Source: Amycolatopsis sp. FBCC-B4732 (GTDB lineage: Bacteria; Actinomycetota; Actinomycetes; Mycobacteriales; Pseudonocardiaceae). Taken from it: DNA of 64,000 bases. This document shows positions 1 to 64,000 of this stretch, one piece after another; the stretch's first letter is position 1; each line of letters opens with the position of its first letter. The notes below the pieces were generated by a model, which searched no databases, was not told the DNA's origin, and saw nothing but the letters and a program-made list of their open reading frames with translations. The stretch covers positions 8,722,501 to 8,786,500 of the forward strand of contig NZ_CP095376.1 in NCBI RefSeq assembly GCF_023008405.1, written 5' to 3'. Both the position numbers and the translations under genes were made by a program.

Positions 1-567
1 GATCCGGTGGCGGTGCTGGAGAACCGGTTCGAGTCCGAGGAGGACTGGATCGCGTCGCTGTCGAAGTCGCGGCGGGCGGGGCTGCGGCGGCAGCGGCGCC
101 GGCTCGCCGAAGACCCGTCGCTGGTGATCCGCGGCGGCGCGGGGCGCACCGACCTCGACGGCGCCGAGCTGGCCGGGTTGATCCAGGCGCACCGCGAGCG
201 GTACGGGCGGCTGGCGCTGGACACCCGCACGCCGCCGTCGGCGGGGTTCCTCGACCGGTTCGTCCGGCGGCCGGACGTGCACACCCTGACTTACACCGGC
301 ACCGGCGGGCAGCTGCTCGCCGTACAGACCATGCTCGACCACCCGGACACCCCCGTCCTGCAGCACTGGGCGGCGCTGCCGCCGGCCGCGGGCGGGAAGA
401 AGTGGCTGTACTTCGACTCCTACGTGCGCGCGGTGCGCTTCACCGCGAAGCGCGGCGCCCGGGAGCTGTCCGCGGGGCGCGGCATGATCGAGCTGAAGCA
501 GGAGCTGGGGTTCCGGCCCCGGCCGGTCTACACGGCCGCCGTGCCGAGGCCGGTGCTGGGCCGGTGA
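1..567 (+). CDS. FemAB/GNAT-like acyltransferase paralog 1 (5' end outside window)
   Basis: The frame is open from base 1, so this is the C-terminal part (about 188 residues) of a protein starting upstream. It carries the hallmarks of the Acetyltransf_6/FemAB-like GNAT fold: a basic segment (SLSKSRRAGLRRQRRR), then HWAALPP followed by LYFDSYVRAVRF, then GRGMIELKQELGF near the end. It is the first of at least four tandem paralogs. Its TGA overlaps the next GTG by 4 bases (GTGA), so translation is probably coupled. The family transfers acyl or aminoacyl groups; the substrate here is unknown. Confidence 0.75.
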   Translation, partial: DPVAVLENRFESEEDWIASLSKSRRAGLRRQRRRLAEDPSLVIRGGAGRTDLDGAELAGLIQAHRERYGRLALDTRTPPSAGFLDRFVRRPDVHTLTYTGTGGQLLAVQTMLDHPDTPVLQHWAALPPAAGGKKWLYFDSYVRAVRFTAKRGARELSAGRGMIELKQELGFRPRPVYTAAVPRPVLGR

Positions 568-1622
568 AGACCGTGACCGCGGTGTCGCGGGTGGACGTCC
601 ACGACCCCCGCACCGATCCGCCGCCGGAGGGCTGGGCCGCGTTCCGGGCCCGGTGCCTGCCGCCGGTGTGGGACTACGAGCTGCTGCGCCGCGAGGCGTG
701 GCTGGCGAAGAACCCGCCGGTGCTCGCCGTCGTCCGCCAGGGCTCGCTCGTCGTCGGCGCGTTGTCGGTGATGGTGTGCCGGGGCTGGGGCGCCGGCAAG
801 TTCGGCCCGCTCTCCGGTGGCCGGTTCCGGCCGCGCTGGGCCGAGGTCTACCTCCCGCTGCTGAGCGGCTATCCGGCGTGCGTCTTCGACGACGACTTCA
901 CCGACCGGCGCACCGCGATCCGCCAGTTCGAACGCGCATTGCGTGAGTACGTCGGCCCCGGCCTGCTCGGCGTCGTCTACCGGGCGATGAACCCGGAGCT
1001 GGTGCCCGCGCTGGCGGGCCGGGCCCGGATCAGCCGCGAGATCGACCCGGCCGCCGTGCTCGTCAACCGCTATTCCACTGTGGACGAATGGGCGGCGGCG
1101 CTCGCGCCGGACGTCCGCGGGTACCTGGACCCGGACGTCGCCACCGAAGCGGCGGCCGGGCGCACCGACCTCGATCCGCACGAGCTGGCCGTGCTGCTCA
1201 ATGCCCACCGCGCGCGGCAGGACGACCGCGCGTGGGCCGGCGGCCAGCGTTCCCGCGTCGGCGGGCTGCACCTGGACACCCGCAGCCCGATCGCGCCGGC
1301 CTACCTCGACGCGCTCGTCCGGCGTCCGGACGTCGTGACCCGGACCTACCGGGCCGCGGACGGCAAGTTGCTCGGCTTCAACACGATGATCGACCAGGAC
1401 CGCGGGTGCGCGGTCCACCACTGGGCCGCGCTGCCGAGCGCGGAAGGCGGCCGGAAGGGTCTCTATGTCGACTGCTACGCCCGCTGCGTGGCCCACATGA
1501 TCGCCTCAGGACGGCCGGAGCTGACCGCCGGCCGCGCGATGCTGCCGGAGAAGGAGGCGCTGGGCTTCGGCACGCGAAGCCTCTTCTCGGTGGCGGTCCC
1601 GAGGCCGGTGCTGGGCCGATGA
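564..1622 (+). CDS. FemAB/GNAT-like acyltransferase paralog 2
   Basis: This is a 352-residue paralog. The GTG at 564 overlaps the previous stop. It begins with the DVHDPRTDPPPEGWAAF block shared with paralogs 3 and 4, and has the C-terminal HHWAALPS...LYVDCYARCV and LPEKEALGF blocks. It differs from its neighbours in one place: where they have an Arg/Lys-rich helix, this copy reads DVRGYLDPDVA (about 1108-1140). That is a candidate functional change. Its 3' end is nearly identical in DNA to that of paralog 1. Its TGA overlaps the next ATG (ATGA). The substrate is unknown. Confidence 0.78.
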   Translation: MKTVTAVSRVDVHDPRTDPPPEGWAAFRARCLPPVWDYELLRREAWLAKNPPVLAVVRQGSLVVGALSVMVCRGWGAGKFGPLSGGRFRPRWAEVYLPLLSGYPACVFDDDFTDRRTAIRQFERALREYVGPGLLGVVYRAMNPELVPALAGRARISREIDPAAVLVNRYSTVDEWAAALAPDVRGYLDPDVATEAAAGRTDLDPHELAVLLNAHRARQDDRAWAGGQRSRVGGLHLDTRSPIAPAYLDALVRRPDVVTRTYRAADGKLLGFNTMIDQDRGCAVHHWAALPSAEGGRKGLYVDCYARCVAHMIASGRPELTAGRAMLPEKEALGFGTRSLFSVAVPRPVLGR

Positions 1623-2662
1623 CCTGGACCGTCCGGGTGCTCGACCCGCGCACCGATCCCGAACCCGCCGGCTGGGCCGCGTTCCTCGAAGCCCAGCAAG
1701 CCCCGCTGACCTGGGACTACGGCTTGCTGTGCACGGAGTCGCGGCCGTCGCGCAGCCCGTACCTGCTCACCGTCGTCAGCGACGGCGACGAGCTCGTCGC
1801 CGCGGTGCTCGCGATGGTCTGCCACCCCGGCGGCGCGGCCGAGCCCGGCGCGGTCGGCGGTGTCGCGCGGTGGACGCCGCGCTGGCTGGAGGTCCAGCAC
1901 GCCTGGCTGTCGTGCTACCCGGCGTGGCTGTTCGCCGAAGCGCTCGACGCCGCCGCGTGCCGCGAAATCCTGCGCCGGTTCGAACGCGCCGCCTGCCGGC
2001 GCACCGGGCCGGGCTGCCTCGGCGTGGTCTACCGCGCGGCCACCCCGGACACCGCCGGGCTGGTGGCCGGGCGCGGCCGGCTCGTCCGGGGGATCCAGCC
2101 GGCCCTGGTACTGGAAAACACCTTCGGCGACCTCGACGACTGGCTCGCGTCGCTGAGCCGCAACCGCCGCTCGAGCCTGCGCGGCCAGATCCGCAAGATC
2201 GCCGCCGACCCCGGGGTGGTCGTCCGCGAGGGCACCGCGCGCGACGACCTCGACCCCGAGGAGCTGGCGGCGATGCTGCGGGCGCACCGCGCGACCAAGG
2301 GGCCGGTGAAGTTCGACCAGCGCGGCCCGGTCACCGCCGAGTACCTCGGCGAGCTGGTCCGCCGCCCCGACGTCGTCACCACGACCTACCACGACGCCGA
2401 GGGCCGCCTGCTCGCCTTCACCGACCTGCTCGACCACCCGGTGATGCCCCTGCACCAGCACTGGGCCGCGCTGCCGCCCGGTGGCGGCCGGCCGAAACAC
2501 CTCTACTTCGACGTCGTCGTGCGGGGAGTGCGGCACATGATCGAGAACAACCGGAAGTTCCTGTCGCTGGGCCGCGGGGTCACCGATCTCAAGGCCTCGC
2601 TGGGGTTCAGCCCGAGCCCGATGACCGGCGTGGTCGTGCCGAGGCCGGTGACGCGGTGGTGA
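1619..2662 (+). CDS. FemAB/GNAT-like acyltransferase paralog 3
   Basis: This is a 347-residue paralog starting at ATG 1619 within the preceding stop. Shared blocks are VLDPRTDPEPAGWAAF at the N-terminus, the basic SLSRNRRSSLRGQIRK segment in the middle, and QHWAALPPGGG, LYFDVVVRGVRHM and LGRGVTDLKASLGF near the end. This matches the Acetyltransf_6/FemAB-like fold, probably cytoplasmic as no signal peptide or membrane helix is seen. It is coupled by 4-base overlaps on both sides. The acceptor molecule cannot be told from sequence. Confidence 0.8.
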   Translation: MTWTVRVLDPRTDPEPAGWAAFLEAQQAPLTWDYGLLCTESRPSRSPYLLTVVSDGDELVAAVLAMVCHPGGAAEPGAVGGVARWTPRWLEVQHAWLSCYPAWLFAEALDAAACREILRRFERAACRRTGPGCLGVVYRAATPDTAGLVAGRGRLVRGIQPALVLENTFGDLDDWLASLSRNRRSSLRGQIRKIAADPGVVVREGTARDDLDPEELAAMLRAHRATKGPVKFDQRGPVTAEYLGELVRRPDVVTTTYHDAEGRLLAFTDLLDHPVMPLHQHWAALPPGGGRPKHLYFDVVVRGVRHMIENNRKFLSLGRGVTDLKASLGFSPSPMTGVVVPRPVTRW

Positions 2663-3678
2663 TCGACGTGCTCGACCCGCGCCACGACGCGGAACCGGCG
2701 TACTGGGCGGCGTTGCGCGAGCGGGCCGGCCTGCGCGCGGACTGGAGCTGGGCGGTGCTCGCGACCCAGGCCTGGGCCGCGCGGACCCCGCAACCGGTGA
2801 CGGTGCTGCGCGAGGGCGGCGAGCCGACCGGGGTGGTCAGCGCCGCGTGGGTCACCGGCCGGACGCGGCGGCACCGGTTCGCCGGCACCGGCCGGGGCCG
2901 GGTCGGCGGCCTCGACGTCCGCGGGCCCGGCGCGGGTTCGCAGCCGGGCTGGTGGTTCGCCGACGCGGGCGGCGACGGCGGCGTCACGCGCCTGCTCGAG
3001 ACGTACGTCCCGGCCATGCGGGCCGAACTCGGCCGCGGCCTGCGCGGGCTGCTGGTGCGGCAGGTCGGCGAACCGGGTGTACCCGCCGTCGACGGCCGGT
3101 TCCGGCTGGTGCGCCGGACCGAGGACATCGCGGTGCTCGACGTCGCCGCGTTCGGCTCGCGCGACGACTGGATGAACTCCCTGGCCCGCAAGCGGAAGCA
3201 GAACCTGCGCAAGATCTTCCGGACCTTCGACGCCGACCCGTCGGTCGAGGTGCGGTTCGTGCCGGGGAAGGACGCCGACCCGGTCGCCGTCGCCGAGGTG
3301 CTGCGGCACAACGAGCGCAAGCACCACGACGTGCCGATCGTGCCGTTGCCGCACTTCACCGGCTACTTGGCGGCGCTGCTGCGGCAACCCGACGTCTCGG
3401 TGATCTCCTACCACGACACCCGGACCGGGCGGCTGATCGCGCTGGCGACGCTGCTCGACCACCCGGACCTGCCGATCGCCCGGCACTGGGGCGCCCTGCC
3501 GCCCTCGGACGGCGGCCGGCCGAACCTGTACTTCCACTTCTACGGCGAGGCGGTGCGCTGGGCGATCGCGAACGGGCGCGCGTCGGTGGTGTTCGGCAAG
3601 AAGATGACGGAGATGAAGGCGACCCTCGGCGCGCGGCTCGTCCCGCAGTTCGCGGCGGCCGTCCCGGTCTGGTGTTAG
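2659..3678 (+). CDS. FemAB/GNAT-like acyltransferase paralog 4
   Basis: This is a 339-residue paralog and the last of the array. Two GTG codons (2656, 2659) can start it; 2659 gives the GTGA overlap seen between the other copies. It keeps the VLDPRHDAEPAYWAAL start, the basic segment SLARKRKQNLRKIFRT, RHWGALPPSDGG, LYFHFYGEAVRW and a KKMTEMKATLG end. It is the most diverged member of the array. The tautomerase gene follows after 9 bases, so all five genes are probably one transcript. Confidence 0.78.
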   Translation: MIDVLDPRHDAEPAYWAALRERAGLRADWSWAVLATQAWAARTPQPVTVLREGGEPTGVVSAAWVTGRTRRHRFAGTGRGRVGGLDVRGPGAGSQPGWWFADAGGDGGVTRLLETYVPAMRAELGRGLRGLLVRQVGEPGVPAVDGRFRLVRRTEDIAVLDVAAFGSRDDWMNSLARKRKQNLRKIFRTFDADPSVEVRFVPGKDADPVAVAEVLRHNERKHHDVPIVPLPHFTGYLAALLRQPDVSVISYHDTRTGRLIALATLLDHPDLPIARHWGALPPSDGGRPNLYFHFYGEAVRWAIANGRASVVFGKKMTEMKATLGARLVPQFAAAVPVWC

Positions 3679-3687
3679 CTTCCCGCC

Positions 3688-3873
3688 ATGCCCATGATCA
3701 GCGTTTCCCTGTTCCCCGGCCGCACGCCCGCCCAGAAGAGCGCGTTGGTCCGCGAACTGACCGACGCCTTCGTCCGCACGTGCGGCGGCAAGCCCGAAGG
3801 CGTCCAGGTGACGCTGGTGGAGATCGGCGCCGACCACTGGGCCACCGGCGGCGTCCTGCACTCCGAACGCTGA
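3688..3873 (+). CDS. 4-oxalocrotonate tautomerase-family protein
   Basis: This small 61-residue protein begins MPMISVSLFPGRT, so Met removal exposes the N-terminal proline that is the catalytic base of the tautomerase superfamily. Its length matches 4-oxalocrotonate tautomerase subunits, which work as hexamers on keto-enol substrates. It starts 9 bases after the acyltransferase array and probably shares its transcript. No aromatic meta-cleavage genes are nearby, so the physiological substrate is unknown. Two perfect palindromes follow immediately and probably terminate the transcript. Confidence 0.85.
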   Translation: MPMISVSLFPGRTPAQKSALVRELTDAFVRTCGGKPEGVQVTLVEIGADHWATGGVLHSER

Positions 3874-3874
3874 A

Positions 3875-3935
3875 GCCGCACTTTCACGTGAAAGTGCGGC
3901 CTTGGCCCCCGCACTTTCACGTGAAAGTGCGGGGG
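3875..3935. repeat. Two adjacent palindromes of the CACTTTC-N4-GAAAGTG family, likely bidirectional terminator
   Basis: The palindromes lie at 3875-3900 (26 bp) and 3906-3935 (30 bp). Both are perfect around the 20-bp core GCACTTTCACGTGAAAGTGC, centred on CACGTG. They fill the gap between the tautomerase stop and the S9 peptidase stop, which converge here. The same core recurs at 17517-17548. Position and symmetry suggest a two-way terminator; a protein-binding role for the CACGTG centre is also possible. Confidence 0.7.
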
Positions 3936-3941
3936 TTGGGG

Positions 3942-5792
3942 TCAGCGCAGGTTGAGGGCTCGCAGGGCGAAGTGGACCTCGATCGACGTTTGCTTGATCG
4001 TCTCCGCGATCACCAGCGAGCCGTGGCCCGCGTCGTAGCGGTAGAACTCGTGGTGCAGGTCGCGGCCGCCGAGCCGGTTCAGGTAGTTCTCGATCTGGCG
4101 GATCGGGCACCGCGGGTCGTTGTCGCCGGCCAGCACGAGCACCGGCGCGGTGACGGCGTCGACGTAGGTGAGCGGCGAGCACTCCCGGTACACCGCCGGC
4201 ACGTCCTCCGGCGAACCGCCGAACAGCGCGCGGTCGAACGAGCGCAGCTGCTCCATCTCGTCTTCGTACGCGGCGACGTAGTCCGCCACCGGGACCCCGG
4301 CGACACCCGCCGCCCACCGCGCCGGCTGCGTGCCGAGTGCGAGCAGGGACAGGTAACCGCCCCAGGAAGCGCCGTTGACGACGCACTTGGCCGGGTCGCT
4401 GAGTCCACTTTGGACAGCCCAGTCGTGCACCGAAGCGACGTCTTCCAGCTCGGTCAGCCCCGGCCGGCCTTCGATGGCGTCGCGCCAGGCCGAGCCGTAG
4501 CCGGTCGAGCCGCGGTAGTTGACCTCGACCACGGCGAACCCGGCGTCGAGCCAGGTCGCGCGGTAGGCCGAGAAGCGGTCCTCGTCCGCCGCGTGCGGGC
4601 CGCCGTGCAGGGAGAACACCGTGGGCAGCGGGCCGTCGGCCGCGTTCGAAGGCCGCGAGACCAGCGCGTGGATCCGGCCGCCGACGCCTTCGACGAACGC
4701 GTCGGTCACCGGCTCCGACCCCGGCGCCCGGTCGCCCGGCGGCTCCAGCAGGATCGCGTCGGCGCCGTCGGTGGTCCGCGAGCGCACGGCGCTGGGCTCG
4801 GCCGCGCTCGACCACGAGTACTCGACCGTGCCGTCCGGGCGGACGCCCGCGCCGCCGATCCGGCCGGCCGGGGTGTCCACAGAGGACAATTCGGCGGTGT
4901 CGAGGTCGTAGCGGTACAAGGAACTGCGGCCCTCGTGGAAGTGCACGACCAGCAGGGCGCGCGCGTCCGGGTACCAGCCCGCGACGACCTCGCCGGGCAG
5001 GTCCAGCTCGAGCTCGGTCTCGGTGTCCGCGCGGACGTCCCAGACGAGCAGTTCTTCGCGGCCACGGCGTTCGTGCAGGACGAGCAGCCGCTGGTCGCCG
5101 GGCAGCGGCGAGAACTCCAGCGCGGACAGGCCCTTGCCTTCGCCGTCCCACTTCTCGGCGACCACGCCGAAGCCGTCGGTGGCGAGCACCCGCAGCGCGG
5201 GGTGGCGCGAATCGCCGTGCTCGGAGTGCGAAATCGCGATCAGGCTCTCGTCGCGGGAGAGCGAGGAGATGCCGGCGTCGTCCGCGTGGCTGTAGAAGCG
5301 GTGCGTTTCGCCGCCGACCCGGGCGAACAGCTCGCTGCCGTCGTCGGTCGAGACGCCGACCGCGACGAGCTTCGCGCCGATCTCGAGCCCGGCCGGGTAG
5401 CCGTCGTGGACGTCCGGGACACCCTTCTCCGGCTTGCTGCCCTCGGTCGCGGCGAACGGCTCGCGCACCCACGAGCCGAACTCGTCGCCGTCGGTGTCGT
5501 CGAACCACCAGATCCACTCGCCGTCCGGGGACGGCGTCGCGTGCAGGGTGCCGTTGGGCCGGTCGGTGACGCGGCGGTGCTCGCCCGTCGCGCGGTTCCA
5601 GGCGTAGACCTCCCAGACGCCACTGGAATTGGACACGTAGATGTTGGCGTCGGGCGCGTCGCGGGCCCAGTCGGGCGTGGAGATGCGCGGCGCGTGGAAG
5701 CGGGCGCGCCAGCGGTTCTCGGCTTCGGCGTCGTCGAACAGCCGGTCCGGGACCACCGCGGGCGGATATTGGTTCGCTGACTGCGTGCTCAC
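3942..5792 (-). CDS. S9-family prolyl oligopeptidase-like serine peptidase
   Basis: The 616-residue protein starts at GTG 5792 (begins V-STQSANQYPPAVVP). The first 350 or so residues have the repetitive pattern of a beta-propeller. The C-terminal alpha/beta hydrolase has the nucleophile motif GASWGG (Ser near 477), an acidic DNDPRCP loop (Asp near 557) and the catalytic His in DAGHGS (near 590). No signal peptide is visible, so it is probably cytoplasmic. S9 enzymes cleave or trim short peptides, and acylaminoacyl peptidase is the closest general type. It is divergent from the methyltransferase gene with under 40 bases between starts. Confidence 0.88.
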   Translation of the reverse strand: MSTQSANQYPPAVVPDRLFDDAEAENRWRARFHAPRISTPDWARDAPDANIYVSNSSGVWEVYAWNRATGEHRRVTDRPNGTLHATPSPDGEWIWWFDDTDGDEFGSWVREPFAATEGSKPEKGVPDVHDGYPAGLEIGAKLVAVGVSTDDGSELFARVGGETHRFYSHADDAGISSLSRDESLIAISHSEHGDSRHPALRVLATDGFGVVAEKWDGEGKGLSALEFSPLPGDQRLLVLHERRGREELLVWDVRADTETELELDLPGEVVAGWYPDARALLVVHFHEGRSSLYRYDLDTAELSSVDTPAGRIGGAGVRPDGTVEYSWSSAAEPSAVRSRTTDGADAILLEPPGDRAPGSEPVTDAFVEGVGGRIHALVSRPSNAADGPLPTVFSLHGGPHAADEDRFSAYRATWLDAGFAVVEVNYRGSTGYGSAWRDAIEGRPGLTELEDVASVHDWAVQSGLSDPAKCVVNGASWGGYLSLLALGTQPARWAAGVAGVPVADYVAAYEDEMEQLRSFDRALFGGSPEDVPAVYRECSPLTYVDAVTAPVLVLAGDNDPRCPIRQIENYLNRLGGRDLHHEFYRYDAGHGSLVIAETIKQTSIEVHFALRALNLR

Positions 5793-5831
5793 CCCTCGAT
5801 CCTGCCACCTTCTGGCCGTACTGTGTGCGGG

Positions 5832-6596
5832 GTGCTGGAGGGTTACGCGCCGGGCTACGGGCGAGACGCGGTTTCGATGATGTCCGCGCGCACGGCTGCC
5901 GAGCGCGCGGCGTTCGCCCAGCCCCTGTTCGCCCCGGGCACGTGGGTGGTCGACCTCGGCTGCGGCCCGGGCTCGATCACGCTCGGCCTGGCGGCGGAGT
6001 CCCGCGTCACGGGGGTGGACCTCGACGCCGGTCAGGTCGAGCTCGCCCGGGCCGCCGCCCGCCGCGCCGGAAGGTCCACAGTGGACTACCTGGTGGCGTC
6101 GGCGTACGACCTGCCGTTCGCTGACGCGAGTGTGGACGTGGCTTTCTCGCACGCCTTGTTCGAGCACTTGGCCGCTCCGCTGGACGCGCTCGCGGAACTG
6201 CGTCGCGTGCTTCGCCCCGGCGGTCGCCTGGCGCTGTCCACTTCGGACTGGAGCAAGGCGCGCCTGCGCCCGAAGACGGCGAACGTCGACGCGGCCCTGC
6301 GTGGGCACTACCTGCTGCGCCGCCAGGCGGGCGGCAACCCGTTCGCGGGCCGGGTGATCGCCGAGCAGTGCGCGTCGGCGGGGTTCACGGAGATCGTGTC
6401 GAGAGCCCGCTACCGCTCGGACATGAGCTACCGGGACCTGGCGAAGTACGTGGAGTCCCGGTTGGAAGCGGCGCTCGAGGGGGAGGGCCGCGACCGCGAC
6501 CAGCTGGCGAGCGCGGCGCGTTCGGCGTCGGTGTGGACCCGCGGCGGGGACGGCGACTTCAGCCAGTGCTGGGTCGAAGTGACGGCGACCCGCTGA
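5832..6596 (+). CDS. SAM-dependent class I methyltransferase
   Basis: A class I methyltransferase of about 254 residues. SAM-binding motif I is VVDLGCGPGSITLGLA, followed by the acidic GVDLD and the LPFADASVDVAFSHALFEHL region typical of Methyltransf_11. GTG 5832 (VLEGYAPGYGRD) is preferred because homologs usually begin near an EGY..GYG sequence; GTG 5823 would add three residues. The substrate is unknown; small-molecule or quinone-type methyltransferases share this pattern. A strong hairpin follows the stop. Confidence 0.82.
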   Translation: MLEGYAPGYGRDAVSMMSARTAAERAAFAQPLFAPGTWVVDLGCGPGSITLGLAAESRVTGVDLDAGQVELARAAARRAGRSTVDYLVASAYDLPFADASVDVAFSHALFEHLAAPLDALAELRRVLRPGGRLALSTSDWSKARLRPKTANVDAALRGHYLLRRQAGGNPFAGRVIAEQCASAGFTEIVSRARYRSDMSYRDLAKYVESRLEAALEGEGRDRDQLASAARSASVWTRGGDGDFSQCWVEVTATR

Positions 6597-6602
6597 AACC
6601 AG

Positions 6603-6632
6603 AAGAGCCGGTGTCCGAAGACACCGGCTCTT
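6603..6632. terminator. Hairpin terminator between methyltransferase and tRNA-Pro
   Basis: A 13-bp perfect stem (AAGAGCCGGTGTC against its complement) closes a CGAA tetraloop at 6616-6619. It lies 6 bases past the methyltransferase stop and 5 bases past the 3' end of the minus-strand tRNA, so it can serve both transcripts. Confidence 0.75.
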
Positions 6633-6637
6633 ACTCG

Positions 6638-6711
6638 TCGGGGTGGCGGGATTCGAACCCACGACCTCCTCGACCCGAACGAGGCACGCTACCAAGCTGC
6701 GCCACACCCCG
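6638..6711 (-). tRNA. tRNA-Pro (anticodon CGG)
   Basis: Read on the minus strand, the 74 bases fold as a tRNA. The acceptor stem pairs CGGGGTG with CACCCCG. The D loop contains AGCTTGGTA, the anticodon stem is CCTCG/CGAGG with loop TTCGGGT giving anticodon CGG, and the T arm has GGGTTCGAATCCC. The discriminator base is A and no CCA is encoded. It decodes CCG, the dominant proline codon in such genomes. Confidence 0.95.
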
Positions 6712-6740
6712 AGGTACTGCTTAACGGGTCGTGGAGAAGT

Positions 6741-7721
6741 CTAGCGGACGGTGTTTCGGGCTTTCCGCGGGGCCAGCTTTCGGGGCTTCGCGGGCTCCGA
6801 TCCACGCGGGACCAGCGTCAACAGGCTCGCTTCCGGCGGGCAGGCGAACCGGGCCGGCGCCCACGGCGACGTCCCCAGGCCGGCCGAGACGTGCAGCCAC
6901 ATCTGCGCGCCCCACCGCGAAGCACCCCGCGCGCGACTGCGATCCAGGTCACAGTTGGTGACGATGGCACCGTAACCCGGGAGCCGCAGCTGGCCGCCGT
7001 GGGTGTGGCCCGCCAGCACGAGGTCGTAACCGTCCGTGGCGAACGTGTCGAGGACCCGCGGCTCCGGCGAGTGCGTCACGCCGATGCGGACGGCGGCGGT
7101 GCGGTCGGCCGGGCCAGCGATGTCGGGGTAGCGGTCGCGGCGCAGGTGCGGGTCGTCGACGCCGGCCGCGAACACGGCCTGCCCGCCGACGTCGACGGTG
7201 CGGCGGACGTGCGTCAGGTCGGTCCAGCCGTGCTCGACGAAGGCCGCGCGCAGGTCGCGCCAGGGCAGCTGGACGCCGTGGATGCGCTTCTTCTTACCCC
7301 GCGGCATCAGGTACCGGGCCGGGTTCTTCGGCTTGGGCGCGTAGTAGTCGTTGCTCCCGAAGACGAACACCCCCGGCCGGTCGAGCAGCGGGCCCAGCGC
7401 GCGCAGCACGGACGGCACGGCCGTCCGGTGCGACAGGTTGTCCCCGGTGTTGACGACGAGGTCGGGGTTCAGCTCGTCGAGCGCGGCGACCCAGCGCTGC
7501 TTGCTGCGGTGGCCCGGCAGCATGTGCAGGTCCGAGACGTGCAGGACGGTGAACGGCCGCGAGCCCGGCGCGAGCACCGGGAGCTCGGCGGTGCGCAGGG
7601 TCCAGTGGCGCCGTTCGATGCCGACGGCGTAACCGAGGGTCGCGACGCCGAGCGCCACCGTCCCCGCGGCGAGGCGCTTCGCGGTCGCCCCCGACGTGCT
7701 TGTGTTACTGAGCGTGCTCAC
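6741..7721 (-). CDS. Metallophosphoesterase, membrane-anchored (Rv3683-like)
   Basis: The 326-residue protein starts at GTG 7721. Residues about 15-33 form one hydrophobic N-terminal helix, followed by a calcineurin-like metallophosphoesterase domain. Metal ligands are visible in SDLHML, NTGDN, GSNDYY (the usual GNHD block with Asp-Tyr), VTHSPE and GHTHGGQ. YkuE/Rv3683-type proteins have this layout. It sits next to the kinase and PBP genes as in the mycobacterial ponA2 neighbourhood. The C-terminal tail is basic (KPRKLAPRKAR). The substrate is unknown. Confidence 0.88.
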   Translation of the reverse strand: MSTLSNTSTSGATAKRLAAGTVALGVATLGYAVGIERRHWTLRTAELPVLAPGSRPFTVLHVSDLHMLPGHRSKQRWVAALDELNPDLVVNTGDNLSHRTAVPSVLRALGPLLDRPGVFVFGSNDYYAPKPKNPARYLMPRGKKKRIHGVQLPWRDLRAAFVEHGWTDLTHVRRTVDVGGQAVFAAGVDDPHLRRDRYPDIAGPADRTAAVRIGVTHSPEPRVLDTFATDGYDLVLAGHTHGGQLRLPGYGAIVTNCDLDRSRARGASRWGAQMWLHVSAGLGTSPWAPARFACPPEASLLTLVPRGSEPAKPRKLAPRKARNTVR

Positions 7722-7838
7722 GGGCTCCAGGATACGTGCTCAACGGTTGGATGAACTCGCCGCCGTTCTGGGGAACCTGCCGATTAGCATCTGCGTCGGC
7801 CCGTACAAGGGTGACCAGCCGGGGGGTTGGGGAGAACG

Positions 7839-9659
7839 ATGGAGCAGTTCGGGCCGTACAAGATCGAAGGCCTGCTCGGCCGAGGGGGAATGGGCGAGGT
7901 CCACCGCGCCTACGACACCGCGCACGACCGCGTGGTCGCGCTGAAGCTGCTGTCCGGTCCGAACGCGGGCGACGAAGCCTTCCGCGCGCGGTTCCGGCGC
8001 GAGTCGCAGATCGTGGCGCGGCTGCGGGAGCCGCACGTCATCCCGATCCACGCCTACGGCGAGATCGACGGCCGCCTCTACCTCGACATGCGCCTGGTCG
8101 AAGGCAAGGACCTCAAGGAACTGCTCGAGGACGGGCCGCTCACGCCCGAGCGGGCCGCCGGGATCGTCGAGCAGGTCGCGGGCGCGCTCGACGCCGCCCA
8201 CGAAGACGGCCTGGTGCACCGGGACGTCAAGCCGTCCAACGTGCTCGTGACGAGCGCCGATTTCGTGTACCTCGTGGACTTCGGCATCGCGCGGTCGATG
8301 ACCGCCGAGGGCACGTCGATCACCGGCACCGGCAACGTGATCGGCACGCTCGACTACATGGCGCCCGAACGCTTCGGCGACGCCCCGATCACCGGCCTGG
8401 TCGACGTCTACGCGCTCGCGTGCGTGTTCTTCGAGTGCGTCACCGGCCGCCGGCCGTTCTTGGGCGAGGGCGCGGCCGCGCAGATGGGCGCGCACCTGAC
8501 CGCGCCGCCGCCAGTGCCGTCACAGGTGCGCCCGGGCCTGCCGGCCGCGCTGGACGCCGTGGTGGCGCACGGGATGGCGAAGGAGCCGGCCGCCCGCTAC
8601 CCGACGGCGAAGGCGTTCGCCGACGCCGTCCGCGCGGCGGTGACCGCGCCGGCGCCGCCGGCCCCGACGTGGCAGAAGACCCTGCCGGGCCCGGTCGGTC
8701 CGGTGGGCCCGATGGCCGTGCCGGGTCCGCCGACCCCGCCGCGGCCCACGCTGGCCGCGCCGCCGCCGACGTTCTCCGGCCCGCTGAACCCGCCGTCCGG
8801 GCCGGTCCCGATGGCCGCCCCGGTGACCGGGCCGTACGCCGGCCCGCCGACCGGTCCCCACCCGGGCCCGCCGACCGGCCCGCAGCCCGTCCGGTTCACC
8901 GGCCCGGCGGGCAAGGTCGGCCCGGCCGCGCCGCCGAAGTCGCAGCGGAACCGCTGGATCGCGTTGTGCGCCGCGCTGGCCGGCGTCGTAGTGGTCGCAC
9001 TGGTGATCACCTACGTCGTGACCAACGGCGACAAGGGGAACACGGCGAGCCCCGGCCCGATCACCCCGAAGACCGTCGTCTCGACGCCACCGCCCTCGCC
9101 CTCGCCGACGCCGGAGAAGAGCCCGGAGACCGCACCGTCCACTTCGGAATCGAAGAGCGCGCCCGACACCAAGCTGTTCGACGCGCTCCCCGCGGTCTAC
9201 AAGGGGTACACGTGCGTGCCCGCGGCGGCGCCGGCCGGCACGGCAGCGGCGGCGGAGTGCACGGACTCGAACGTCGGCGACGTCAAGATCGGCAACGTGG
9301 TGTTCCAGCAGCCGACCGGGGCGAAGTTCGTGCGCTTCCCGGACGCGGCGGCGATGGACGCGTTCTTCCAGGACATCGTGAAGACCCAGGGACTCACCCG
9401 CGACGACGCTCACGGCGCGTGCCGGCCGGACACGCACCCGAAGATCTGGGGCACGTACTACCGCGCGGAGGTCCCGAACCCGGTCCCGGGCGAGTTCCTG
9501 ACCTGCTTCCTCGGCGACCCGGCGCAGCTGGTGTGGACGGAGAAGAAGACCCTCGTGGCGGGGATCCTGCTCTCCACCAAGGTGACCGACAACGACGAGC
9601 TGGACAAGCTCTACCAGTGGTGGAACACGGAAGTCCTGTCGGAGATGCCCAAGAACTGA
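7839..9659 (+). CDS. Membrane-bound Ser/Thr protein kinase (PknB type)
   Basis: The start is ATG 7839, preceded by GGGGAG 4-5 bases upstream; the in-frame TTG 7827 lies ahead of that ribosome site and is unlikely. Residues 8-265 form a Hanks-type kinase: GRGGMGEV glycine loop, ALKLL lysine, HRDVKPSN catalytic loop, DFGIA, and GTLDYMAPE. A Pro/Gly-rich linker of about 100 residues follows, then one membrane helix (about 372-394). The extracellular part has Cys residues (YTCV, AECTD, GACRP, LTCFL) that probably form disulfides. It lacks PASTA repeats, so its ligand differs from PknB. Confidence 0.92.
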   Translation: MEQFGPYKIEGLLGRGGMGEVHRAYDTAHDRVVALKLLSGPNAGDEAFRARFRRESQIVARLREPHVIPIHAYGEIDGRLYLDMRLVEGKDLKELLEDGPLTPERAAGIVEQVAGALDAAHEDGLVHRDVKPSNVLVTSADFVYLVDFGIARSMTAEGTSITGTGNVIGTLDYMAPERFGDAPITGLVDVYALACVFFECVTGRRPFLGEGAAAQMGAHLTAPPPVPSQVRPGLPAALDAVVAHGMAKEPAARYPTAKAFADAVRAAVTAPAPPAPTWQKTLPGPVGPVGPMAVPGPPTPPRPTLAAPPPTFSGPLNPPSGPVPMAAPVTGPYAGPPTGPHPGPPTGPQPVRFTGPAGKVGPAAPPKSQRNRWIALCAALAGVVVVALVITYVVTNGDKGNTASPGPITPKTVVSTPPPSPSPTPEKSPETAPSTSESKSAPDTKLFDALPAVYKGYTCVPAAAPAGTAAAAECTDSNVGDVKIGNVVFQQPTGAKFVRFPDAAAMDAFFQDIVKTQGLTRDDAHGACRPDTHPKIWGTYYRAEVPNPVPGEFLTCFLGDPAQLVWTEKKTLVAGILLSTKVTDNDELDKLYQWWNTEVLSEMPKN

Positions 9660-9662
9660 AGA

Positions 9663-9686
9663 GGGCCCGCGGTTCCCCGCGGGCCC
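9663..9686 (+). terminator. Terminator of the kinase gene
   Basis: GGGCCCGCGG pairs with CCGCGGGCCC around a TTCC loop, followed by TTCTCC. It begins 3 bases after the kinase stop. The convergent PBP gene ends at 9702, so the hairpin may serve both. Confidence 0.75.
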
Positions 9687-9701
9687 TTCTCCTCGTCCTG
9701 G

Positions 9702-11873
9702 CTACCGGCCGCCGCCCATGTACTTCGGGTCCGGTGGCGGTAGCTCCATCCTCGGCTGGCTCGCGTCCATGATGTTCTTCATCGCGCCGAACCAGGTGCG
9801 GGCCGGGGCCTTGCCGCCGAAGATGTTCCCGCCGCCGCCGCAGACCCGGACGTTGCCCGGGCCGGCGTCGCAGATGCCGCCCTGCCCGCCGCCGAACTTG
9901 AACGTCATCGCCGCGCCCGCCAGCTGCGGGGTACCGCCGACGAACGCCGCCGAGACGTTGCCCTGCGTCGTGCCGGTCTTGCCGATGATCGGGCGGTCCC
10001 AGCCGACGTCGGCGGCGGCCTTGGCCGACGTGCCGCCCGGCTGGTCGTCCTTGCTCATGCCCACGGCGAGGGTGTTCGCCAAGCCCTCGGGCACGGCCTG
10101 CTCGCACGGTGCTTCCTTGACCGGCACCGGCTTGCCGTTGCGGTCGGTCACCCCGGCGATCGGGGTCGGCGGGCACCAGACCCCGCCGGAGAGGATCGTC
10201 GCGGCGACGTTGCCCATCTCCAGGCCGCTCACCGGGCTGAACCCGAGCGTGAACGCGCCCAAGCCCGGACCGTTCGGCGTGGGGCCGTACGCCTCCGCCT
10301 GGCTCTGGCTCTTGCCCTTGACGTTCGGGTCGACCGGGCCGCCGCCGGTGTTGCTCGCCATCGTCTCGCGCAGGCCGAGCCGCTTCGCCATGTCGATGGC
10401 GGGACCGGTGCTGCCGAGCTGGTCCTCCAGCGCCACGAACGTGGTGTTCGGGGAGGTCGCCAGCGCCGTCTGGAGGGTCGCGTTGGCGCCCACCCGGCTG
10501 TAGTCGCCCGCGTTGCCGACGCAGTACCAGTACGTGGCCGGTTTCCCGGTCGGCGTGGTGCTGCAGCCGCCCTTGCCGGTCGTGAACACGCGCGAGGTGT
10601 AGGAGTCCGGCATGTCGACCGGCGAGTAGATCCCCGCGATGCCCTTGTCGAGGACGGCCGCCGACGTGAAGATCTTGAACGTCGACCCGGCGCCACCGGT
10701 GTTGTAGACACCCGCGGGCAGCGCGTACGTCGTCTGGCCGGCGTCCTGGTCCTGGCCGTAGTCGCGGTTCGCGGCCAGCGCGACCACCTCGTGCCGGTTC
10801 TTGCCCGGTCTGATCAGCGACAGCGTGTTCGCGACGTATTTCTGGGTCTTGTCGACCTGCGCCTCGGCCGAGACCTTCGCCTCGTGGTTCGCGCGCTCGT
10901 CCAGCGTGCTCTTGATCGTGTAGCCGCCGGTGTAGAGCTGGTCCTTCGTCATCCCGGACTTGAGCAGGTAGTCCTCGACGTACTGGCAGAAGAAGCCGGA
11001 CTCCGGGCCCGCGCCGATGCAGTTGGCCGGCGGCTTCGCCGGGAAGTCCGGCACGACGCCCAGCGGCTCGCCCTTGAAGCGGTCGGCGTCGGTCTTCGCC
11101 AGCTTCTTGTTCTCCACCATGCGGTCGAGGACGAGGTTGCGGCGCGCGGTCGCCTTGTCCGCGTGCTTCCACGGGTCGTTGTTGATCGGGTTGTTCACCA
11201 GCCCGGCCAGCAGCGCGGCCTGCGGCACGGTCAGCTTCTCCGGCGTGGTGTTGAAGTACGCGTGCGCGGCGGCGCCGATGCCGTAGATCTGCCGGGAGAA
11301 CTCGACGATGTTGAGGTAGCCCGCGAGGATCTGCTGCTTGGAAAGCTTCGTCTCGAGCTGGATCGCGATCCGCGCTTCCTTGAGCTTGCGGGCGATCGAC
11401 TGCTCCTGGGCCTTCTTCTGGCCGACCGGGTCGTTCCGGTAGACGACGTTGATCAGGTAGTTCTTCGTGTACTGCTGGGTCAGCGTCGACGCGCCCTGCG
11501 TGTCCGCGCCGGTGGTGTTGCTGACGGCCGCGCGCAGGGTGCCCTGCCAGTCGACGCCGTGGTGGTCGTAGAACCGCTTGTCCTCGACGGAGACCAGGGC
11601 CCACTTCATGGCCTCGTTGATCTGGTCCGGCGTGATCGGCAGCCGGTACTGGTCGTAGAGGGTCGCGATCGGCTTGCCGGTGCTGTCGGTGACGGTCGTC
11701 ACCAGCGGCGGCGGGATGTCGGCGAGGTCCGACGAAGTCTTCTCCACCGTCTCGCTGGCCTGGTTGGACATGACACCGGCGGCCCCCACGACCGGGAAGA
11801 GCATGCCGGCGACGAGCACCCCGGCGAGCAGGCAGAGGCCGATGAGCTTGAACAAACCGTCCGCTTTTCGCAC
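9702..11873 (-). CDS. ponA2: Class A penicillin-binding protein (PonA2-type)
   Basis: A bifunctional peptidoglycan synthase of 723 residues, starting at GTG 11873. One N-terminal membrane helix (about 10-35) is followed by a GT51 glycosyltransferase domain with VSVEDKRFYDHHGVDW and GASTLTQQYTKN. The transpeptidase domain has STFK (Ser near 397), SPNTT in the SxN position and KTGTTQG (near 629). There is no PASTA domain. Convergence on the kinase and divergence from whiB4 matches the Rv3681c-Rv3683 arrangement, supporting the ponA2 name. Confidence 0.9.
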   Translation of the reverse strand: MRKADGLFKLIGLCLLAGVLVAGMLFPVVGAAGVMSNQASETVEKTSSDLADIPPPLVTTVTDSTGKPIATLYDQYRLPITPDQINEAMKWALVSVEDKRFYDHHGVDWQGTLRAAVSNTTGADTQGASTLTQQYTKNYLINVVYRNDPVGQKKAQEQSIARKLKEARIAIQLETKLSKQQILAGYLNIVEFSRQIYGIGAAAHAYFNTTPEKLTVPQAALLAGLVNNPINNDPWKHADKATARRNLVLDRMVENKKLAKTDADRFKGEPLGVVPDFPAKPPANCIGAGPESGFFCQYVEDYLLKSGMTKDQLYTGGYTIKSTLDERANHEAKVSAEAQVDKTQKYVANTLSLIRPGKNRHEVVALAANRDYGQDQDAGQTTYALPAGVYNTGGAGSTFKIFTSAAVLDKGIAGIYSPVDMPDSYTSRVFTTGKGGCSTTPTGKPATYWYCVGNAGDYSRVGANATLQTALATSPNTTFVALEDQLGSTGPAIDMAKRLGLRETMASNTGGGPVDPNVKGKSQSQAEAYGPTPNGPGLGAFTLGFSPVSGLEMGNVAATILSGGVWCPPTPIAGVTDRNGKPVPVKEAPCEQAVPEGLANTLAVGMSKDDQPGGTSAKAAADVGWDRPIIGKTGTTQGNVSAAFVGGTPQLAGAAMTFKFGGGQGGICDAGPGNVRVCGGGGNIFGGKAPARTWFGAMKNIMDASQPRMELPPPDPKYMGGGR

Positions 11874-12217
11874 GAGGGCCAGGCTACCCGGAACGACTCA
11901 GGCGACGGTGACGCCCTGTCTCCGCAAGTGTGAAATCAGTGACAAAACCGACCCCCTTCGGTGACTTCTGGTAACGGAAGGCATTCTAGGTCTCGACGGG
12001 GGGAACCGAGGGCCCCTACAGTCCGTCAACGTCTCACGAAGAAAAGCCGTCGGATGGATCAACGCGAGTGGGAGCTCGCCTGCTCCGTTCGGCGGCACCG
12101 GCACCGGGGAGGTGCCCGGGTAACCGACGTGAGCTGAGGGAGACACGCTCGCGGGGGCAAGGAGCGCAGTGCCTTTCCCCGCTGGTGCGTCGATCACCAG
12201 GGTAGGGAGCTGGGGGT
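11874..12217. other. 344-base divergent intergenic region ponA2/whiB4
   Basis: No gene is seen here. It must hold the divergent promoters of ponA2 and whiB4, and it carries a strong Crp-like site at 11929-11944. A ribosome site (GGGAGCTGGGGG) precedes the whiB4 ATG. I could not assign -10/-35 elements with confidence. Confidence 0.5.
11929..11944. promoter_or_regulatory. Candidate Crp/GlxR binding site
   Basis: TGTGAAATCAGTGACA matches the mycobacterial CRP consensus (C/T)GTGANNTNNGTCAC(A/G) at all fixed positions but one (G for C at position 13). It lies 56 bases upstream of the ponA2 start and far upstream of whiB4. Confidence 0.45.
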
Positions 12218-12514
12218 ATGGAAACCAACCAGTCGAGCTGGCGAATCAACGCGTCCTGCCGGGACGCCGATCCGGACGGCCTGTTCGTCCGGGGTGCCGA
12301 GCAGAACCGGGCCAAGGCCGTGTGCCTGGGCTGCCCGGTCCGCACGGAATGCCTCGCCGAAGCACTCGACGGCCGCATCAACTTCGGGGTCTGGGGTGGC
12401 ATGACCGAACGGGAACGGCGGGCGTTGCTGCGCCGCCGCCCCGACGTGGAGAGCTGGGCCGAACTGCTGGAAGCGGCCAAGCGCAACGCACTGGAGCGGG
12501 TCGAAGTCGGCTGA
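12218..12514 (+). CDS. whiB4: WhiB-family Fe-S regulator (WhiB4/WblA type)
   Basis: The 98-residue Wbl protein has four cluster ligands, Cys14, Cys36, Cys39 and Cys45, in the C-x21-C-x2-C-x5-C spacing, and the GVWGG turn that follows the cluster domain. A basic stretch RERRALLRRRP comes next and can touch DNA. Wbl proteins hold a redox- and NO-sensitive [4Fe-4S] cluster and act with the major sigma factor. Its position between a class A PBP and two ArsA-like ATPases is that of M. tuberculosis whiB4 and Streptomyces wblA, which control redox balance and development. The name rests on synteny. Confidence 0.88.
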   Translation: METNQSSWRINASCRDADPDGLFVRGAEQNRAKAVCLGCPVRTECLAEALDGRINFGVWGGMTERERRALLRRRPDVESWAELLEAAKRNALERVEVG

Positions 12515-12520
12515 GCAGGC

Positions 12521-12587
12521 CGTCACTTTCGTAGGGAAAGTTCCGTCTCGACCGCTCGAGCGCGCAACTTTCCCTATGAAAGTGACG
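12521..12587. terminator. Long inverted repeat between convergent whiB4 and ATPase genes
   Basis: Arms at 12521-12542 and 12566-12587 are complementary over 22 bases with one mismatch, separated by 23 bases. Each arm is itself a small dyad (CACTTTC-N4-GGAAAGT), so it belongs to the same family as the palindromes at 3875-3935 and 17517-17548. It lies between two gene ends and is probably a bidirectional terminator. Confidence 0.65.
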
Positions 12588-12589
12588 CG

Positions 12590-13699
12590 TCAGCCGGCGA
12601 GCTTCACGCCGATGTCGCGCAGCCCCTCCAGGTCGTGCACGTCGCCGGCCAGCGCGGGCACCCTCGCCAGCGCCACCTCCGGGTGCGCCCGGGTGAACCG
12701 CGCCAGCAGCCGCTCTTCGCGCGCGGCCAGCGCGACGCGGTCCGCGTGCAACCGCAGCACCGCCTCGGCCAGCGGCGCGTTCTGCAGGTTCTCGGCCGCC
12801 GCCAGTGCCTCCGCGGCCGAGAGCGACGCCAGTACCGGGTGCGTGCGGTTCGCGATCAGGCCGGCCAGCGGCATCGACTCCGAGGACAGCCGCTCGACGA
12901 AGTAGGACGCCTCGCGCAGCGCGTCCGGCTCCGGGGCGGCCACCACCAGGAACGACGTGCCCGACGAGCGCAGCAGCTCCGCCGTCTTGCGGGCGCGCTC
13001 GCGGAAGCCGCCGAACATGCTGTCGAACGCCTGCATGAACGCCGAAGCGTCGGTCAGCAGCTGGCCGCCGATGATCGTCGACACCGCTTTCGCGAACATC
13101 GAGAACCCGGCGTTGACGACCTTGCGCAGGCCCCAGCCGCCGGCCTTCGCCGGGCCGGTCAGCAGGCGGATCATCCGTCCGTCCAAAGCGGACGACAGCC
13201 GGGTCGGGGCGTCCAGGAAGTCCAGCGCGGAGCGGCTCGGCGGGGTGTCCACGATGATCAGGTCCCAGTCGCCGGTCGCCGCGAGCTGGCCCAGCTTCTC
13301 CATCGCCATGTACTCCTGCGTGCCGGAGAACGACGTGGAAATGGTCTGGTAGAAGGGGTTCTTCAGCAGCGCCTCGGCGCGTTCCGGCCCGGCGTGCACG
13401 CGCACCATGTCGTCGAACGTGCGGCGCATGTCGAGCATCATCGCCCACAGCTCGCCCTTGGGCTCGAACCCGTCGACCTGCACCTGCTTCGGGTGGTTGC
13501 CGAGTTCGCGCAAGCCCAGCGCCTGGGCCAGCCGCCGCGCGGGGTCGATGGTCAGCACGACCGTCTGGCGGCCGCGCTCGGCCGCGCGCAGCGCCAGCGC
13601 CGCGGCCGTCGTGGTCTTGCCGACACCGCCCGAGCCGCAGCAGACGATCACACGGCTTTCCTGGTCGTCCAGCAACGCGTCGATGTCGACGGTGGTCAC
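12590..13699 (-). CDS. ArsA/Get3-like anion-transporting ATPase (Rv3680-like)
   Basis: A 369-residue protein from GTG 13699, which overlaps the upstream stop by 4 bases. The deviant P-loop [19 protein letters not shown] is near the N-terminus, followed by TIDPARRL (switch I region) and [14 protein letters not shown] (Walker B/switch II). There is no membrane segment. Unlike classic ArsA it is a single ATPase domain, and it probably forms a dimer with its paralog next door. The paired genes beside whiB4 correspond to mycobacterial Rv3679-Rv3680. The client protein or anion is not known from sequence. Confidence 0.85.
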
Positions 13700-14703
13700 A
13701 ACCGCACCCCCTGCTCGGTCAGGGCCTCGGCCAGCTCGTAGAGGGCCGCGACGTCGATGCCGTCGGTCAGGTCCGGCAGTTCGAGGGTGGGCAGGTCGGC
13801 CTCGGCGAGCTGCTCCCGCGCCCGCTGCTCGGCGGCGACCCGCACGGCGTGCTCGACGGTCTCGTCGACCAGCGCTTCCAGCGTCTCCTGCGGCAGCTTC
13901 AGCCCGGCCGACGCGAGCCCGTCGCGGACGCGCGAGGCGTCGACGCGGCCGTCCGCGGCGGCGGTCACCGAACGGGCCGGCAACCGGGGCGGTCTGACCC
14001 GGTTGACCAGCACCGCGCCGGGGCGCAGGTCGGCGCCGTCCAGCTCGGCGACGGCCTCGACGGTCTCGCGGACCGGCATCTCCTCCAGCAGCGTGGCGAG
14101 GTGGATCACGGTCTCGCCGGAGTGCAGCAGCTTGACGACGCCGTCGGCCTGGCCGCGGATCGGGCCGGTCTTCGCGAGGTCGGTCAGTGCCTTGGTGACG
14201 TCGAGGAACTTGACGACCCGGCCGGTCGGCGGCGAGTCGACGACGACGGCGTCGTAGGTGTGCCGCCCGTCGGACTCGGTGCGCCCGACGCACTCCTTGA
14301 CCTTCCCGGTGAGCAGGACGTCCCGCAGGCCCGGCGCGAGGGTGGTGGCGAACTCGATCGCGCCCATCCGCCGCAGCGTCCGGCCGGCGAAGCCCAGGTT
14401 GTAGAACATTTCGAAGTACTCGAGCAGCGCGGCTTCGACGTCGATGTGCAGCGCGCGCAGCTCGCCCCCACCGGGGACGGACGCGATGCGCTGCTCGGCG
14501 TAGGGCAGCGGCTCGGTGTCGAAGAGCTGGGCGATGCCCTGGCGGCCTTCGACTTCGATGAGCAGCACGCGCCGGCCTTCGCGGGCGAGCGCGAGCCCGA
14601 GCGCGGCGGCGAGCGTCGTCTTGCCGGTCCCGCCCTTGCCGGTGACGAAGTGCAGCCGGGCACGGGCAAGCTCGTCGGTCCAGCCGGCATGGGAAGTGGT
14701 CAC
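13696..14703 (-). CDS. ArsA/Get3-like ATPase (Rv3679-like)
   Basis: 335 residues from GTG 14703. The P-loop is [19 protein letters not shown], then [15 protein letters not shown] and [16 protein letters not shown]. It lies first of the ATPase pair, is coupled to the second by GTGA, and is preceded by a small membrane-protein gene 21 bases upstream. Together the three form a minus-strand operon. Two non-identical ATPase subunits side by side suggest a heterodimer. Confidence 0.85.
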
Positions 14704-14724
14704 TTCTTCACCCTAAATCAGCTC

Positions 14725-14973
14725 TCAGCTGGCCAGCAGCATGACGCTGACCGCAGCGGCGACCGCCGCGACCAGTGCCCAGGCCACGGCGCCGGGCAGC
14801 ACCGTGAGGGTGAGCACGCCCACCACGAGCAGCAGGGTGAAGGTGATCACGCCGCCGATGGCCACCTGCCCCGAGCTCTGCGTCCGATCGCGCACCTTCG
14901 CCATCACGACGAGCACCAGGGGGAGTCCGGCCGCCGCGAGCAGCGCCGTCGCGATCACGCGCCAGGTATCCAC
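14725..14973 (-). CDS. Small two-helix membrane protein
   Basis: 82 residues from GTG 14973 (VDTWRVIATALL). Nearly the whole chain is hydrophobic: a helix at about 5-25, a short polar loop KVRDRTQSSGQ, and one or two more helices at about 37-82. I do not recognise a family. It is the first gene of the ATPase operon and might be a membrane partner of the ATPases; that is inference from position only. Confidence 0.6.
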   Translation of the reverse strand: MDTWRVIATALLAAAGLPLVLVVMAKVRDRTQSSGQVAIGGVITFTLLLVVGVLTLTVLPGAVAWALVAAVAAAVSVMLLAS

Positions 14974-14989
14974 GGGCCAACGCTAGCGG

Positions 14990-15005
14990 CGTGAGATGAA
15001 CCACA
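14990..15005. promoter_or_regulatory. Candidate Crp/GlxR site in divergent promoter region
   Basis: CGTGAGATGAACCACA fits the CRP pattern (C/T)GTGANNTNNGTCACA at 10 of 12 fixed positions. It lies between the divergent starts at 14973 (ATPase operon) and 15079 (DUF4177 operon). Confidence 0.35.
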
Positions 15006-15078
15006 CTCCGGCGCGTCGCGAGCCGAAACACGGCGGTGGCCCCCGGCGCTCTTGCCCGCTTGGCTACGCTCCCGACCT

Positions 15079-15240
15079 ATGAGCGCCACCAAGTGGGAGT
15101 ACGCGACCGTCCCTCTGCTGATCCACGCGACGAAGCAGATCCTCGACCAGTGGGGCGAGGACGGCTGGGAACTGGTCACCGTGCTGCCGAACCCGACGGG
15201 CGAGCAGCACGTCGCGTACCTCAAGCGTCCGAAGGGCTGA
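15079..15240 (+). CDS. DUF4177 small protein (Rv3678A-like)
   Basis: 53 residues from ATG 15079 (MSATKWEYATVPLLIHATKQIL). The pattern WEY..VPLL...KQILDQWGEDGWELV is the DUF4177 signature. The RidA gene starts 3 bases after its stop, so the two are co-translated. Rv3678A sits in the same place beside Rv3678c. The function of the family is unknown. Confidence 0.8.
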   Translation: MSATKWEYATVPLLIHATKQILDQWGEDGWELVTVLPNPTGEQHVAYLKRPKG

Positions 15241-15243
15241 TCC

Positions 15244-15699
15244 GTGAGCTGGAGCGAACGGCTGAAGGAACTCGGCATCGAGCTGCCCGGCGTGGCCGCT
15301 CCGCTGGCCGCCTACGTGCCCGCCGTCCAGAGCGGGAAGCACGTCTACACCTCGGGTCAGCTGCCCTTCGTCGACGGCGTGCTCGCCGCGACCGGCAAGG
15401 TCGGTGCGGAGATCAGCCCGGAAGAGGCCAAGGGGCACGCCCGCACGTCGGTGCTCAACGCGCTCGCGGCCGTGCACGCACTGGTCGGCATTGACAACGT
15501 CGCGCGGATCGTCAAGGTTGTCGGCTTCGTGGCTTCCGCGGAGGGCTTCACCGGCCAGCCCGCGGTCGTCAACGGCGCGTCCGAGCTGCTCGGCGAGGTC
15601 TTCGGCGACGCGGGCATCCACGCCCGCTCGGCCGTCGGCGTCGCGGAACTGCCCATCGGCTCGCCGGTGGAGGTCGAACTGATCGTGGAGGTGCAGTGA
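15244..15699 (+). CDS. RidA/YjgF-family protein (Rv3678c-like)
   Basis: The 151-residue protein starts at GTG 15244. Features of the RidA (YER057c/UK114) fold are YTSGQLPFVDG, the TGKVG stretch, ARTSVLNALAAVHALVG and the C-terminal RSAVGVAELPIGSPVEVELI, which carries the conserved Arg of the active-site pocket. RidA proteins hydrolyse reactive enamine/imine intermediates; this longer subgroup may have another role. It is part of the operon from 15079 to about 17504. Confidence 0.87.
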   Translation: MSWSERLKELGIELPGVAAPLAAYVPAVQSGKHVYTSGQLPFVDGVLAATGKVGAEISPEEAKGHARTSVLNALAAVHALVGIDNVARIVKVVGFVASAEGFTGQPAVVNGASELLGEVFGDAGIHARSAVGVAELPIGSPVEVELIVEVQ

Positions 15700-16325
15700 T
15701 GGATCCGGACATCGAGCAGTCCACGCACGAACTGCTGCTCCGGCTGGCCGGGCGGCTGCCCGACCAGCTGCTGTGGCGGTTCCGCGACTGGCTCGGCGAG
15801 GGCGCCATGGGCACGCTCGCCCGGACCCTGCCGAGGTCTTTGCTTAAGCACAGGATCGATCTCGACCAGACGGAGTACCGGCTGCTCGTGGCCGGTCTCA
15901 TCCCGCACGGCGCGGACTGGCACCAGGTCAGTTCGACGCTGGGGGTAGACGACGTCACCGAGAACCGGTACACATTCACGTCGAGTGCGCCCGAATGGGT
16001 TAACTCGGTCGACTCCGTGTCCGTGTTGATCCACGCAACGTTGCGGGGACGCCCGGACGTGGGGGAAGTGCGGCAGAGCTGGCGACACGTCGGTGTGGTC
16101 GGGCAGGGAACCGCCAAGCGCGTCCTGCTGATCACCGCACAGGCGGGGTTGCCGAGGCTGACCGGCGAGCTGCAGCGGGTGCTGCGCGTTCTGGGCGACG
16201 AAGAGCCCAGCGTCGAAGTCATCCCGCCGCGCTTCGACCTGCCGGGTTACCACCGGGCCGCGCTGGCCGACTCAGAGCTGGTCTGCGTGGGCGCGGTGAC
16301 GGGAAGCCGGCTAGTAGCCGCATAA
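15699..16325 (+). CDS. Conserved actinobacterial protein, unknown function (A of a related pair)
   Basis: 208 residues from ATG 15699, overlapping the RidA stop by one base (GTG 15696 is possible). It is soluble with no signal peptide. The N-terminal block HELLLRLAGRLPDQLLWRFRD resembles the start of the next gene's product (LHNLLLALAGRIDDSALTEA), including the following AR..I stretch, so the two are probably distant paralogs. The middle has VLITAQAGLPRLTGELQRVL. I do not recognise a named family. Confidence 0.7.
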   Translation: MDPDIEQSTHELLLRLAGRLPDQLLWRFRDWLGEGAMGTLARTLPRSLLKHRIDLDQTEYRLLVAGLIPHGADWHQVSSTLGVDDVTENRYTFTSSAPEWVNSVDSVSVLIHATLRGRPDVGEVRQSWRHVGVVGQGTAKRVLLITAQAGLPRLTGELQRVLRVLGDEEPSVEVIPPRFDLPGYHRAALADSELVCVGAVTGSRLVAA

Positions 16326-16361
16326 CGCTCGCCCGCCAGCGAGCTGGGAGGGAGCAAGGCA

Positions 16362-17504
16362 ATGGTGGAGGTCCACGACGGCCCGCCCATGGACGGGTTC
16401 TCGGTGCCCCTGCGCCTGCACAACCTGTTACTGGCCCTGGCGGGCCGGATCGACGACAGCGCACTCACCGAAGCACGGGAGCTGATCGCCCGTGCCCACA
16501 TCGACGAGGCGGTCGAGCTGACCACCGGCACGCTCATCGCGGGCCGGATCCCGGTCAGCTCCGCCGAACAGCGCGAGCTCGCGCTGGTGCTCGAGATGAG
16601 CCGTTCGGACGCGACGCTGGCCAACGATCTGCTGGTCGACGAGGCCGAGCCGGTCAACGCGCACCGGTTCACCGGCGAGAACTCCCCGGAGTTCGGCATC
16701 GCCGAGGCGCTCGACCGGACGCTGCAGGTGCTGCCGGACGTCCGGTCGGTGCACGCGGTGTGGCGCAACACGCCGGCCGGCAGCGTGCCGGGCGCGCTGC
16801 CGCAGCGCGTGGTGCTGGTCGAGCTGGGACCGGACGGCAACCCGCCCGCCGTCGCGTTCCGCGTCGACACGGCGCTGCGCCGGGCCGGGATCCACTCGGT
16901 CGTCGAGGTCAGCGGTCCGGGAGTGGCGCACTCCGAGTACCACCAGGCCGCTTCGGCGGCCGCGTCGCCGGCCTGGGTGACGGGGGGCACGACGTCGAGC
17001 ACGTCGTCCTTTCGGCCGGAGCCGATCGTCAAGCCGCCGGCCCCGGTGAGCCCGGAGCCGGTCGCGGAGTCGGGCAGCAGGCACAGCATGCGTTCGAGCA
17101 GCACCACGACGGCGCCGGTCGAGCCGGTCGCCCCGGTGGTGCCGATCGTTTCGCCGCCGCCACCGGCCCCGGAACCGCCCCGCAAGATCCGGGCCGAACG
17201 GTCCGAGACCCGCGCGGAGCGCACCGCCGACCTGACGCCGGCCGAAGTCGCGCAGTTGCGGCAGGCGCTGGCCGAAGACCCGGAGAAGGGCCGCGAGATC
17301 GCCGCGGGCAAGCCGTCGATGCACGAAGTCGTCGAGCTGCCGGCGCTGGACCTCGACGACCCGAGCCTGAGCGAGCGCGACCGGGCGCTGCTGCGCGAGC
17401 TGCACGCCGAGCTGGCCGAGCGCGAGCGGGCCGAGGCGGCGAAGATGCGGCTCAACGGCGCTTCCCGCTCCGGCGGCGACCAGCGCGGCTGGACCGCCCC
17501 CTAG
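16362..17504 (+). CDS. Conserved actinobacterial protein, unknown function (B of a related pair)
   Basis: 380 residues from ATG 16362 with a GGGAGG ribosome site. The N-terminal 80 residues are helical and related to the protein encoded just upstream. A middle alpha/beta part (about 125-190) includes RVVLVELGPDGNPPAVAFRVD. A long Pro/Ser/Thr-rich linker (about 210-275) follows, and a charged C-terminal helix rich in Arg, Glu and Leu (SERDRALLRELHAELAERE) may be a coiled coil. Function is unknown. A palindrome terminator lies 13 bases past the stop. Confidence 0.72.
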   Translation: MVEVHDGPPMDGFSVPLRLHNLLLALAGRIDDSALTEARELIARAHIDEAVELTTGTLIAGRIPVSSAEQRELALVLEMSRSDATLANDLLVDEAEPVNAHRFTGENSPEFGIAEALDRTLQVLPDVRSVHAVWRNTPAGSVPGALPQRVVLVELGPDGNPPAVAFRVDTALRRAGIHSVVEVSGPGVAHSEYHQAASAAASPAWVTGGTTSSTSSFRPEPIVKPPAPVSPEPVAESGSRHSMRSSSTTTAPVEPVAPVVPIVSPPPPAPEPPRKIRAERSETRAERTADLTPAEVAQLRQALAEDPEKGREIAAGKPSMHEVVELPALDLDDPSLSERDRALLRELHAELAERERAEAAKMRLNGASRSGGDQRGWTAP

Positions 17505-17516
17505 GCTTTGCAGCAC

Positions 17517-17548
17517 AAAGCCGCACTTTCACGTGAAAGTGCGGCTTT
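17517..17548. repeat. Third copy of the CACTTTC-ACGT-GAAAGTG palindrome, likely terminator
   Basis: A perfect 32-bp palindrome centred on CACGTG at 17530-17535, with a TTTTG run on its plus-strand side. It sits between the end of one plus-strand gene and the start of the next. The 20-bp core is identical to that at 3875-3935. Confidence 0.7.
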
Positions 17549-17611
17549 TGCTGTGTCCGGGATGCCACAACTGGGCGACGGAACGTCGGGTGGCGGAGGT
17601 ATGTTGCCCGG

Positions 17612-18430
17612 GTGGAGCAGCCAAAGGAGTTCGTCTTCGACATCCCGGTCGGCGCCGGGGTAGCCACCCGCGCCAACTCGGACGGCCCGCCGGCGACGCC
17701 GAAGGACGCGGCCACCGTGATCCTGGTCCGGGACGGCGCCGACGGCGTCGAGGTCTTCCTGCAGCACCGGGTCAAGGGCATGCCGTTCGCGGGCGGGATG
17801 ACCGTGTTCCCGGGCGGCGGGGTGGACCAGCGCGACGCCGACGCGTCGGTGGCCTGGGCCGGCCCGGCCCCGTCGTGGTGGGCCTCGCGCTTCGGCTGTG
17901 ACGAAGCCCTCGCGCGGGCGTTGACCTGCGCGGCGGTGCGCGAGACGTTCGAGGAGTCCGGGGTGCTGCTCGCGGGCAGCTCGGAGACCGTGCTCACCGA
18001 CGTCGTGCCGTACGCCGCCGCGCGCCAGGCGCTGGAGACGCGGGAGGTGTCGCTGGCCGGGTTCCTCGCCGACGCGGGCCTGACACTGCGCGCGGACCTG
18101 CTGCGCCCCTGGGCGCACTGGATCACGCCGGAGCAGGAGCCGCGCCGCTACGACACTCGCTTCTACGTCGCGAAGCTGCCGGAGGGCCAGCAGGCCGACG
18201 GGGCGACGTCGGAGGCGTCGAGCTCCGGCTGGCAGCGTCCTGAGGAGGCGATCGCCGACGCGCGCGAAGGCCGCCGCATGCTGATGCCGCCGACGTGGCT
18301 GACGCTGAGCGAGCTCGCGCAGTTCGCGACCGCCGAAGACGTGCTGAACGCGCCTCGCGAGATCGTCCGGATCGCACCGACGCTCATCCGCGAGAACGAC
18401 CACGTCCGCGTCGTGCTGGAGAAGCGATGA
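17612..18430 (+). CDS. Nudix hydrolase, NUDT19-like with interrupted Nudix box
   Basis: 272 residues from GTG 17612. FPGGGVDQRDAD gives the first half of the Nudix box, and AAVRETFEESGVLL gives the metal-binding second half (consensus REx2EE). About 25 residues separate the halves, an insertion known in the NUDT19-like subgroup. NUDT19 relatives cleave CoA derivatives; whether this one does is not shown by sequence. It is coupled (ATGA) to the metallo-beta-lactamase-fold gene. Confidence 0.8.
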   Translation: MEQPKEFVFDIPVGAGVATRANSDGPPATPKDAATVILVRDGADGVEVFLQHRVKGMPFAGGMTVFPGGGVDQRDADASVAWAGPAPSWWASRFGCDEALARALTCAAVRETFEESGVLLAGSSETVLTDVVPYAAARQALETREVSLAGFLADAGLTLRADLLRPWAHWITPEQEPRRYDTRFYVAKLPEGQQADGATSEASSSGWQRPEEAIADAREGRRMLMPPTWLTLSELAQFATAEDVLNAPREIVRIAPTLIRENDHVRVVLEKR

Positions 18431-19197
18431 GCGCCCCCGCGTACGGCGTGCTGCGCCAGGTCACCGAGACGGCTTCGGTGCTGCTGGAGAACAACCCGTC
18501 GTCGATGACGCTCGAAGGCACCAACAGCTGGGTGCTGCGGGCGACGCCGGACACCCCGGCCGTCGTCGTCGACCCGGGGTACCGCGACCTTGAGCACCTC
18601 GAGCTGCTGGCCGGCGTCGGCGCGGTGGAGCTGGTGCTCCTCACGCACTTCCACCCCGACCACGCCGAGGGCGCGCCGTGGTTCGCCGAGCGTGTCGGGG
18701 CGCCGGTGCGGGCGTTCGACCCTGCGCTGTGCGTCGGCGCGTCGTCCTTTGTGGACGGCGAAGTGATCTCGGCCGGCGGCCTCGACCTGCGTGTCCTGCA
18801 CACCCCCGGCCACACCGGCGACTCGGTGTCGCTGGTGCTCGACGGCCAGGTGCTGACCGGCGACACCATCCTCGGGCGCGGCACCACGGTGCTGCACGAC
18901 CTCGGCGACTACCTGCGCTCGCTGCGGAAGCTCATCGAGCTGCCGGCGGGCACGACCGGGCTGCCCGGGCACGGCCCGGAGCTCCCCGATCTGCCGGCTA
19001 CCGCGCGTGAGTACCTCGCGCACCGGGAACAGCGGCTCGACCAGGTGCGTTCGGCTCTTCGGACGCTGGGGGCGGACGCCACCCCGCGCCAGGTCGTCGA
19101 GGTCGTGTACGCCGACGTCGACCGGGCGCTGTGGGCGCCCGCCGAACTGAGCGTGCAGGCGCAGCTGGACTACTTGCGGTCGGAGGAACAGGGATGA
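18427..19197 (+). CDS. Metallo-beta-lactamase-fold hydrolase (LACTB2/Rv3677c-like)
   Basis: 256 residues from ATG 18427. Metal ligands: THFHPDHAEG, HTPGHTGDS, GDTILGRG and GLPGHGPE. A C-terminal helical extension (about 200-256, with HREQRLDQVRSAL) follows, as in LACTB2-type proteins, which include RNases and small-ester hydrolases. Rv3677c occupies the same neighbourhood near crp. Cytoplasmic. It overlaps the mycoredoxin gene by 4 bases. Confidence 0.86.
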   Translation: MSAPAYGVLRQVTETASVLLENNPSSMTLEGTNSWVLRATPDTPAVVVDPGYRDLEHLELLAGVGAVELVLLTHFHPDHAEGAPWFAERVGAPVRAFDPALCVGASSFVDGEVISAGGLDLRVLHTPGHTGDSVSLVLDGQVLTGDTILGRGTTVLHDLGDYLRSLRKLIELPAGTTGLPGHGPELPDLPATAREYLAHREQRLDQVRSALRTLGADATPRQVVEVVYADVDRALWAPAELSVQAQLDYLRSEEQG

Positions 19198-19448
19198 GCA
19201 ACGTCGAGGTCGAGTTCTACTGGCGCCCGGGGTGCGGGTTCTGCGCCGCGCTGGACCGGCCGATGTCGAAGAGCGGCTTCAACGTCCGGAAGATCAACAT
19301 CTGGGAGGACCCGTCCGCGGCCGCGCGCGTGCGCGAAGTCGCGAACGGGAACGAGACGGTCCCGACCGTCATCGTCGGGTCGACCGCCATGGTCAACCCG
19401 TCCTTCGCCGAGGTCGAGGCCGCCGTCAAGGCAGCTTCGGCGGGCTGA
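19194..19448 (+). CDS. Mycoredoxin/glutaredoxin-like protein
   Basis: 84 residues from ATG 19194. The active site is RPGCGFC near the N-terminus, followed by the GNETVPTVIVG cis-proline loop and NPSFAEVEAAV, a layout close to mycoredoxin Mrx1. Mycoredoxins reduce mixed disulfides with mycothiol. It ends the Nudix-MBL-mycoredoxin operon. Its last 23 bases overlap the tail of the convergent esterase gene. Confidence 0.85.
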   Translation: MSNVEVEFYWRPGCGFCAALDRPMSKSGFNVRKINIWEDPSAAARVREVANGNETVPTVIVGSTAMVNPSFAEVEAAVKAASAG

Positions 19449-20591
19449 TCGTGCTGGGCCGCTTTCCGTGCAGGAAGGCGGCCCACACTTCGCGCACCCC
19501 GGGTTCCGTTTCGAGGCCCTCCGGGGCGCCGTCGAGCATCGGCGCGGCCCAGACGTCGTGGGTGCCGAAGAGGAACGGGATGTCGATGCAGTGGCAGGCA
19601 CCGAACCGGTTGCCGGGCGCCTGCCAGTCGAAGCGGTAGGTGACGGCGTCGAGCTTCTCGATCAGCTTTCGCTGGTGAAGAAGCCGTTGGCGGTCTCGAT
19701 CGCTTCTCGCGGCGCGTCGGGGACGAAGGCGCGCAGCTCTTCTCGCGTCCAGCTGATCAGCGCGGGCCCGCGTGGTGCGGCCTCGATGAGGTCGGCCGCG
19801 ACGAGGTCGTCGTCGGCGACCAGCTGGAACGGCGGTTGGATCGAGCCCGGCTTCCCGGGCACCGCGAGCTGCGCGGCCAGCACCCGCTCGACCGGCGCGG
19901 TCCGGATGTCCTCGCCCGCCAACGCCTCGGCGAACCGCCCGGCGGCCACCGCGGCTTCGTCCGTTGTGGACGGTCGCATCCCAAGTGGCGCACTCTGCAA
20001 CGCGATCCGCTTGATCAGGCCGTGCGCGCGCGGCGACGACCACAGCGCGAGCGTCGACTGCGCACCCGCGGACTGCCCGCCGAGGGTGATTTCGGCCGGG
20101 TTCCCGCCGAACGCGGCGGTGTTGTCCCGCACCCATTCGAGCGCGGCGAGCTGATCGGCGATCCCGAGGTTCGGCGGAATCCCTTCGGCGCTCAGGAAGC
20201 CGAGCACGCCCAGGCGGTAGTTGAGCGTGACGACGACGGCGTCGGCCTCGCGCGCCAAGCGCGTGCCGGTGTACCAGACCTGACCGCCCGAACCGCTGGA
20301 GAACCCACCGCCGTGGATCCACACCAGCACCGGCCGGCTCCCGGCGGTCGACGGCGTGAAGACGTTGAGGGACAAGCAGTCCTCGCTCTGCGGCAGGGGC
20401 ATCGGCCCGAGTGCGTGCTCCAGTCGCGACGGCGGCTGCGGCGCCGCGGGACCGGGTTCGAGCGCGTCCCTCACCTCGGTCCACGGCTTCGGCGGTATGG
20501 GTGCTTCGAAGCGTTTCGCGGTGGCGTAGGGGATTCCCTTGAACACGCCCTGCGCGCCGCGCACCGGTCCGGTGGTGGTTTCGACGATCAT
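19426..20591 (-). pseudogene. Carboxylesterase type B, frameshifted before the catalytic His
   Basis: The gene starts at ATG 20591 with GGAGG five bases ahead. It reads as a type B carboxylesterase through PVLVWIHGGGFSSG (oxyanion hole) and GGQSAGAQS (nucleophile Ser), then stops at 19662 just after NGFFTSES. The next frame continues without a gap as LIEKLDAVTYRF..., including FGACHCIDIPFLFG with the expected catalytic His, and ends at 19426. One missing base near 19665-19672 explains this. It could be a real inactivating deletion or a sequencing error. Without repair the protein lacks its catalytic His. Confidence 0.78.
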
Positions 20592-21409
20592 CGTGCCTCC
20601 TCGAAGTACAGCGCGGCGCCACCCGCGTCCTCGGCGCGGACGAAGAACCCGCCGGCCCGGGTGGTGGTCGGGACGTGCTCCTCGACCAGCTTCCGCGCTT
20701 TCGCCAGGTCGGCAACCGCGACGCCGCGGGCGGCGAAGAACGGGAGTTCTTTCGGGAGTTCGCCGGGCAAAACGGCGTCGAGGTCGCTGACGCCGACGAT
20801 GCCGGCCAGCGGCCGGCCTTGCGTGATCACGGCGTACCTCTTCTCGAAGGCGGCGACTTCGTCGTCGGGCACGACCAGCAAGATCCCGGCGACCCCGCGG
20901 GCGCCGTTGGGGTGGCCGAGGTAGCGCGGCTGGTGGACGTACTCCGGCGTCAGGTGCTCGGCGGTGTGCAGGATGCCTTCGGGTGTCCGGTCCCGGCTGA
21001 CGTGGACGCTGCGGAAGCGCGCGGTGCGAGTGCCTTCGGGCAGTTCGACGTCCCGTTGCAGCTTCAGCACGCCCGAGTTCGAGAGCCCGGCTTCGCGCAG
21101 CCGGCGTTCGGCTTCCTCGGAGTCGTCGACGCCGAAGGAGCAGCCGTGCAGGCCGTCGCCCCGCGCGTCCAGGATGGGCAGGACCCGCCACGGATCGCCG
21201 GCGGTTTCGTCGACGATGCCGATCAGTTCGAGGAACGAGTCCCCGAAGTAGGCGCAGCGGTTCGCGGTGCAGCTCGGCACGAGTGCGTCGTCGCCGGGAC
21301 GGGACGCGAAGTGCGGCGACGGCGGGCTCAGCGTGAAGCCGAGTTCTTCGTAGCGCCGCCAGGTTTCGGCGTACTTCCTGGTCAGGAAGACGGTGTGGTC
21401 GATGTTCAT
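20588..21409 (-). CDS. VOC/glyoxalase-like domain protein
   Basis: 273 residues from ATG 21409. The N-terminal IDHTVFLTRKYAETWRRYEELGFTLSP pattern and later FLELIGIVDE match the Glyoxalase_3 type of the VOC fold, and a second half (about 165-270) repeats the fold, ending GGAALYFEEA. Such proteins bind a metal and act as dioxygenases, lyases or binding proteins; the activity here is unknown. It overlaps the esterase start by 4 bases (operon) and its start touches the start of the divergent regulator. Confidence 0.7.
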   Translation of the reverse strand: MNIDHTVFLTRKYAETWRRYEELGFTLSPPSPHFASRPGDDALVPSCTANRCAYFGDSFLELIGIVDETAGDPWRVLPILDARGDGLHGCSFGVDDSEEAERRLREAGLSNSGVLKLQRDVELPEGTRTARFRSVHVSRDRTPEGILHTAEHLTPEYVHQPRYLGHPNGARGVAGILLVVPDDEVAAFEKRYAVITQGRPLAGIVGVSDLDAVLPGELPKELPFFAARGVAVADLAKARKLVEEHVPTTTRAGGFFVRAEDAGGAALYFEEAR

Positions 21410-22381
21410 GCCGCCGAGCCTGGTCTCCCGCCGGCCTTTTCTCCTTGACCTCGACCGACGGTCGGCGCACGCGCTGCAGCTGGACGGCCGGGCGTCGTTC
21501 AGCGCGATCGCGTCGGTGCTGGGCGTCTCGGACCAGACGGTGGCCCGCCGCTACCGGAAGCTGCGCTCGTCCGGGGTGCGGCGCGTGGTCGGCGTCCCGG
21601 AGGCGGCCCCGCTCGGCCAGGTCCACTGGCTGATCCGCCTGGGCTGCGTCCCGGACGCGGCCGCCCCGATCGCCGCGGCACTGGCCCGCCGCGACGACAC
21701 CCAGCGGGTGAGCCTGATGTCCGGCGGCACGGAGATCGTGTGCTTCATCCGCGCCCCGCTACGCGCGGCCTCCTGCTGGGTCAGCTGCCGAAGACACCCC
21801 GGGTGGTCTCGATGACGGCCTACCGCCTGCTGGGCCGTTTCGCCGGCGGCCCGGCGGGCTGGTCCGGCCGCTCGAGCGCGCTGTCCCCTTCGGAGGCGGC
21901 CGCGCTCCTTCCCTCTGCGACGCCGACGACCTACCGCCCAGAACCCGGCGACCCGGCCCTCCTGGCCGCGCTGGCCCACGACGACCGAGCCGACATGTCG
22001 ACTTTGTCGGCGGCTTCGGGCCGCTCGGAGTCGACGGTCCGCCGTCGCCTCGAGGCCATGCGCACGTCGGGAGCGCTGTACTTCGACGTAGAGGTGGACG
22101 CAGCCCTGCTGGGCTACCCGCTGACGGCAATCCTCTGGCTGACGGTGGCTCCGTCAGCCCTGGAGTCGGTCGGCCAGGCGCTGGCCTCCCACCCCCAGGT
22201 CGCCTTCGCGGCGGCCACAACGGGCCCGTCGAACCTGGTGGCGAACGTCGGCTGCCGCGACGACGCGGCCCTGTATTCGTCCTTGGCCGACGACTTGGGC
22301 GGGTTGCCAGGCGTACGCCAGGTGGAGACGGCCCCGATGATCAGAACGCTGAAGCGCTTCGGCACGGTGCCGCCGGTGTAG
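21408..22381 (+). pseudogene. Lrp/AsnC-family regulator with two HTH domains, frameshifted
   Basis: The first part (from about ATG 21408) has an AsnC-type HTH (LDGRASFSAIASVLGVSDQT) and continues to GGTEIVCFIRAP, then goes out of frame and stops at 21815. The next frame picks up at LLLGQLPKTPRVVSM and runs to 22381 with a second HTH (MSTLSAASGRSESTVRRRLEA) and a C-terminal ligand-binding domain. One missing base near 21750-21772 joins them into a protein of about 324 residues, a known double-HTH AsnC architecture. It is divergent from the VOC-esterase pair and was probably their regulator. A sequencing error is possible. Confidence 0.75.
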
Positions 22382-22414
22382 CTCCGACAGTCCGAGCCGC
22401 TCGGGTCGCTGACG

Positions 22415-23476
22415 TCAACGGCTGAGCATCGGCATCAGGTAGTACGTCAGTTCCACCTCCCCGGGTTCTGCCGCCCGCAGGACGCACGCCCGCATCCCCG
22501 GCTGGATGGACAGCTCCACCCGCTCCCCGTCGAACGCCTGCAGTGCGTCGAGCAGGTAGCGCGCCTGGAACGCCGGTGACGTCCGGCCGCCGGTGACGTC
22601 CGCCTTCAGGGTTTCCTCCGCCTCGCCCGTGTCCTGGCGGGCGCTCGCCAGGCGGACTTGGGCGTCGCCCACCTGCAGCGTGAGGACCCGCCGATCCTCC
22701 GCGTACACCCCCACGCGGCGGACGGCCGCCGCGAGCGCGTCCGCCGCCAATGTCACCGTCGTGTCCACCGCGCCCGACTGGATCGAGTCCTCGGACAGGA
22801 AACCCGCGTCCAGGACCGCCGTGCCGACCAGGCCGCCCGGCCAGCTGACCCCGAACCGGCCCGGGCCGACGTGCAGGCCGACGCGGCCGCGGGCCTGACG
22901 GGCCGCTTCCGACAGCAGGGCCGCCGGGACCAGGACGTCCAGCGCACCCGGCGACAGCAGAGGCAGGCGCGCCACCGCCATCCGGTAGCGGTCCGACGCC
23001 GTCAGCGTCAGCCGGTCGCCCGCCGACTGGAGGCGGACGCCCGTGAACAGCGGGAGCGGGTCGTCCTTCGCCGCCGTTCCCGCGACGACCCGCAACGCCG
23101 AGGCGAACGCCGCACCGTCCACTTCGGACACCTGGGCGGGCGGGCCGGCGGCCGCCTCGGTGTCCGGGAGGAGCGGGAGCGCGAAGCGGGCGTTGTCCAG
23201 CCGCAGGGCCAGGCGGCTGCCTTCGACGACCAAGCGCACCAGCTCGGCGTCGAGCACCTTGAGCGTCTCCACCAGCGGCGCCGCCGGGACGACGACCGAG
23301 CCGTCGGTGTGCGTGGTCGCCGGGCAGTCGAACCGGACGGTGAGATCCGGGTCGCTGCCGGCGACCGTCAGCCCCGCCGAACCGGCGCGCAGCCGCAGCC
23401 CGGCGCGCGCGGGCAGCAGCCGCGACGCGGCGGAGACAGCCGCCGAGAGGCGGTGGGCAGGAGCGGTGACGTCCAT
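22415..23476 (-). CDS. DnaN-like sliding clamp paralog
   Basis: 353 residues from ATG 23476 (MDVTAPAHRLSAAVSAASRL). It follows the three-domain plan of the DNA polymerase III beta clamp: PVVPAAPLVETLK-like strands, LPLFTGVRLQSAGDRLTLTASDRYRMA in domain 2, and a terminal YYLMPMLS matching the clamp MPM end. The normal dnaN lies at oriC with dnaA and recF; none of those are here, so this is a solitary second clamp-like protein. Related paralogs occur as resistance factors or regulators in other actinomycetes. The role here is unknown. Confidence 0.82.
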   Translation of the reverse strand: MDVTAPAHRLSAAVSAASRLLPARAGLRLRAGSAGLTVAGSDPDLTVRFDCPATTHTDGSVVVPAAPLVETLKVLDAELVRLVVEGSRLALRLDNARFALPLLPDTEAAAGPPAQVSEVDGAAFASALRVVAGTAAKDDPLPLFTGVRLQSAGDRLTLTASDRYRMAVARLPLLSPGALDVLVPAALLSEAARQARGRVGLHVGPGRFGVSWPGGLVGTAVLDAGFLSEDSIQSGAVDTTVTLAADALAAAVRRVGVYAEDRRVLTLQVGDAQVRLASARQDTGEAEETLKADVTGGRTSPAFQARYLLDALQAFDGERVELSIQPGMRACVLRAAEPGEVELTYYLMPMLSR

Positions 23477-23529
23477 GCCCGCCAAGCTAGCGGCGACCAC
23501 CGACAAAAACCGCAAACCCGCAGCTCAGG

Positions 23530-23575
23530 GGTCGTGAGTGAGAAACTGGGTAGAACACGGTTCCCACTCACGACC
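23530..23575. terminator. Inverted repeat between MFS gene end and clamp-paralog start
   Basis: GGTCGTGAGTG (23530-23540) pairs with CACTCACGACC (23565-23575) across a 24-base loop. It lies 13 bases beyond the MFS stop on the minus strand and is probably its terminator. Confidence 0.5.
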
Positions 23576-23588
23576 AGCCGCGGCAGAC

Positions 23589-24857
23589 CTACTGACCGGC
23601 GCCGACCAGCGTGGGCGAGGTGACGTCCGCCGGCGGCGAAGCCGGTCGCATCGTCCCGCGCAGCAGCCAGACCCCCACCGCGAGCACCAGCCCGGCCACG
23701 CTCGCCGCCAGGAACGCGGCGCCCGGGCCCGCGTGCTCGACCAGGTAGCCGCTCACCGACTGGCCGCCCGCCAACCCGAGCGTCACCGCCGTCAGCACCC
23801 AGCCGAACGCTTCGGCCGCGGTCCCGGCCGGGGCGACCAGCTCGATCGCCGCCGAGTGCGCCGTCGACTGCGGCGTGATCAACGCACCCGCGAGCAGCAT
23901 CATCAGCGCCAGGCCCCACAGCGACGACGGCCACGCGAGCAGCGCCACCAGCGCGCCGAACCCGCCGAGCAGCGCCGGCAGCCGCAGGCCCAGCTGGCGC
24001 GGCCACGGCCGCAGGCTGTACGCGACGCCGAACGCGACCGAGCTCAGCGACCAAGCCGACAGCAGCAACCCCCCGAACGAGGGAGAACCGGCCTCGGTGG
24101 CCGACGCCGGCACGGCGACCTCGACGAACCCGATCACCACGCCGAAGCCGAGCGCGGCGAGCGCCAGCGTCCGCATGCCCGGGCTCGAGAGCGCGCCCAG
24201 CAGGGAGCCGGACGGACCCGGAGCCGGACCCCAGTCCCGGACCGCCGGGCTCAGCGCGAACAGCAGCGCGCCGGTGAACTGCAGCGCGACGCCCAGCACC
24301 AGCCCGGTCCCCGCCCACGGCGCCAGCACCAGCAGCCCGGCGACACCCGGGCCGAGGATGAAGAAGACCTCCATGCTGATCGCCTCGTAGGAGAACGCGG
24401 CGTTGCGCGCGCCACCCGGCGGGAGCAGCCGCGTCCACAGCGCCCGCGACGCCGACCCGACCATCGGTTCCGACAGCCCGGTGACCGCGCCCAGCGCGAC
24501 GAGCACGACCGTCGCCGCGTGCGATTCGATCGCCGTCACGAGCGCCGCCATCGAGAGCGCCGACAGCAGCGCGACGACGAGCAGCGGCCGCGTGGGCCCG
24601 AACCGGTCGATCAGCCTGCCCTGCACCACGGCGCCGATCGACACCCCGACGAGTGAACCGGCCGAGACGAGCCCGGCGGCGGCGAACGAGCCGGTCTCGC
24701 GCTGGACGTAGAGCAGGGCCGAGATGCCGATCATGGCGATCGGCAGGCGGGCGAGCACGGACGCGACGGCGGGCCGCCGGGCCGCGCGGGTCGTCAGCGC
24801 GGTGCGGTAGTCGGCGAGGGACGTGCGGCTTTCGTGGTTCGAGGCAGACTGGGACAC
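23589..24857 (-). CDS. MFS transporter, probable efflux
   Basis: 422 residues from GTG 24857. About 12 hydrophobic helices are visible. The loop after helix 2 reads QGRLIDRFGPTRPLL, matching the MFS motif A position. The type resembles drug or metabolite exporters of the CynX/YfmO-like groups. It stands alone, with a terminator behind and a perfect dyad operator in front of its start, so it is probably controlled by a repressor located elsewhere. The substrate is unknown. Confidence 0.82.
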   Translation of the reverse strand: MSQSASNHESRTSLADYRTALTTRAARRPAVASVLARLPIAMIGISALLYVQRETGSFAAAGLVSAGSLVGVSIGAVVQGRLIDRFGPTRPLLVVALLSALSMAALVTAIESHAATVVLVALGAVTGLSEPMVGSASRALWTRLLPPGGARNAAFSYEAISMEVFFILGPGVAGLLVLAPWAGTGLVLGVALQFTGALLFALSPAVRDWGPAPGPSGSLLGALSSPGMRTLALAALGFGVVIGFVEVAVPASATEAGSPSFGGLLLSAWSLSSVAFGVAYSLRPWPRQLGLRLPALLGGFGALVALLAWPSSLWGLALMMLLAGALITPQSTAHSAAIELVAPAGTAAEAFGWVLTAVTLGLAGGQSVSGYLVEHAGPGAAFLAASVAGLVLAVGVWLLRGTMRPASPPADVTSPTLVGAGQ

Positions 24858-24878
24858 GCGTGACAGTATGCCGCAGAG

Positions 24879-24894
24879 TGGTACGTTAGTACCA
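24879..24894. promoter_or_regulatory. Dyad operator upstream of the MFS gene
   Basis: TGGTACGTTAGTACCA is a perfect 6-4-6 inverted repeat 22 bases upstream of the MFS GTG. A possible -10 (CATACT) lies between it and the start codon, so the dyad would overlap or adjoin the -35 region, a usual place for a repressor. Confidence 0.5.
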
Positions 24895-25063
24895 GTTATT
24901 TGGCGGTCAGGTGCGTCACCGGCGACTGCAAGTGGATCATGACTGGTCTCGATCCGGTAACAGTCACGATATTCTCCGTGAACTCGTGCAACGAAACGGC
25001 CCGGGTGGCGTCCTTGAGAGTGAATGGCCTTGAATTCGTGGGTATGGGCCGTGATGGTTGAAC

Positions 25064-25205
25064 AACAGCACAGAACCCAGCTCCCTCCGGCATATGGGTC
25101 GGGGCCTGGCCCGGAGGGCGGGGAGCGCGGATCGTCGGGGGATGGTCCGCGCGACAACGAAGAGCCGGTGCGCCACGTCGGGGGTGGCGCCCGGCTCTTT
25201 GTTTT
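25064..25205 (+). ncRNA. Candidate small structured RNA between MFS gene and crp
   Basis: The region 24858-25275 has no convincing gene. On the plus strand it holds a hairpin at 25080-25126 (CCCTCCGG/CCGGAGGG) and then a terminator-like stem at 25160-25199 (AAGAGCCGG and GCGCCAC paired with their complements), followed by TTTGTTTT. No plus-strand gene ends here, so the terminator needs another transcript. A weak promoter (TTGAAT at 25030, 17-base spacer, GATGGT) would start it near 25064. Boundaries are guesses. Confidence 0.35.
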
Positions 25206-25233
25206 GGGCCAGCACTGTGTTTCGGGTGCGAAG

Positions 25234-25261
25234 AAGGCCCCTCACCGAGGTGAGGGGCCTT
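25234..25261. terminator. crp terminator
   Basis: AAGGCCCCTCACC pairs perfectly with GGTGAGGGGCCTT around a 2-base loop. It lies 14 bases past the crp stop on the minus strand. Confidence 0.7.
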
Positions 25262-25275
25262 CGCCGTGAAAAGAC

Positions 25276-25950
25276 TCAGCGAGCGCGGCGGGCCAGACGC
25301 TCCGGGTCCAGGATCAGCACGCTCTTGCCTTCGAGCCGCAGCCAGCCGCGGTGGGCGAAGTCGGCGAGGGCCTTGTTGACGGTCTCGCGCGAGGCACCGA
25401 CGTACTGGGCGATCTCTTCCTGCGTCAGGTCGTGCGTGACCCGCAGCAGGCCCGCCTCCTGGCTGCCGAACCGCTGCGCGAGCTGCAGCAGCGCGCGCGC
25501 CACGCGGCCCGGGACGTCGGTGAAGATCAGTTCCGCGACCATGTTGTTCGTCCGGCGCAGGCGGCGCGCGACCACGCGCAGCAGCTGCTCGGCGATCTCC
25601 GGGCGGGTCGAGATCCACTGGCGCAGGGCCGGGCGGTCCATGGTGACCGCGCGGACCTCGGTGACCGTGGTCGCGCTCGACGTCCGGGGGCCGGGGTCGA
25701 AGATGGACAGCTCGCCGAACATGTCGGACGGGCCGAAGATGCCCAGCAGGTTCTCGCGGCCGTCCGGCGACTTGCGGCCGATCTTCACCTTGCCGGACTG
25801 GATGATGTACAGCTTGTCGCCGGGTTCACCCTCGTTGAAGATGACATGGCCGCGGGGGAACTCCACGGATTCCAAGGTCTGGGCCAGCGCCTCCGCCGCT
25901 GCCGGCTCCACACCCTGGAAAATGCCCGCACGGGCCAGGGTTTCGTCCAC
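25276..25950 (-). CDS. crp: Crp/GlxR-type cAMP receptor transcription regulator
   Basis: 224 residues from GTG 25950. Residues 10-120 form a cyclic-nucleotide-binding domain with the phosphate-binding block [20 protein letters not shown] long dimerisation helix follows. The C-terminal winged helix has [21 protein letters not shown] as recognition helix, nearly the pattern of M. tuberculosis CRP and corynebacterial GlxR. It sits next to nth and the small membrane protein as in M. tuberculosis (Rv3676). A candidate binding site lies 54 bases upstream, suggesting autoregulation. Confidence 0.93.
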
Positions 25951-26003
25951 CTCGGGTGCCTCCTCGTCGAGAAACGTTCACGCCCCTCCCTTGGCTGGAG
26001 GAG

Positions 26004-26019
26004 CGTGACGCCGATCACT
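26004..26019. promoter_or_regulatory. Candidate Crp site upstream of crp
   Basis: CGTGACGCCGATCACT matches the TGTGA-N6-TCACA dyad at 9 of 10 arm positions, allowing C or T first. It lies 54 bases upstream of the crp start codon. Confidence 0.4.
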
Positions 26020-26100
26020 TGCGCGTCAGTCTAGGGCGTACTCCCGAGATCGCCCGTCGGACGCGCGGCCCGCCGAAACGATCTCGTTCGAACGTGGAGC

Positions 26101-26352
26101 CTAACTCCGCACGCGACGCGCGCGTAGCCTGGCTGCCCGTCCGCCCAGCCTACGGAGCCGGAACAGCTCGAGGGCCCGGCCGATGCCGTGCCCGTAGAGC
26201 GCCCTGACCTCGTTGGGCTGCGCCTGCTCGAGGAACTCTTCGACCTCGTTCTCCTGCACCGCGACGTGCTTGAGCCTGCTTTCGACGCGCTCCATGAAGA
26301 GCGCGAAGAACATGATCACGAGGGGGACCAGGATGACGAACCAGACAGTCAT
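26101..26352 (-). CDS. Small membrane protein (Rv3675-like)
   Basis: 83 residues from ATG 26352 (MTVWFVILVPLVIMFFALFMERVESRL). One N-terminal transmembrane helix is followed by an amphipathic charged segment and a basic tail (LRRLGGRAARLRARRVRS). GTG 26370 is an alternative start. It lies between crp and nth, the place of M. tuberculosis Rv3675. Function is unknown. Confidence 0.7.
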   Translation of the reverse strand: MTVWFVILVPLVIMFFALFMERVESRLKHVAVQENEVEEFLEQAQPNEVRALYGHGIGRALELFRLRRLGGRAARLRARRVRS

Positions 26353-26500
26353 GACCGGACCCCGAAACACTCAGTGAAAAGCATCTACTCCAGATCCTCG
26401 CTCATGGCGGCCGGAAAACTGCGCCGAGGTGGTGCTCTGGCGTGTCGGTGTCCACCGGTGCACTGACCGGCCCGTCCGACGGCGCCCGTAGGCTATCGGG

Positions 26501-27262
26501 GTGCCTCCTGCCACCACGAACGCCCCCCGTGAGGGCGCTGGTGAAAGCCGATTGGCTCTGGTGAGACGCGCCAGGCGGATGAAGCGTTGCTTGGACGACG
26601 TGTATCCCGGCGCCCACTGTGAGCTCGACTTCACCACGCCACTGGAACTGCTGGTCGCGGTCGTGCTGTCCGCGCAGACCACCGACGTCCGGGTGAACCT
26701 GGTCACGCCGGCGCTGTTCGAGCGCTACCGGACCGCCGCCGACTACGCGGGCGCCGACCGCACCGAACTGGAGGAGTACCTCCGGAGCACCGGCTTCTAC
26801 CGGGCCAAGGCGAACTCCGTGATGGGGCTCGGCGCGGCGCTGGTCGAACGCTTCGACGGCGAGGTGCCCGCCAAGCTCGACGACCTCGTCACCCTGCCCG
26901 GCGTCGGCCGCAAGACCGCCAACGTCGTGCTCGGGAACGCCTTCGACGTCCCCGGCATCACCGTCGACACGCACTTCGGCCGGCTGGTCCGGCGCTGGGG
27001 CTGGACGGCCGAAGAAGACCCGGTCAAGGTCGAGCACGCGGTCGGCGAGCTGATCCCCCGCAAGGAGTGGACGATGCTCTCCCACCGGGTGATCTTCCAC
27101 GGCCGCCGCGTCTGCCACGCCAAGAAGCCCGCGTGCGGCGCCTGCCCGCTGGCCAGGGATTGCCCGTCGTACGGCACCGGCCCGACCGGGTTCGAGGAAG
27201 CCGCGAAACTGGTCAAGGGCGTCGAAAAAGACCACATCCTGGCCCTGGCGGCGCCCCGGTGA
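26501..27262 (+). CDS. nth: Endonuclease III (DNA glycosylase/AP lyase)
   Basis: 253 residues from GTG 26501. [11 protein letters not shown] starts the HhH-GPD domain; [13 protein letters not shown] carries the helix-hairpin-helix and the catalytic Lys (about 138), and [13 protein letters not shown] the catalytic Asp (about 156). The [4Fe-4S] ligands are C-x6-C-x2-C-x5-C in [18 protein letters not shown]. It removes oxidised pyrimidines in base excision repair. Its stop overlaps the next start by 4 bases, forming an operon with the thioredoxin, Nudix and marP genes. Confidence 0.95.
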
Positions 27263-27858
27263 CGAGAGTCACCAAGTGGGCGCTGGCCGCCGCGGTGCTG
27301 GCCGTGGCGCTGATCGTCGCGCTGCTGCCGCGCGGGGGTGACGACCGTGCCGCGAAGCCGTCCGAGGACCTCGCGCCCGACCGGTCCGCGGCGGCGCTCC
27401 AGCCGTGTCCCGCGCCGGGCTCCGCGCCGCCGGTGAAGCAGCTCGAAGGCGTCAAGGCGGACTGCCTCGGCGACGGCGCGAGCGTCGATGTCGGCCAGGC
27501 CCTCGCCGGCGCTCCGGTGCTGGTCAACGTGTGGGCGTCGTGGTGCCAGCCGTGCCGGACCGAGCTGCCCGTGCTCCAGGAGTACGCGAAGCAGCCGGGC
27601 GCCGTGCGCGTCCTCGGCGTCCAGGTGCAGAGCCCGGCGAAGGACGGCTTGAACCTCCTGGCCCGCCTGGGCGTGCACCTTCCGTCGGTGTTCGACGGGG
27701 ACGGCGGCAGCGGCCCGGTCCGCGCCGCGCTCAAGGTGCCCTCGGCGCTCCCGGCGTCCTACCTGGTCACCGCCGGTGGCGAGGTCCGGTTCATCGCGAA
27801 TCCCCGCACCTTCGGGAACACTGACCAGGTGCGCGCGGCAGTCGAGGGGGCATCGTGA
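27259..27858 (+). CDS. TlpA/ResA-like membrane-anchored thioredoxin (Rv3673c-like)
   Basis: 199 residues from GTG 27259. An N-terminal signal-anchor ([17 protein letters not shown]) precedes an extracytoplasmic thioredoxin domain with [17 protein letters not shown]. The WCxxC site marks a TlpA-type disulfide reductase that may serve cytochrome maturation or cell-wall enzymes. A further Cys pair lies before the fold (LQPC, KADC), about 25 residues apart, perhaps a structural disulfide. It is coupled to nth and the Nudix gene. Confidence 0.87.
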
Positions 27859-28553
27859 TCGGACCACTGGTCGAGCCGGAGTCGGTGCCCGAGTGGCTGC
27901 GGCCGCTGGTCAAGGTCAGCGGCGACGTCGACGCGAAGACGTTCACCCGGTTCAGCCCGCCCGAAGCCGCGTACACGCGCGCTGCGGCGGTCCTCGTCCT
28001 CTTCGGCGAGCGCGAAGCCGACGGCGAACCCGACGTCCTGCTCCAGCGCCGCGCCGACACGCTCGGCTCGCACGCGGGGCAGGTCTCGTTCCCCGGCGGC
28101 GGCGCCGAGGAAGGCGACGGCGGCCCGATCGGCACGGCGCTGCGCGAGGCCGAAGAGGAGACCGGGGTCGTCCCGGCCGGCGTCCGGCCGGTCGCGGTGC
28201 TGCCGGAGCTGTTCGTTCCGGTCTCCAGCTTCGCGGTGACGCCGGTGCTGGCGCACTGGGCGGAGCCGTCGCCGGTGCACGCGGTGGACCCGGCCGAGAC
28301 GGCGTCCGTGGCCCGCGTCGCCATCGCCGACCTGGTCGACCCCGCGAACCGGTTCACGGTCAAGAAGGCCGGCGCGCCCTGGAAGGGGCCCGCCTTCGAG
28401 GTCAGCGGCCTGTTCGTGTGGGGGTTCACCGCCGGGTTGCTGTCGGTCCTCCTGAGCCTGGGAGGCTGGGAGCGCGAATGGGACCCGGGCGACGTCCGGG
28501 ACCTCGACGAAGCGCTGGCCGCCTACCGCGCGCGGGTACTGAACGGGGAGTGA
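27855..28553 (+). CDS. CoA pyrophosphatase-type Nudix hydrolase (Rv3672c-like)
   Basis: 232 residues from GTG 27855, overlapping the previous stop by 4. LGSHAGQVSFPGGGAEEGDGG joins the NUDT7-type CoA motif to the Nudix box, followed by ALREAEEETGV. This combination marks enzymes that split CoA into 3',5'-ADP and 4'-phosphopantetheine. Activity is inferred from family. It stands between the thioredoxin and marP genes, as in M. tuberculosis. Confidence 0.88.
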   Translation: MIGPLVEPESVPEWLRPLVKVSGDVDAKTFTRFSPPEAAYTRAAAVLVLFGEREADGEPDVLLQRRADTLGSHAGQVSFPGGGAEEGDGGPIGTALREAEEETGVVPAGVRPVAVLPELFVPVSSFAVTPVLAHWAEPSPVHAVDPAETASVARVAIADLVDPANRFTVKKAGAPWKGPAFEVSGLFVWGFTAGLLSVLLSLGGWEREWDPGDVRDLDEALAAYRARVLNGE

Positions 28554-28557
28554 CGTC

Positions 28558-29742
28558 GTGAACTGGGTCGATGTGCTGGTGCTGCTGCTCGCGTTGCTGG
28601 CGGCGGTGTCCGGCGCGTACCAGGGCGTGCTCATCGCGCTGCCGTCGCTGGTCGGCGTCGTGCTCGGTGCGGTCGTCGGCATCAAGCTGGCGCCGGTGGT
28701 GGTCTCGTTCTTCGACGACCCGGTGTGGAAGGTCGCCTTCGCGGTCGCGACCGTCGTCTTCCTCGTCGCCTTCGGCGAGGCGATCGGCGTCTACGTCGGC
28801 CGCAAGCTCCGGCAGAAGATCCGGCCGGACAAGCTCTCCGGCGTCGACAAGACGCTCGGCGCGATCGTGCAGGCACTGGTCGTCTTCGTGGTGGCGTGGC
28901 TGATCGCGACGCCGCTGACGACCGTGTCCGGCCTGCCGGGGCTGGCCAAGGCCATCAACGGCTCGGTCGTGCTCGGCAAGGTCAACGACACCATGCCGGC
29001 CGCCGCCCAGGGCTTCCCGAGCCAGCTGCGCAAGCTGCTCGACGCGTCCGGCTTCCCGTCCATCATGGATCCGTTCGAGAAGGCGCCGACGGCGGACACC
29101 TCGCCGCCGGACCCCGCGCTGCAGAGCAGCGCCACCGTCCAGCAGCTGCACGGCAGCGTGGTCAAGATCCGCGGCAGCGCCAGCTCGTGCTCGCGGTCGC
29201 TCGAAGGCAGCGGGTTCGTGATCGCGCCGCAGCGGGTGATGACGAACGCCCACGTCGTGGCCGGCACCGACACCGTCGGCATCGAGACGACCCAGGGCGA
29301 CTACCCGGCGCGCGTCGTCTACTTCGACCCCGAGGTCGACATCGCGGTGCTGGCCGTGCCGCGGCTGCGCGCCGAGCCGCTGCAGTTCGCCGCGGAGACG
29401 GCGCGGGCGAGTGACAGCGCGATCGTGCTCGGCTACCCGCTCGACGGCCCGTACCGGGCGACGCCCGCCCGCGTGCGCGGCCGGATCAACCTGCGCGGCC
29501 CGGACATCTACGAGGCCAACACCGTCCAGCGGGACGTTTTCACGGTCCGCGCGGAGATCCGCAGCGGCAACTCGGGCGGCCCGATGGTGACGCCGGACGG
29601 CAAGGTCATCGGCGTCGTCTTCGGCGCGGCGGTGGAGGCCCCGGAAACGGGCTTCACGCTGACCGCCGAGCAGGTCCGCGCCGAGGTCGACGCGGCACCG
29701 TCGCAGACGTCGAACGTCTCGACCGGGTCCTGCGCCGCCTAA
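28558..29742 (+). CDS. marP: MarP-type membrane serine protease
   Basis: 394 residues from GTG 28558. The first 165 or so residues contain four transmembrane helices of the CvpA type. The periplasmic trypsin-like domain has the triad His (TNAHVV, about 232), Asp (PEVDIAVL, about 260) and Ser (RSGNSGGPM, about 338). Cys residues in SCSRS and the terminal GSCAA fit the disulfide known to control MarP. In mycobacteria MarP keeps cytoplasmic pH under acid stress by activating a peptidoglycan hydrolase. Its TAA overlaps the convergent regulator's stop (CTAA). Confidence 0.93.
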   Translation: MNWVDVLVLLLALLAAVSGAYQGVLIALPSLVGVVLGAVVGIKLAPVVVSFFDDPVWKVAFAVATVVFLVAFGEAIGVYVGRKLRQKIRPDKLSGVDKTLGAIVQALVVFVVAWLIATPLTTVSGLPGLAKAINGSVVLGKVNDTMPAAAQGFPSQLRKLLDASGFPSIMDPFEKAPTADTSPPDPALQSSATVQQLHGSVVKIRGSASSCSRSLEGSGFVIAPQRVMTNAHVVAGTDTVGIETTQGDYPARVVYFDPEVDIAVLAVPRLRAEPLQFAAETARASDSAIVLGYPLDGPYRATPARVRGRINLRGPDIYEANTVQRDVFTVRAEIRSGNSGGPMVTPDGKVIGVVFGAAVEAPETGFTLTAEQVRAEVDAAPSQTSNVSTGSCAA

Positions 29743-30623
29743 CGGCCGTACCGCAGGGCGAGGCCGTCCAGGAGCGCCCGCATGCCCGACTCGAAGATGT
29801 CGTCGAGCACGAGGTCGTACCCGGTCTCGCCGAGCTCGCGGAGCATCTTCGTGAACACCGGACGGCCGCTGGTCATGGTCCCCATCAGCGGCGCCTGGCG
29901 GTCCATCCACTGCTCCTCGGACAGCCCGGACGCGGCCAGCGCGTGCTGCTCGCGTTCGAGGTGGATCGCGAGGCCCTGGACGTGGGTGAAGAACAGCACG
30001 TGCAGGTCGCAGAGCGTCGCCGCGTCGACGCCGAGCTCGGCCAGCGCCGCCAGCGCCCATTCGCCGTGCATGCCGAGGTTGCGCAGCGGCAGCGGCCGGG
30101 TGAGCGGGGCCAGCTGGGCCAGCCACGGGTGCCGTCGGTAGAGCGACCAGAGCGTGCGGCCGCTCAACGTCAGGCGCTCCCGCCAATCGCCCACCGGGTC
30201 GGCGGGGTAGCCGCGTTCGCCGTAGGCGGCGTCGGCCATCAGCAGCACCAGCTCCTCCTTGCCGGTGACGTACCGGTAGGGCGCCATGGCCGCGACGCCG
30301 AGGCGGGCCGCGATCCCGCGCATCGAGAGCGCGGCCAGGCCTTCCGCGTCGGCGACGGCGATGGCGGTCCGCACGATCCGGTCCCGGGTCAGGGGCCGGT
30401 GGCCACCGGACCGGCGTTCCCGGCCCGCGACGACCGTGCCGGACCGCGGCTCCGCGCGCACCAGCCCTTCCTGACCCAGCAGGGCCAGCGCCTTGGCCGC
30501 GGTCGCCATCGCGACGCCGTGCTCGGTCGCGAGCCGCCGCGTCGAAGGCACCCGCGCGCCCGGCGGAAGCTCGCCGCGGGTGATCCGGCCGCGCAGTTCC
30601 TCGGCGATGGCCACGTACTTCAC
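29739..30623 (-). CDS. GntR-TetR fusion transcription regulator
   Basis: 294 residues from GTG 30623. Residues 1-70 are a GntR winged helix (LPPGARVPSTRRLATEHGVAMATAAKAL). Residues about 78-130 are a TetR HTH (LSMRGIAARLGVAAMAPYRYV), followed by a TetR C-terminal ligand domain. Having both DNA-binding folds in one chain is uncommon but known in actinomycetes. It is divergent from an FAD monooxygenase gene with palindromic sites between, so it probably represses that gene and itself. Confidence 0.85.
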   Translation of the reverse strand: MKYVAIAEELRGRITRGELPPGARVPSTRRLATEHGVAMATAAKALALLGQEGLVRAEPRSGTVVAGRERRSGGHRPLTRDRIVRTAIAVADAEGLAALSMRGIAARLGVAAMAPYRYVTGKEELVLLMADAAYGERGYPADPVGDWRERLTLSGRTLWSLYRRHPWLAQLAPLTRPLPLRNLGMHGEWALAALAELGVDAATLCDLHVLFFTHVQGLAIHLEREQHALAASGLSEEQWMDRQAPLMGTMTSGRPVFTKMLRELGETGYDLVLDDIFESGMRALLDGLALRYGR

Positions 30624-30637
30624 CGCTGCCTCCTGAC

Positions 30638-30668
30638 CTAGTACAGCGGGCTGTCTGTGCTAGCACAG
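30638..30668. promoter_or_regulatory. Operator cluster between GntR-TetR gene and FAD monooxygenase gene
   Basis: CTAGTACAG (30638-30646) and CTAGCACAG (30660-30668) are direct repeats 22 bases apart, two helical turns. The second forms part of the perfect 14-bp palindrome CTGTGCTAGCACAG (30655-30668). This arrangement suits binding by a regulator with two DNA-binding domains. Confidence 0.5.
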
Positions 30669-30732
30669 ATTTGGCCGTACACCTGCGTGAACCCCACTGT
30701 GGGACGCACAAGTGTACGACCCTGGAGGGAAC

Positions 30733-31821
30733 ATGCGGAACGTCCTGATCTCCGGCGCCGGCGTCGCCGGCGGCACCCTGGCCTGGTTCCTGGCCCGCGA
30801 CGGCTGGGCGGTGACCGTCCTCGAGCGCGCACCCGGCCCGCGCACCGGCGGCCAGGCGATCGACGTGCGCGGTGTCGCGCTCGACGTCGTCGACGAGATG
30901 GGCCTCGGCGACCGGATGCGCGCGCTGCGCACCCGGATGCGGGGGATGACCGTGGTGGACGGCGAGGGCCGGGAGCTGTTCCGGTCCGAGGAGTTCACCT
31001 ACAGCAGCGGACGGCTCGACAACGCCGACTTCGAGGTGCTGCGCGACGACGTCGTCGCGATCCTGCAGGAGGCGGCCGACGTCGAGTACGTCTTCGGCGA
31101 CTCGATCACGGCGCTGACCGAGGAGGCGCACGGCGTGCGCGTCGAGTTCGAACACGGCGGCTTCCGGACGTTCGACCTCGTCGTCGGCGCCGACGGCCTG
31201 CACTCGGCCGTGCGGCGGCTCGCCTTCGGGCCGGAGGAGCGGTTCGCCCGTCACCTCGGGCAGTACCTGGCGATCTTCCCGGCGCCCAACTTCCTCGGGC
31301 TCGAGGACTGGCAGGTCTGGTTCCGCCACGAGCACACCGGCGGCGTCGCGTACCCCGTGCGGGACAACACCGAGCTGCGCGTGACGCTCGGGTTCGGCTC
31401 GGAGCCGCTGCCCCGGCTGACCGTCCCGGAGCAGAAGCGGCTGATCGCCGAACGGCTCGGCGGCGTCGGCTGGGAGGTGCCGAAGCTGCTGGAAGCCATG
31501 GCCGGCGCCGACGTCTTCTACTTCGACGCGATGGCCCAGATCCACCTCGACCGCTGGTCGGCCGGGCGCGTGGTGCTCGTCGGGGACGCCGGCTACTGCG
31601 CGTCGGCGCTGTCCGGGCAGGGGACGAGCCTTGCGCTCGTCGGCGCCTACGTCCTCGCGCAGGAACTGGGCCGGGCCGGCCACGAGGAGGCGTTCGCGGC
31701 CTACGAGCGGCGGATGCGGCCGTTCGTCGCGCTCAACCAGGCGCTGGCGACGGAGAACCCGGAGGGCGGTCCTTCGGAGGAGTCGGTCGACCGGGCGAAG
31801 AACGCGATCAGTCTCGTTTGA
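30733..31821 (+). CDS. FAD-dependent monooxygenase (PHBH/TetX class)
   Basis: 362 residues from ATG 30733 with GGAGGG upstream. VLISGAGVAGGTLAWFLA is the dinucleotide-binding motif, GADGLHSAVRR is the DG motif and VVLVGDAGYCASALSGQG is the second FAD motif. This class hydroxylates aromatic or polyketide-like compounds, including antibiotics (TetX type), using NAD(P)H. It is divergent from and probably controlled by the GntR-TetR regulator, which suggests a detoxification or resistance pair. The substrate is unknown. Its end overlaps the ephE-like gene end by 14 bases. Confidence 0.88.
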   Translation: MRNVLISGAGVAGGTLAWFLARDGWAVTVLERAPGPRTGGQAIDVRGVALDVVDEMGLGDRMRALRTRMRGMTVVDGEGRELFRSEEFTYSSGRLDNADFEVLRDDVVAILQEAADVEYVFGDSITALTEEAHGVRVEFEHGGFRTFDLVVGADGLHSAVRRLAFGPEERFARHLGQYLAIFPAPNFLGLEDWQVWFRHEHTGGVAYPVRDNTELRVTLGFGSEPLPRLTVPEQKRLIAERLGGVGWEVPKLLEAMAGADVFYFDAMAQIHLDRWSAGRVVLVGDAGYCASALSGQGTSLALVGAYVLAQELGRAGHEEAFAAYERRMRPFVALNQALATENPEGGPSEESVDRAKNAISLV

Positions 31822-32731
31822 GGAAGTCCACGAGCGCCGCCGACGTGCGGTCCGGGACTTCGAGGTGGGGGAAGTGCCCGACGCCCGGCCAGAGCTCCGG
31901 CTCGGCGTGCGGGCCCGCCCAGCGCACCGACGACGTCGCCGTCTCGGGCAGGATGCAGGTGTCGTCGGCGCCGTGCAGCTGCAACGTCGGCGCCGCGATC
32001 CGGGCGCCGACGGCGTCGGTGAACCGGCGGCCTTCGCCGCGGAACTGCGCCCGGAACGCCCACCGGTAGTACTCGAGCGCGCTGTGCGCGACGCCGGGCA
32101 CGAGCATCGCCCGCCGGAACGCGCCCACGCTGTCGGCGAAGTCCGAAGTGGACCGCCAGTCCTGGCCGGCCCAGCCGCCGAAGAGGTCTTCGACGGCTTG
32201 GGCGTCGTCCTTCACGAGCCACTTCTCCGGCGCCACGGGAACCTGGAAGCGGAAGAGGTGCCCGGCCGCGCGTCCTTGGCCGCGCCACGGGCGGACCGAC
32301 GAGCGCAACGCGAGCGGGTGGGCGGCGCCGATCGCCGTCACCGAGGACACCAGCCGCGGGTGGAGCGCCGCGACCGTCCAGGCGAGCAGGCCGCCCCACG
32401 CGTGCCCGACGAGGTGCGCGCGGCGCGCCCCGAGCGACTTGATCAGCCCGCCGACGTCGCCGGCAAGCGTCCAGGCGTCGTAGCCGCGGGGTGGCTTGTC
32501 CGAGTCGCCGTAACCGCGGAGGTCGACGGCGACCGCCCGGAACCCGGCGTCGGCGAGCGCCCGCAGCTGGTGGTGCCAGGTCCACCAGAACTCGGCGAAC
32601 CCGTGGAGCAGCACGACGACGGGCCCGTCGCCGAGCTCGGCGACGTGCAGCCGGATGCCGTTCGCGGAGACGTCGCGGTGGGCCCACGGGCCGTCGAGCC
32701 GGACACTCGACGGGTCGGGGGAAGCAGGCAA
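31808..32731 (-). CDS. EphE-like alpha/beta hydrolase lacking the canonical Asp nucleophile
   Basis: 307 residues. The only available start upstream of the fold is TTG 32731, 4 bases past the preceding gene's stop. LLHGFAEFWWTWHHQL gives the oxyanion region, and GADDTC and VGHFPHLE give acid and His positions. The nucleophile elbow reads VGHAWGG, with Ala111 where epoxide hydrolases have Asp (GHDWGG). As read it cannot form the alkyl-enzyme intermediate. Location after the holin-like gene matches M. tuberculosis ephE (Rv3670). Confidence 0.83.
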   Translation of the reverse strand: MPASPDPSSVRLDGPWAHRDVSANGIRLHVAELGDGPVVVLLHGFAEFWWTWHHQLRALADAGFRAVAVDLRGYGDSDKPPRGYDAWTLAGDVGGLIKSLGARRAHLVGHAWGGLLAWTVAALHPRLVSSVTAIGAAHPLALRSSVRPWRGQGRAAGHLFRFQVPVAPEKWLVKDDAQAVEDLFGGWAGQDWRSTSDFADSVGAFRRAMLVPGVAHSALEYYRWAFRAQFRGEGRRFTDAVGARIAAPTLQLHGADDTCILPETATSSVRWAGPHAEPELWPGVGHFPHLEVPDRTSAALVDFLKRD

Positions 32732-32735
32732 CGCC

Positions 32736-33230
32736 TCAGTCGCGGGTGGTCGTCAAGTCGTCTTCGGGCGCGCGCTGCGGCTTGAGCGCGGCGGCGGTCT
32801 CCTTGACGCTGGCGATGGTCCGCTCGGGAGCCTTGAACTTCTTCACCTTGCGGTAACCGAGGAAGCCGGCTCCGGCCGCGACCAGCACCATCAGGAAGAA
32901 CACGATGCCGAACGCGATCCAGCGGTAGCGCACCCATTCGGCCAGGCCTTCGGCGGCGAAGAAGAACAGGAAGAACGTGCTGTACAGGAAGACCGTCAGC
33001 GCGATCAGGAAGTAGACGGCCCCCTTGAGGCCCTTCTTCACCTCGCCGACCAGTTCGGACTTCGCGAGCTCCATCTCGGCCCTGACCAGGGTCGAGATGT
33101 GCTGGGTCGCGTCGCCGACCAGCCGGCCGAGCGACTGGTCGCCGGGGACGTCGTTCGCGGAGGACAGCGGGAGGTAAGGCACGGCCCCCACGCCGTCGGG
33201 GCCGGTGCGTTCGTGCTTGGGGCTGCTCAC
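32736..33230 (-). CDS. Phage-holin-family/DUF1469 membrane protein (Rv3669-like)
   Basis: 164 residues from GTG 33230. After a polar N-terminus comes LGRLVGDATQHISTLVRAEMELAKSEL (written in two parts by function: an amphipathic helix, then membrane), then two transmembrane helices (about 70-95 and 103-127) and a basic tail. This is the Holin_X/DUF1469 pattern found across actinobacteria. The name refers to topology; a lytic role is not implied. It is translationally close to the ephE-like gene (4 bases). Confidence 0.78.
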   Translation of the reverse strand: MSSPKHERTGPDGVGAVPYLPLSSANDVPGDQSLGRLVGDATQHISTLVRAEMELAKSELVGEVKKGLKGAVYFLIALTVFLYSTFFLFFFAAEGLAEWVRYRWIAFGIVFFLMVLVAAGAGFLGYRKVKKFKAPERTIASVKETAAALKPQRAPEDDLTTTRD

Positions 33231-33272
33231 CGGGTCATCGTGCCATGTGTCCGGAAACCGGGCGCGGCGGCG

Positions 33273-34529
33273 TCACACCGTGTCGGGTTTTGGGGGTCCA
33301 GGGGGCTCGTCCCCGGCCGGGGACCGGGGCTCGGCCCCGGAAGATTCGGTGTCGGAGATTCGGGCGTGCACTTTGCTACGGCGGAGTAGCAGGGCCGCTG
33401 CCAGCAGGGACGCCACGGCGGACGCGATCAACACCGCGGCCTTCGCCAGCTCGCTCGTCTCCTCGGGCAACGCCAGCTCCGCGATCAGCAGGCTGACCGT
33501 GAACCCGACCCCGCCGAGCACGGACAACGCGGCGAGGTCGCGCCAGCTCATCCCGCGCGGTTTCTCCGCCGCGCCCAGCTTCACGGCGAGCAAGCTGGCG
33601 CCCAGGATGCCGACGAACTTGCCGACGACCAGGCCGACGAGGACGGCGAGCGGCAACGCCGTCGTGAACACCGCGCCCAGCGAGTCGCCGTTGACCGAGA
33701 TGCCGGCCGCGAACAACGCGAACACCGGCACGGCCACCGCCGCCGACCACGGCTGGAGCCGGTGCTCGAGCCGCAGTGCCGGCGCCTCGGCCTCGCCTTC
33801 GTCGGCGCGGACGCGGGTGAGCAGGCCGAGCGCGACGCCGGCGATCGTCGCGTGGATGCCCGCCGAGTGCACCGCGACCCAGGTGAGCAGCGCCAGCGGC
33901 ACGTAGATCCACGGCGTCCGGACCCGCTTGTGCTGCAGGAACGCGTAGAGCGCGAGCGCCACGACGGCGACAGCCATGGCGACCAGGTCGAAGCCGGTCG
34001 TGAACAGCAGGGCGATGACGAGGATCGCGCCGAGGTCGTCCACCACGGCCAGCGACAGCAGGAAGACCCGCGCGCTCGAGGGCAGGTTCGACGCGGTCAG
34101 GGCGAGCACGCCGAGCGCGAACGCGATGTCCGTGGCCACCGGGATGGCCCAGGCGCGTTCGATGCCCGGCGTCCCCCAGCCGACGGCCAGCGCGACGAGC
34201 GCGGGCACGACCATGCCACCGATCGCGGCCACGACCGGCAGGATCGCCTGCTTGAACCGGGACAGCTCGCCGATGACGAGCTCGCGCTTGAGCTCCAGCC
34301 CGGCGACGAAGAAGAACAGGGCGAGGAAGCCGTCCTTGGCCCAGTCCCCGAGCGTCAGGTTCAGGTGCAGGAACTCCGGGCCGACCCGGAACTCGCGCAG
34401 GGCGTGGTAGCTGTCCCGCAGCGGCGAGTTGGCCCAGAGCAGGGCGACCGCGGTCGCGCCGAGCAGGATCAGGCCGCCGGTCGTCTCGGTGCGCAGGTAG
34501 CGGGCGAAGTCACTGAGCGGGCGGGTCAT
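33273..34529 (-). CDS. nhaA: Na+/H+ antiporter NhaA
   Basis: 418 residues from ATG 34529. The N-terminal TTGGLILLGATAVALLWANSP, PVATDIAFALGVLAL and LAVVDDLGAILVIAL blocks are diagnostic; the last holds the paired Asp residues that bind Na+ and H+. Near the end is GGVGFTVSLLIAELAL. About 12 membrane helices are present. A Pro/Ser-rich cytoplasmic tail of about 40 residues (GAEPRSPAGDEPPGPPKP) is longer than in E. coli NhaA. It exchanges Na+ for protons for pH and salt homeostasis. Confidence 0.93.
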   Translation of the reverse strand: MTRPLSDFARYLRTETTGGLILLGATAVALLWANSPLRDSYHALREFRVGPEFLHLNLTLGDWAKDGFLALFFFVAGLELKRELVIGELSRFKQAILPVVAAIGGMVVPALVALAVGWGTPGIERAWAIPVATDIAFALGVLALTASNLPSSARVFLLSLAVVDDLGAILVIALLFTTGFDLVAMAVAVVALALYAFLQHKRVRTPWIYVPLALLTWVAVHSAGIHATIAGVALGLLTRVRADEGEAEAPALRLEHRLQPWSAAVAVPVFALFAAGISVNGDSLGAVFTTALPLAVLVGLVVGKFVGILGASLLAVKLGAAEKPRGMSWRDLAALSVLGGVGFTVSLLIAELALPEETSELAKAAVLIASAVASLLAAALLLRRSKVHARISDTESSGAEPRSPAGDEPPGPPKPDTV

Positions 34530-34586
34530 CGGGGCGGCTCCTGGGGTCGCTGATCACTGTTGCCGACCAGACTTCCCGGCGCACCT

Positions 34587-34592
34587 TGACGG
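34587..34592 (+). promoter_or_regulatory. Possible -35 element upstream of the POT transporter gene
   Basis: TTGACG sits in an unusually AT-rich stretch (34587-34615, TATTTTAATTCTTTTTG) about 125 bases before the start. The matching -10 is not clear. The local AT content stands out against the surrounding sequence. Confidence 0.3.
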
Positions 34593-34717
34593 TATTTTAA
34601 TTCTTTTTGTCACGGATCGTTATGGCCACCGCCACACGGGGTGGCGGTGGTGGGTCACACGGTGTCCTCATAGCATGCCAAGCGACAACGAAGTCCGAGA
34701 CAAAGGAAGACAGAGTT

Positions 34718-36175
34718 GTGAGCACCTCCACCGAGGTCCAGCAGGACACGAGGTTCTTCGGGCACCCACGAGGGCTGGCGAACCTCTTCGGCGTCGAGAT
34801 GTGGGAGCGCTTCTCCTTCTACGGGATGCTCGGCATCCTCCCCATCTACCTCTACTACCAGGCCGACCAGGGCGGTCTCGGCCTGGCGCAGGAGTCCGCG
34901 CTCGGCATCGTCGGCGCGTACGGCGGCCTGGTCTACCTGTCGGCGGTCGTCGGCGCGTGGGTGGCCGACCGGCTGCTCGGCTCCGAACGGACGTTGTTCT
35001 ACAGCGCCGTCCTGATCATGGTCGGCCACATCAGCCTGGCGCTGCTGCCGGGGCTGACCGGGATCGGCGTCGGCCTGGTGTGCGTCGCGATCGGCAGTGG
35101 CGGGCTGAAGTCCAACGCGACGGCGATCGTCGGCACGCTCTACGCCGAAGGCGACGAGCGGCGCGACGCCGGCTTCACGATCTTCTACATGGGCGTCAAC
35201 CTCGGCGCCTTCGTCGGCCCGCTGCTGACCGGGCTCGCGCAGACCGCGGTCGGCTTCCACCTCGGCTTCGGCCTGGCCGCGATCGGCATGGCGCTGGGCC
35301 TGATCCAGTACACGCTCGGCCGCAAGAACCTCGGCGACAAGGCCAAGGAGGTGCCGAACCCGCTGCCGTCGTCGCAGCGCCTGCTGGCGATCGCGGCCGC
35401 GGTGCTGCTGGTCGCCGCCATCGTCGTGCTGGTGACGACCGGCGTGGTCAACCCGGGCAACCTCGCCGACGTCGTCGTGTGGGTGGTCGCCGTGATCTCG
35501 GTGATCTACTTCCTCGTCATCCTGACCAGCCGCAAGATCAGCGGCGTCGAGCGCAGCCGGGTGTTCTCGTTCATCCCGATGTTCATCGCCAGCGCCGCGT
35601 TCTTCTCGCTGTACCAGCAGCAGTTCACGGTCGTCGCGGCCTACACCGACCAGCGGCTGAACCGGAGCCTGTTCGGCTGGGAGATGCCGGTGTCCTGGGT
35701 CAACTCGATCAACCCGGTGTTCATCATCGTGTTCGCGCCGATCCTCGCGGCGCTGTGGACGAAGCTCGGCGACCGGCAGCCGTCGACGCCGATGAAGTTC
35801 GTGATCGGCACGGTGCTGATGGGGTGCGCGTTCCTGCTGTTCCTGCCGATGGTGGGCAGCGGCAAGAACGCCAGCCCGCTGCTGGCTATGGTCGGCATCC
35901 TGTTCGTCTTCACGATCGCCGAGCTGTGCCTGTCACCGGTCGGGCTGTCGCTGTCGACGAAGCTGGCGCCGGAAGCGTTCCGGACGCAGATGGTCGCGCT
36001 GAACTTCCTGTCGATCTCCCTGGGCACGGCGATGTCCGGCAAGCTCGCCGAGTACTACACGGTCGACGACGAAGCGCCGTACTTCAGCACGGTCGGCGGC
36101 GTCGCGATCGGGGTCGGCGTGCTGCTGTTCCTGGCCATCCCCTTCATCCGCAAGCTGATGAAGGGCGTCCACTAG
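34718..36175 (+). CDS. POT/PTR-family proton-coupled peptide transporter
   Basis: 485 residues from GTG 34718 with an AGGAAGA ribosome site; an earlier in-frame start would add an unconserved tail. The POT signature is clear: GVEMWERFSFYGMLGI in helix 1 (the E-x-x-E-R-F proton site), FTIFYMGVNLGAFVGPLL in helix 5 and FSLYQQQFTV in helix 7. About 14 membrane helices are present. It imports di- and tripeptides with protons (DtpT type). Its stop directly abuts the convergent VIT gene's stop. Confidence 0.92.
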   Translation: MSTSTEVQQDTRFFGHPRGLANLFGVEMWERFSFYGMLGILPIYLYYQADQGGLGLAQESALGIVGAYGGLVYLSAVVGAWVADRLLGSERTLFYSAVLIMVGHISLALLPGLTGIGVGLVCVAIGSGGLKSNATAIVGTLYAEGDERRDAGFTIFYMGVNLGAFVGPLLTGLAQTAVGFHLGFGLAAIGMALGLIQYTLGRKNLGDKAKEVPNPLPSSQRLLAIAAAVLLVAAIVVLVTTGVVNPGNLADVVVWVVAVISVIYFLVILTSRKISGVERSRVFSFIPMFIASAAFFSLYQQQFTVVAAYTDQRLNRSLFGWEMPVSWVNSINPVFIIVFAPILAALWTKLGDRQPSTPMKFVIGTVLMGCAFLLFLPMVGSGKNASPLLAMVGILFVFTIAELCLSPVGLSLSTKLAPEAFRTQMVALNFLSISLGTAMSGKLAEYYTVDDEAPYFSTVGGVAIGVGVLLFLAIPFIRKLMKGVH

Positions 36176-36904
36176 CTAGCCGACGGTGACCCCGAAGAGC
36201 ACCCCGACGAAGTAGGTGACGACCATGGTGAGGGCGCCGACCCCGACGTTGCGCAGGATCGCGCGCCCCACCTTGGCGTCCCCGAGCCGCGCGCTGAGCC
36301 AGCCGGTCAGCGTGAGGCCGACGACGACCGCGGCCGCGCACGCCCACACCCGCAGCGAGACGCCGGCCCAGGCGATGGAGAGGATCGGCAGCAGCGCGCC
36401 GACCGAGAACGCGATGAGCGAGGCCCACGCGGCCTGCCACGGACTGGTCAGGTTGTCGGGGTCGATGCCGAGCTCGGCCTCCGCGTGCGCCTGCAGCGCG
36501 TCCTTTTCGGTCAGCTCCCGCGCGACGCGGCTCGCGAGCTCCGGCGAAAGCCCCTTGTTCTCGTAGATCCCGGCGAGCTCGCGCTCCTCGGCCTCCGGCA
36601 TCGTCTTGAGCTCTTGCTTTTCGAGCCGGAGCAAGGCCTGTTCGGTGTCGCGCTGGGTGCTCACGGAGACGTATTCCCCGCCGGCCATGGAAAAGGCCCC
36701 GGCGACGAGCCCGGCGATTCCGGCGGTGAGGATCGCCGTGCTTTCCGTGGTCGCTCCCGCGACCCCGACGACGATCCCGGCGACGGACACGATCCCGTCG
36801 TTCGCCCCGAGAACCCCGGCCCGCAGCCAGTTCAGCTTCCCGCCCACGCCCTGGTGCGGTTCGTGGGCGTGCCCCACGGCGTCGCCGTCGATCGTTTCGG
36901 TCAC
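36176..36904 (-). CDS. VIT1/CCC1-family iron/manganese transporter
   Basis: 242 residues from GTG 36904. The VIT signature LRAGVLGANDGIVSVAGIVVG opens helix 1, followed by AGAFSMAGGEYVSVSTQRDTE, a cytoplasmic metal-binding helical domain rich in Glu (about 95-150), and three more helices. It exports Fe2+ or Mn2+ out of the cytoplasm against proton flow. Two overlapping iron-box-like sequences lie 50-85 bases upstream, suggesting IdeR/DmdR control. Confidence 0.9.
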   Translation of the reverse strand: MTETIDGDAVGHAHEPHQGVGGKLNWLRAGVLGANDGIVSVAGIVVGVAGATTESTAILTAGIAGLVAGAFSMAGGEYVSVSTQRDTEQALLRLEKQELKTMPEAEERELAGIYENKGLSPELASRVARELTEKDALQAHAEAELGIDPDNLTSPWQAAWASLIAFSVGALLPILSIAWAGVSLRVWACAAAVVVGLTLTGWLSARLGDAKVGRAILRNVGVGALTMVVTYFVGVLFGVTVG

Positions 36905-36954
36905 CGGACAAGTGAAACACGAACGGGGAATCGTGGCGAGACTTGTTCTTTTTG

Positions 36955-36988
36955 TCAGGTACGCCTAATTAACGCGTGCCTTGCCTAA
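36955..36988. promoter_or_regulatory. Two overlapping candidate iron boxes upstream of the VIT gene
   Basis: Windows 36955-36973 and 36970-36988 each match the 19-bp IdeR/DmdR consensus TTAGGTTAGCCTAACCTAA at about 12 of 19 positions. The GCCT and CCTAA cores are present (GCCTTGCCTAA in the second). They lie in a locally AT-rich stretch between the VIT gene and the cupin gene. Confidence 0.4.
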
Positions 36989-37034
36989 GTCGGTCCTGTG
37001 TGGACTCTCAGCGATCCTGGGCCATCATGGTCGG

Positions 37035-37376
37035 ATGGACGAGCAGGTTTGGCAGCCGCTGCGTACGGTGGAGGGCCTCCCGATCACCGGCGGCGAAGGC
37101 CGGTTCCGGCTGCTGGAGACGGCACCGGGCGGCCTGGCGTACTTGATCCACTACCCGGCGGGCGTGGCCTCACCCCCGCACACGCACGACCACGACTCGA
37201 TCGTGTACGTCCTGTCGGGCCGCCTGCGCGGCGAGGTGGACGGCGTGGAGGCAGAGCTGGAACCAGGCGATTCGGCGGTGCACCCCCGCGGGGTCGTCCA
37301 CCAGGTGGAAGCGCTGACGGATTCGATGTGGGTGGAGTTCAAGTCCCCGCTGCCGGAGCGGCCGCCGATCGCCTGA
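37035..37376 (+). CDS. Cupin-domain protein
   Basis: 113 residues from ATG 37035. SPPHTHDHDSIVYVLSGRLRGEVDG is a typical cupin motif 1 with HxH and Glu-equivalent ligands; LEPGDSAVHPRGVVHQVEAL is motif 2. It is a single-domain metal-binding cupin and its reaction cannot be told. It diverges from the VIT gene and might share the iron-box region. Confidence 0.82.
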   Translation: MDEQVWQPLRTVEGLPITGGEGRFRLLETAPGGLAYLIHYPAGVASPPHTHDHDSIVYVLSGRLRGEVDGVEAELEPGDSAVHPRGVVHQVEALTDSMWVEFKSPLPERPPIA

Positions 37377-37383
37377 CCCGGGC

Positions 37384-37560
37384 ACGACCGGGACCACCCT
37401 CCTCGGCCTGGTCAAGCACCTGTGAGCACGAAAAACGCGAGGAGATCACCGGCCGCTACCGGCGCGCCCGGGCGCACTCCGACGCGACCATCACCGCGCT
37501 CGCCATCGACTCGCCCGGCCACGTGCCGTGGTGGCCGCGGCCGGATAGCGGAAACGCCCG
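37384..37560 (+). pseudogene. Remnant of a DinB/DUF664-family gene
   Basis: Two short pieces in different frames resemble parts of DUF664 (DinB-like) proteins: GTTLLGLVKHL at about 37390-37422, and REEITGRYRRARAHSDATI...DSPGHVPWWPR at about 37438-37540. The long middle part of the family is missing and a TGA plus frame change lies between them. No start codon or C-terminal part is present. It looks like a decayed gene with a large internal deletion. Confidence 0.5.
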
Positions 37561-37586
37561 GCCCCGCGCGAAGCGGACCCGGGCGT
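37554..37586 (-). terminator. Terminator of the DUF6319 gene
   Basis: A 14-bp stem with two mismatches (ACGCCCGG.../...CCGGGCGT) closes a five-base loop. On the minus strand it lies 16 bases after the stop and is followed by TTTCC. Confidence 0.6.
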
Positions 37587-37601
37587 CTCCTGGAAAAAAG
37601 C

Positions 37602-38075
37602 TCAGGCGTCCAGCTCGGCGAGGGCCTGCTTGGCCTTCTCGAGCTCGGCCTCCAGCGCCGCGACCTTCGCCGCCTGCGCCTCGCGGGCCTGGTTGATCAC
37701 CTCGTCGATCGGGCCGGACAGTTCGCTGTGCAGCTCCTTCGCCGCACGCGAGACCGCCGCCGCCGGGATCTCGAGGCCCTTCGCGACCCACTTGGAGCCG
37801 TTCTTCAGCTCGGCCTGCCACTCGCCGTCGGCGGTGCCGGTGACCGTCAGGATCAGTTCGACCGTGCGGGTCTTCTTCGCCGTCGACGCCGTCGCCGCGC
37901 CCTTGGGGCGGCCGCGCTTGGGCTTGGGGGCCTCTTCCTCGGCCGGCTCGGGCGAGCCTTCCGAAGCGGAGGGGGACGCGGACTCGGTGACGGTCGCCTC
38001 GTCGGTGGCAACGGCCGGCGCCTCGGTGGTGGCCGAAGCCGTTTCCTCGTCGTGCGTCAGGACATCCACGGTCAT
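37602..38075 (-). CDS. DUF6319-like protein with AT-hook-like motif
   Basis: 157 residues from ATG 38075. The first 55 residues are acidic and low complexity (Ala, Glu, Ser, Thr). A KPKRGRPKG motif follows, which is an AT-hook-type minor-groove DNA-binding element. The conserved part (about 70-125) contains VELILTVTGTADGEWQAELKNGSKWVAKG. The C-terminus is a coiled-coil helix (AKVAALEAELEKAKQAL). A nucleoid-associated role is possible; the family assignment is from memory. Confidence 0.7.
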   Translation of the reverse strand: MTVDVLTHDEETASATTEAPAVATDEATVTESASPSASEGSPEPAEEEAPKPKRGRPKGAATASTAKKTRTVELILTVTGTADGEWQAELKNGSKWVAKGLEIPAAAVSRAAKELHSELSGPIDEVINQAREAQAAKVAALEAELEKAKQALAELDA

Positions 38076-38166
38076 CGTCGTGTCGTCTCCTTGCCCGGGA
38101 AGTGGGTGTGGTTCGCGGCACAGTGTAGAACATGCGTTCGACGCGCGCCGCTCGGGGGTTCCATGA

Positions 38167-38201
38167 CAGAGCCCTCCCGGCGCGAAGCCGGAAGGGCTCT
38201 G
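38167..38201 (-). terminator. acs terminator
   Basis: A 15-bp stem (CAGAGCCCTCCCGGC with its complement, one mismatch) encloses a GCGAA loop, 18 bases beyond the acs stop on the minus strand. Confidence 0.75.
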
Positions 38202-38218
38202 ACGGGGAGAACGCTAGC

Positions 38219-40201
<1,983 letters not shown>

Positions 40202-40301
40202 GGTTGCAAGGCCTCCTGTAGTGCGCCGAAACGACGGCTAGCGGCACGCTAGCGACGTTAGTCCGCCTTGTAAAAGGTTGCACCCACGTTGCCCCGCCGT
40301 T

Positions 40302-40904
40302 TCACCGAGGCAGGCGAGCCGCGGTGACTAAGCGTTCGTTCAGCCGGGCCTTGGCGGCCGGCCATTCCGGCGCCACCATCGAATAGGTGACGGTGTCGCG
40401 CGACGAGCCGTCCGGCCGGATCCGGTGCGCCCGCAGGATGCCTTCGCGAAGCGCGCCGAGCCGTTCGATGGCGCGTTGCGAGCGCAGGTTCCGGATGTCG
40501 GTCTCCCAGGAGACCCGTTGCGCGTCAAGGGTTTCGAACGCGTGCTGGAGCAGCAGCAGCTTCGACTCGGTGTTGAGCCCGGTGCGCTGCCAGTCCGCGC
40601 CGATCCACGTGTGCCCGATCGAGAGGATCCGGTGCTGCTCGACGACCTGGTAGTACGACGTCGTCCCGGCGACCCGGCCGGAGGTGACGTCGATCTGCGC
40701 GAAGGCCCGCCGCGCGGGGTCGGCGAGGGCCTGCTCGACCATCCGCTGGGCCGCCGGAAGATCCCCCGGCTGACGGATGCTCAGCCAGGCCCAGATGCCC
40801 GGGTCGGTGCCCGCTTCGAGGAGGCCCTCGGCGTGCCAGGGCGTCAGCGGCTCCAGGCGGACGTGCTCGCCGGCCAGCGTCGGTTGCGTGTTCCAGTCGC
40901 TCAC
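40302..40904 (-). CDS. GNAT acetyltransferase (RimJ/RimL type)
   Basis: 200 residues from GTG 40904 (VSDWNTQPTLAGEHVRLEPL). Residues HTWIGADWQRTGLNTESKLLLLQHAF form the acetyl-CoA binding region, and VSWETDIRNLRSQRAIERLGALREG the later Acetyltransf_3 blocks. Proteins of this type acetylate N-termini or small amines. Nothing nearby indicates the substrate. Confidence 0.85.
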   Translation of the reverse strand: MSDWNTQPTLAGEHVRLEPLTPWHAEGLLEAGTDPGIWAWLSIRQPGDLPAAQRMVEQALADPARRAFAQIDVTSGRVAGTTSYYQVVEQHRILSIGHTWIGADWQRTGLNTESKLLLLQHAFETLDAQRVSWETDIRNLRSQRAIERLGALREGILRAHRIRPDGSSRDTVTYSMVAPEWPAAKARLNERLVTAARLPR

Positions 40905-40958
40905 GTGATCACCGTAAGGCCGGTAATGGCTGTCTCGGATAGCCAATTTTCAAGCATC

Positions 40959-40988
40959 TTCACAGGCCACTTCGGCGTTGCCTATGCT
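40959..40988 (+). promoter_or_regulatory. Possible sigma-A promoter for the phosphoribosyltransferase operon
   Basis: TTCACA (40959-40964), 18-base spacer, TATGCT (40983-40988). The predicted start would be about 22 bases ahead of ATG 41017. Confidence 0.4.
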
Positions 40989-41016
40989 CGGCTGACCACG
41001 ACGAAGGGCGAGATCG

Positions 41017-41514
41017 ATGGCCGACGAGCGCGAAGAGCTGAGCTGGGAGCTGTTCGGCACCGCGAGCCGTGAACTGGCTCACACCATCGCCGACGACGGC
41101 TTCGCGCCGGACCTCATCCTCTCCATCGCACGCGGCGGCCTCTTCGTCGCCGGCGCGCTCGGTTACGCGCTCGACGTGAAGAACCTGCACGTGATGAACG
41201 TCGAGTTCTACACCGGCGTCGACCAGCGGCTCGACCTGCCGGTGATGCTGCCGCCGGTGCCCAACGTCGTCGACCTGACGAGCAAGAAGGTGCTGATCGC
41301 CGACGATGTCGCCGACACCGGCGCCACCCTCAAGCTCGTCCGCGACTACTGCCTCGACCACGTCGCCGAGGTGCGCTCGGCCGTCGTCTACGAAAAACCG
41401 CACTCGACGGTGAAGTGCGAGTACGTCTGGCGGCACACCGACCGCTGGATCAACTTCCCGTGGTCGGTGCTGCCGCCCGTGGTCTCCCGAGAAGGCCAGG
41501 TGCTCGATGCCTGA
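41017..41514 (+). CDS. Phosphoribosyltransferase-family protein
   Basis: 165 residues from ATG 41017. VLIADDVADTGATLKLV is the PRPP-binding loop of type I phosphoribosyltransferases, and LSIARGGLFVAGALGYAL supplies the PPi loop. It resembles the xanthine-guanine or hypoxanthine-type group in size. The base substrate is uncertain. Its last 8 bases overlap the next gene. Confidence 0.87.
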   Translation: MADEREELSWELFGTASRELAHTIADDGFAPDLILSIARGGLFVAGALGYALDVKNLHVMNVEFYTGVDQRLDLPVMLPPVPNVVDLTSKKVLIADDVADTGATLKLVRDYCLDHVAEVRSAVVYEKPHSTVKCEYVWRHTDRWINFPWSVLPPVVSREGQVLDA

Positions 41515-42229
41515 TCCGCTCAAGCCCCTCCTCGACCTCGAAGGCGTCGCCGCGGCGGCGAAGTCCGCGCAGGACGCCGTCTTCAAGGTGCACCGCCTGC
41601 CCGCCAACCTCCGCGGCGGCGCGGCGACGGCGGCCGAAGCGTCGGTGCGCGCCGCGCGTGCGTCCGCCGGCATCGAGGGCGCGAACCCGGAACTGCCCGC
41701 CGACGGCGCGGTCGCCGACCCGGTCCTCGCCGGTGCGCTGCGCGTCGCCGAGACGTTGGAGACGCTCCTCCCGACGTGGCGCCGCGCGCCGCTGCAAGCG
41801 TTGGCCCGCCTGCACGTCCTCGCCGCGGCGGACCTCGTCGACGACCTGGACGCGTTGGGGCGCCCGCATTCCGGCGGCGGCCGGCTCGAGCTGCTGGCCC
41901 AGCTGGTGACCGGCGCGACGTCGGTCCCGGGCCCGGTGCTCACGGCGGTCGTGCACGGGGAACTGCTGGCGCTCAAGCCGTTCGGCAGCGCGGACGGTGT
42001 CGTCGCGCGGGCGGCCGCCCGGCTGACGATGGTCGCGACCGGTCTGGACCCGAAGGCGCTGAGCGTCCCCGAAGTGGCGTTCTTCCGGCGGGTCCCGCGC
42101 TACCTCGAAACCGCGGAAGGCTTCGCGAGCGGGAAACCCGAAGCGGTGCGCGAGTGGCTGCTCTTCTGCTGCGAAGCGTTCGAAGCGGGTGCGCGCGAAG
42201 CGAAGAGCATTTCGGACGCGGCTTCTTAA
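41507..42229 (+). CDS. Degenerate Fic-family protein
   Basis: 240 residues from ATG 41507, overlapping the preceding stop by 8 bases. Helical layout and sequence resemble actinobacterial Fic/DOC relatives, with ARASAGIEGANPELP early on and LARLHVLAAADLV in the middle. The Fic active-site block (HPFxxGNGRxxR) appears as KPFGSADGVVARAA at about 155-168, so the catalytic His and the GNG phosphate loop are gone. It probably cannot AMPylate. A regulatory or structural role with the phosphoribosyltransferase is possible. Confidence 0.62.
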   Translation: MPDPLKPLLDLEGVAAAAKSAQDAVFKVHRLPANLRGGAATAAEASVRAARASAGIEGANPELPADGAVADPVLAGALRVAETLETLLPTWRRAPLQALARLHVLAAADLVDDLDALGRPHSGGGRLELLAQLVTGATSVPGPVLTAVVHGELLALKPFGSADGVVARAAARLTMVATGLDPKALSVPEVAFFRRVPRYLETAEGFASGKPEAVREWLLFCCEAFEAGAREAKSISDAAS

Positions 42230-43317
42230 GTGGTCAGTTTCGCCGCCCACTTCTCTTCGATCCGCCCGAACCGCCACACCGCGAGCGCGACGACCCACGT
42301 CAGCACGAACAGCCCGACGATCCCGAACCCGACGTAGTCCAGGTCCACCGACGCGATCGCGGCCAGCGGTCCCGAGGTGATGTCCAGCTTCTCGGCGAGG
42401 ATCGACACGAGCTCGATCGTGCCGATGACGAACGCGACGGCGACCGACAACGTCGTCACCGTGATGTTGTAGAAGATCTTGCGCACCGGTTTCGCGAACG
42501 CCCAGCCGTAGGCGAAGTTCATGAAGCAGCCGTCCACGGTGTCGAACAGGCTCATCCCGGCGGCGAACAGGATCGGCAGCACGAGGATCGCGTACCAGGG
42601 GAGGGCGAACGTGGCGGCGCCGGCGGCGAGCACCAGCAGGCCGATCTCGGTCGCGGTGTCGAAGCCCAGGCCGAACAGCAGGCCGACGGGGTAGATGTGC
42701 CACGGCTTCCGCACGGACTTCGTCGCCCCGCGTAGCAGCCGGTTCATGACACCGCGGTTGTCCAGCTGGTGCTCCAGCGCGGCTTCGTCGAACTCGCCGT
42801 GGCGCATCCGCTTGAACACCCGCAGGATGCCGATCAGCACGACGAGGTTGAGGATCGCGATCACGTACAGGAACACGCCCGACACCGACGTCCCGATGAG
42901 GCCGGTGGCGGTGTGCAACGCCGAGGAGTCGTCCTCGACCTGCCCGGCCAGCGCGCGGACACCGAGGGAGAGCAACAGGCACAGCGCGAAGACGATCGTC
43001 GAGTGCCCGAGGGAGAACCAGAAGCCGACCGACAGCGGCCGCTGGCCGTCGGCCATCAGCTTGCGGGTCGTGTTGTCGATCGCGGCGATGTGGTCGGCGT
43101 CGAAGGCGTGGCGCATGCCGAGCGTGAAGGCCGTGACGCCGAGGCCGATCCCGAAGACGCCGGACGCGCCCAGCGCGTAGTGCCGGGGTGCGACGAAGAC
43201 CGCCAGCACCACCCAGCCCACGACGTTGAGCAGCAGGACGAACCCCGCCATCCCGCCGATCGACACCCACTCGCGGCGCGAAAGGCCACGCCGCGAGTCC
43301 TCTTCCGTGCCCGTCAT
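42226..43317 (-). CDS. NiCoT-family nickel/cobalt transporter
   Basis: 363 residues from ATG 43317. RHAFDADHIAAIDN is the diagnostic HX4DH motif of helix 2; FWFSLGHSTIVF and LLFGLGFDTATEIGLL are the other conserved NiCoT blocks. About eight membrane helices are present. It takes up Ni2+ or Co2+ with high affinity. No hydrogenase, urease or cobalamin gene is in the window. Its TAA overlaps the Fic-like TAA (TTAA). An inverted and direct repeat cluster lies just upstream. Confidence 0.92.
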   Translation of the reverse strand: MTGTEEDSRRGLSRREWVSIGGMAGFVLLLNVVGWVVLAVFVAPRHYALGASGVFGIGLGVTAFTLGMRHAFDADHIAAIDNTTRKLMADGQRPLSVGFWFSLGHSTIVFALCLLLSLGVRALAGQVEDDSSALHTATGLIGTSVSGVFLYVIAILNLVVLIGILRVFKRMRHGEFDEAALEHQLDNRGVMNRLLRGATKSVRKPWHIYPVGLLFGLGFDTATEIGLLVLAAGAATFALPWYAILVLPILFAAGMSLFDTVDGCFMNFAYGWAFAKPVRKIFYNITVTTLSVAVAFVIGTIELVSILAEKLDITSGPLAAIASVDLDYVGFGIVGLFVLTWVVALAVWRFGRIEEKWAAKLTT

Positions 43318-43333
43318 CGCCCACCAGCCTTCC

Positions 43334-43365
43334 TCATCTGTGAGGTTAGACAGGTGAACAGATGA
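43334..43365. promoter_or_regulatory. Repeated-octamer operator upstream of the Ni/Co transporter gene
   Basis: TCATCTGT (43334-43341), ACAGGTGA (43350-43357) and ACAGATGA (43358-43365) make an inverted repeat plus a tandem direct repeat. The outer pair is perfect with a 16-base spacer, the geometry known for NikR operators. It begins 17 bases upstream of the ATG. Confidence 0.4.
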
Positions 43366-43406
43366 ACGGCAATGCGTCTCTGACAGCCGGGGCTACGCCC
43401 CGGGCC

Positions 43407-43431
43407 GGGGGCTCCGCCACCCGGAGCCCCC
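43407..43431. terminator. murQ terminator
   Basis: GGGGGCTCCG pairs perfectly with CGGAGCCCCC around CCACC, 14 bases past the murQ stop. A second smaller hairpin (CGGGGCTACGCCCCG) lies next to it at 43389-43403. Confidence 0.7.
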
Positions 43432-43444
43432 GAAAAGCCGGGTG

Positions 43445-44374
43445 TCAGCTGGCGCGCACGCGCACCATGTCGAGCGCCTTGCGAACGTGTCCGCCCGCGG
43501 TGTGCAGCGCCTTGGCTGCGCTCGTGACGTCGGTGCCCGAAAGCAGGTGCACCAGCGCCACCTTGAGGTCGCCCCCGGCCTCGGTGAGCGCGTCCGAGCA
43601 GTCCGCCATCGTCATGCCGGTGGCTTCCTGCAGGATCCGGATGGTCCGGCCGCGCAGCTTCGCGTTCGTCGCCCGCATGCTGACCATCAGGTTGGAGTAG
43701 GTCCGGCCCAGCTTGATCATCGTCGCCGTCGAGAACGAGGTGAGGATCATCTTCTGCGCCGTGCCCGCCTTCATCCGGGTCGACCCGGCGATCGCCTCCG
43801 GACCGGTGTCGACGGCGATGAGCACGTCGACGCCCGCCGGCTTGGCGGCCCTCGCGTTGCCCGACACCAGGCCGGTGTGCGCGCCCTGGCGCTGGGCCGC
43901 GAGCAGCGCACCCAAGACGTACGGCGTCCTGCCCGACGCCGTCAGCCCCAGCACGAAGTCGCCCGGCTGGACCATGGCGGCCATCTCGGCCGCGCCGGCC
44001 CCGTCGTCGTCCTCCGCGTTTTCGACGGCCTGGCGCAGCGCGCGCTCGCCACCGGCGTGGTGCGCGATGAACCAGTCGGCCGGCACGTTGAACGTCGGCA
44101 CCAGCTCGGCCGCGTCCAGCGTGGCCAGGCGTCCGGACGTTCCCGCACCGACGTAGTGCACCCGGCCACCGGCCCGCAGGGCGTCGACCGCGTAGTCCAC
44201 CGCACGGGCCACCTGCGGCAGCACCTCGGCCACGGCGCCGGCGACCGTGCGGTCCTCGGCGTTGATCGCACCCAGGATCCCCGCGGTGGACATCAGGTCG
44301 ATGTCCGTGGTGCGGGGATTGCGGGTCTCGGTCGGCGAATCGACGTGCACCGCCTGCACGGGGACGGTCATCAT
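43445..44374 (-). CDS. murQ: N-acetylmuramic acid 6-phosphate etherase
   Basis: About 309 residues. ATG 44374 (MMTVPV) is used; ATG 44371 and GTG 44383 are also possible, the latter with GGAG 5 bases ahead. DSPTETRNPRTTDIDLMST is the family N-terminus; the SIS domain has YVGAGTSGRLATLDAAEL and LGLTASGRTPYVLGAL, with the catalytic Glu region in DTGPEAIAGSTRMKAGTAQK. It cleaves the lactyl ether of MurNAc-6-P to give GlcNAc-6-P and lactate. It is the last gene of the muropeptide recycling cluster. Confidence 0.94.
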   Translation of the reverse strand: MMTVPVQAVHVDSPTETRNPRTTDIDLMSTAGILGAINAEDRTVAGAVAEVLPQVARAVDYAVDALRAGGRVHYVGAGTSGRLATLDAAELVPTFNVPADWFIAHHAGGERALRQAVENAEDDDGAGAAEMAAMVQPGDFVLGLTASGRTPYVLGALLAAQRQGAHTGLVSGNARAAKPAGVDVLIAVDTGPEAIAGSTRMKAGTAQKMILTSFSTATMIKLGRTYSNLMVSMRATNAKLRGRTIRILQEATGMTMADCSDALTEAGGDLKVALVHLLSGTDVTSAAKALHTAGGHVRKALDMVRVRAS

Positions 44375-44397
44375 GCGCCTCACATTTTCTCCGGTCA

Positions 44398-45399
44398 CTA
44401 CTTGCCGGTTTCCCGCGGACGGCGACGACCGTCCGGCCTGACCCCCAGGCGGTGCGAGCCGACCGCGTCCCTGGTGGCGTCCAGGGCGTTGACCGACGCG
44501 TCCATGTGCCGCTGCGCGACGCCGATGAACAGGCAGTCGATGACGGTGAGCTGGGCGATGCGGCTCGCCGTCGCCCCCGAACGGAACGTGGTTTCCCGTG
44601 CCGCGGTCGTCAAAACGTAGTCGGCGACCTCGGTGATCGGGGACCGCGGGAAGTTCGTCACGGCGATGGTGATCGCGCCGTGCTCCCGGGCCACCCGCAG
44701 CGCCTCGACGGTGTCGGTGGTCGCGCCGGTGTGCGAGACGCCGATCGCGACGTCGCCCGGGCTCAGCACCGCGGCCGAGGTCAGCATGATGTGCGTGTCC
44801 GACCACGCGAAGCACACGCGGCCGATGCGGTGCAGCTTCTGCTGCAGGTCCGCGGCGACGAAGGCGCTGGCGCCCACGCCGTAGACGTCCGCGCGGCCGG
44901 CGCTCGCGACGACCTCGATCACGCGCTCCAGCGTGGCGACGTCGAGCTGGTCGGCCGTCTCTTCGACCGCGCGTGCGTCGGCGAAGCTGACCTTGCCGAT
45001 CACGGCGGCCAGGTCGTCCTCCGGGCCGATCTCGCCGCCGAGGTTGCGCGTGGTGCGCGCCTCGGTGCGGGCGGTGTCCGCGGCCAGCGCGATGCGCAGC
45101 TGCGGGTACCCGCCGACGCCGACGGCCTTGCAGAAGCGCGTCACCGTCGTCTCACTCGTGTTGGCGGCCAGGGCCACCTCGGTGATGCTGCGTCTCGCGA
45201 CGTGCGCGGGATCCTCCAGCACGACCTTCGCCACGCGCTGCTCGGCGCGGGCCAGGCCAGGGAGCAACGACCGGATGCGCACCAGCGGGCTGGAGTCCGC
45301 GTCCCGTGCGGCCATCTGGACCGATACGGGCTCGGACGGTGCCGTGCCGACTACGGATTCGGTATCATTCACCGTCGGAAAGTTACTAACCGTTGGCAT
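44398..45399 (-). CDS. murR: RpiR-family regulator MurR
   Basis: About 333 residues from ATG 45399; GTG 45372 is an alternative. The N-terminal RpiR HTH has RSITEVALAANTSETTVTRFCKAVG, and the C-terminal SIS domain has VYGVGASAFVAADLQQKL and IGVSHTGATTDTVEAL. MurR proteins sense MurNAc-6-P and repress the recycling genes. It is 23 bases upstream of murQ, the usual pair. The 210-base AT-richer upstream region probably holds its operator. Confidence 0.87.
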   Translation of the reverse strand: MPTVSNFPTVNDTESVVGTAPSEPVSVQMAARDADSSPLVRIRSLLPGLARAEQRVAKVVLEDPAHVARRSITEVALAANTSETTVTRFCKAVGVGGYPQLRIALAADTARTEARTTRNLGGEIGPEDDLAAVIGKVSFADARAVEETADQLDVATLERVIEVVASAGRADVYGVGASAFVAADLQQKLHRIGRVCFAWSDTHIMLTSAAVLSPGDVAIGVSHTGATTDTVEALRVAREHGAITIAVTNFPRSPITEVADYVLTTAARETTFRSGATASRIAQLTVIDCLFIGVAQRHMDASVNALDATRDAVGSHRLGVRPDGRRRPRETGK

Positions 45400-45610
45400 C
45401 TGCGACAAGGCTACCCACACCCTTCAGTCCTACCGCAACCCATCCGTGTCTGCGGATCTGGATTTGCGATTAATCACTGACCAGAAAGTCGCCAACCAGG
45501 TCGGTCTTGTTAACGAGGTCAAGCTAACGACTTGGCAACTTAGTGTCGCGGTGCAAGCGGCAAGCGGACGGTAAACTCGGGTCGATGGTCGACGTTCGGC
45601 GACAGCTCGC

Positions 45611-47377
45611 TCACCGAGCGCTCAACTGCCAACCCTCCGCGACGAAAGCGGCCGGGTTTCGTTCACCGTCGAGGAGTGATCGGCCGCTCTCGGTGACTTT
45701 CACACCGTCGACCGAAACTCCGCGTCCCGTGTAGTTCGGGTCGGTGCTGTAACGCCAGCGGAGGCTGATCGAGGCCGCGTGCGGCAACGGCCCGATGACC
45801 TTCCACCAGGCACGGTGGCCGTGTCCGGAGAGCGACGTCACGCTTCCGGAGGGTGCCCCCGGTCCGGATACCGATACGGCGATCGGTTGCCAGTTCACCC
45901 CGTCGGTGCTGGCTTGCAGCTGAAGTGGATCAGTCGGGCCTTCGGTGTCCACGAAAGCGTAGAACGAGACGCGAGCTTGATCGCTCTCCGTAGTAAAAGG
46001 CCGAGTACTCAGCGTGGCAACGCTCGCATTACCCAGCGTGCTCGCCCAGGCGTCCTTCCCGACCGCCGGCCGCACCGCCATGGCCCTGGCCAGCGACGTC
46101 GCCCACACCTGGCGGGCGGTGTTGATCGAGCCCCAGCCGCGGCTCGGGTGCACCCGGTTGGTCAGCAGGATCGCGAAGGAGCGCGACTCCGGGTCGATGA
46201 CCAGCGTCGTCCCGGTGAAGCCGGTGTGGCCCGCGGTGACCGGCGACGCCAGCGCGCCCATGTACCAGGGCTGGTCGAGCTCGAAGCCCAAGCCGTGCGC
46301 GTCGTCCGGGAACTGCTGGTTGTAGTTCGTCAGCATCATCTGCCGCACGGTCTCTTCGCCCAGGATCCGGTGCCCGCGGTAGCTGCCGCCGTTGAGCATC
46401 GTCTGGGCGAGGGTGGCCATGTCGCCGGCGGTGCTGAAGACCCCGGCGTGCCCGGCGACGCCGCCGAGCGACCACGCGTTTTCGTCGTGCACGCTGCCGC
46501 GCACCATCCCGCGCGGCGGGTTCGCCTCGAACTCCGTCGCGGCGATCCGGTTCAGCTTCGACGCGGGCGGGTTGTACCCGGTGTCGACCATCCCGAGCGG
46601 CGCGGTGATCCGGTCGTGGACGACCTTGTCGAGGGTCTGCCCGGTCAGCTTCTCGACGATGAAGCCGAGCGTGAGCAGGTTGATGTCGGAGTAGAGGTAC
46701 GTCGTGCCCGGCTTGTTCTTCAGCGGGCTGTCGAGCACGGCCTGGCGGCGCGACGGGATGTCCGGGTAGCCGGCCCAGAGCGAGGGGATCGGGTCGGCGT
46801 CGAACCCGGAGACGTGCGTGAGCAGCATCTTGACCGTGATGGCCGCTTTGTCGCCGGTGGCGAACTCGGGGAAGAAGCGGGACACCGGGGTGTCGATGGT
46901 CAGCTGCCCGCGCTCGACGAGCTGCAGGACGGCGATCGACGTGAACAGCTTCGAAATCGAAGCCATGTCGAAGATCGTGTCGTTCTTCATGGGGACCTGC
47001 TGGTCGGCGGGCAGTTCGGTGCCCGCGGCGTCGGCGTACCGCAGCGCGCCGCCGACCGCGTACCGGTCGACGATGACGCCGTCGTGCGCCAGCAGGCCCA
47101 CCGCGCCGGAGAAGTGCGGGTGCCCGGTGGCGTCCGGCTTGGTCCAGCTCGCCAGGAAGTCCTCGGCCGCCTTCATCGGCGCCGGGTCGAGGCCCACTTG
47201 CTGCGGGGGTCCGGCGCGCAGGGTCGTCCACGCCGGGGCGAACCCCTGCTGCGGCCGGTCGAAACGGCCGGCGTCGTGGTGTCCCGTGATGGCGCTGGCT
47301 CCCGAATCCGACACGGTCAACGTAGTCAGCGCGACCAGCACTCCGGCGGCCGCGGCGAGGACCTTCCTAGCACGCAC
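45611..47377 (-). CDS. Secreted serine beta-lactamase-fold hydrolase, AmiE/PBP4b-like
   Basis: 588 residues from GTG 47377. A signal peptide (KVLAAAAGVLVALTTLTVSDSGASA) is followed by a serine beta-lactamase-like domain with the SISK nucleophile (DMASISKLFTSIA), the YSDIN tyrosine motif and HTGFTGT. The last 140 or so residues form a beta-rich domain. In Bacillus the murQ-murR cluster contains AmiE of this same fold, a MurNAc-L-Ala amidase, so muropeptide amidase is the best guess; an esterase or carboxypeptidase cannot be excluded. Confidence 0.78.
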   Translation of the reverse strand: MRARKVLAAAAGVLVALTTLTVSDSGASAITGHHDAGRFDRPQQGFAPAWTTLRAGPPQQVGLDPAPMKAAEDFLASWTKPDATGHPHFSGAVGLLAHDGVIVDRYAVGGALRYADAAGTELPADQQVPMKNDTIFDMASISKLFTSIAVLQLVERGQLTIDTPVSRFFPEFATGDKAAITVKMLLTHVSGFDADPIPSLWAGYPDIPSRRQAVLDSPLKNKPGTTYLYSDINLLTLGFIVEKLTGQTLDKVVHDRITAPLGMVDTGYNPPASKLNRIAATEFEANPPRGMVRGSVHDENAWSLGGVAGHAGVFSTAGDMATLAQTMLNGGSYRGHRILGEETVRQMMLTNYNQQFPDDAHGLGFELDQPWYMGALASPVTAGHTGFTGTTLVIDPESRSFAILLTNRVHPSRGWGSINTARQVWATSLARAMAVRPAVGKDAWASTLGNASVATLSTRPFTTESDQARVSFYAFVDTEGPTDPLQLQASTDGVNWQPIAVSVSGPGAPSGSVTSLSGHGHRAWWKVIGPLPHAASISLRWRYSTDPNYTGRGVSVDGVKVTESGRSLLDGERNPAAFVAEGWQLSAR

Positions 47378-47388
47378 GAGCTTCCCCC

Positions 47389-48666
47389 TCAGCGGTAGAG
47401 CAGGTAGTGGCGACGTCTGCGGTCGAACTCGGCGAGCTCGGCCCGCCAGGCCCCGGTGACCTCGTCGACGCCCGCCCCGGCGTCGACCATGGTGCGCAGC
47501 CGGTCGGAGCCGGAGAGCTTGTCGATGTAGTTGTCCGGGCGCCACGCGAAGACGCCCGGGTGCAGCGCCTTCGCCGTGACGAGCATGGCGACCGCGGTCC
47601 GGATCGCGTCGAAGGCCCGCGGGTCGCTCACGCTCAGCTGCACGCCACCGCAGGTCTGGTTGACGAACTTGCTGAACGTCGGCACGAAGTAGACCTCGCG
47701 GAACTTCGCGCCCGGCAGCGCGAGGTCCTCGAGCTTCTCCCGCCAGCGCCAGTCGAGCCCGGGCGCGCCGATGATCTCGAACGGCCGGGTCGTCCCGCGG
47801 CCTTCGGAGAACACGGTGCCCTCGAACATCCCGGTGCCCGGGTAGACGAGCGCGGTGTCCGGGGTCGGCATGTTCGGGCTCGGCAGCACCCAGTTCAGCC
47901 CGGTCTGCGCGAAGAGCGTGTCGCGCTGCCAGCCGCGGACCTGGACGACTTCGAGGCGATCCAGCTGCACGCCGTCGCCGGGCAGGAACTCCTCGGCGAA
48001 GTAGCGCGCCAGCTCGCCGGCGGTCATGCCGTGCTGCTGGACGATCGGCTTCTTGCCGATCCCCGAGGAGAACTTCGGGTCGAGCAGCGGGCCGGCCGCC
48101 CGGCCGCCGATCGGGTTCGGCCGGTCGAGCACGACGAAAGCGGCCTTGACCTGCGCCGCGGCCACCATCGCCGTGTAGAGCGACCAGATGTAGGTGTAGA
48201 AGCGCGCGCCCACGTCGGCGATGTCGAACACGACGGTGTCGACGCCCGCCTTGGTGAACAGCGAAGCGAGCTTCGTCGCGTCGACGCCGTACGCGTCGTA
48301 CACCGGGACACCCGTGCGGGGATCGGTGTAGTCGCCTTCGGAGCCGCCGGCCTGCGCGCTGCCGCGGAAGCCGTGCTCGGGCCCGAAGGCCGCGACCGGC
48401 TTGACGCCGGCCGCGACCATCGAGTCGACGATGTGGTCGCCGTTGAGCAGCACGCCGGTGGGGTTCGACAGCACCCCGAGCTTGCGGCCCTTGAGCGGCC
48501 GCCAGCCCTGCGCGGCCAGCTGCTCCGCACCGGTGAGCACCCGTCCGTGGTTCTGTTCGGCCTGCGCCGGCTGCTCCGGCTGGGCACCCGCGACGGCCGA
48601 GCCGCCCGCCAGGACCGGGACGGCGGCCGCGCTCGCGCCCAGGAAGTGGCGCCGGTTGAGCGTCAC
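47389..48666 (-). CDS. namZ: DUF1343 exo-beta-N-acetylmuramidase, NamZ-like, Tat-exported
   Basis: 425 residues from GTG 48666, which overlaps the GH3 stop (GTGA). The N-terminus LNRRHFLGASAAAVPVLAGG is a twin-arginine signal. The DUF1343 domain has LGVLSNPTGV, FGPEHGFRGSAQAG, FDIADVGARFYTYIWSLY, LDRPNPIGG and SEGRGTTRPFEIIGAP. B. subtilis NamZ (YbbC) of this family removes terminal MurNAc from peptidoglycan chains, and the neighbouring nagZ and murQ genes are the same as here. Function is inferred from family plus cluster. Confidence 0.87.
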   Translation of the reverse strand: MTLNRRHFLGASAAAVPVLAGGSAVAGAQPEQPAQAEQNHGRVLTGAEQLAAQGWRPLKGRKLGVLSNPTGVLLNGDHIVDSMVAAGVKPVAAFGPEHGFRGSAQAGGSEGDYTDPRTGVPVYDAYGVDATKLASLFTKAGVDTVVFDIADVGARFYTYIWSLYTAMVAAAQVKAAFVVLDRPNPIGGRAAGPLLDPKFSSGIGKKPIVQQHGMTAGELARYFAEEFLPGDGVQLDRLEVVQVRGWQRDTLFAQTGLNWVLPSPNMPTPDTALVYPGTGMFEGTVFSEGRGTTRPFEIIGAPGLDWRWREKLEDLALPGAKFREVYFVPTFSKFVNQTCGGVQLSVSDPRAFDAIRTAVAMLVTAKALHPGVFAWRPDNYIDKLSGSDRLRTMVDAGAGVDEVTGAWRAELAEFDRRRRHYLLYR

Positions 48667-50453
48667 CAGGTCAGCCCGTGGCCGAACGGGTACTTGACCG
48701 TGGTCAGGTCGGCGCCCGCCGGAATGTCGACCGGCAGCTTCCCGACCGGCTTCGTCTCGCCGAGCACCACCTTGGCCAGTGCTTCGAGGGTCGGCGTGAT
48801 GTAGCCGTAGGTGGCCAGCCACGTCTTGACGGTGCTCGGGTAGCCGGCGTCGTACGGAATCTGCGCGGCGACCGCGACGACCGGTTTCCCGGTGGCCTGG
48901 AGGGCGTCGAGCAGCTTGGTCTGCAGCGGGAAGGTGGCGATGTTGTTGGTCAGCACGACGACCAGGTCGGTGTTCTTGGCGTTCGCGACGGCCTGCGCGA
49001 TCTGCGCGTCCGTCGGGGCCTGGCCGGTCTGGTAGGCGGTCGCGGCCGTGCCGTGCGCGGTCAGCTTCTGGGCGAGGGTCGCGGTGGTCGAGACACCCCA
49101 GCCGGTGACGAGCGCGGTCGCGGGCTTCTGCTTGAGCGGCAGCACCCCGGCGTCGTTCGCTACGGCCGTGATGCCGCGGTCGGCGATGTCCTGCGCGGTG
49201 GCGAGGCTCGCCGGGATGCCCACGGTCTTCATGACGCGGTTCGTGTCGACGAACGGCGAGAACAGGATGCCGCGCTTGAACTTCAGCTTCAGCACGCGCA
49301 GCACGCTCTGGTCGATCCGCTGCATCGGGATGTCGCCGGTCTTCACGGCGGTGAGCACCGAGTTGATGGCGAGGTCGAGGTGCACCGGCATGAGCAGCTG
49401 GTCGATGCCGGCCTTCAGCGCGAGCACCGGGATCTCGGCGTCGCTGTGCAGCTGGCGCACGCCCTGCATCTCGAGGGCGTCGGTGACGACGACCCCGTTG
49501 TACCCGAGCTCGTTGCGCAGCTTGCCGGTGATGATCGGCTTCGACAGCGTCGCGGGTTCGAGCGACGGGTCGAGGCTGGGAAACTGGATGTGCGCGCTCA
49601 TGATCGAGTCGACACCGGCCGCGATGGCGGCCTTGAACGGCGGCACGTCGGTGGCCCGCCACTGCGCCTCGGTGCTGTCGATCCGCGGCAGCCCGGTGTG
49701 GCTGTCGGTCGGCGCGGCGCCGTGCCCGGGGAAGTGCTTGCTGGTCGCGGCCACGGACTTCTGGAAGCCCTTGAGCTCGGCGGTGACGAAGTCACTGGCC
49801 AGCCCGGGCTGCCCGGCGAAGGACCGCACGCCGATGACCGGGTTGGCGGGGTTCGAGTTGACGTCCGAATCGGGTGCGAAGTCCTGGTTGATCCCGACGG
49901 CCCGCAGTTCCTGGCCGAGGATGGTGGCGGCCTTGGTGGCCCGCCCGGTGTCCCGCCCGGCGGAGATGGCCATGGCGTTCGGGAACTCGGTGGCCGGCGC
50001 CCCCATCCGCGTGACGGTGCCACCCTCCTGGTCGGCGGCGACCTGCAACGGGATGTGCGCCCCGCTGGTGATGGCGGCCTTCTGCAGCCCGTTGGACAGC
50101 TTGGCGACCTGGACCGGGTCGTCGAAGTTGTCGCGCGTGTCGTTGTTGAAGTAGATGACACCGCCCAGGTGGTACTTCCGGACCACCTGCGCCGGGGTGT
50201 CCACGCCGAAGTCGGTCTGGTTCTTCGGGTTCACCTCGTCGGCCGTCTTGCCGTTCACCCAGGTGATGAACAGCTGCCCGACCTTTTCTTCCAGCGTCAG
50301 CCCCCGCAGCGCCTGCGTGGCGGCGGCCTCGGCCTGGGCGTCCACGCTCATCCGCGGCGCGCTCGCCGCGGTCGCGACACCCACACCGGTGAACGCGAGC
50401 ACCCCCGCGACGGGCAGGGCGAGCGCATGGAACCTCCGATTTCGGGTCGTCAC
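48663..50453 (-). CDS. nagZ: Secreted GH3 beta-N-acetylglucosaminidase, NagZ-like
   Basis: 596 residues from GTG 50453. A signal peptide (FHALALPVAGVLAFTGVGVATAASA) leads to a GH3 domain with ADQEGGTVTRMG, the NagZ His/Asp loop SKHFPGHGAAPTDSHTG and nucleophile loop VVVTDALEMQGV. An additional C-terminal GH3 domain (about 420-596) is present, as in Bacillus NagZ (YbbD). It releases GlcNAc from muropeptides or chain ends so NamZ can act on the exposed MurNAc. It is first in the cluster. Confidence 0.9.
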   Translation of the reverse strand: MTTRNRRFHALALPVAGVLAFTGVGVATAASAPRMSVDAQAEAAATQALRGLTLEEKVGQLFITWVNGKTADEVNPKNQTDFGVDTPAQVVRKYHLGGVIYFNNDTRDNFDDPVQVAKLSNGLQKAAITSGAHIPLQVAADQEGGTVTRMGAPATEFPNAMAISAGRDTGRATKAATILGQELRAVGINQDFAPDSDVNSNPANPVIGVRSFAGQPGLASDFVTAELKGFQKSVAATSKHFPGHGAAPTDSHTGLPRIDSTEAQWRATDVPPFKAAIAAGVDSIMSAHIQFPSLDPSLEPATLSKPIITGKLRNELGYNGVVVTDALEMQGVRQLHSDAEIPVLALKAGIDQLLMPVHLDLAINSVLTAVKTGDIPMQRIDQSVLRVLKLKFKRGILFSPFVDTNRVMKTVGIPASLATAQDIADRGITAVANDAGVLPLKQKPATALVTGWGVSTTATLAQKLTAHGTAATAYQTGQAPTDAQIAQAVANAKNTDLVVVLTNNIATFPLQTKLLDALQATGKPVVAVAAQIPYDAGYPSTVKTWLATYGYITPTLEALAKVVLGETKPVGKLPVDIPAGADLTTVKYPFGHGLTW

Positions 50454-50679
50454 GACCAGCCTCCCAGAAAGTTGCGGACGCCCGGCGGACGTGAGAAGTC
50501 CACTCGGAGGCGCCAGTATCGGGAAGCTACTCACCGAATCCGGTGATGTCCATCGACCGACCGCACCAACGGACCGTTCGTACCCGGATCGGTAGGAAAG
50601 TCGCCGTTCGCAACGTGCACAGAGGTCCGAACGGGTGGCGTGGCCCGGGCTCGCGTGCCGCGCACGCACCCAACTCGCC

Positions 50680-50929
50680 AAATAGACGAGGCGGCGCCCG
50701 TGGCCAAGGGCCACGGGCGCCGCCTGCAAGCGCGAACTTCTCGGGCGACCAAGCGTGCAACTCTGGTCGTACCTACATGGACTCGGCGTGTGGCGTCCCA
50801 CTACGCAGTCCCTAGACGACGAGCCTCCCGCGGCGCGCTGCGCGTGGGTACCCGGAGTCCGCGCACGGAGGTTTGCCGGGGTGGAACAGGCTTCTCTTCT
50901 ACCTGTTCCCTGGCCGACCGAACGTCCGC
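50680..50929 (-). ncRNA. Candidate Ms1-type RNA (RNA polymerase-binding), by synteny and structure
   Basis: The 640 bases between the nagZ start and the HAD gene's stop have no gene. On the minus strand there is a full transcription unit of about 250 nt: promoter TTGAAG-17-TAGAAA, then GGGAACAGG/CCTGTTCC pairing around 50881-50912 with a purine-rich loop, partly complementary 5' and 3' regions, and a 16-bp terminator stem ending near 50680. In M. tuberculosis the Ms1 homolog MTS2823 lies directly downstream of the Rv3661 HAD gene on its strand; this is the same place and strand. Identity needs a covariance search. Confidence 0.6.
50690..50724 (-). terminator. Terminator of the candidate Ms1-type RNA
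   Basis: GGCGGCGCCCGTGGCC (50690-50705) pairs perfectly with GGCCACGGGCGCCGCC (50709-50724) over a 3-base loop. On the minus strand it is followed by CTCGTCTATTTGG. Confidence 0.7.
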
Positions 50930-50935
50930 ACCTAC

Positions 50936-50964
50936 TTTCTACGCCGTGAGCCCGGTCACTTCAA
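50936..50964 (-). promoter_or_regulatory. Sigma-A-type promoter of the candidate Ms1-type RNA
   Basis: On the minus strand, TTGAAG (50964-50959) and TAGAAA (50941-50936) are separated by exactly 17 bases. The start site would fall near 50929. Confidence 0.55.
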
Positions 50965-51092
50965 GTGCGCGGATGGGTGCACCGGTACAGAGGCTGGATC
51001 GGGTGACACAGGCACCCAGCGCGACGGACAATTCGGGGCTGGGCCAAGCAAAGTGGCGGCCGTACGGCCGTGTGGGTGGCGAGGCCCGCCGG

Positions 51093-51923
51093 CTACCGGG
51101 ACCGACGGCGACGGCTGAGGCCGTACCAGGTCGCTCCGGCGGCCACCGCGCCGACGCCGAGGGCCACGATCCCCGCCGATCGGGTGGGGATCCGGGTGCG
51201 CAGCGACATCGGCCGGTCGAACGCCAGGATCGGCCAGCCGCGGTCGAGCGCCTCGCGCCGCAGGAGCTTGTCCGGGTTGACCGCGTGCGGGTGCCCGACC
51301 ACCTCGAGCAGCGGGATGTCGGTGCTCGAGTCGGTGTAGGCGAAGCACTCGGCGAGGTCGTAGCCGTGCGTCGCGGCGAGCTGCTTCGCCGCGACGGCCT
51401 TGTTCGCCCCGTAGCAGTAGAAGTCGACTTCGCCGGAGTAGCGGCCGTCGACGATCTGCATCCGCGTCGCGACGCTGCGGGTCGCCCCGAGCATTTCGGC
51501 GACGGGCGCGACGACCTCCTCGCCGGTCGCCGAAAGCACGATGACGTCGTGGCCGTCCGCGCGGTGGCGCGCGATCAGTTCCGCCGCTTCCGCGTACACG
51601 AGCGGGTCGACGACGTCGTGCAGGGTTTCGCGGACGATCGACGAAACCTGGGCGACGTCCCAGCCCGCGCACAGCGCGGAAACCTCGGCGCGCAACCTCT
51701 CGGTTTTGTTTTCGTCGGCGCCGGCGAGTGAAAACACAAGCTGCGCGTAGGCGCTTCGCAACGCGGCGCGACGGTTGATCAAACCCTCCCTCAGCAACGG
51801 TTTGCTGAACGCCAGCGCGCTCGACGAAGCGATGATCGTCTTGTCCAGGTCGAAGAACGCGGCCACCGCGTGCTCCGGGCCCGGCTTCCGGGTGCGCGAC
51901 GGCGCACTGCTCGGTTCGGCCAC
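51093..51923 (-). CDS. HAD-superfamily phosphatase with C-terminal membrane helix (Rv3661-like)
   Basis: 276 residues from GTG 51923 (VAEPSSAPSRTRKPG); GTG 51971 would add 16 residues. HAD motif I is FFDLDKTI, motif II VIVLSATGEE, and motif III/IV AYTDSSTDIPLL. The type is the SerB-like HAD-IB group. The C-terminus holds a hydrophobic stretch (SAGIVALGVGAVAAGATWYGL) and a basic end, so it may be membrane-tethered. It lies between the two RNA loci, as Rv3661 does in M. tuberculosis. Confidence 0.85.
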   Translation of the reverse strand: MAEPSSAPSRTRKPGPEHAVAAFFDLDKTIIASSSALAFSKPLLREGLINRRAALRSAYAQLVFSLAGADENKTERLRAEVSALCAGWDVAQVSSIVRETLHDVVDPLVYAEAAELIARHRADGHDVIVLSATGEEVVAPVAEMLGATRSVATRMQIVDGRYSGEVDFYCYGANKAVAAKQLAATHGYDLAECFAYTDSSTDIPLLEVVGHPHAVNPDKLLRREALDRGWPILAFDRPMSLRTRIPTRSAGIVALGVGAVAAGATWYGLSRRRRSR

Positions 51924-52091
51924 GTGCCCAGGATAAGAGCTTGATCGCGGCGCGTCCCGTTGATCCACCACGGACGCGCCGCGCCGCCGGAAATTCCATG
52001 ACAGGAAGGCACTTCCGGCGCGCTGTGCCGTTACCGAACTGTGTGCCTCGTCCGGCGCGCGAACCGGCGCCCGGCGGAGTTACAGTGAGGG

Positions 52092-52192
52092 AGCCCGGTG
52101 TCCAACCGGGCCGGTTCAGTCCGACCCCCCGGGGCTGAACCCACGGCGGCCCTCGTCCCTCCCCCCTGGCGAGGGCCGCCCTCTTACTTTCC
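52092..52192 (+). ncRNA. 6C RNA (actinobacterial C-rich hairpin small RNA)
   Basis: Two stem-loops with at least six C in their loops follow each other: GGTTCAG/CTGAACC (52113-52141) with a CCGACCCCCC loop, and GGCGGCCCTCG/CGAGGGCCGCC (52145-52180) with a TCCCTCCCCCCTGG loop, then CTCTTACTTT. A short hairpin GCCCGG/CCGGGC precedes them. A -10 element TACAGT lies at 52081-52086. The place between the HAD gene and ssd, on the ssd strand, is that of B11/6C RNA in M. tuberculosis. 6C RNA regulates division and replication genes there. Confidence 0.85.
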
Positions 52193-52362
52193 GCTAACCT
52201 CCGCCGATTTTCTTTGGCCCGCGAGGAATCCGCTTTCCGGCCGAGGCGGCTCGTCGGCTGCGGCGGTTCACGCCGCTTTCCACCGCACGTGCGTCACGGG
52301 TGGGCGCGATCCTGCCACGGCTCACCGACAAACCGGTTCGCGAGCGGTTCCCCGGGCGGAAG

Positions 52363-52389
52363 TTGTCCACAGCACCCGGGTTGTCCACA
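52363..52389 (+). promoter_or_regulatory. Two tandem perfect DnaA boxes upstream of ssd
   Basis: TTGTCCACA occurs at 52363-52371 and 52381-52389 in the same orientation, 18 bases apart. This is the consensus DnaA box of Streptomyces and mycobacteria. No other exact copy was seen in the window. They lie about 95-120 bases before the ssd start. Confidence 0.6.
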
Positions 52390-52483
52390 GCCCGCCGCCC
52401 GACCCGTTGTGCCCCCGTGCCCCCGCCCGCGACGGTGGAAGCCGGGCCACCCACGGCCCGCACCGACGACGGGGGAGGAACGC

Positions 52484-53557
52484 ATGACGGGGGAACGACC
52501 GCTGGTGGTCGCCGCGGACGAAACCGTGCTCGACGAGATACTGCGCGTGGCGGCGGTCGCGGGCTGCGAGCTGGACCGGGCACCGGACCTGACCGCGGCA
52601 CACGGCCACTGGGCCCGCGCGCCCCTGGTGGTCCTCGACGAAGAAGCCGTGCGCCTGCCGCCGGCCCTGCCCCGGCGCCCCGGGATCCTGCTGGTCTGCA
52701 AGGGCAGCCCGGGACCGGAGACGTGGCGCCACGCGTTCCGCGGCGGCGTAGAGCGCGTGATCTCGTTGCCGGACGAGGAGACCGAACTCGCCGGCGCGTT
52801 CGCCGACGTCGTCGAAACACCGGCGGAGGAACCCGGCCTGGTGCTCGGTGTCGTCGGCGGCCGAGGAGGTGCGGGCGCGTCCGTCTTCGCGGCGACGCTG
52901 GCGCTGGCAGCGGACCGGGAGCCGGGCGGCGCCCTGCTGGTGGACTGCGACCCGCTCGGCGGCGGCCTGGATGTGTTGCTGGGTCTGGAAAAAGCGCCCG
53001 GCCCGCGTTGGTCGGACGTACGCCTGACCGGCCGCGTCTCACTGCCATCGCTGGCCGCGACCCTCCCACGGCGAAGACACCGCGGCGGCAGCCTGCCGGT
53101 GCTGGCGTGCGGCCCCGAGGGCGAAGGCCCGTCGGTCGAGTCCCTGTCGGCGGTCCTTTCCGCGGGCCGCCGCTCGGGCCGCACGGTGGTGTGCGACCTC
53201 CCCCGCACCCTCACCGACGCGGCCGCGGAAGCGGTGGCGGTCGCCGACCTGGTGGTGCTGGTGGTCCCGGTGGAACTCCGCGCCTGCCTGGCGGCGAAGC
53301 AGGTCCTGCGCCGCCTGTCGGAGCTGACGGCCCGAACGGGGGTGGTCGCATGTGGACGTTCGAGAGCCGAAGCCCCCCAAGCCCACGCGGCCGGCCTCCT
53401 GGGCCCACCCGTACTGGCCTCGATGCCCCCGGAACGCGGCCTCCCAGCCGCAGTGGAGCGCGGCGAGTTCCCGGCCAAATCAACCGGCCCGGTGGCCAAG
53501 GCAGCAGCCCGAGTCCTGACCGCAGCCCGCCGCGAAGCCCGAGCGGCCACCCGATGA
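52484..53557 (+). CDS. ssd: Septum-site-determining protein Ssd, MinD/CpaE-like ATPase
   Basis: 357 residues from ATG 52484 with GGGGGAGGAA ahead. An N-terminal receiver-like region (about 1-110) is followed by a MinD/ParA-like domain: GVVGGRGGAGASVFAATLAL as P-loop (the usual GK-T/S lysine is replaced, so a deviant or lost P-loop), LLVDCDPLGGGLDVLLG and VVCDLPRTLTDA. It starts the tad operon as CpaE-like proteins do, and Rv3660c (ssd) has this place in M. tuberculosis, where it alters septation. It overlaps the next frame by 4 bases. Confidence 0.85.
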   Translation: MTGERPLVVAADETVLDEILRVAAVAGCELDRAPDLTAAHGHWARAPLVVLDEEAVRLPPALPRRPGILLVCKGSPGPETWRHAFRGGVERVISLPDEETELAGAFADVVETPAEEPGLVLGVVGGRGGAGASVFAATLALAADREPGGALLVDCDPLGGGLDVLLGLEKAPGPRWSDVRLTGRVSLPSLAATLPRRRHRGGSLPVLACGPEGEGPSVESLSAVLSAGRRSGRTVVCDLPRTLTDAAAEAVAVADLVVLVVPVELRACLAAKQVLRRLSELTARTGVVACGRSRAEAPQAHAAGLLGPPVLASMPPERGLPAAVERGEFPAKSTGPVAKAAARVLTAARREARAATR

Positions 53558-53970
53558 GCACCCCGACCAGAGTGCGCGACCTCCTCCTGCCCGCTCTTTT
53601 GACGCTGGCAACCCGCAGCCCGGCAAGCGCCAAGAACTTCCTCGCACTGCTGCCACCCCCGCCACGACGGGGCACCCGCGTCACGGCCGACGCCACTCCC
53701 GCCCAGCTGCCGCCCCGGACACGGCCAGGCACCCGGGTCACGGCCGAAGCCACTCCGACGCGGGCCTTGACGGAGCCCTTCCCGCCACCGACCGGCACCC
53801 GCGTCACGGCCAACGCCACTCCCGCCCAGCTGCCGCCCCAGGCACGGCCAGGCACCCGGGTCACGGCCGAAGCCACTCCGACGCGGGCCTTGACGGAGCC
53901 CTTCCCGCCACCGACCGGCACCCGCGGCACAGCCCCAGCACCCCAACCCACCCTCCGACCAAGGCGGTGA
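53554..53970 (+). CDS. Repeat-containing hypothetical protein between ssd and tadA
   Basis: A possible 138-residue protein beginning at ATG 53554, overlapping the ssd stop (ATGA) and ending 4 bases before tadA. It is made of Pro/Thr/Ala-rich repeats (GTRVTAEATPTRALTEPFPP and GTRVTANATPAQLPP types). Spacing favours translation, but the sequence looks like expanded repeat DNA, and the other strand is open too. No family is recognised. Confidence 0.4.
   Translation: MSTPTRVRDLLLPALLTLATRSPASAKNFLALLPPPPRRGTRVTADATPAQLPPRTRPGTRVTAEATPTRALTEPFPPPTGTRVTANATPAQLPPQARPGTRVTAEATPTRALTEPFPPPTGTRGTAPAPQPTLRPRR
53671..53930. repeat. 123-bp tandem direct repeat, two copies plus a partial third
   Basis: Units begin at 53671, 53794 and 53917, each with GGCACCCGCG, so the period is 123 bases (41 codons). 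Each unit contains two related subunits of 57 and 66 bases that both start GGCACCCG. Units 1 and 2 differ at only a few bases, so the duplication is recent. Confidence 0.85.
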
Positions 53971-53974
53971 GCCC

Positions 53975-55126
53975 ATGACGACCGACTTCGTGGACCGCGT
54001 CCGCAACCGCCTGGCCGGCGACCGCCGCCAGGCCGACCCGGTCGCCGTCGCCACCGCCGTCCGCGCCGAGGCAGGCGGCGCCCTCGGCCACAACGCCGTC
54101 CTCGACGCGGCCCGCCAAGCCCGCGACGAGTTCATCGGCGCCGGCCCACTCGCCCCGCTCCTCGAAGACCCGAACACCACCGACGTGCTCGTGACGAGCC
54201 CGGAAGAGGTCTGGACGGACGGCCCCACCGGCCTCACCCGCACCACCGTCCGCTTCACCGACGAAGAAGCCGTCCGCCGCCTGGCCCAGCGCCTCGCCCT
54301 CGCGGCGGGCCGCCGCCTCGACGACGCCCAGCCCTATGTGGACGGCTGGCTCCCCGGCGCCGGCCCGCACGGCCGGATCCGCGTCCACGCCGTCCTCCCG
54401 CCGATCGCGACGGCCGGCACCTGCCTGTCCCTGCGCGTCCTCCGCCCGGCGACGCACGACCTCACCGCTCTCCGCGCACTGGGCGCGTTCGACGCCGAAG
54501 GTGCGAAGCTGCTGCAGACCGTCGTCACCAGGCGGATGGCGTTCCTCGTCACGGGCGGCACCGGAGCGGGCAAGACCACGCTCCTCGCCGCGCTGCTCGG
54601 CGCGGTCGACCCGGGCGAGCGGATCGTCTGCGTCGAGGACGCCGGCGAGCTGCAGCCGGCGCACCCGCAGTTCGTCAGCCTCGTCGCCCGTCCGGCCAAT
54701 GTGGAGGGTGCGGGCGCGGTCGGCCTGCCCGAGCTGGTGCGTCAGGCGCTGCGCATGCGACCCGACCGGCTGGTGGTCGGCGAAGTTCGCGGCGCCGAGG
54801 TCGGCGCGTTGCTCACCGCGCTGAACACGGGTCACGACGGCGGCGCGTGCACGGTTCACGCGAACTCCCCGGCGGAGGTCCCGGCCCGCATCGAGGCCCT
54901 CGCCGCGCTGGGCGGTCTCGGCCGCGAAGCCGTGCACAGCCAGCTGGTCGCGGCGATCCGCGTGGTCCTGCACATGCGCCGCGAGCTGGGCGGCCGGCGT
55001 CGCCTCGCCGAGGTCGGCGTGCTCCGCACCGAACACGGCCGGGCCCGGGTGGTGCCGGTGTGGCGCGCGGGCCGCTGGACGATCGACCGCCACCTGTTCG
55101 TGAACTCGGGGGCGATCGCGTGCTGA
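53975..55126 (+). CDS. tadA: TadA/CpaF-type pilus assembly ATPase
   Basis: 383 residues from ATG 53975. LVTGGTGAGKTTLLAALL is Walker A, ERIVCVEDAGEL the Asp box, RLVVGEVRGAEV Walker B, and TGHDGGACTVHANSP the His box. This is the T2SS-E/TadA family hexameric ATPase that drives pilin assembly from the cytoplasm. It heads the tadABC-flp-tadE order. Rv3659c is the counterpart in M. tuberculosis. Confidence 0.93.
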   Translation: MTTDFVDRVRNRLAGDRRQADPVAVATAVRAEAGGALGHNAVLDAARQARDEFIGAGPLAPLLEDPNTTDVLVTSPEEVWTDGPTGLTRTTVRFTDEEAVRRLAQRLALAAGRRLDDAQPYVDGWLPGAGPHGRIRVHAVLPPIATAGTCLSLRVLRPATHDLTALRALGAFDAEGAKLLQTVVTRRMAFLVTGGTGAGKTTLLAALLGAVDPGERIVCVEDAGELQPAHPQFVSLVARPANVEGAGAVGLPELVRQALRMRPDRLVVGEVRGAEVGALLTALNTGHDGGACTVHANSPAEVPARIEALAALGGLGREAVHSQLVAAIRVVLHMRRELGGRRRLAEVGVLRTEHGRARVVPVWRAGRWTIDRHLFVNSGAIAC

Positions 55127-55172
55127 ACCTCCTGCTGTCAAAAGGTTTCCCGCGCGAGCGAAGGAGACGCCG

Positions 55173-55931
55173 ATGATCACGGCGTGGTTCCCATTGTGCG
55201 TCGGCGCGGCGCTGGCGTGCTGGCCCGCACCACCGAACCGGCTCCAAGCGGTGATCGAGCCACCGACGACGATCCGCGTTCCCGACGTGTGGCGCGTCGT
55301 CCGCTGGCTGTTCCCCACGGCACTCGCGGGTTTGGTGGCCGGAATCGGCGGTGCGATCGCCGCGGGCATGCTGACGCTGGCCTGGCGCCAGGAGTGGCGA
55401 GCCCACCGGCGCGCCGGCGCCGAACTCGCGATGGCGGCGCACACCGCGACCGCGTTGCGGACGATGGTGGCCGAGCTGCGTTCCGGCGCCCACCCCGTCA
55501 CCGCGGCGGAAGCGGCCGCGGACGTCGTCCCGGCGCTGGCGAACGACCTCCGCTCCTTGGCGACGGCGGCCCGGCTCGACAGCGAACCGCGCGCACCAGC
55601 CCTGCCCGAGCTGGCCGCGGCCTGGAGTCTGGGCAAGCGCTACGGCTTGCCGATGGCCGACGTCCTCGACGCGACCCGCCGCGACGCCGAAGCGAGCCTG
55701 GCGTTCGCCCGCCGGATGCGCGCGAAGCTGGCCGGCCCCCGAGCGAGCGCGGCGGTGCTGACCGGCCTTCCAGCCCTGTGCCTGCTGCTCGGGCAGGCCA
55801 TGGGCGCGGCCCCGCTGACGGTGCTGACCGGAAGCACCCCCGGCCAGCTGCTCCTGATCGCGGGCAGCGGTCTGCTCTGGGCAGGAACGGCGTGGTGCCG
55901 CGCCCTGACCGGACGGACGCGCATCCGATGA
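55173..55931 (+). CDS. tadB: TadB-type inner-membrane pilus assembly protein
   Basis: 252 residues from ATG 55173 with GAAGGAGA ahead. Two N-terminal hydrophobic segments are followed by a T2SS-F domain (ATALRTMVAELRSGAHPVTAAE and WSLGKRYGLPMADVLDATRRD) and two C-terminal helices. It forms the membrane platform with TadC. Its stop overlaps the tadC start (ATGA). Confidence 0.85.
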   Translation: MITAWFPLCVGAALACWPAPPNRLQAVIEPPTTIRVPDVWRVVRWLFPTALAGLVAGIGGAIAAGMLTLAWRQEWRAHRRAGAELAMAAHTATALRTMVAELRSGAHPVTAAEAAADVVPALANDLRSLATAARLDSEPRAPALPELAAAWSLGKRYGLPMADVLDATRRDAEASLAFARRMRAKLAGPRASAAVLTGLPALCLLLGQAMGAAPLTVLTGSTPGQLLLIAGSGLLWAGTAWCRALTGRTRIR

Positions 55932-56632
55932 ACGCGGCCGCACTGGTCCTCGTGGCCTCAGCCCTGCTCATCTGGCCGGACGACACCATGGCGAGGCGCT
56001 TCGGCCAACCCCACTCCGTCCGGAAGTGGCCACGCGCGATAGTCCCCATCGCGACAGCGTCGGCCGGGGTATCGACAGCCGTACTGGTCGGCGGAGTGGC
56101 CGGGGTGACCCTGGGCGCGATCGTGACCGGCACCGGCTGGTGGGCGATGCACCGCACCCGCCGTCCACGCGCACCCACGACGGACATCGCGACCAGGCTC
56201 CGGCTCGCGGGAACGCTCGACCTCCTGGCGGCCTGCCTGCGAGCGGGGCTGCCGGTTCCGTCGGCGCTCGAAGCCGTCGCCGGCACCGCGCCCACCGAAG
56301 CGGGTGCGGCGATGCGCTCGACCGCCGGCCTCCTGGCCCTCGGTTCCCGTCCGGAAGAGGCGTGGGAACCGGTGCGCACCGCTCCCGGCCTCGCCGAACT
56401 GGCGGGCGCGGCCATCCGGACGTCCCGCTCCGGCGCGGCCTTCGCCGCGGCGGCCGCCGACCTCGCCGGCCGGTTCCGGGACGAGCTGGCCGCGGAAGCG
56501 GAGGAACGCGCCGAACGGGCCGGGGTGGCGCTCGCCCTGCCGGTGGGCGTGTGTTTCCTACCGGCCTTCTTCTGCCTGGGCGTGCTGCCGGTCGTCCTCG
56601 GCCTGGCCGGCCACCTCGGCCCGCTCTTCTGA
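55928..56632 (+). CDS. tadC: TadC-type inner-membrane pilus assembly protein
   Basis: 234 residues from ATG 55928. Two N-terminal helices, then a T2SS-F domain (LDLLAACLRAGLPVPSALEAVAG; ELAAEAEERAERAGVAL) and a terminal hydrophobic pair (VCFLPAFFCLGVLPVVLGLAG). It pairs with TadB. Confidence 0.85.
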   Translation: MNAAALVLVASALLIWPDDTMARRFGQPHSVRKWPRAIVPIATASAGVSTAVLVGGVAGVTLGAIVTGTGWWAMHRTRRPRAPTTDIATRLRLAGTLDLLAACLRAGLPVPSALEAVAGTAPTEAGAAMRSTAGLLALGSRPEEAWEPVRTAPGLAELAGAAIRTSRSGAAFAAAAADLAGRFRDELAAEAEERAERAGVALALPVGVCFLPAFFCLGVLPVVLGLAGHLGPLF

Positions 56633-56657
56633 CCACCAGTACTGAAGGGAAGAACCC

Positions 56658-56834
56658 ATGCGTGCGTTCACCCGCCGCCCCCGCTCGGACGACGGCTCGA
56701 CGACCGTCGAATACGCGATCGTCACCGTGGCCGTCGCGGCGTTCGCGGCCGTCCTCTACACACTGCTCACCGGAGACTCGGTGGTCTCGTGGCTGACGAA
56801 CCTGGTCATGAAGGCCCTGACGGTGCCATCGTGA
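56658..56834 (+). CDS. flp: Flp-type pilin/DUF4244 protein
   Basis: 58 residues from ATG 56658 with GAAGGGAAGAA upstream. A short basic leader (MRAFTRRPRSDDG) precedes STTVEYAIVTVAVAAFAAVLY, a hydrophobic pilin helix with Glu at the +5-like position after the processing site, as in Flp pilins and DUF4244 (Rv3656c). It is the probable major pilin. Its TGA overlaps the next GTG. Confidence 0.85.
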   Translation: MRAFTRRPRSDDGSTTVEYAIVTVAVAAFAAVLYTLLTGDSVVSWLTNLVMKALTVPS

Positions 56835-57184
56835 CCCGCCGCGACGAAGGCGCGGTGACGGTCGAAGCGGCCCTCGGCCTGGCCGGCCTGACGGTGACGA
56901 CAGTGCTGCTGGTAGCGGCCCTGACGGCGTTGACGAGCCAACTGCGCTGCACGGACGCCGCCCGCGAGGCGGCAAGGCTCCTCTCGAGAGGCCAACCCGA
57001 GCGAGCGGCCGCGGCCGTCCACCAGATCGCCCCAGCGGGCGCGAACCTGGCGATCGAGCAAGCAGGCGACGCGATCACGGTGAAGGTGACGGCCCAACCA
57101 GCCGGCAACCTGCTCCCGGCACTCCACCTGAACGCGACGGCCTACGCGGTGGCCGAGCCGGGCACCAGGACCACAGATGACTGA
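56831..57184 (+). CDS. tadE: TadE-like minor pilin
   Basis: 117 residues from GTG 56831, coupled to flp by GTGA. DEGAVTVEAALGLAGLTVTTVLL is the TadE-type hydrophobic N-terminal helix with a conserved Glu after the cleavage region. The rest is a small extracytoplasmic domain with a single Cys (QLRCTDAAREAARLL). Rv3655c is the counterpart. It ends 8 bases inside the next gene. Confidence 0.82.
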   Translation: MTRRDEGAVTVEAALGLAGLTVTTVLLVAALTALTSQLRCTDAAREAARLLSRGQPERAAAAVHQIAPAGANLAIEQAGDAITVKVTAQPAGNLLPALHLNATAYAVAEPGTRTTDD

Positions 57185-57536
57185 CCACCGCCAGGACAGC
57201 GGAGCGGCCACCATTTGGTCGGCACTGGCCGTGGCGGCGTTGACGAGCGTGGCCACCCTCGGCATCTGGCTCGGAGCCGCGACGATCGCCCGCCACCGAG
57301 CAGAGACAGCAGCTGACCTGGGCGCCCTGGCAGCGGCCTCTCACGCGGCGGAGGGGCCGACGCAGGCCTGCGAACGCGCCAGGTGGGTCACCGACCGGAT
57401 GGGTGTGAAGCTCCTGACGTGCCGCTGGCAACGCCTGGACGCCCTGATCGAGGTCGAGTCCCCAACAGGAGCCCTCGCCGGCCTACCCGCCCCGGCAGCC
57501 CGAGCCCGCGCCGGTCCCACAGGCCAACCACCGTGA
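57177..57536 (+). CDS. TadG/Rv3654c-like pilus-associated secreted protein
   Basis: 119 residues from ATG 57177. DSGAATIWSALAVAALTSVATLGIWLG is the pseudopilin-like N-terminal helix, followed by ARHRAETAADLGALAAA, the TadG/Rv3654c hallmark, and two Cys (QACER, LTCRW). The last 15 or so residues (PAARARAGPTGQPP) and the stop lie within the first degenerate copy of the downstream repeat array, so the natural end may have been changed. Confidence 0.78.
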   Translation: MTDHRQDSGAATIWSALAVAALTSVATLGIWLGAATIARHRAETAADLGALAAASHAAEGPTQACERARWVTDRMGVKLLTCRWQRLDALIEVESPTGALAGLPAPAARARAGPTGQPP

Positions 57537-57960
57537 CCCAGCCCGTCCGAGCGGGTCCGGTCCCACCGACTGACCGCGGTGACCGGCCTGCGCTGGTCCC
57601 GCAGGTCAACCACCGTGACCCAGCCTGATCGAGGCGCGTACCGGTCCCACCGGTTGGCCGCGGTGACCGGCCTGCGCTGGCCCCGCAGGTCAAACACCGT
57701 GACCCAGCCTGATCGAGGCGCGTACCGGTCCCACCGCTTGGCCGCGGTGACCGGCCTGCGCTGGCCTGCGCCGGTCCCCCAGACCAACCACCGAGCGGGT
57801 ACCGGTCCCAGCGACTGGCCGCCGGTGACCAGCCTGCGCCGGTCCGCCGGGTGGCCACCGCGACCCGGGCTTGGCCGCTCGAGGCCGTGCCGGTCGCGCC
57901 GGCCAGCCACCGTGACCGGCCTGCTCGCGTGAGGTGCGCGCCGGTCCCGTCGGCTGGTCG
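57505..57960. repeat. 84-bp tandem repeat array with degenerate flanks
   Basis: GGTCCCACCG recurs at 57559, 57643 and 57727, so the period is 84 bases. Two full units are almost identical; a third and further degenerate pieces continue to about 57960, and one degenerate unit (57511-57550) covers the end of the upstream gene. CACCGTGACC recurs in each unit. Since 84 is a multiple of three, frames stay open on both strands, but no recognisable protein results. Confidence 0.8.
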
Positions 57961-58504
57961 CCGCGGCGTGGCCGCTCGAGGTCCGCCGGCTGGCCTGGTG
58001 GCCAGCGGCTGGCCGACCGCCGCCGCCCCTCCCGCGGCGCACCGCGCGACGGCCGGCCGGACGAGCCGCTCATCGTCACTGGCCGCCGTTGCCGTTCGTC
58101 CGCGCCGACCGGTCGGTATGCGGCGATGACCGGCTGTTCCGCCGGACCTCACGATGAGCGGCCCATCGTCACGGGCAGCGGTCGTTGATGCACGGTGAGC
58201 GGTCGAACACCCCGCTCACCTGGGCCGAACAGCTGCGCCGCAGCCGCCGCACGCCTGCTCCAGGGCCGTCCTGTCCTGGGGATTCGTACGACGAACGGTC
58301 CGCAACCGGTCGCCGTTCGCCGTCCATCCGTGCCGTCGGGTTCGGTCGGGCCGTACGGATCACCGGGCGTTCATCGCCCCGTAACCACCGGTTGTCGCGC
58401 GGGGGTTCCGGGCAATGTGCAACTTGCCGTTAAGTGAGATGTGCGACACCACGGCAGGGTTTAAGCGGGTCGCGGAGAACCGGAACCTCTAAGGCAGGAA
58501 GACA
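57961..58504. other. Gene-free stretch after the repeat array
   Basis: This continues the degenerate repeat style (ATGAGCGGCCCATCGTCAC and GAGCCGCTCATCGTCAC type phrases at 58050 and 58155). Open frames exist on both strands but have biased composition and no recognisable motif. The last part (about 58400-58504) should contain the promoter of the next gene, with an AGGAAG ribosome site before ATG 58505. Confidence 0.5.
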
Positions 58505-59122
58505 ATGTTGGACGCGAATTGGCCGGACAGCTGGCGCGGCGCCTTCCGCATCGAACTGCGGGCGGAGGCGATCGGACTCGCTTGGCGTGGCTGGCCGGTG
58601 CTCCCGGGCGTCAACCCCGCTCCGCTCACCGAGGGCGACGACCTCACCTGGCGCCGTCCGGTGCCGGCGAGTGACGCCTGGCGCGAGCAGATCGGCACCC
58701 ACGCCCACGACGTCGCCACCTGGTTCTCCGACCGCACCCACAGCCTCCTCGTCGCGACCGGCACCGTGCTCGACGCCATCGAGGTCGACGACGAACTCGG
58801 CAAGCGCGCCTGCCGCCTGCTCCGTGCCCTCGGCCACCCGGCGCCGATCATCGCGCTGCCGAACGGCCGCTGGCTCTTCCTGACCACCGTCGCCGACCGC
58901 GTGCCGGCCGAGCTGGCCACCCGCGCCGCCATCCAGTGGCACGGCAAGGACAGCTACATCCCGCTGCCGCCGTCGCCGTTCCAGCACGGTGTCGTGCACT
59001 GGCGCGTCAAGCCCGAGGTCTGCGGCTGGCAGCTGCCGGACGCCGCCGAGGTGCACGACGTGCTCGTCCGTGCGCTGGCCGGTGTCGAAGCCCCGCAGCT
59101 GGTCCAGACCACCGCGGCCTGA
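58505..59122 (+). CDS. Stand-alone primase-polymerase (Prim-Pol N-terminal) domain protein
   Basis: 205 residues from ATG 58505. AFRIELRAEAIGLAWRGWPVLPGV and later FQHGVVHWRVKPEVCGWQLPDA resemble actinobacterial bifunctional primase/polymerase N-terminal domain proteins. The catalytic acidic residues of Prim-Pol enzymes are not clear to me in this short protein, so activity is doubtful. No helicase domain is attached. It may be a chromosome-encoded relative with a regulatory role. Confidence 0.6.
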   Translation: MLDANWPDSWRGAFRIELRAEAIGLAWRGWPVLPGVNPAPLTEGDDLTWRRPVPASDAWREQIGTHAHDVATWFSDRTHSLLVATGTVLDAIEVDDELGKRACRLLRALGHPAPIIALPNGRWLFLTTVADRVPAELATRAAIQWHGKDSYIPLPPSPFQHGVVHWRVKPEVCGWQLPDAAEVHDVLVRALAGVEAPQLVQTTAA

Positions 59123-59155
59123 ACCACCGCGGCCTGAGCCCATCCGAACCACCGC

Positions 59156-59182
59156 CCGCGGCCGGTCCCAGCCCGGCCGCGG
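59156..59182 (+). terminator. Terminator after the Prim-Pol domain gene
   Basis: CCGCGGCCGG pairs perfectly with CCGGCCGCGG around a 7-base loop, 34 bases past the stop. Confidence 0.6.
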
Positions 59183-59221
59183 CGGAGCAGGACACAACTC
59201 CATGAACCACCAGTGGCCGTT

Positions 59222-61672
59222 CTAGTTCCCGTGTTGACGCAATGCCCCGAGCACGGTTTCCAGAACAGCCATCGCACCCGCCTTGTCCAGCGGATCGTTG
59301 CCGTTCCCGCACTTCGGCGACTGAACGCAGGACGGGCATCCCGTCGGGCACTCGCAGGAGACGATCGCCTCCCGCGTAGCGACCAGCCACGGGACAATCG
59401 CGGCATAACCGCGTTCGGCGAATCCCGCACCCCCGGGATGGCCGTCATGCACGAACACCGTCGCCTCCCCGGTGTCTTCGTGCCACGCGGTACTCACCCC
59501 GCCGATGTCCCATCGGTCGCACGTAGCGAACAGCGGTAGCAGGCCGATCGCCGCGTGCTCGGCGGCATGCAGGGCACCGGGGACCCGTGCCGGAACCAAT
59601 CCGGCACTCCCCGGTGCCCTGCCACCCTCGTGAGCGGGCCCCCGACCGCTTGCCAGGGTTTCCTCCCCGGTCCCCACCGGCCCCGCAGATTCGGTCCCCA
59701 CCCGATGGCCCCCGGTCCCCGCCTCGCCATCGGCCGAAGAGCCGCCGAGCAGCTCGGCGGAAACCGTGTACCAGACCGCCCGCGTGCGCAGGCTCTGCTC
59801 CGGCAGGTCGAGCGGCGTGTGGTCCAGTACCTCCCCGGACGGCCGGCGTCGCAGGTACCCGACGACCTGCGACGTCACGGCCACCTCGCCGAGGCAGACG
59901 CTCACCCCGCCGAAGTCCTGCTTCTCCTGGGTGCTCAGCACCGAGATGTCCACGACTTCGCGCGGTGTCGTCGTCCAGTCGGGGTTTTCCGCGTGCACCA
60001 GCGCCAGCCCGGTCTCCAGGTCCAGTTCGTCGACGACATACGACGACCCCTGGTGCAGGTACACCGCGCCGGGGTGGACGGCGAAACACGCCGAGCCCGG
60101 GTCGACCGTCCCCAGCATCCGGCCGGAGTCCGATTCGACGACCGCGATCTGTTCGCCGCCCGTCCCGCGGATCCCGACCTCGGCGTGCGGCCGGTCCCGC
60201 GAAGTCCAGTACCAGCCGCTCGACCGGCGCCGCAACAGCTTCTGCTCCGCCAGTTCGGTCAGCACCTCCAGCGCCGCCGCGCCGCCGAACACCTCGAGCT
60301 CGGAAAGCGTCAGCGGCAACTCGGCCACGGCGCACGCGAGCTGCGGCGCCAGCACGTACGGGTTCGCTGGGTCGAGCACCGCCGTCTCCACCGGCCGCTC
60401 GAGCAGCGCCGCCGGGTGGTGCACCAGGTACGTGTCGAGCGGGTCGTCCCGCGCGACGAACACCACCAGCGCGGAATCACCGGAGCGGCCCGCGCGCCCG
60501 GCCTGCTGCCAGAACGAAGCGAGCGTGCCCGGGTAGCCGGCCAGCACGACCGCGTCCAGTCCCGCGATGTCGACGCCCAGCTCCAGCGCGTTCGTCGTCG
60601 CGACGCCCAGCAACCGTCCCGACAGCAACGCGGCCTCGAGTGCGCGCCGCTCCTCCGGGAGGTAGCCGGACCGGTACGCCGCAACGGTTTCCGCCAACGC
60701 CGGGTCCACTTCGGACAGAATGCGACGCGCGCCCAGCGCGGCCAGCTCCGCGCCCCGCCGCGAGCGGATGAACGCCAGCGACCGCGCCCCTTCGACGACG
60801 AGGTCGGCGAGGATCCGCGACGTCTCCGCGCCGGCCGAACGCCGGACCGGTGCGCCGTTTTCCCCGGTCAGCTCCTCCAGCAACGGCGGCTCCCACAGCA
60901 CCACCGTGCGGGAACCGCGCGGAGAAGCGTCGTCCGTCACGGCGACACACGGCACCCCCGTCAACCTTGAGGCGAACGAAGCAGGCGAAGCCGTTGTCGC
61001 CGAAGCGAGCACGAACACCGGCGAAGCGCCGTAGTGCTCGGCCACCCGCCGCAGCCGGCGCAGCAACAAGGCCACGTGCGAGCCGAACACACCGCGGTAG
61101 CTGTGGCACTCGTCGACCACCACGCAGTTGAGCCGCCGGAAGAACGACGCCCACCGCCCGTGCGCCGAGAGGATGCCGCGGTGCAGCATGTCCGGGTTCG
61201 TGAACACCCAGTTCGCGTGCGCGCGCACCCAGTCGCGCTCGGCCATCGGGGTGTCCCCGTCGAACGCCGCCGCCCGCACGCCGGGAATGTCCAAAGAGGA
61301 CACCGACCGCAGCTGGTCGGCGCCCAGCGCCTTGGTCGGCGACAGGTAGAGCGCGTTCGCCTTCTCGCCCGCGGCCAGCCGCGACAGCACCGGCAGCTGG
61401 TAGGCCAGCGACTTGCCCGACGCCGTGCCGGTCGAAACCACGACGTGCCGACCCTCGTACGCGTGCGAAGCCGCCTCGGCTTGGTGCGCCCAAGGGGCCG
61501 AGACACCGCAGTCACGCAGCGCAGCGACGACCGCCGGATCCACCCACGACGGCCACTCTGCGTAACCCGCTTCGCGGCCCGGCAAGTCCGCGACGTGGGT
61601 GACCGGGTCCTCGCGCGAAGGGATGCCGGCGGTCACCCGCCCCAGCAGCCGCCGCCCTCGTGAGTCGTCCAC
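59222..61672 (-). CDS. MrfA/YprA-like superfamily II DNA helicase with DUF1998 (Rv3649-like)
   Basis: 816 residues from GTG 61672. The helicase core has AHQAEAASHAYEGRHVVVSTGTASGKS (motifs Q and I; Lys in ASGKS), VVDECHSYRG (motif II), LASATTASP (III) and QQAGRAGRSGDSAL (VI). The C-terminal DUF1998 domain ends with four Cys in CECPTGCPSC and PKCGNGN, the zinc site of MrfA-type repair helicases (mitomycin repair, Hrq1-like clade). A Gly/Ser/Glu-rich insertion of about 55 residues near 650-705 is unusual. Rv3649 lies beside the tad genes in M. tuberculosis. Confidence 0.9.
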   Translation of the reverse strand: MDDSRGRRLLGRVTAGIPSREDPVTHVADLPGREAGYAEWPSWVDPAVVAALRDCGVSAPWAHQAEAASHAYEGRHVVVSTGTASGKSLAYQLPVLSRLAAGEKANALYLSPTKALGADQLRSVSSLDIPGVRAAAFDGDTPMAERDWVRAHANWVFTNPDMLHRGILSAHGRWASFFRRLNCVVVDECHSYRGVFGSHVALLLRRLRRVAEHYGASPVFVLASATTASPASFASRLTGVPCVAVTDDASPRGSRTVVLWEPPLLEELTGENGAPVRRSAGAETSRILADLVVEGARSLAFIRSRRGAELAALGARRILSEVDPALAETVAAYRSGYLPEERRALEAALLSGRLLGVATTNALELGVDIAGLDAVVLAGYPGTLASFWQQAGRAGRSGDSALVVFVARDDPLDTYLVHHPAALLERPVETAVLDPANPYVLAPQLACAVAELPLTLSELEVFGGAAALEVLTELAEQKLLRRRSSGWYWTSRDRPHAEVGIRGTGGEQIAVVESDSGRMLGTVDPGSACFAVHPGAVYLHQGSSYVVDELDLETGLALVHAENPDWTTTPREVVDISVLSTQEKQDFGGVSVCLGEVAVTSQVVGYLRRRPSGEVLDHTPLDLPEQSLRTRAVWYTVSAELLGGSSADGEAGTGGHRVGTESAGPVGTGEETLASGRGPAHEGGRAPGSAGLVPARVPGALHAAEHAAIGLLPLFATCDRWDIGGVSTAWHEDTGEATVFVHDGHPGGAGFAERGYAAIVPWLVATREAIVSCECPTGCPSCVQSPKCGNGNDPLDKAGAMAVLETVLGALRQHGN

Positions 61673-61985
61673 CAGGCGAGCTTGGCACAGGGGTCCGACA
61701 GTTCTCGCATCCCCAACTGCGCCAACGGATCGGCGAAAGGGTGATCGATCAAGTGAGGAGGCTCACAAGGTAACGGAATGTGCCGTCACCGGGACGGCGT
61801 GAAGACGCTGGTTGCGATACCAATACACTCCCGCAATCCACACCCTCTGTGGTGAGCGTCATGTGAGACGTGCATTGCGTCCCGGCTAGCGTGTCGCTCG
61901 GTACAGGGTCCATGCCAGCGCCGGCCGTGTCGAACCCTCGGCTTGCCGTCGACGCTGGCGATCGGCGACGTCTCCTGGAGGACGA
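61673..61985. other. Divergent intergenic region helicase/hppA
   Basis: 313 bases without a gene. It must carry the hppA promoter and a helicase promoter. A ribosome site (TGGAGGA) precedes the hppA ATG. I see no reliable -10/-35 pair. The cspA gene found beside the helicase in M. tuberculosis is absent here. Confidence 0.5.
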
Positions 61986-64000
61986 ATGTCACGGCAGTTC
62001 CTCGCGGAGGGCGGTTCCATCACGCTCTCCGGAGCTGGCTACACGATTGTCGGTGTAGTCGCCGTGGTCGCGCTTGCCGCACTCGTCATCGGCTACGTCC
62101 TGCTCAAGGAGGTGCTGGCCGCAGGCCAGGGCACCGCCAAGATGCAGGACATCGCCAAGGCGGTGCAGGAAGGCGCGGCCGCTTACCTCAAGCGGCAGCG
62201 GAACACCCTCGCGATTTTCGGCGTGATCGTGTTCCTCCTGCTCTTCGCACTTCCCGCCGACGACTGGAACGAGAAGATCGGTCGTTCGATCTTCTTCCTG
62301 GTCGGTGCGGCGTTCTCGTTCGCGATCGGTTACCTCGGCATGTGGCTGGCCACGCAGGCGAACCTGCGCGTGGCCGCCGCGTCGCGCGAGGAAGGCGGCC
62401 GCGAGATCGCGATGCGCGTGGCCTTCCGCACCGGTGGCGTGGTCGGCATGATCACCGTCGGCCTCGGCCTGTTCGGTGCCGCGGTCGTCGTGCTGGTCTA
62501 CACCGGTCAGGCGCCGAAGGTCCTGGAGGGCTTCGGTTTCGGCGCCGCGTTGATCGCGATGTTCATGCGTGTCGGCGGCGGCATCTTCACCAAGGCTGCC
62601 GACGTCGGCGCGGACCTGGTCGGCAAGGTCGAGCAGGGCATCCCGGAGGACGACCCGCGCAACGCCGCGACCATCGCGGACAACGTGGGCGACAACGTCG
62701 GTGACTGCGCGGGTATGGCCGCGGACCTCTTCGAGTCCTACGCCGTCATGCTCGTCGCCGCGCTGATCCTGGGCAGCACCGCCTTCGGCGTGCACGGCCT
62801 GATCTTCCCGCTGATCGTCCCGGCCATCGGTGTCATCACCGCCGTCATCGGTGTCTACATCACCAAGGCGCGCGCCGGCGAAGGCGGTCTGGTCACGATC
62901 AACCGCTCGTTCTACATCTCCGCGGTCATCTCCGCCGTCCTGTCGGCGATCGCGGCGTTCGTGTACCTGCCGAGCAGGTTCTCCGACTTCGGCGCGGGCT
63001 TCGAGAAGACTGCGGGCAACCCCGCGGTCATCGCGACCGTCGCGGTGATCATCGGCATCGTGCTCGCCGCGATCATCCTGAAGCTCACCGGCTACTACAC
63101 CGGCACCGAGTACAAGCCGGTCAAGGACGTCGCGCAGACGTCGGAGACCGGTGGCGCGACGGTGATCCTGTCGGGCATCTCGGTCGGCTTCGAGTCCGCT
63201 GTGTACACCGCGTTGGTGATCGGCGCGGCAGTGTTCGGCGCATACCTGGTAGGCGGCGGTGTCGCGCTGTTCGCCGTGGCGCTGGCCGGTACCGGTCTGC
63301 TGACCACCGTCGGCGTCATCGTCGCGATGGACACGTTCGGCCCGGTTTCGGACAACGCGCAGGGCATCGCCGAGATGTCGGGCGACGTCGACGAGAAGGC
63401 CGCGCAGATCCTCACCGAGCTGGACGCGGTGGGCAACACCACCAAGGCCATCACCAAGGGCATCGCGATCGCGACGGCGGTCCTCGCGGCGACCGCGCTC
63501 TTCGGTTCTTACTCGGACGCGATCACCAAGGCCATCGGCGACGGCGCCGACTTCGTCGCCAACATCGTCGGTCCGGCGACCCTGGTCGGCGTGATCATCG
63601 GCGCGGCCGTGGTGTTCATGTTCTCGGGTCTCGCCGTCAACGCGGTCTCCCGCGCGGCCGGCGCGGTGGTCTACGAAGTCCGCCGCCAGTTCCGCGACAT
63701 CCCGGGCATCATGGAGGGCACCACCCGCCCCGAGTACGGCAAGGTTGTCGACATCGTCACGCGCGACTCGCTGCGTGAGCTGACGACGCCGGGTCTGCTG
63801 GCGGTCTTCGCCCCGATCGCGGTCGGCTTCGGCCTGGGCACCGGCGCGCTCGCCGGGTACCTGGCCGGCGCGATCGCCTGCGGCACCCTGATGGCGATCT
63901 TCCTCGCCAACTCCGGTGGCGCGTGGGACAACGCGAAGAAGCTCGTCGAGGACGGCAACCACGGTGGCAAGGGCTCGTCCGCGCACGAGGCCACCATCAT
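61986..64000 (+). CDS. hppA: Membrane proton-pumping pyrophosphatase, K+-independent type (3' end outside window)
   Basis: 671 codons are seen from ATG 61986 and the frame runs past the window end. DVGADLVGKVEQGIPEDDPRN and IADNVGDNVGDCAGMAADLFE are the pyrophosphate/Mg-binding loops. The K+-dependence switch reads GNTTKAITKG, with Lys and Thr at the positions that mark K+-independent H+-PPases. About 15 membrane helices are visible. It couples PPi hydrolysis to proton export. M. tuberculosis lacks it, so it is an addition to the syntenic block. Confidence 0.94.
   Translation, partial: MSRQFLAEGGSITLSGAGYTIVGVVAVVALAALVIGYVLLKEVLAAGQGTAKMQDIAKAVQEGAAAYLKRQRNTLAIFGVIVFLLLFALPADDWNEKIGRSIFFLVGAAFSFAIGYLGMWLATQANLRVAAASREEGGREIAMRVAFRTGGVVGMITVGLGLFGAAVVVLVYTGQAPKVLEGFGFGAALIAMFMRVGGGIFTKAADVGADLVGKVEQGIPEDDPRNAATIADNVGDNVGDCAGMAADLFESYAVMLVAALILGSTAFGVHGLIFPLIVPAIGVITAVIGVYITKARAGEGGLVTINRSFYISAVISAVLSAIAAFVYLPSRFSDFGAGFEKTAGNPAVIATVAVIIGIVLAAIILKLTGYYTGTEYKPVKDVAQTSETGGATVILSGISVGFESAVYTALVIGAAVFGAYLVGGGVALFAVALAGTGLLTTVGVIVAMDTFGPVSDNAQGIAEMSGDVDEKAAQILTELDAVGNTTKAITKGIAIATAVLAATALFGSYSDAITKAIGDGADFVANIVGPATLVGVIIGAAVVFMFSGLAVNAVSRAAGAVVYEVRRQFRDIPGIMEGTTRPEYGKVVDIVTRDSLRELTTPGLLAVFAPIAVGFGLGTGALAGYLAGAIACGTLMAIFLANSGGAWDNAKKLVEDGNHGGKGSSAHEATI

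Follow-up and report, generated by a model that had tools for sequence, protein, structure and literature searches.

Ms1, a small RNA that holds RNA polymerase in the resting cells of bacteria related to Amycolatopsis, is reported to be expressed and bound to the RNA polymerase core in Mycobacterium smegmatis, as is its homolog in M. tuberculosis (PMC4191392, PMC11077062; available passages of both). In the available parts of PMC9130861, Ms1 candidates are reported in 824 species, including Amycolatopsis and 26 other genera under Pseudonocardiaceae, ‘beta acetylhexosaminidase’ is among the phrases used for synteny, the Ms1 candidates of Rfam are stated to come only from species close to mycobacteria, and expression and RNA polymerase binding are reported for the Ms1 of Streptomyces coelicolor. 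The Streptomyces RNA was read as 6S-like, with the Ms1 equivalent placed on the other strand, in passages of PMC8539372, and this reading is contradicted with data in PMC9130861. 6S RNA (RF00013) has in common with Ms1 a long interrupted hairpin resembling open promoter DNA and the binding of RNA polymerase, but its target is the sigma70 holoenzyme and its length about 180 nt (PMC9130861, PMC11077062, in the passages available). The initial annotation of the locus described here, in which Ms1 was said to replace 6S RNA, was thus loosely worded, as Ms1 binds the core and 6S RNA the holoenzyme.

The locus lies in a window of 64,000 nt (the whole stretch of DNA that was analysed) from Amycolatopsis sp. 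FBCC-B4732, where the RNA and its neighbours are arranged as follows:

51093..51971, minus strand: HAD-IB hydrolase gene, Rv3661-like by position and family, upstream neighbour (TIGR01490, PF12710)
50680..50929, minus strand: RNA of 250 nt assigned to Ms1 (RF02566 over its full length; covariation in 46 family copies)
48663..50453, minus strand: beta-N-acetylhexosaminidase (NagZ)-like gene, downstream neighbour (NF003740)

The HAD gene scored 193.9 bits against the HAD-IB model TIGR01490 (cut-off 98.3), is 97-98% identical to the copies of A. vancoresmycina (L207) and of Amycolatopsis sp. (L219 and L222), and is separated by 639 nt, from its stop (51093) to the start at 50453, from the NagZ-like gene, which scored 162.6 bits against NF003740, below the cut-off of 207. 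The distance from the HAD stop to position 50929 is 163 nt on the same strand. Among 73 genus and family Ms1 loci, the HAD gene was found beside Ms1 in 70 and the NagZ-like gene in 63, some flanks being short; the three loci without a HAD gene are the non-syntenic L033 and two that are cut by contig ends (L048 and L066). The position directly downstream of an Rv3661-like HAD gene on its strand, from which the initial annotation had named the RNA, is borne out by the TIGR01490 match and by the 70 loci.

The covariance-model check that had been proposed with that identification was performed with the Rfam Ms1 model (RF02566), which aligned to 50929-50680 over its full length (1-304 of 304) with 73.3 bits (E 4.7e-18; 701 bases searched). 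A search of the whole genome returned the same match (E 1.6e-17) as the only credible one; a second match (L002, 27 nt, E 0.8) was discarded as noise. The score lies below the Rfam gathering score of 162 for RF02566, consistent with the model having been derived from close relatives of mycobacteria, and at gathering scores Rfam reported only tRNA and 6C RNA in the window. The 6C RNA (RF01066, 66.2 bits) is located at 52110-52184 on the plus strand, between the HAD gene and the divergent ssd gene. At E <= 0.01, RF02566 matched 59 of 60 genus genomes, 96 of 120 family genomes (including five genus genomes also present in the 60-genome sample) and none of 14 control genomes; no match was obtained at this threshold in the other genus genome and the other 24 family genomes. 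Matches at E up to 10 in four of the 14 controls were regarded as noise, and weak second matches in three genomes (G006, G032 and G164; L058-L060, 26-28 bits), with a coding-like start and a terminator end, as false. A class-wide search gave matches in 28 of 296 genomes, of which 17 passed the cut-off; all 17 belong to one genus of a sister family and, judging by their scores, are probably mycobacteria.

Compared with Mycobacterium Ms1 (RF02566; MTS2823), the Amycolatopsis RNA shares the full-length model match, the order of domains, the position after the HAD gene, the promoter type and a terminator of its own. It differs in length (250 nt, against about 300 nt in Mycobacterium), in a shorter apical part, for which the middle of the model is skipped, and in its downstream neighbour, which is an oxidoreductase gene in Mycobacterium and a NagZ-like gene here. 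The NagZ-like neighbour fits the Ms1 assignment, since beta acetylhexosaminidase is a synteny phrase in PMC9130861 (available part). A HAD neighbour is also common to the S. coelicolor Ms1 (scr3559; PMC9130861).

The structure of the RNA was divided as follows:

50865..50929, minus strand: 5' hairpin domain, covarying helices 1-3, mapped by alignment column positions
50730..50864, minus strand: long interrupted helix, helices 4-10, from alignment and covariation
50689..50725, minus strand: intrinsic terminator with a 17-bp stem, a 3-nt loop and a weak T tract; helix 11, which covaries

The folding energy was -140.2 kcal/mol (z -5.35), a value as low as which was reached by none of 200 shuffles. 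Covariation was assessed in 46 family copies with less than 92% mutual identity, drawn from 71 promoter loci, for which the RNAalifold consensus contained 65 pairs with 94.3% of the cells able to pair. Changes on both sides were found at 40 of these 65 pairs (shuffled mean 23.8), and the covariation score was 0.301, against 0.139 for shuffled alignments and at most 0.079 for slid versions; neither value was reached in any of 500 shuffles. Covariation was found in all three domains, namely the 5' hairpin, the long helix and the terminator, and the long-range pairing noted in the initial annotation is confirmed. The least variable part of the long helix consists of ACCCACGCG (50849-50841) and CACGCTTGGT (50757-50748), both of which are present in the Rfam consensus; helices 6 and 7, which they form, hardly vary and flank a large unpaired part, with the covariation located elsewhere. 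A long hairpin with an internal bubble, in which the bubble-flanking helices are the most conserved, is a trait of Ms1 and was found here. An apical helix (GUCGU/ACGAC), which lies outside the RNAalifold consensus, was fully paired in 40 of the 46 copies, in one of them (L073) by a compensated change. Among six Streptomyces-like copies (genus inferred), ACCCACGCG was present in all six and ACGCTTGGT in five, the sixth being one letter off.

The promoter region contained three elements:

50959..50964, minus strand: -35 element TTGAAG, read directly; register kept in all 71 family copies examined
50936..50941, minus strand: -10 element TAGAAA, read directly; conserved
50946..50959, minus strand: GTGA-N6-TCAC dyad GTGACCGGGCTCAC, centred at -23.5 between the -35 and -10 elements; conserved

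Both hexamers, separated by a 17-nt spacer, were read directly at 50964-50936, as the initial annotation had stated, and G50929, after a 6-nt discriminator, is the likely start site. The body described there as about 250 nt is 250 nt by sequence (50929-50680), and the short T stretch after the stem was found, though it is weak (CGTCTATTTG); the sole departure from the earlier description is the terminator stem, given as 16 bp, which is 100% complementary over 17 bp. The promoter was not flagged by a strict sigma70 scan because the scan requires T as the last letter of the second hexamer. The pattern TTGNNG - 17 or 18 nt - TA[CG]AAA, or a close variant of the second hexamer, was present just upstream in 71 of 71 family copies, the variants having been picked after the sequences had been seen; this conservation argues against a chance occurrence. 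The 71 promoters are the 77 first loci minus L002, L033, L058-L060 and L063, the last of which was left out as its RF02566 match stops before the terminator. In L063 (G040:C1:10003864-10010071), a close relative, the Ms1 copy enters a G-rich stretch at the expected terminator position, and the missing terminator may reflect an assembly error or a real loss. A genuine transcription unit, with its own sigmaA-like promoter and intrinsic terminator, is confirmed at the level of sequence. Synteny, promoter, covariation and terminator agree with the RF02566 match and support the identity first proposed from synteny, so that the RNA is almost certainly Ms1. Since Ms1 has already been predicted for Amycolatopsis, the RNA belongs to a known kind, and this part of the reading is largely known (the genus is in the list of PMC9130861, available part).

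The dyad GTGACCGGGCTCAC runs from the last letter of the -35 element into the spacer. GTGA-N6-TCAC is the core of the CRP site, an operator of the TGTGA-N6-TCACA kind, and 8 of 8 core letters are present at 50946-50959. In 46 non-redundant family copies the dyad was exact in 29, one letter off in 14 and worse or missing in three. In the 42 copies with a 17-nt spacer, the GTG and CAC columns carried 1.84-2.00 bits and the letters between and after them 0.34-1.19; the TTG of the -35 element is fixed in these columns because the pattern used to excise the family promoters demands it. For the sister family, 24 copies from the class-wide search were scored (L102-L105 were left out), with the dyad exact in 16, one letter off in four and worse in four. 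The promoter-plus-dyad pattern occurs once in the genome of Amycolatopsis sp. FBCC-B4732, at Ms1.

A further scan was made of named genomes, in which only the -10 element and the 5' part of Ms1 were fixed and the spacer was left free so as to avoid selection for the dyad; it returned at least 118 loci. Among the matches listed, 105 of 118 had a same-strand HAD gene no more than 600 nt upstream, and in these HAD-linked loci the dyad was exact in 67, one letter off in 25 and worse in 13. The 13 loci without a HAD link among the matches listed comprised four chance hits, one cut upstream and eight actinobacterial loci without a suitable HAD match, in which the dyad was exact in four and one letter off in four. 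The chance hits, in Amesbacteria, Cecembia, Bacteroidetes and Anaerolineae (L120, L167, L171 and L181), had neither a HAD gene nor an in-register -35 element and were rejected. Exact dyads among the matches listed numbered 71 in 118 spacers, against 34 in 919,840 bases outside promoters. In 112 in-register promoters (those with an in-register TTG out of 113 among the matches listed, L111, which is cut upstream, and the four chance hits being excluded) the dyad columns stood out, with 1.37-1.85 bits for GTG and CAC.

Eight of the 13 HAD-linked copies with a poor dyad among the matches listed are titled Mycobacterium and include M. colombiense, M. arosiense, M. alsense and M. interjectum; the remaining five comprise two Pseudonocardia MAGs and one copy each from Mycobacteroides franklinii, Rhodococcus yananensis and Tomitella cavernea. 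The four named Mycobacterium species are slow growers, as is M. shimoidei, which retains the dyad in the same scan. Unlike the promoter studied here, the six Streptomyces-like promoters all lack the dyad, and since it is poor or missing in some family, sister-family, named and Streptomyces-like copies, Ms1 does without it in places. No exact dyad was found in 54 HAD-downstream stretches from other families, a result that says little since no Ms1 was recognised in most of them; these stretches derive from the 55 that were read of 100 HAD-matching genomes outside families f1 and f2 (117 in all), L299 being without downstream sequence.

The dyad in the spacer is apparently new. Promoter elements of Ms1 have reportedly been mapped by Sikova et al. 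2019, where the dyad may be described. CRP is not mentioned in the main texts of PMC9130861, PMC4191392 and PMC11077062, nor in the scr3559 paper (PMC8539372), and no literature linking Ms1 or MTS2823 to CRP or the cAMP receptor protein was found, including in the passages available of PMC12709188 and PMC3207917.

A second, non-syntenic Ms1-like gene (L033 1501-1761; G061:C46:86074-86334; 95.6 bits), near a TetR-like gene, was observed in one Pseudonocardiaceae genome (G061) that also has the usual copy (L061); L033 may be a paralog, a mobile copy or contamination. With L033 as query, full-length RF02566 matches (74-106 bits) were obtained on four large Rhodococcus plasmids:

NZ_CP070614.1, 3014-3270: plasmid Ms1-like RNA (L304)
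NZ_CP021355.1, 2992-3248: plasmid Ms1-like RNA (L306)
NZ_CP113952.1, 3014-3266: plasmid Ms1-like RNA (L307)
NZ_CP093381.1, 2992-3241: plasmid Ms1-like RNA (L305)

Three more records had partial similarity. No Ms1 like L033 was found in phages, and none was found among plasmids with the Ms1 of the window as query. The exact dyad was absent from the 60 nt upstream of all four plasmid RNAs (best 6 of 8 letters), and no annotated HAD gene lay within 3 kb in the three annotated plasmid records. These four copies may represent a plasmid-borne branch of the RNA polymerase-binding RNA; the word ‘plasmid’ is absent from the main text of PMC9130861, and ‘plasmid-borne’ and ‘megaplasmid’ from PMC11077062. 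Partial Ms1 similarity beside HAD, ssd and tadA genes was observed in NZ_LR134469.1 (L308; Tsukamurella tyrosinosolvens ‘plasmid 27’, 154 kb), a record that may be mislabelled since its gene order is that of the chromosomal locus.

The proposed regulator is encoded 25 kb away in the same window:

25276..25950, minus strand: crp gene, proposed regulator (PF00027 and PF13545; PDB CRP/FNR chains)

Its product matched the PDB CRP/FNR chains 3h3u and 3d0s, which we take to be those of M. tuberculosis, at E about 1e-119 and with identical letters across the putative recognition helix, and CRP was present in all 30 family genomes tried (83-100% identity). In M. tuberculosis the motif bound by CRP is similar to the E. 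coli one (PMC4117774, available part). Sites with 7 or 8 of the 8 core letters occur upstream of crp in 20 of the 30 family genomes (one exact), and CRP therefore probably reads such sites, which also suggests autoregulation of crp. In the window, an exact dyad is located at 26005-26018, 55-68 nt upstream of the crp start, and six others at 11689, 14837, 26693, 27259, 41069 and 61753; the window has eight exact dyads against a mean of 1.02 in shuffles made without control for codon usage. The core and the presence of a CRP gene are thus shared with the CRP operator; the flanks and the core-promoter location (centre -23.5) differ. On this evidence CRP would, on balance, be expected to bind the dyad. 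The location of the centre at -23.5 is the ground on which repression is proposed, and for this effect, judged from the position of the site alone, the chances appear about even.

The likeliest alternative, which is possible and less than an even prospect, is that the RNA is Ms1 with the dyad read by another Crp/Fnr member or by an unrelated factor, or with CRP bound in a non-repressing role. The genome has 31 Crp-type helix-turn-helix matches at E <= 0.001, including 11 that attain the family cut-off by themselves or together with their neighbours, and the flanks of the dyad (A before GTGA, G after TCAC) presumably depart from the full CRP consensus. Against another reader stand the complete match to the eight-letter CRP core, the fact that no Crp-type match in the genome is better than the CRP of this window, and the sites upstream of crp; against a non-repressing role, a centre at -23.5 covers the space between the hexamers, unlike the usual positions of activators. 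Other regulators act on Ms1 in mycobacteria: other controls exist, since LexA is reported at the M. tuberculosis Ms1 locus (PMC4191392) and Ms1 was the most affected stationary-phase gene on depletion of other regulators (PMC12709188), in the available passages of both. Among 65 LexA-box-like matches in the window (<=3 mismatches), none lies within 50,000-52,500, and LexA was rejected as a candidate for Ms1 here. In its main text, the CRP ChIP study of M. tuberculosis mentions none of MTS2823, Rv3661 and Rv3662c, and the three sRNAs with CRP sites that its available part names do not include MTS2823 (PMC4117774); the passages available of PMC3207917 tie CRP to MTS0997 and not to MTS2823.

The dyad could instead be a part of the promoter, or a DNA structure needed by RNA polymerase, and no operator, which we consider improbable. 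It stands in fixed register with both hexamers, and its columns hardly move at 17-nt spacing; yet the Streptomyces-like copies have a TACAAA -10 element without the dyad, the Mycobacterium copies with a poor dyad retain both hexamers, and the halves of the dyad mirror each other, as in a site for a dimer. The 163-nt distance on the same strand and the Ms1 match under the curated cut-off might suggest that the stretch is no more than the 3' untranslated region of the HAD gene with its terminator, or else a 6S RNA. This is very improbable, given a promoter of its own that is conserved in all 71 copies examined, covariation that is strong throughout the body, the full-length Ms1 match, and no RF00013 match in the genome at E up to 10, against matches in eight of 14 control genomes.

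The locus is thus very probably best explained as an Amycolatopsis Ms1 RNA with its own promoter and terminator, to which a proposed CRP operator within the promoter is added. Transcription from a primary-sigma-type promoter would stop at the intrinsic terminator of the unit and yield an RNA of 250 nt. The folded RNA would comprise the 5' hairpin, the terminator and, between them, a long interrupted helix that resembles an open promoter, as is typical of Ms1. CRP on the GTGA-N6-TCAC operator would keep sigmaA-RNA polymerase off the promoter, and lower CRP occupancy would release Ms1 synthesis. Ms1, once made, would in all likelihood bind the RNA polymerase core as its relatives do, and its expression here is likewise inferred from them. 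RNA decay also contributes to the Ms1 level in M. smegmatis. Whether cAMP-CRP directly gates Ms1 through an old core-promoter operator, retained by most of the sampled copies from Pseudonocardiaceae and Mycobacteriaceae and decayed in some members of the genus Mycobacterium, is a proposition that could equally well prove right or wrong. If it is right, the cAMP state of the cell would be coupled to the pool of free RNA polymerase, and copies without the operator should also be made in exponential phase. In M. smegmatis the stationary-phase increase of Ms1 is about 130-fold (PMC4191392), and it is about ten-fold in M. tuberculosis from an already very high exponential level (PMC3207917), in the passages available; the latter would fit operator loss in slow growers, on the assumption that M. 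tuberculosis has lost the operator. The regulator that turns Ms1 on is left open in the available part of PMC4191392. A CRP-like operator fixed in most copies of two families would allow a cheap test of how a polymerase-controlling RNA is itself controlled, in families that include Amycolatopsis, a genus of antibiotic producers.
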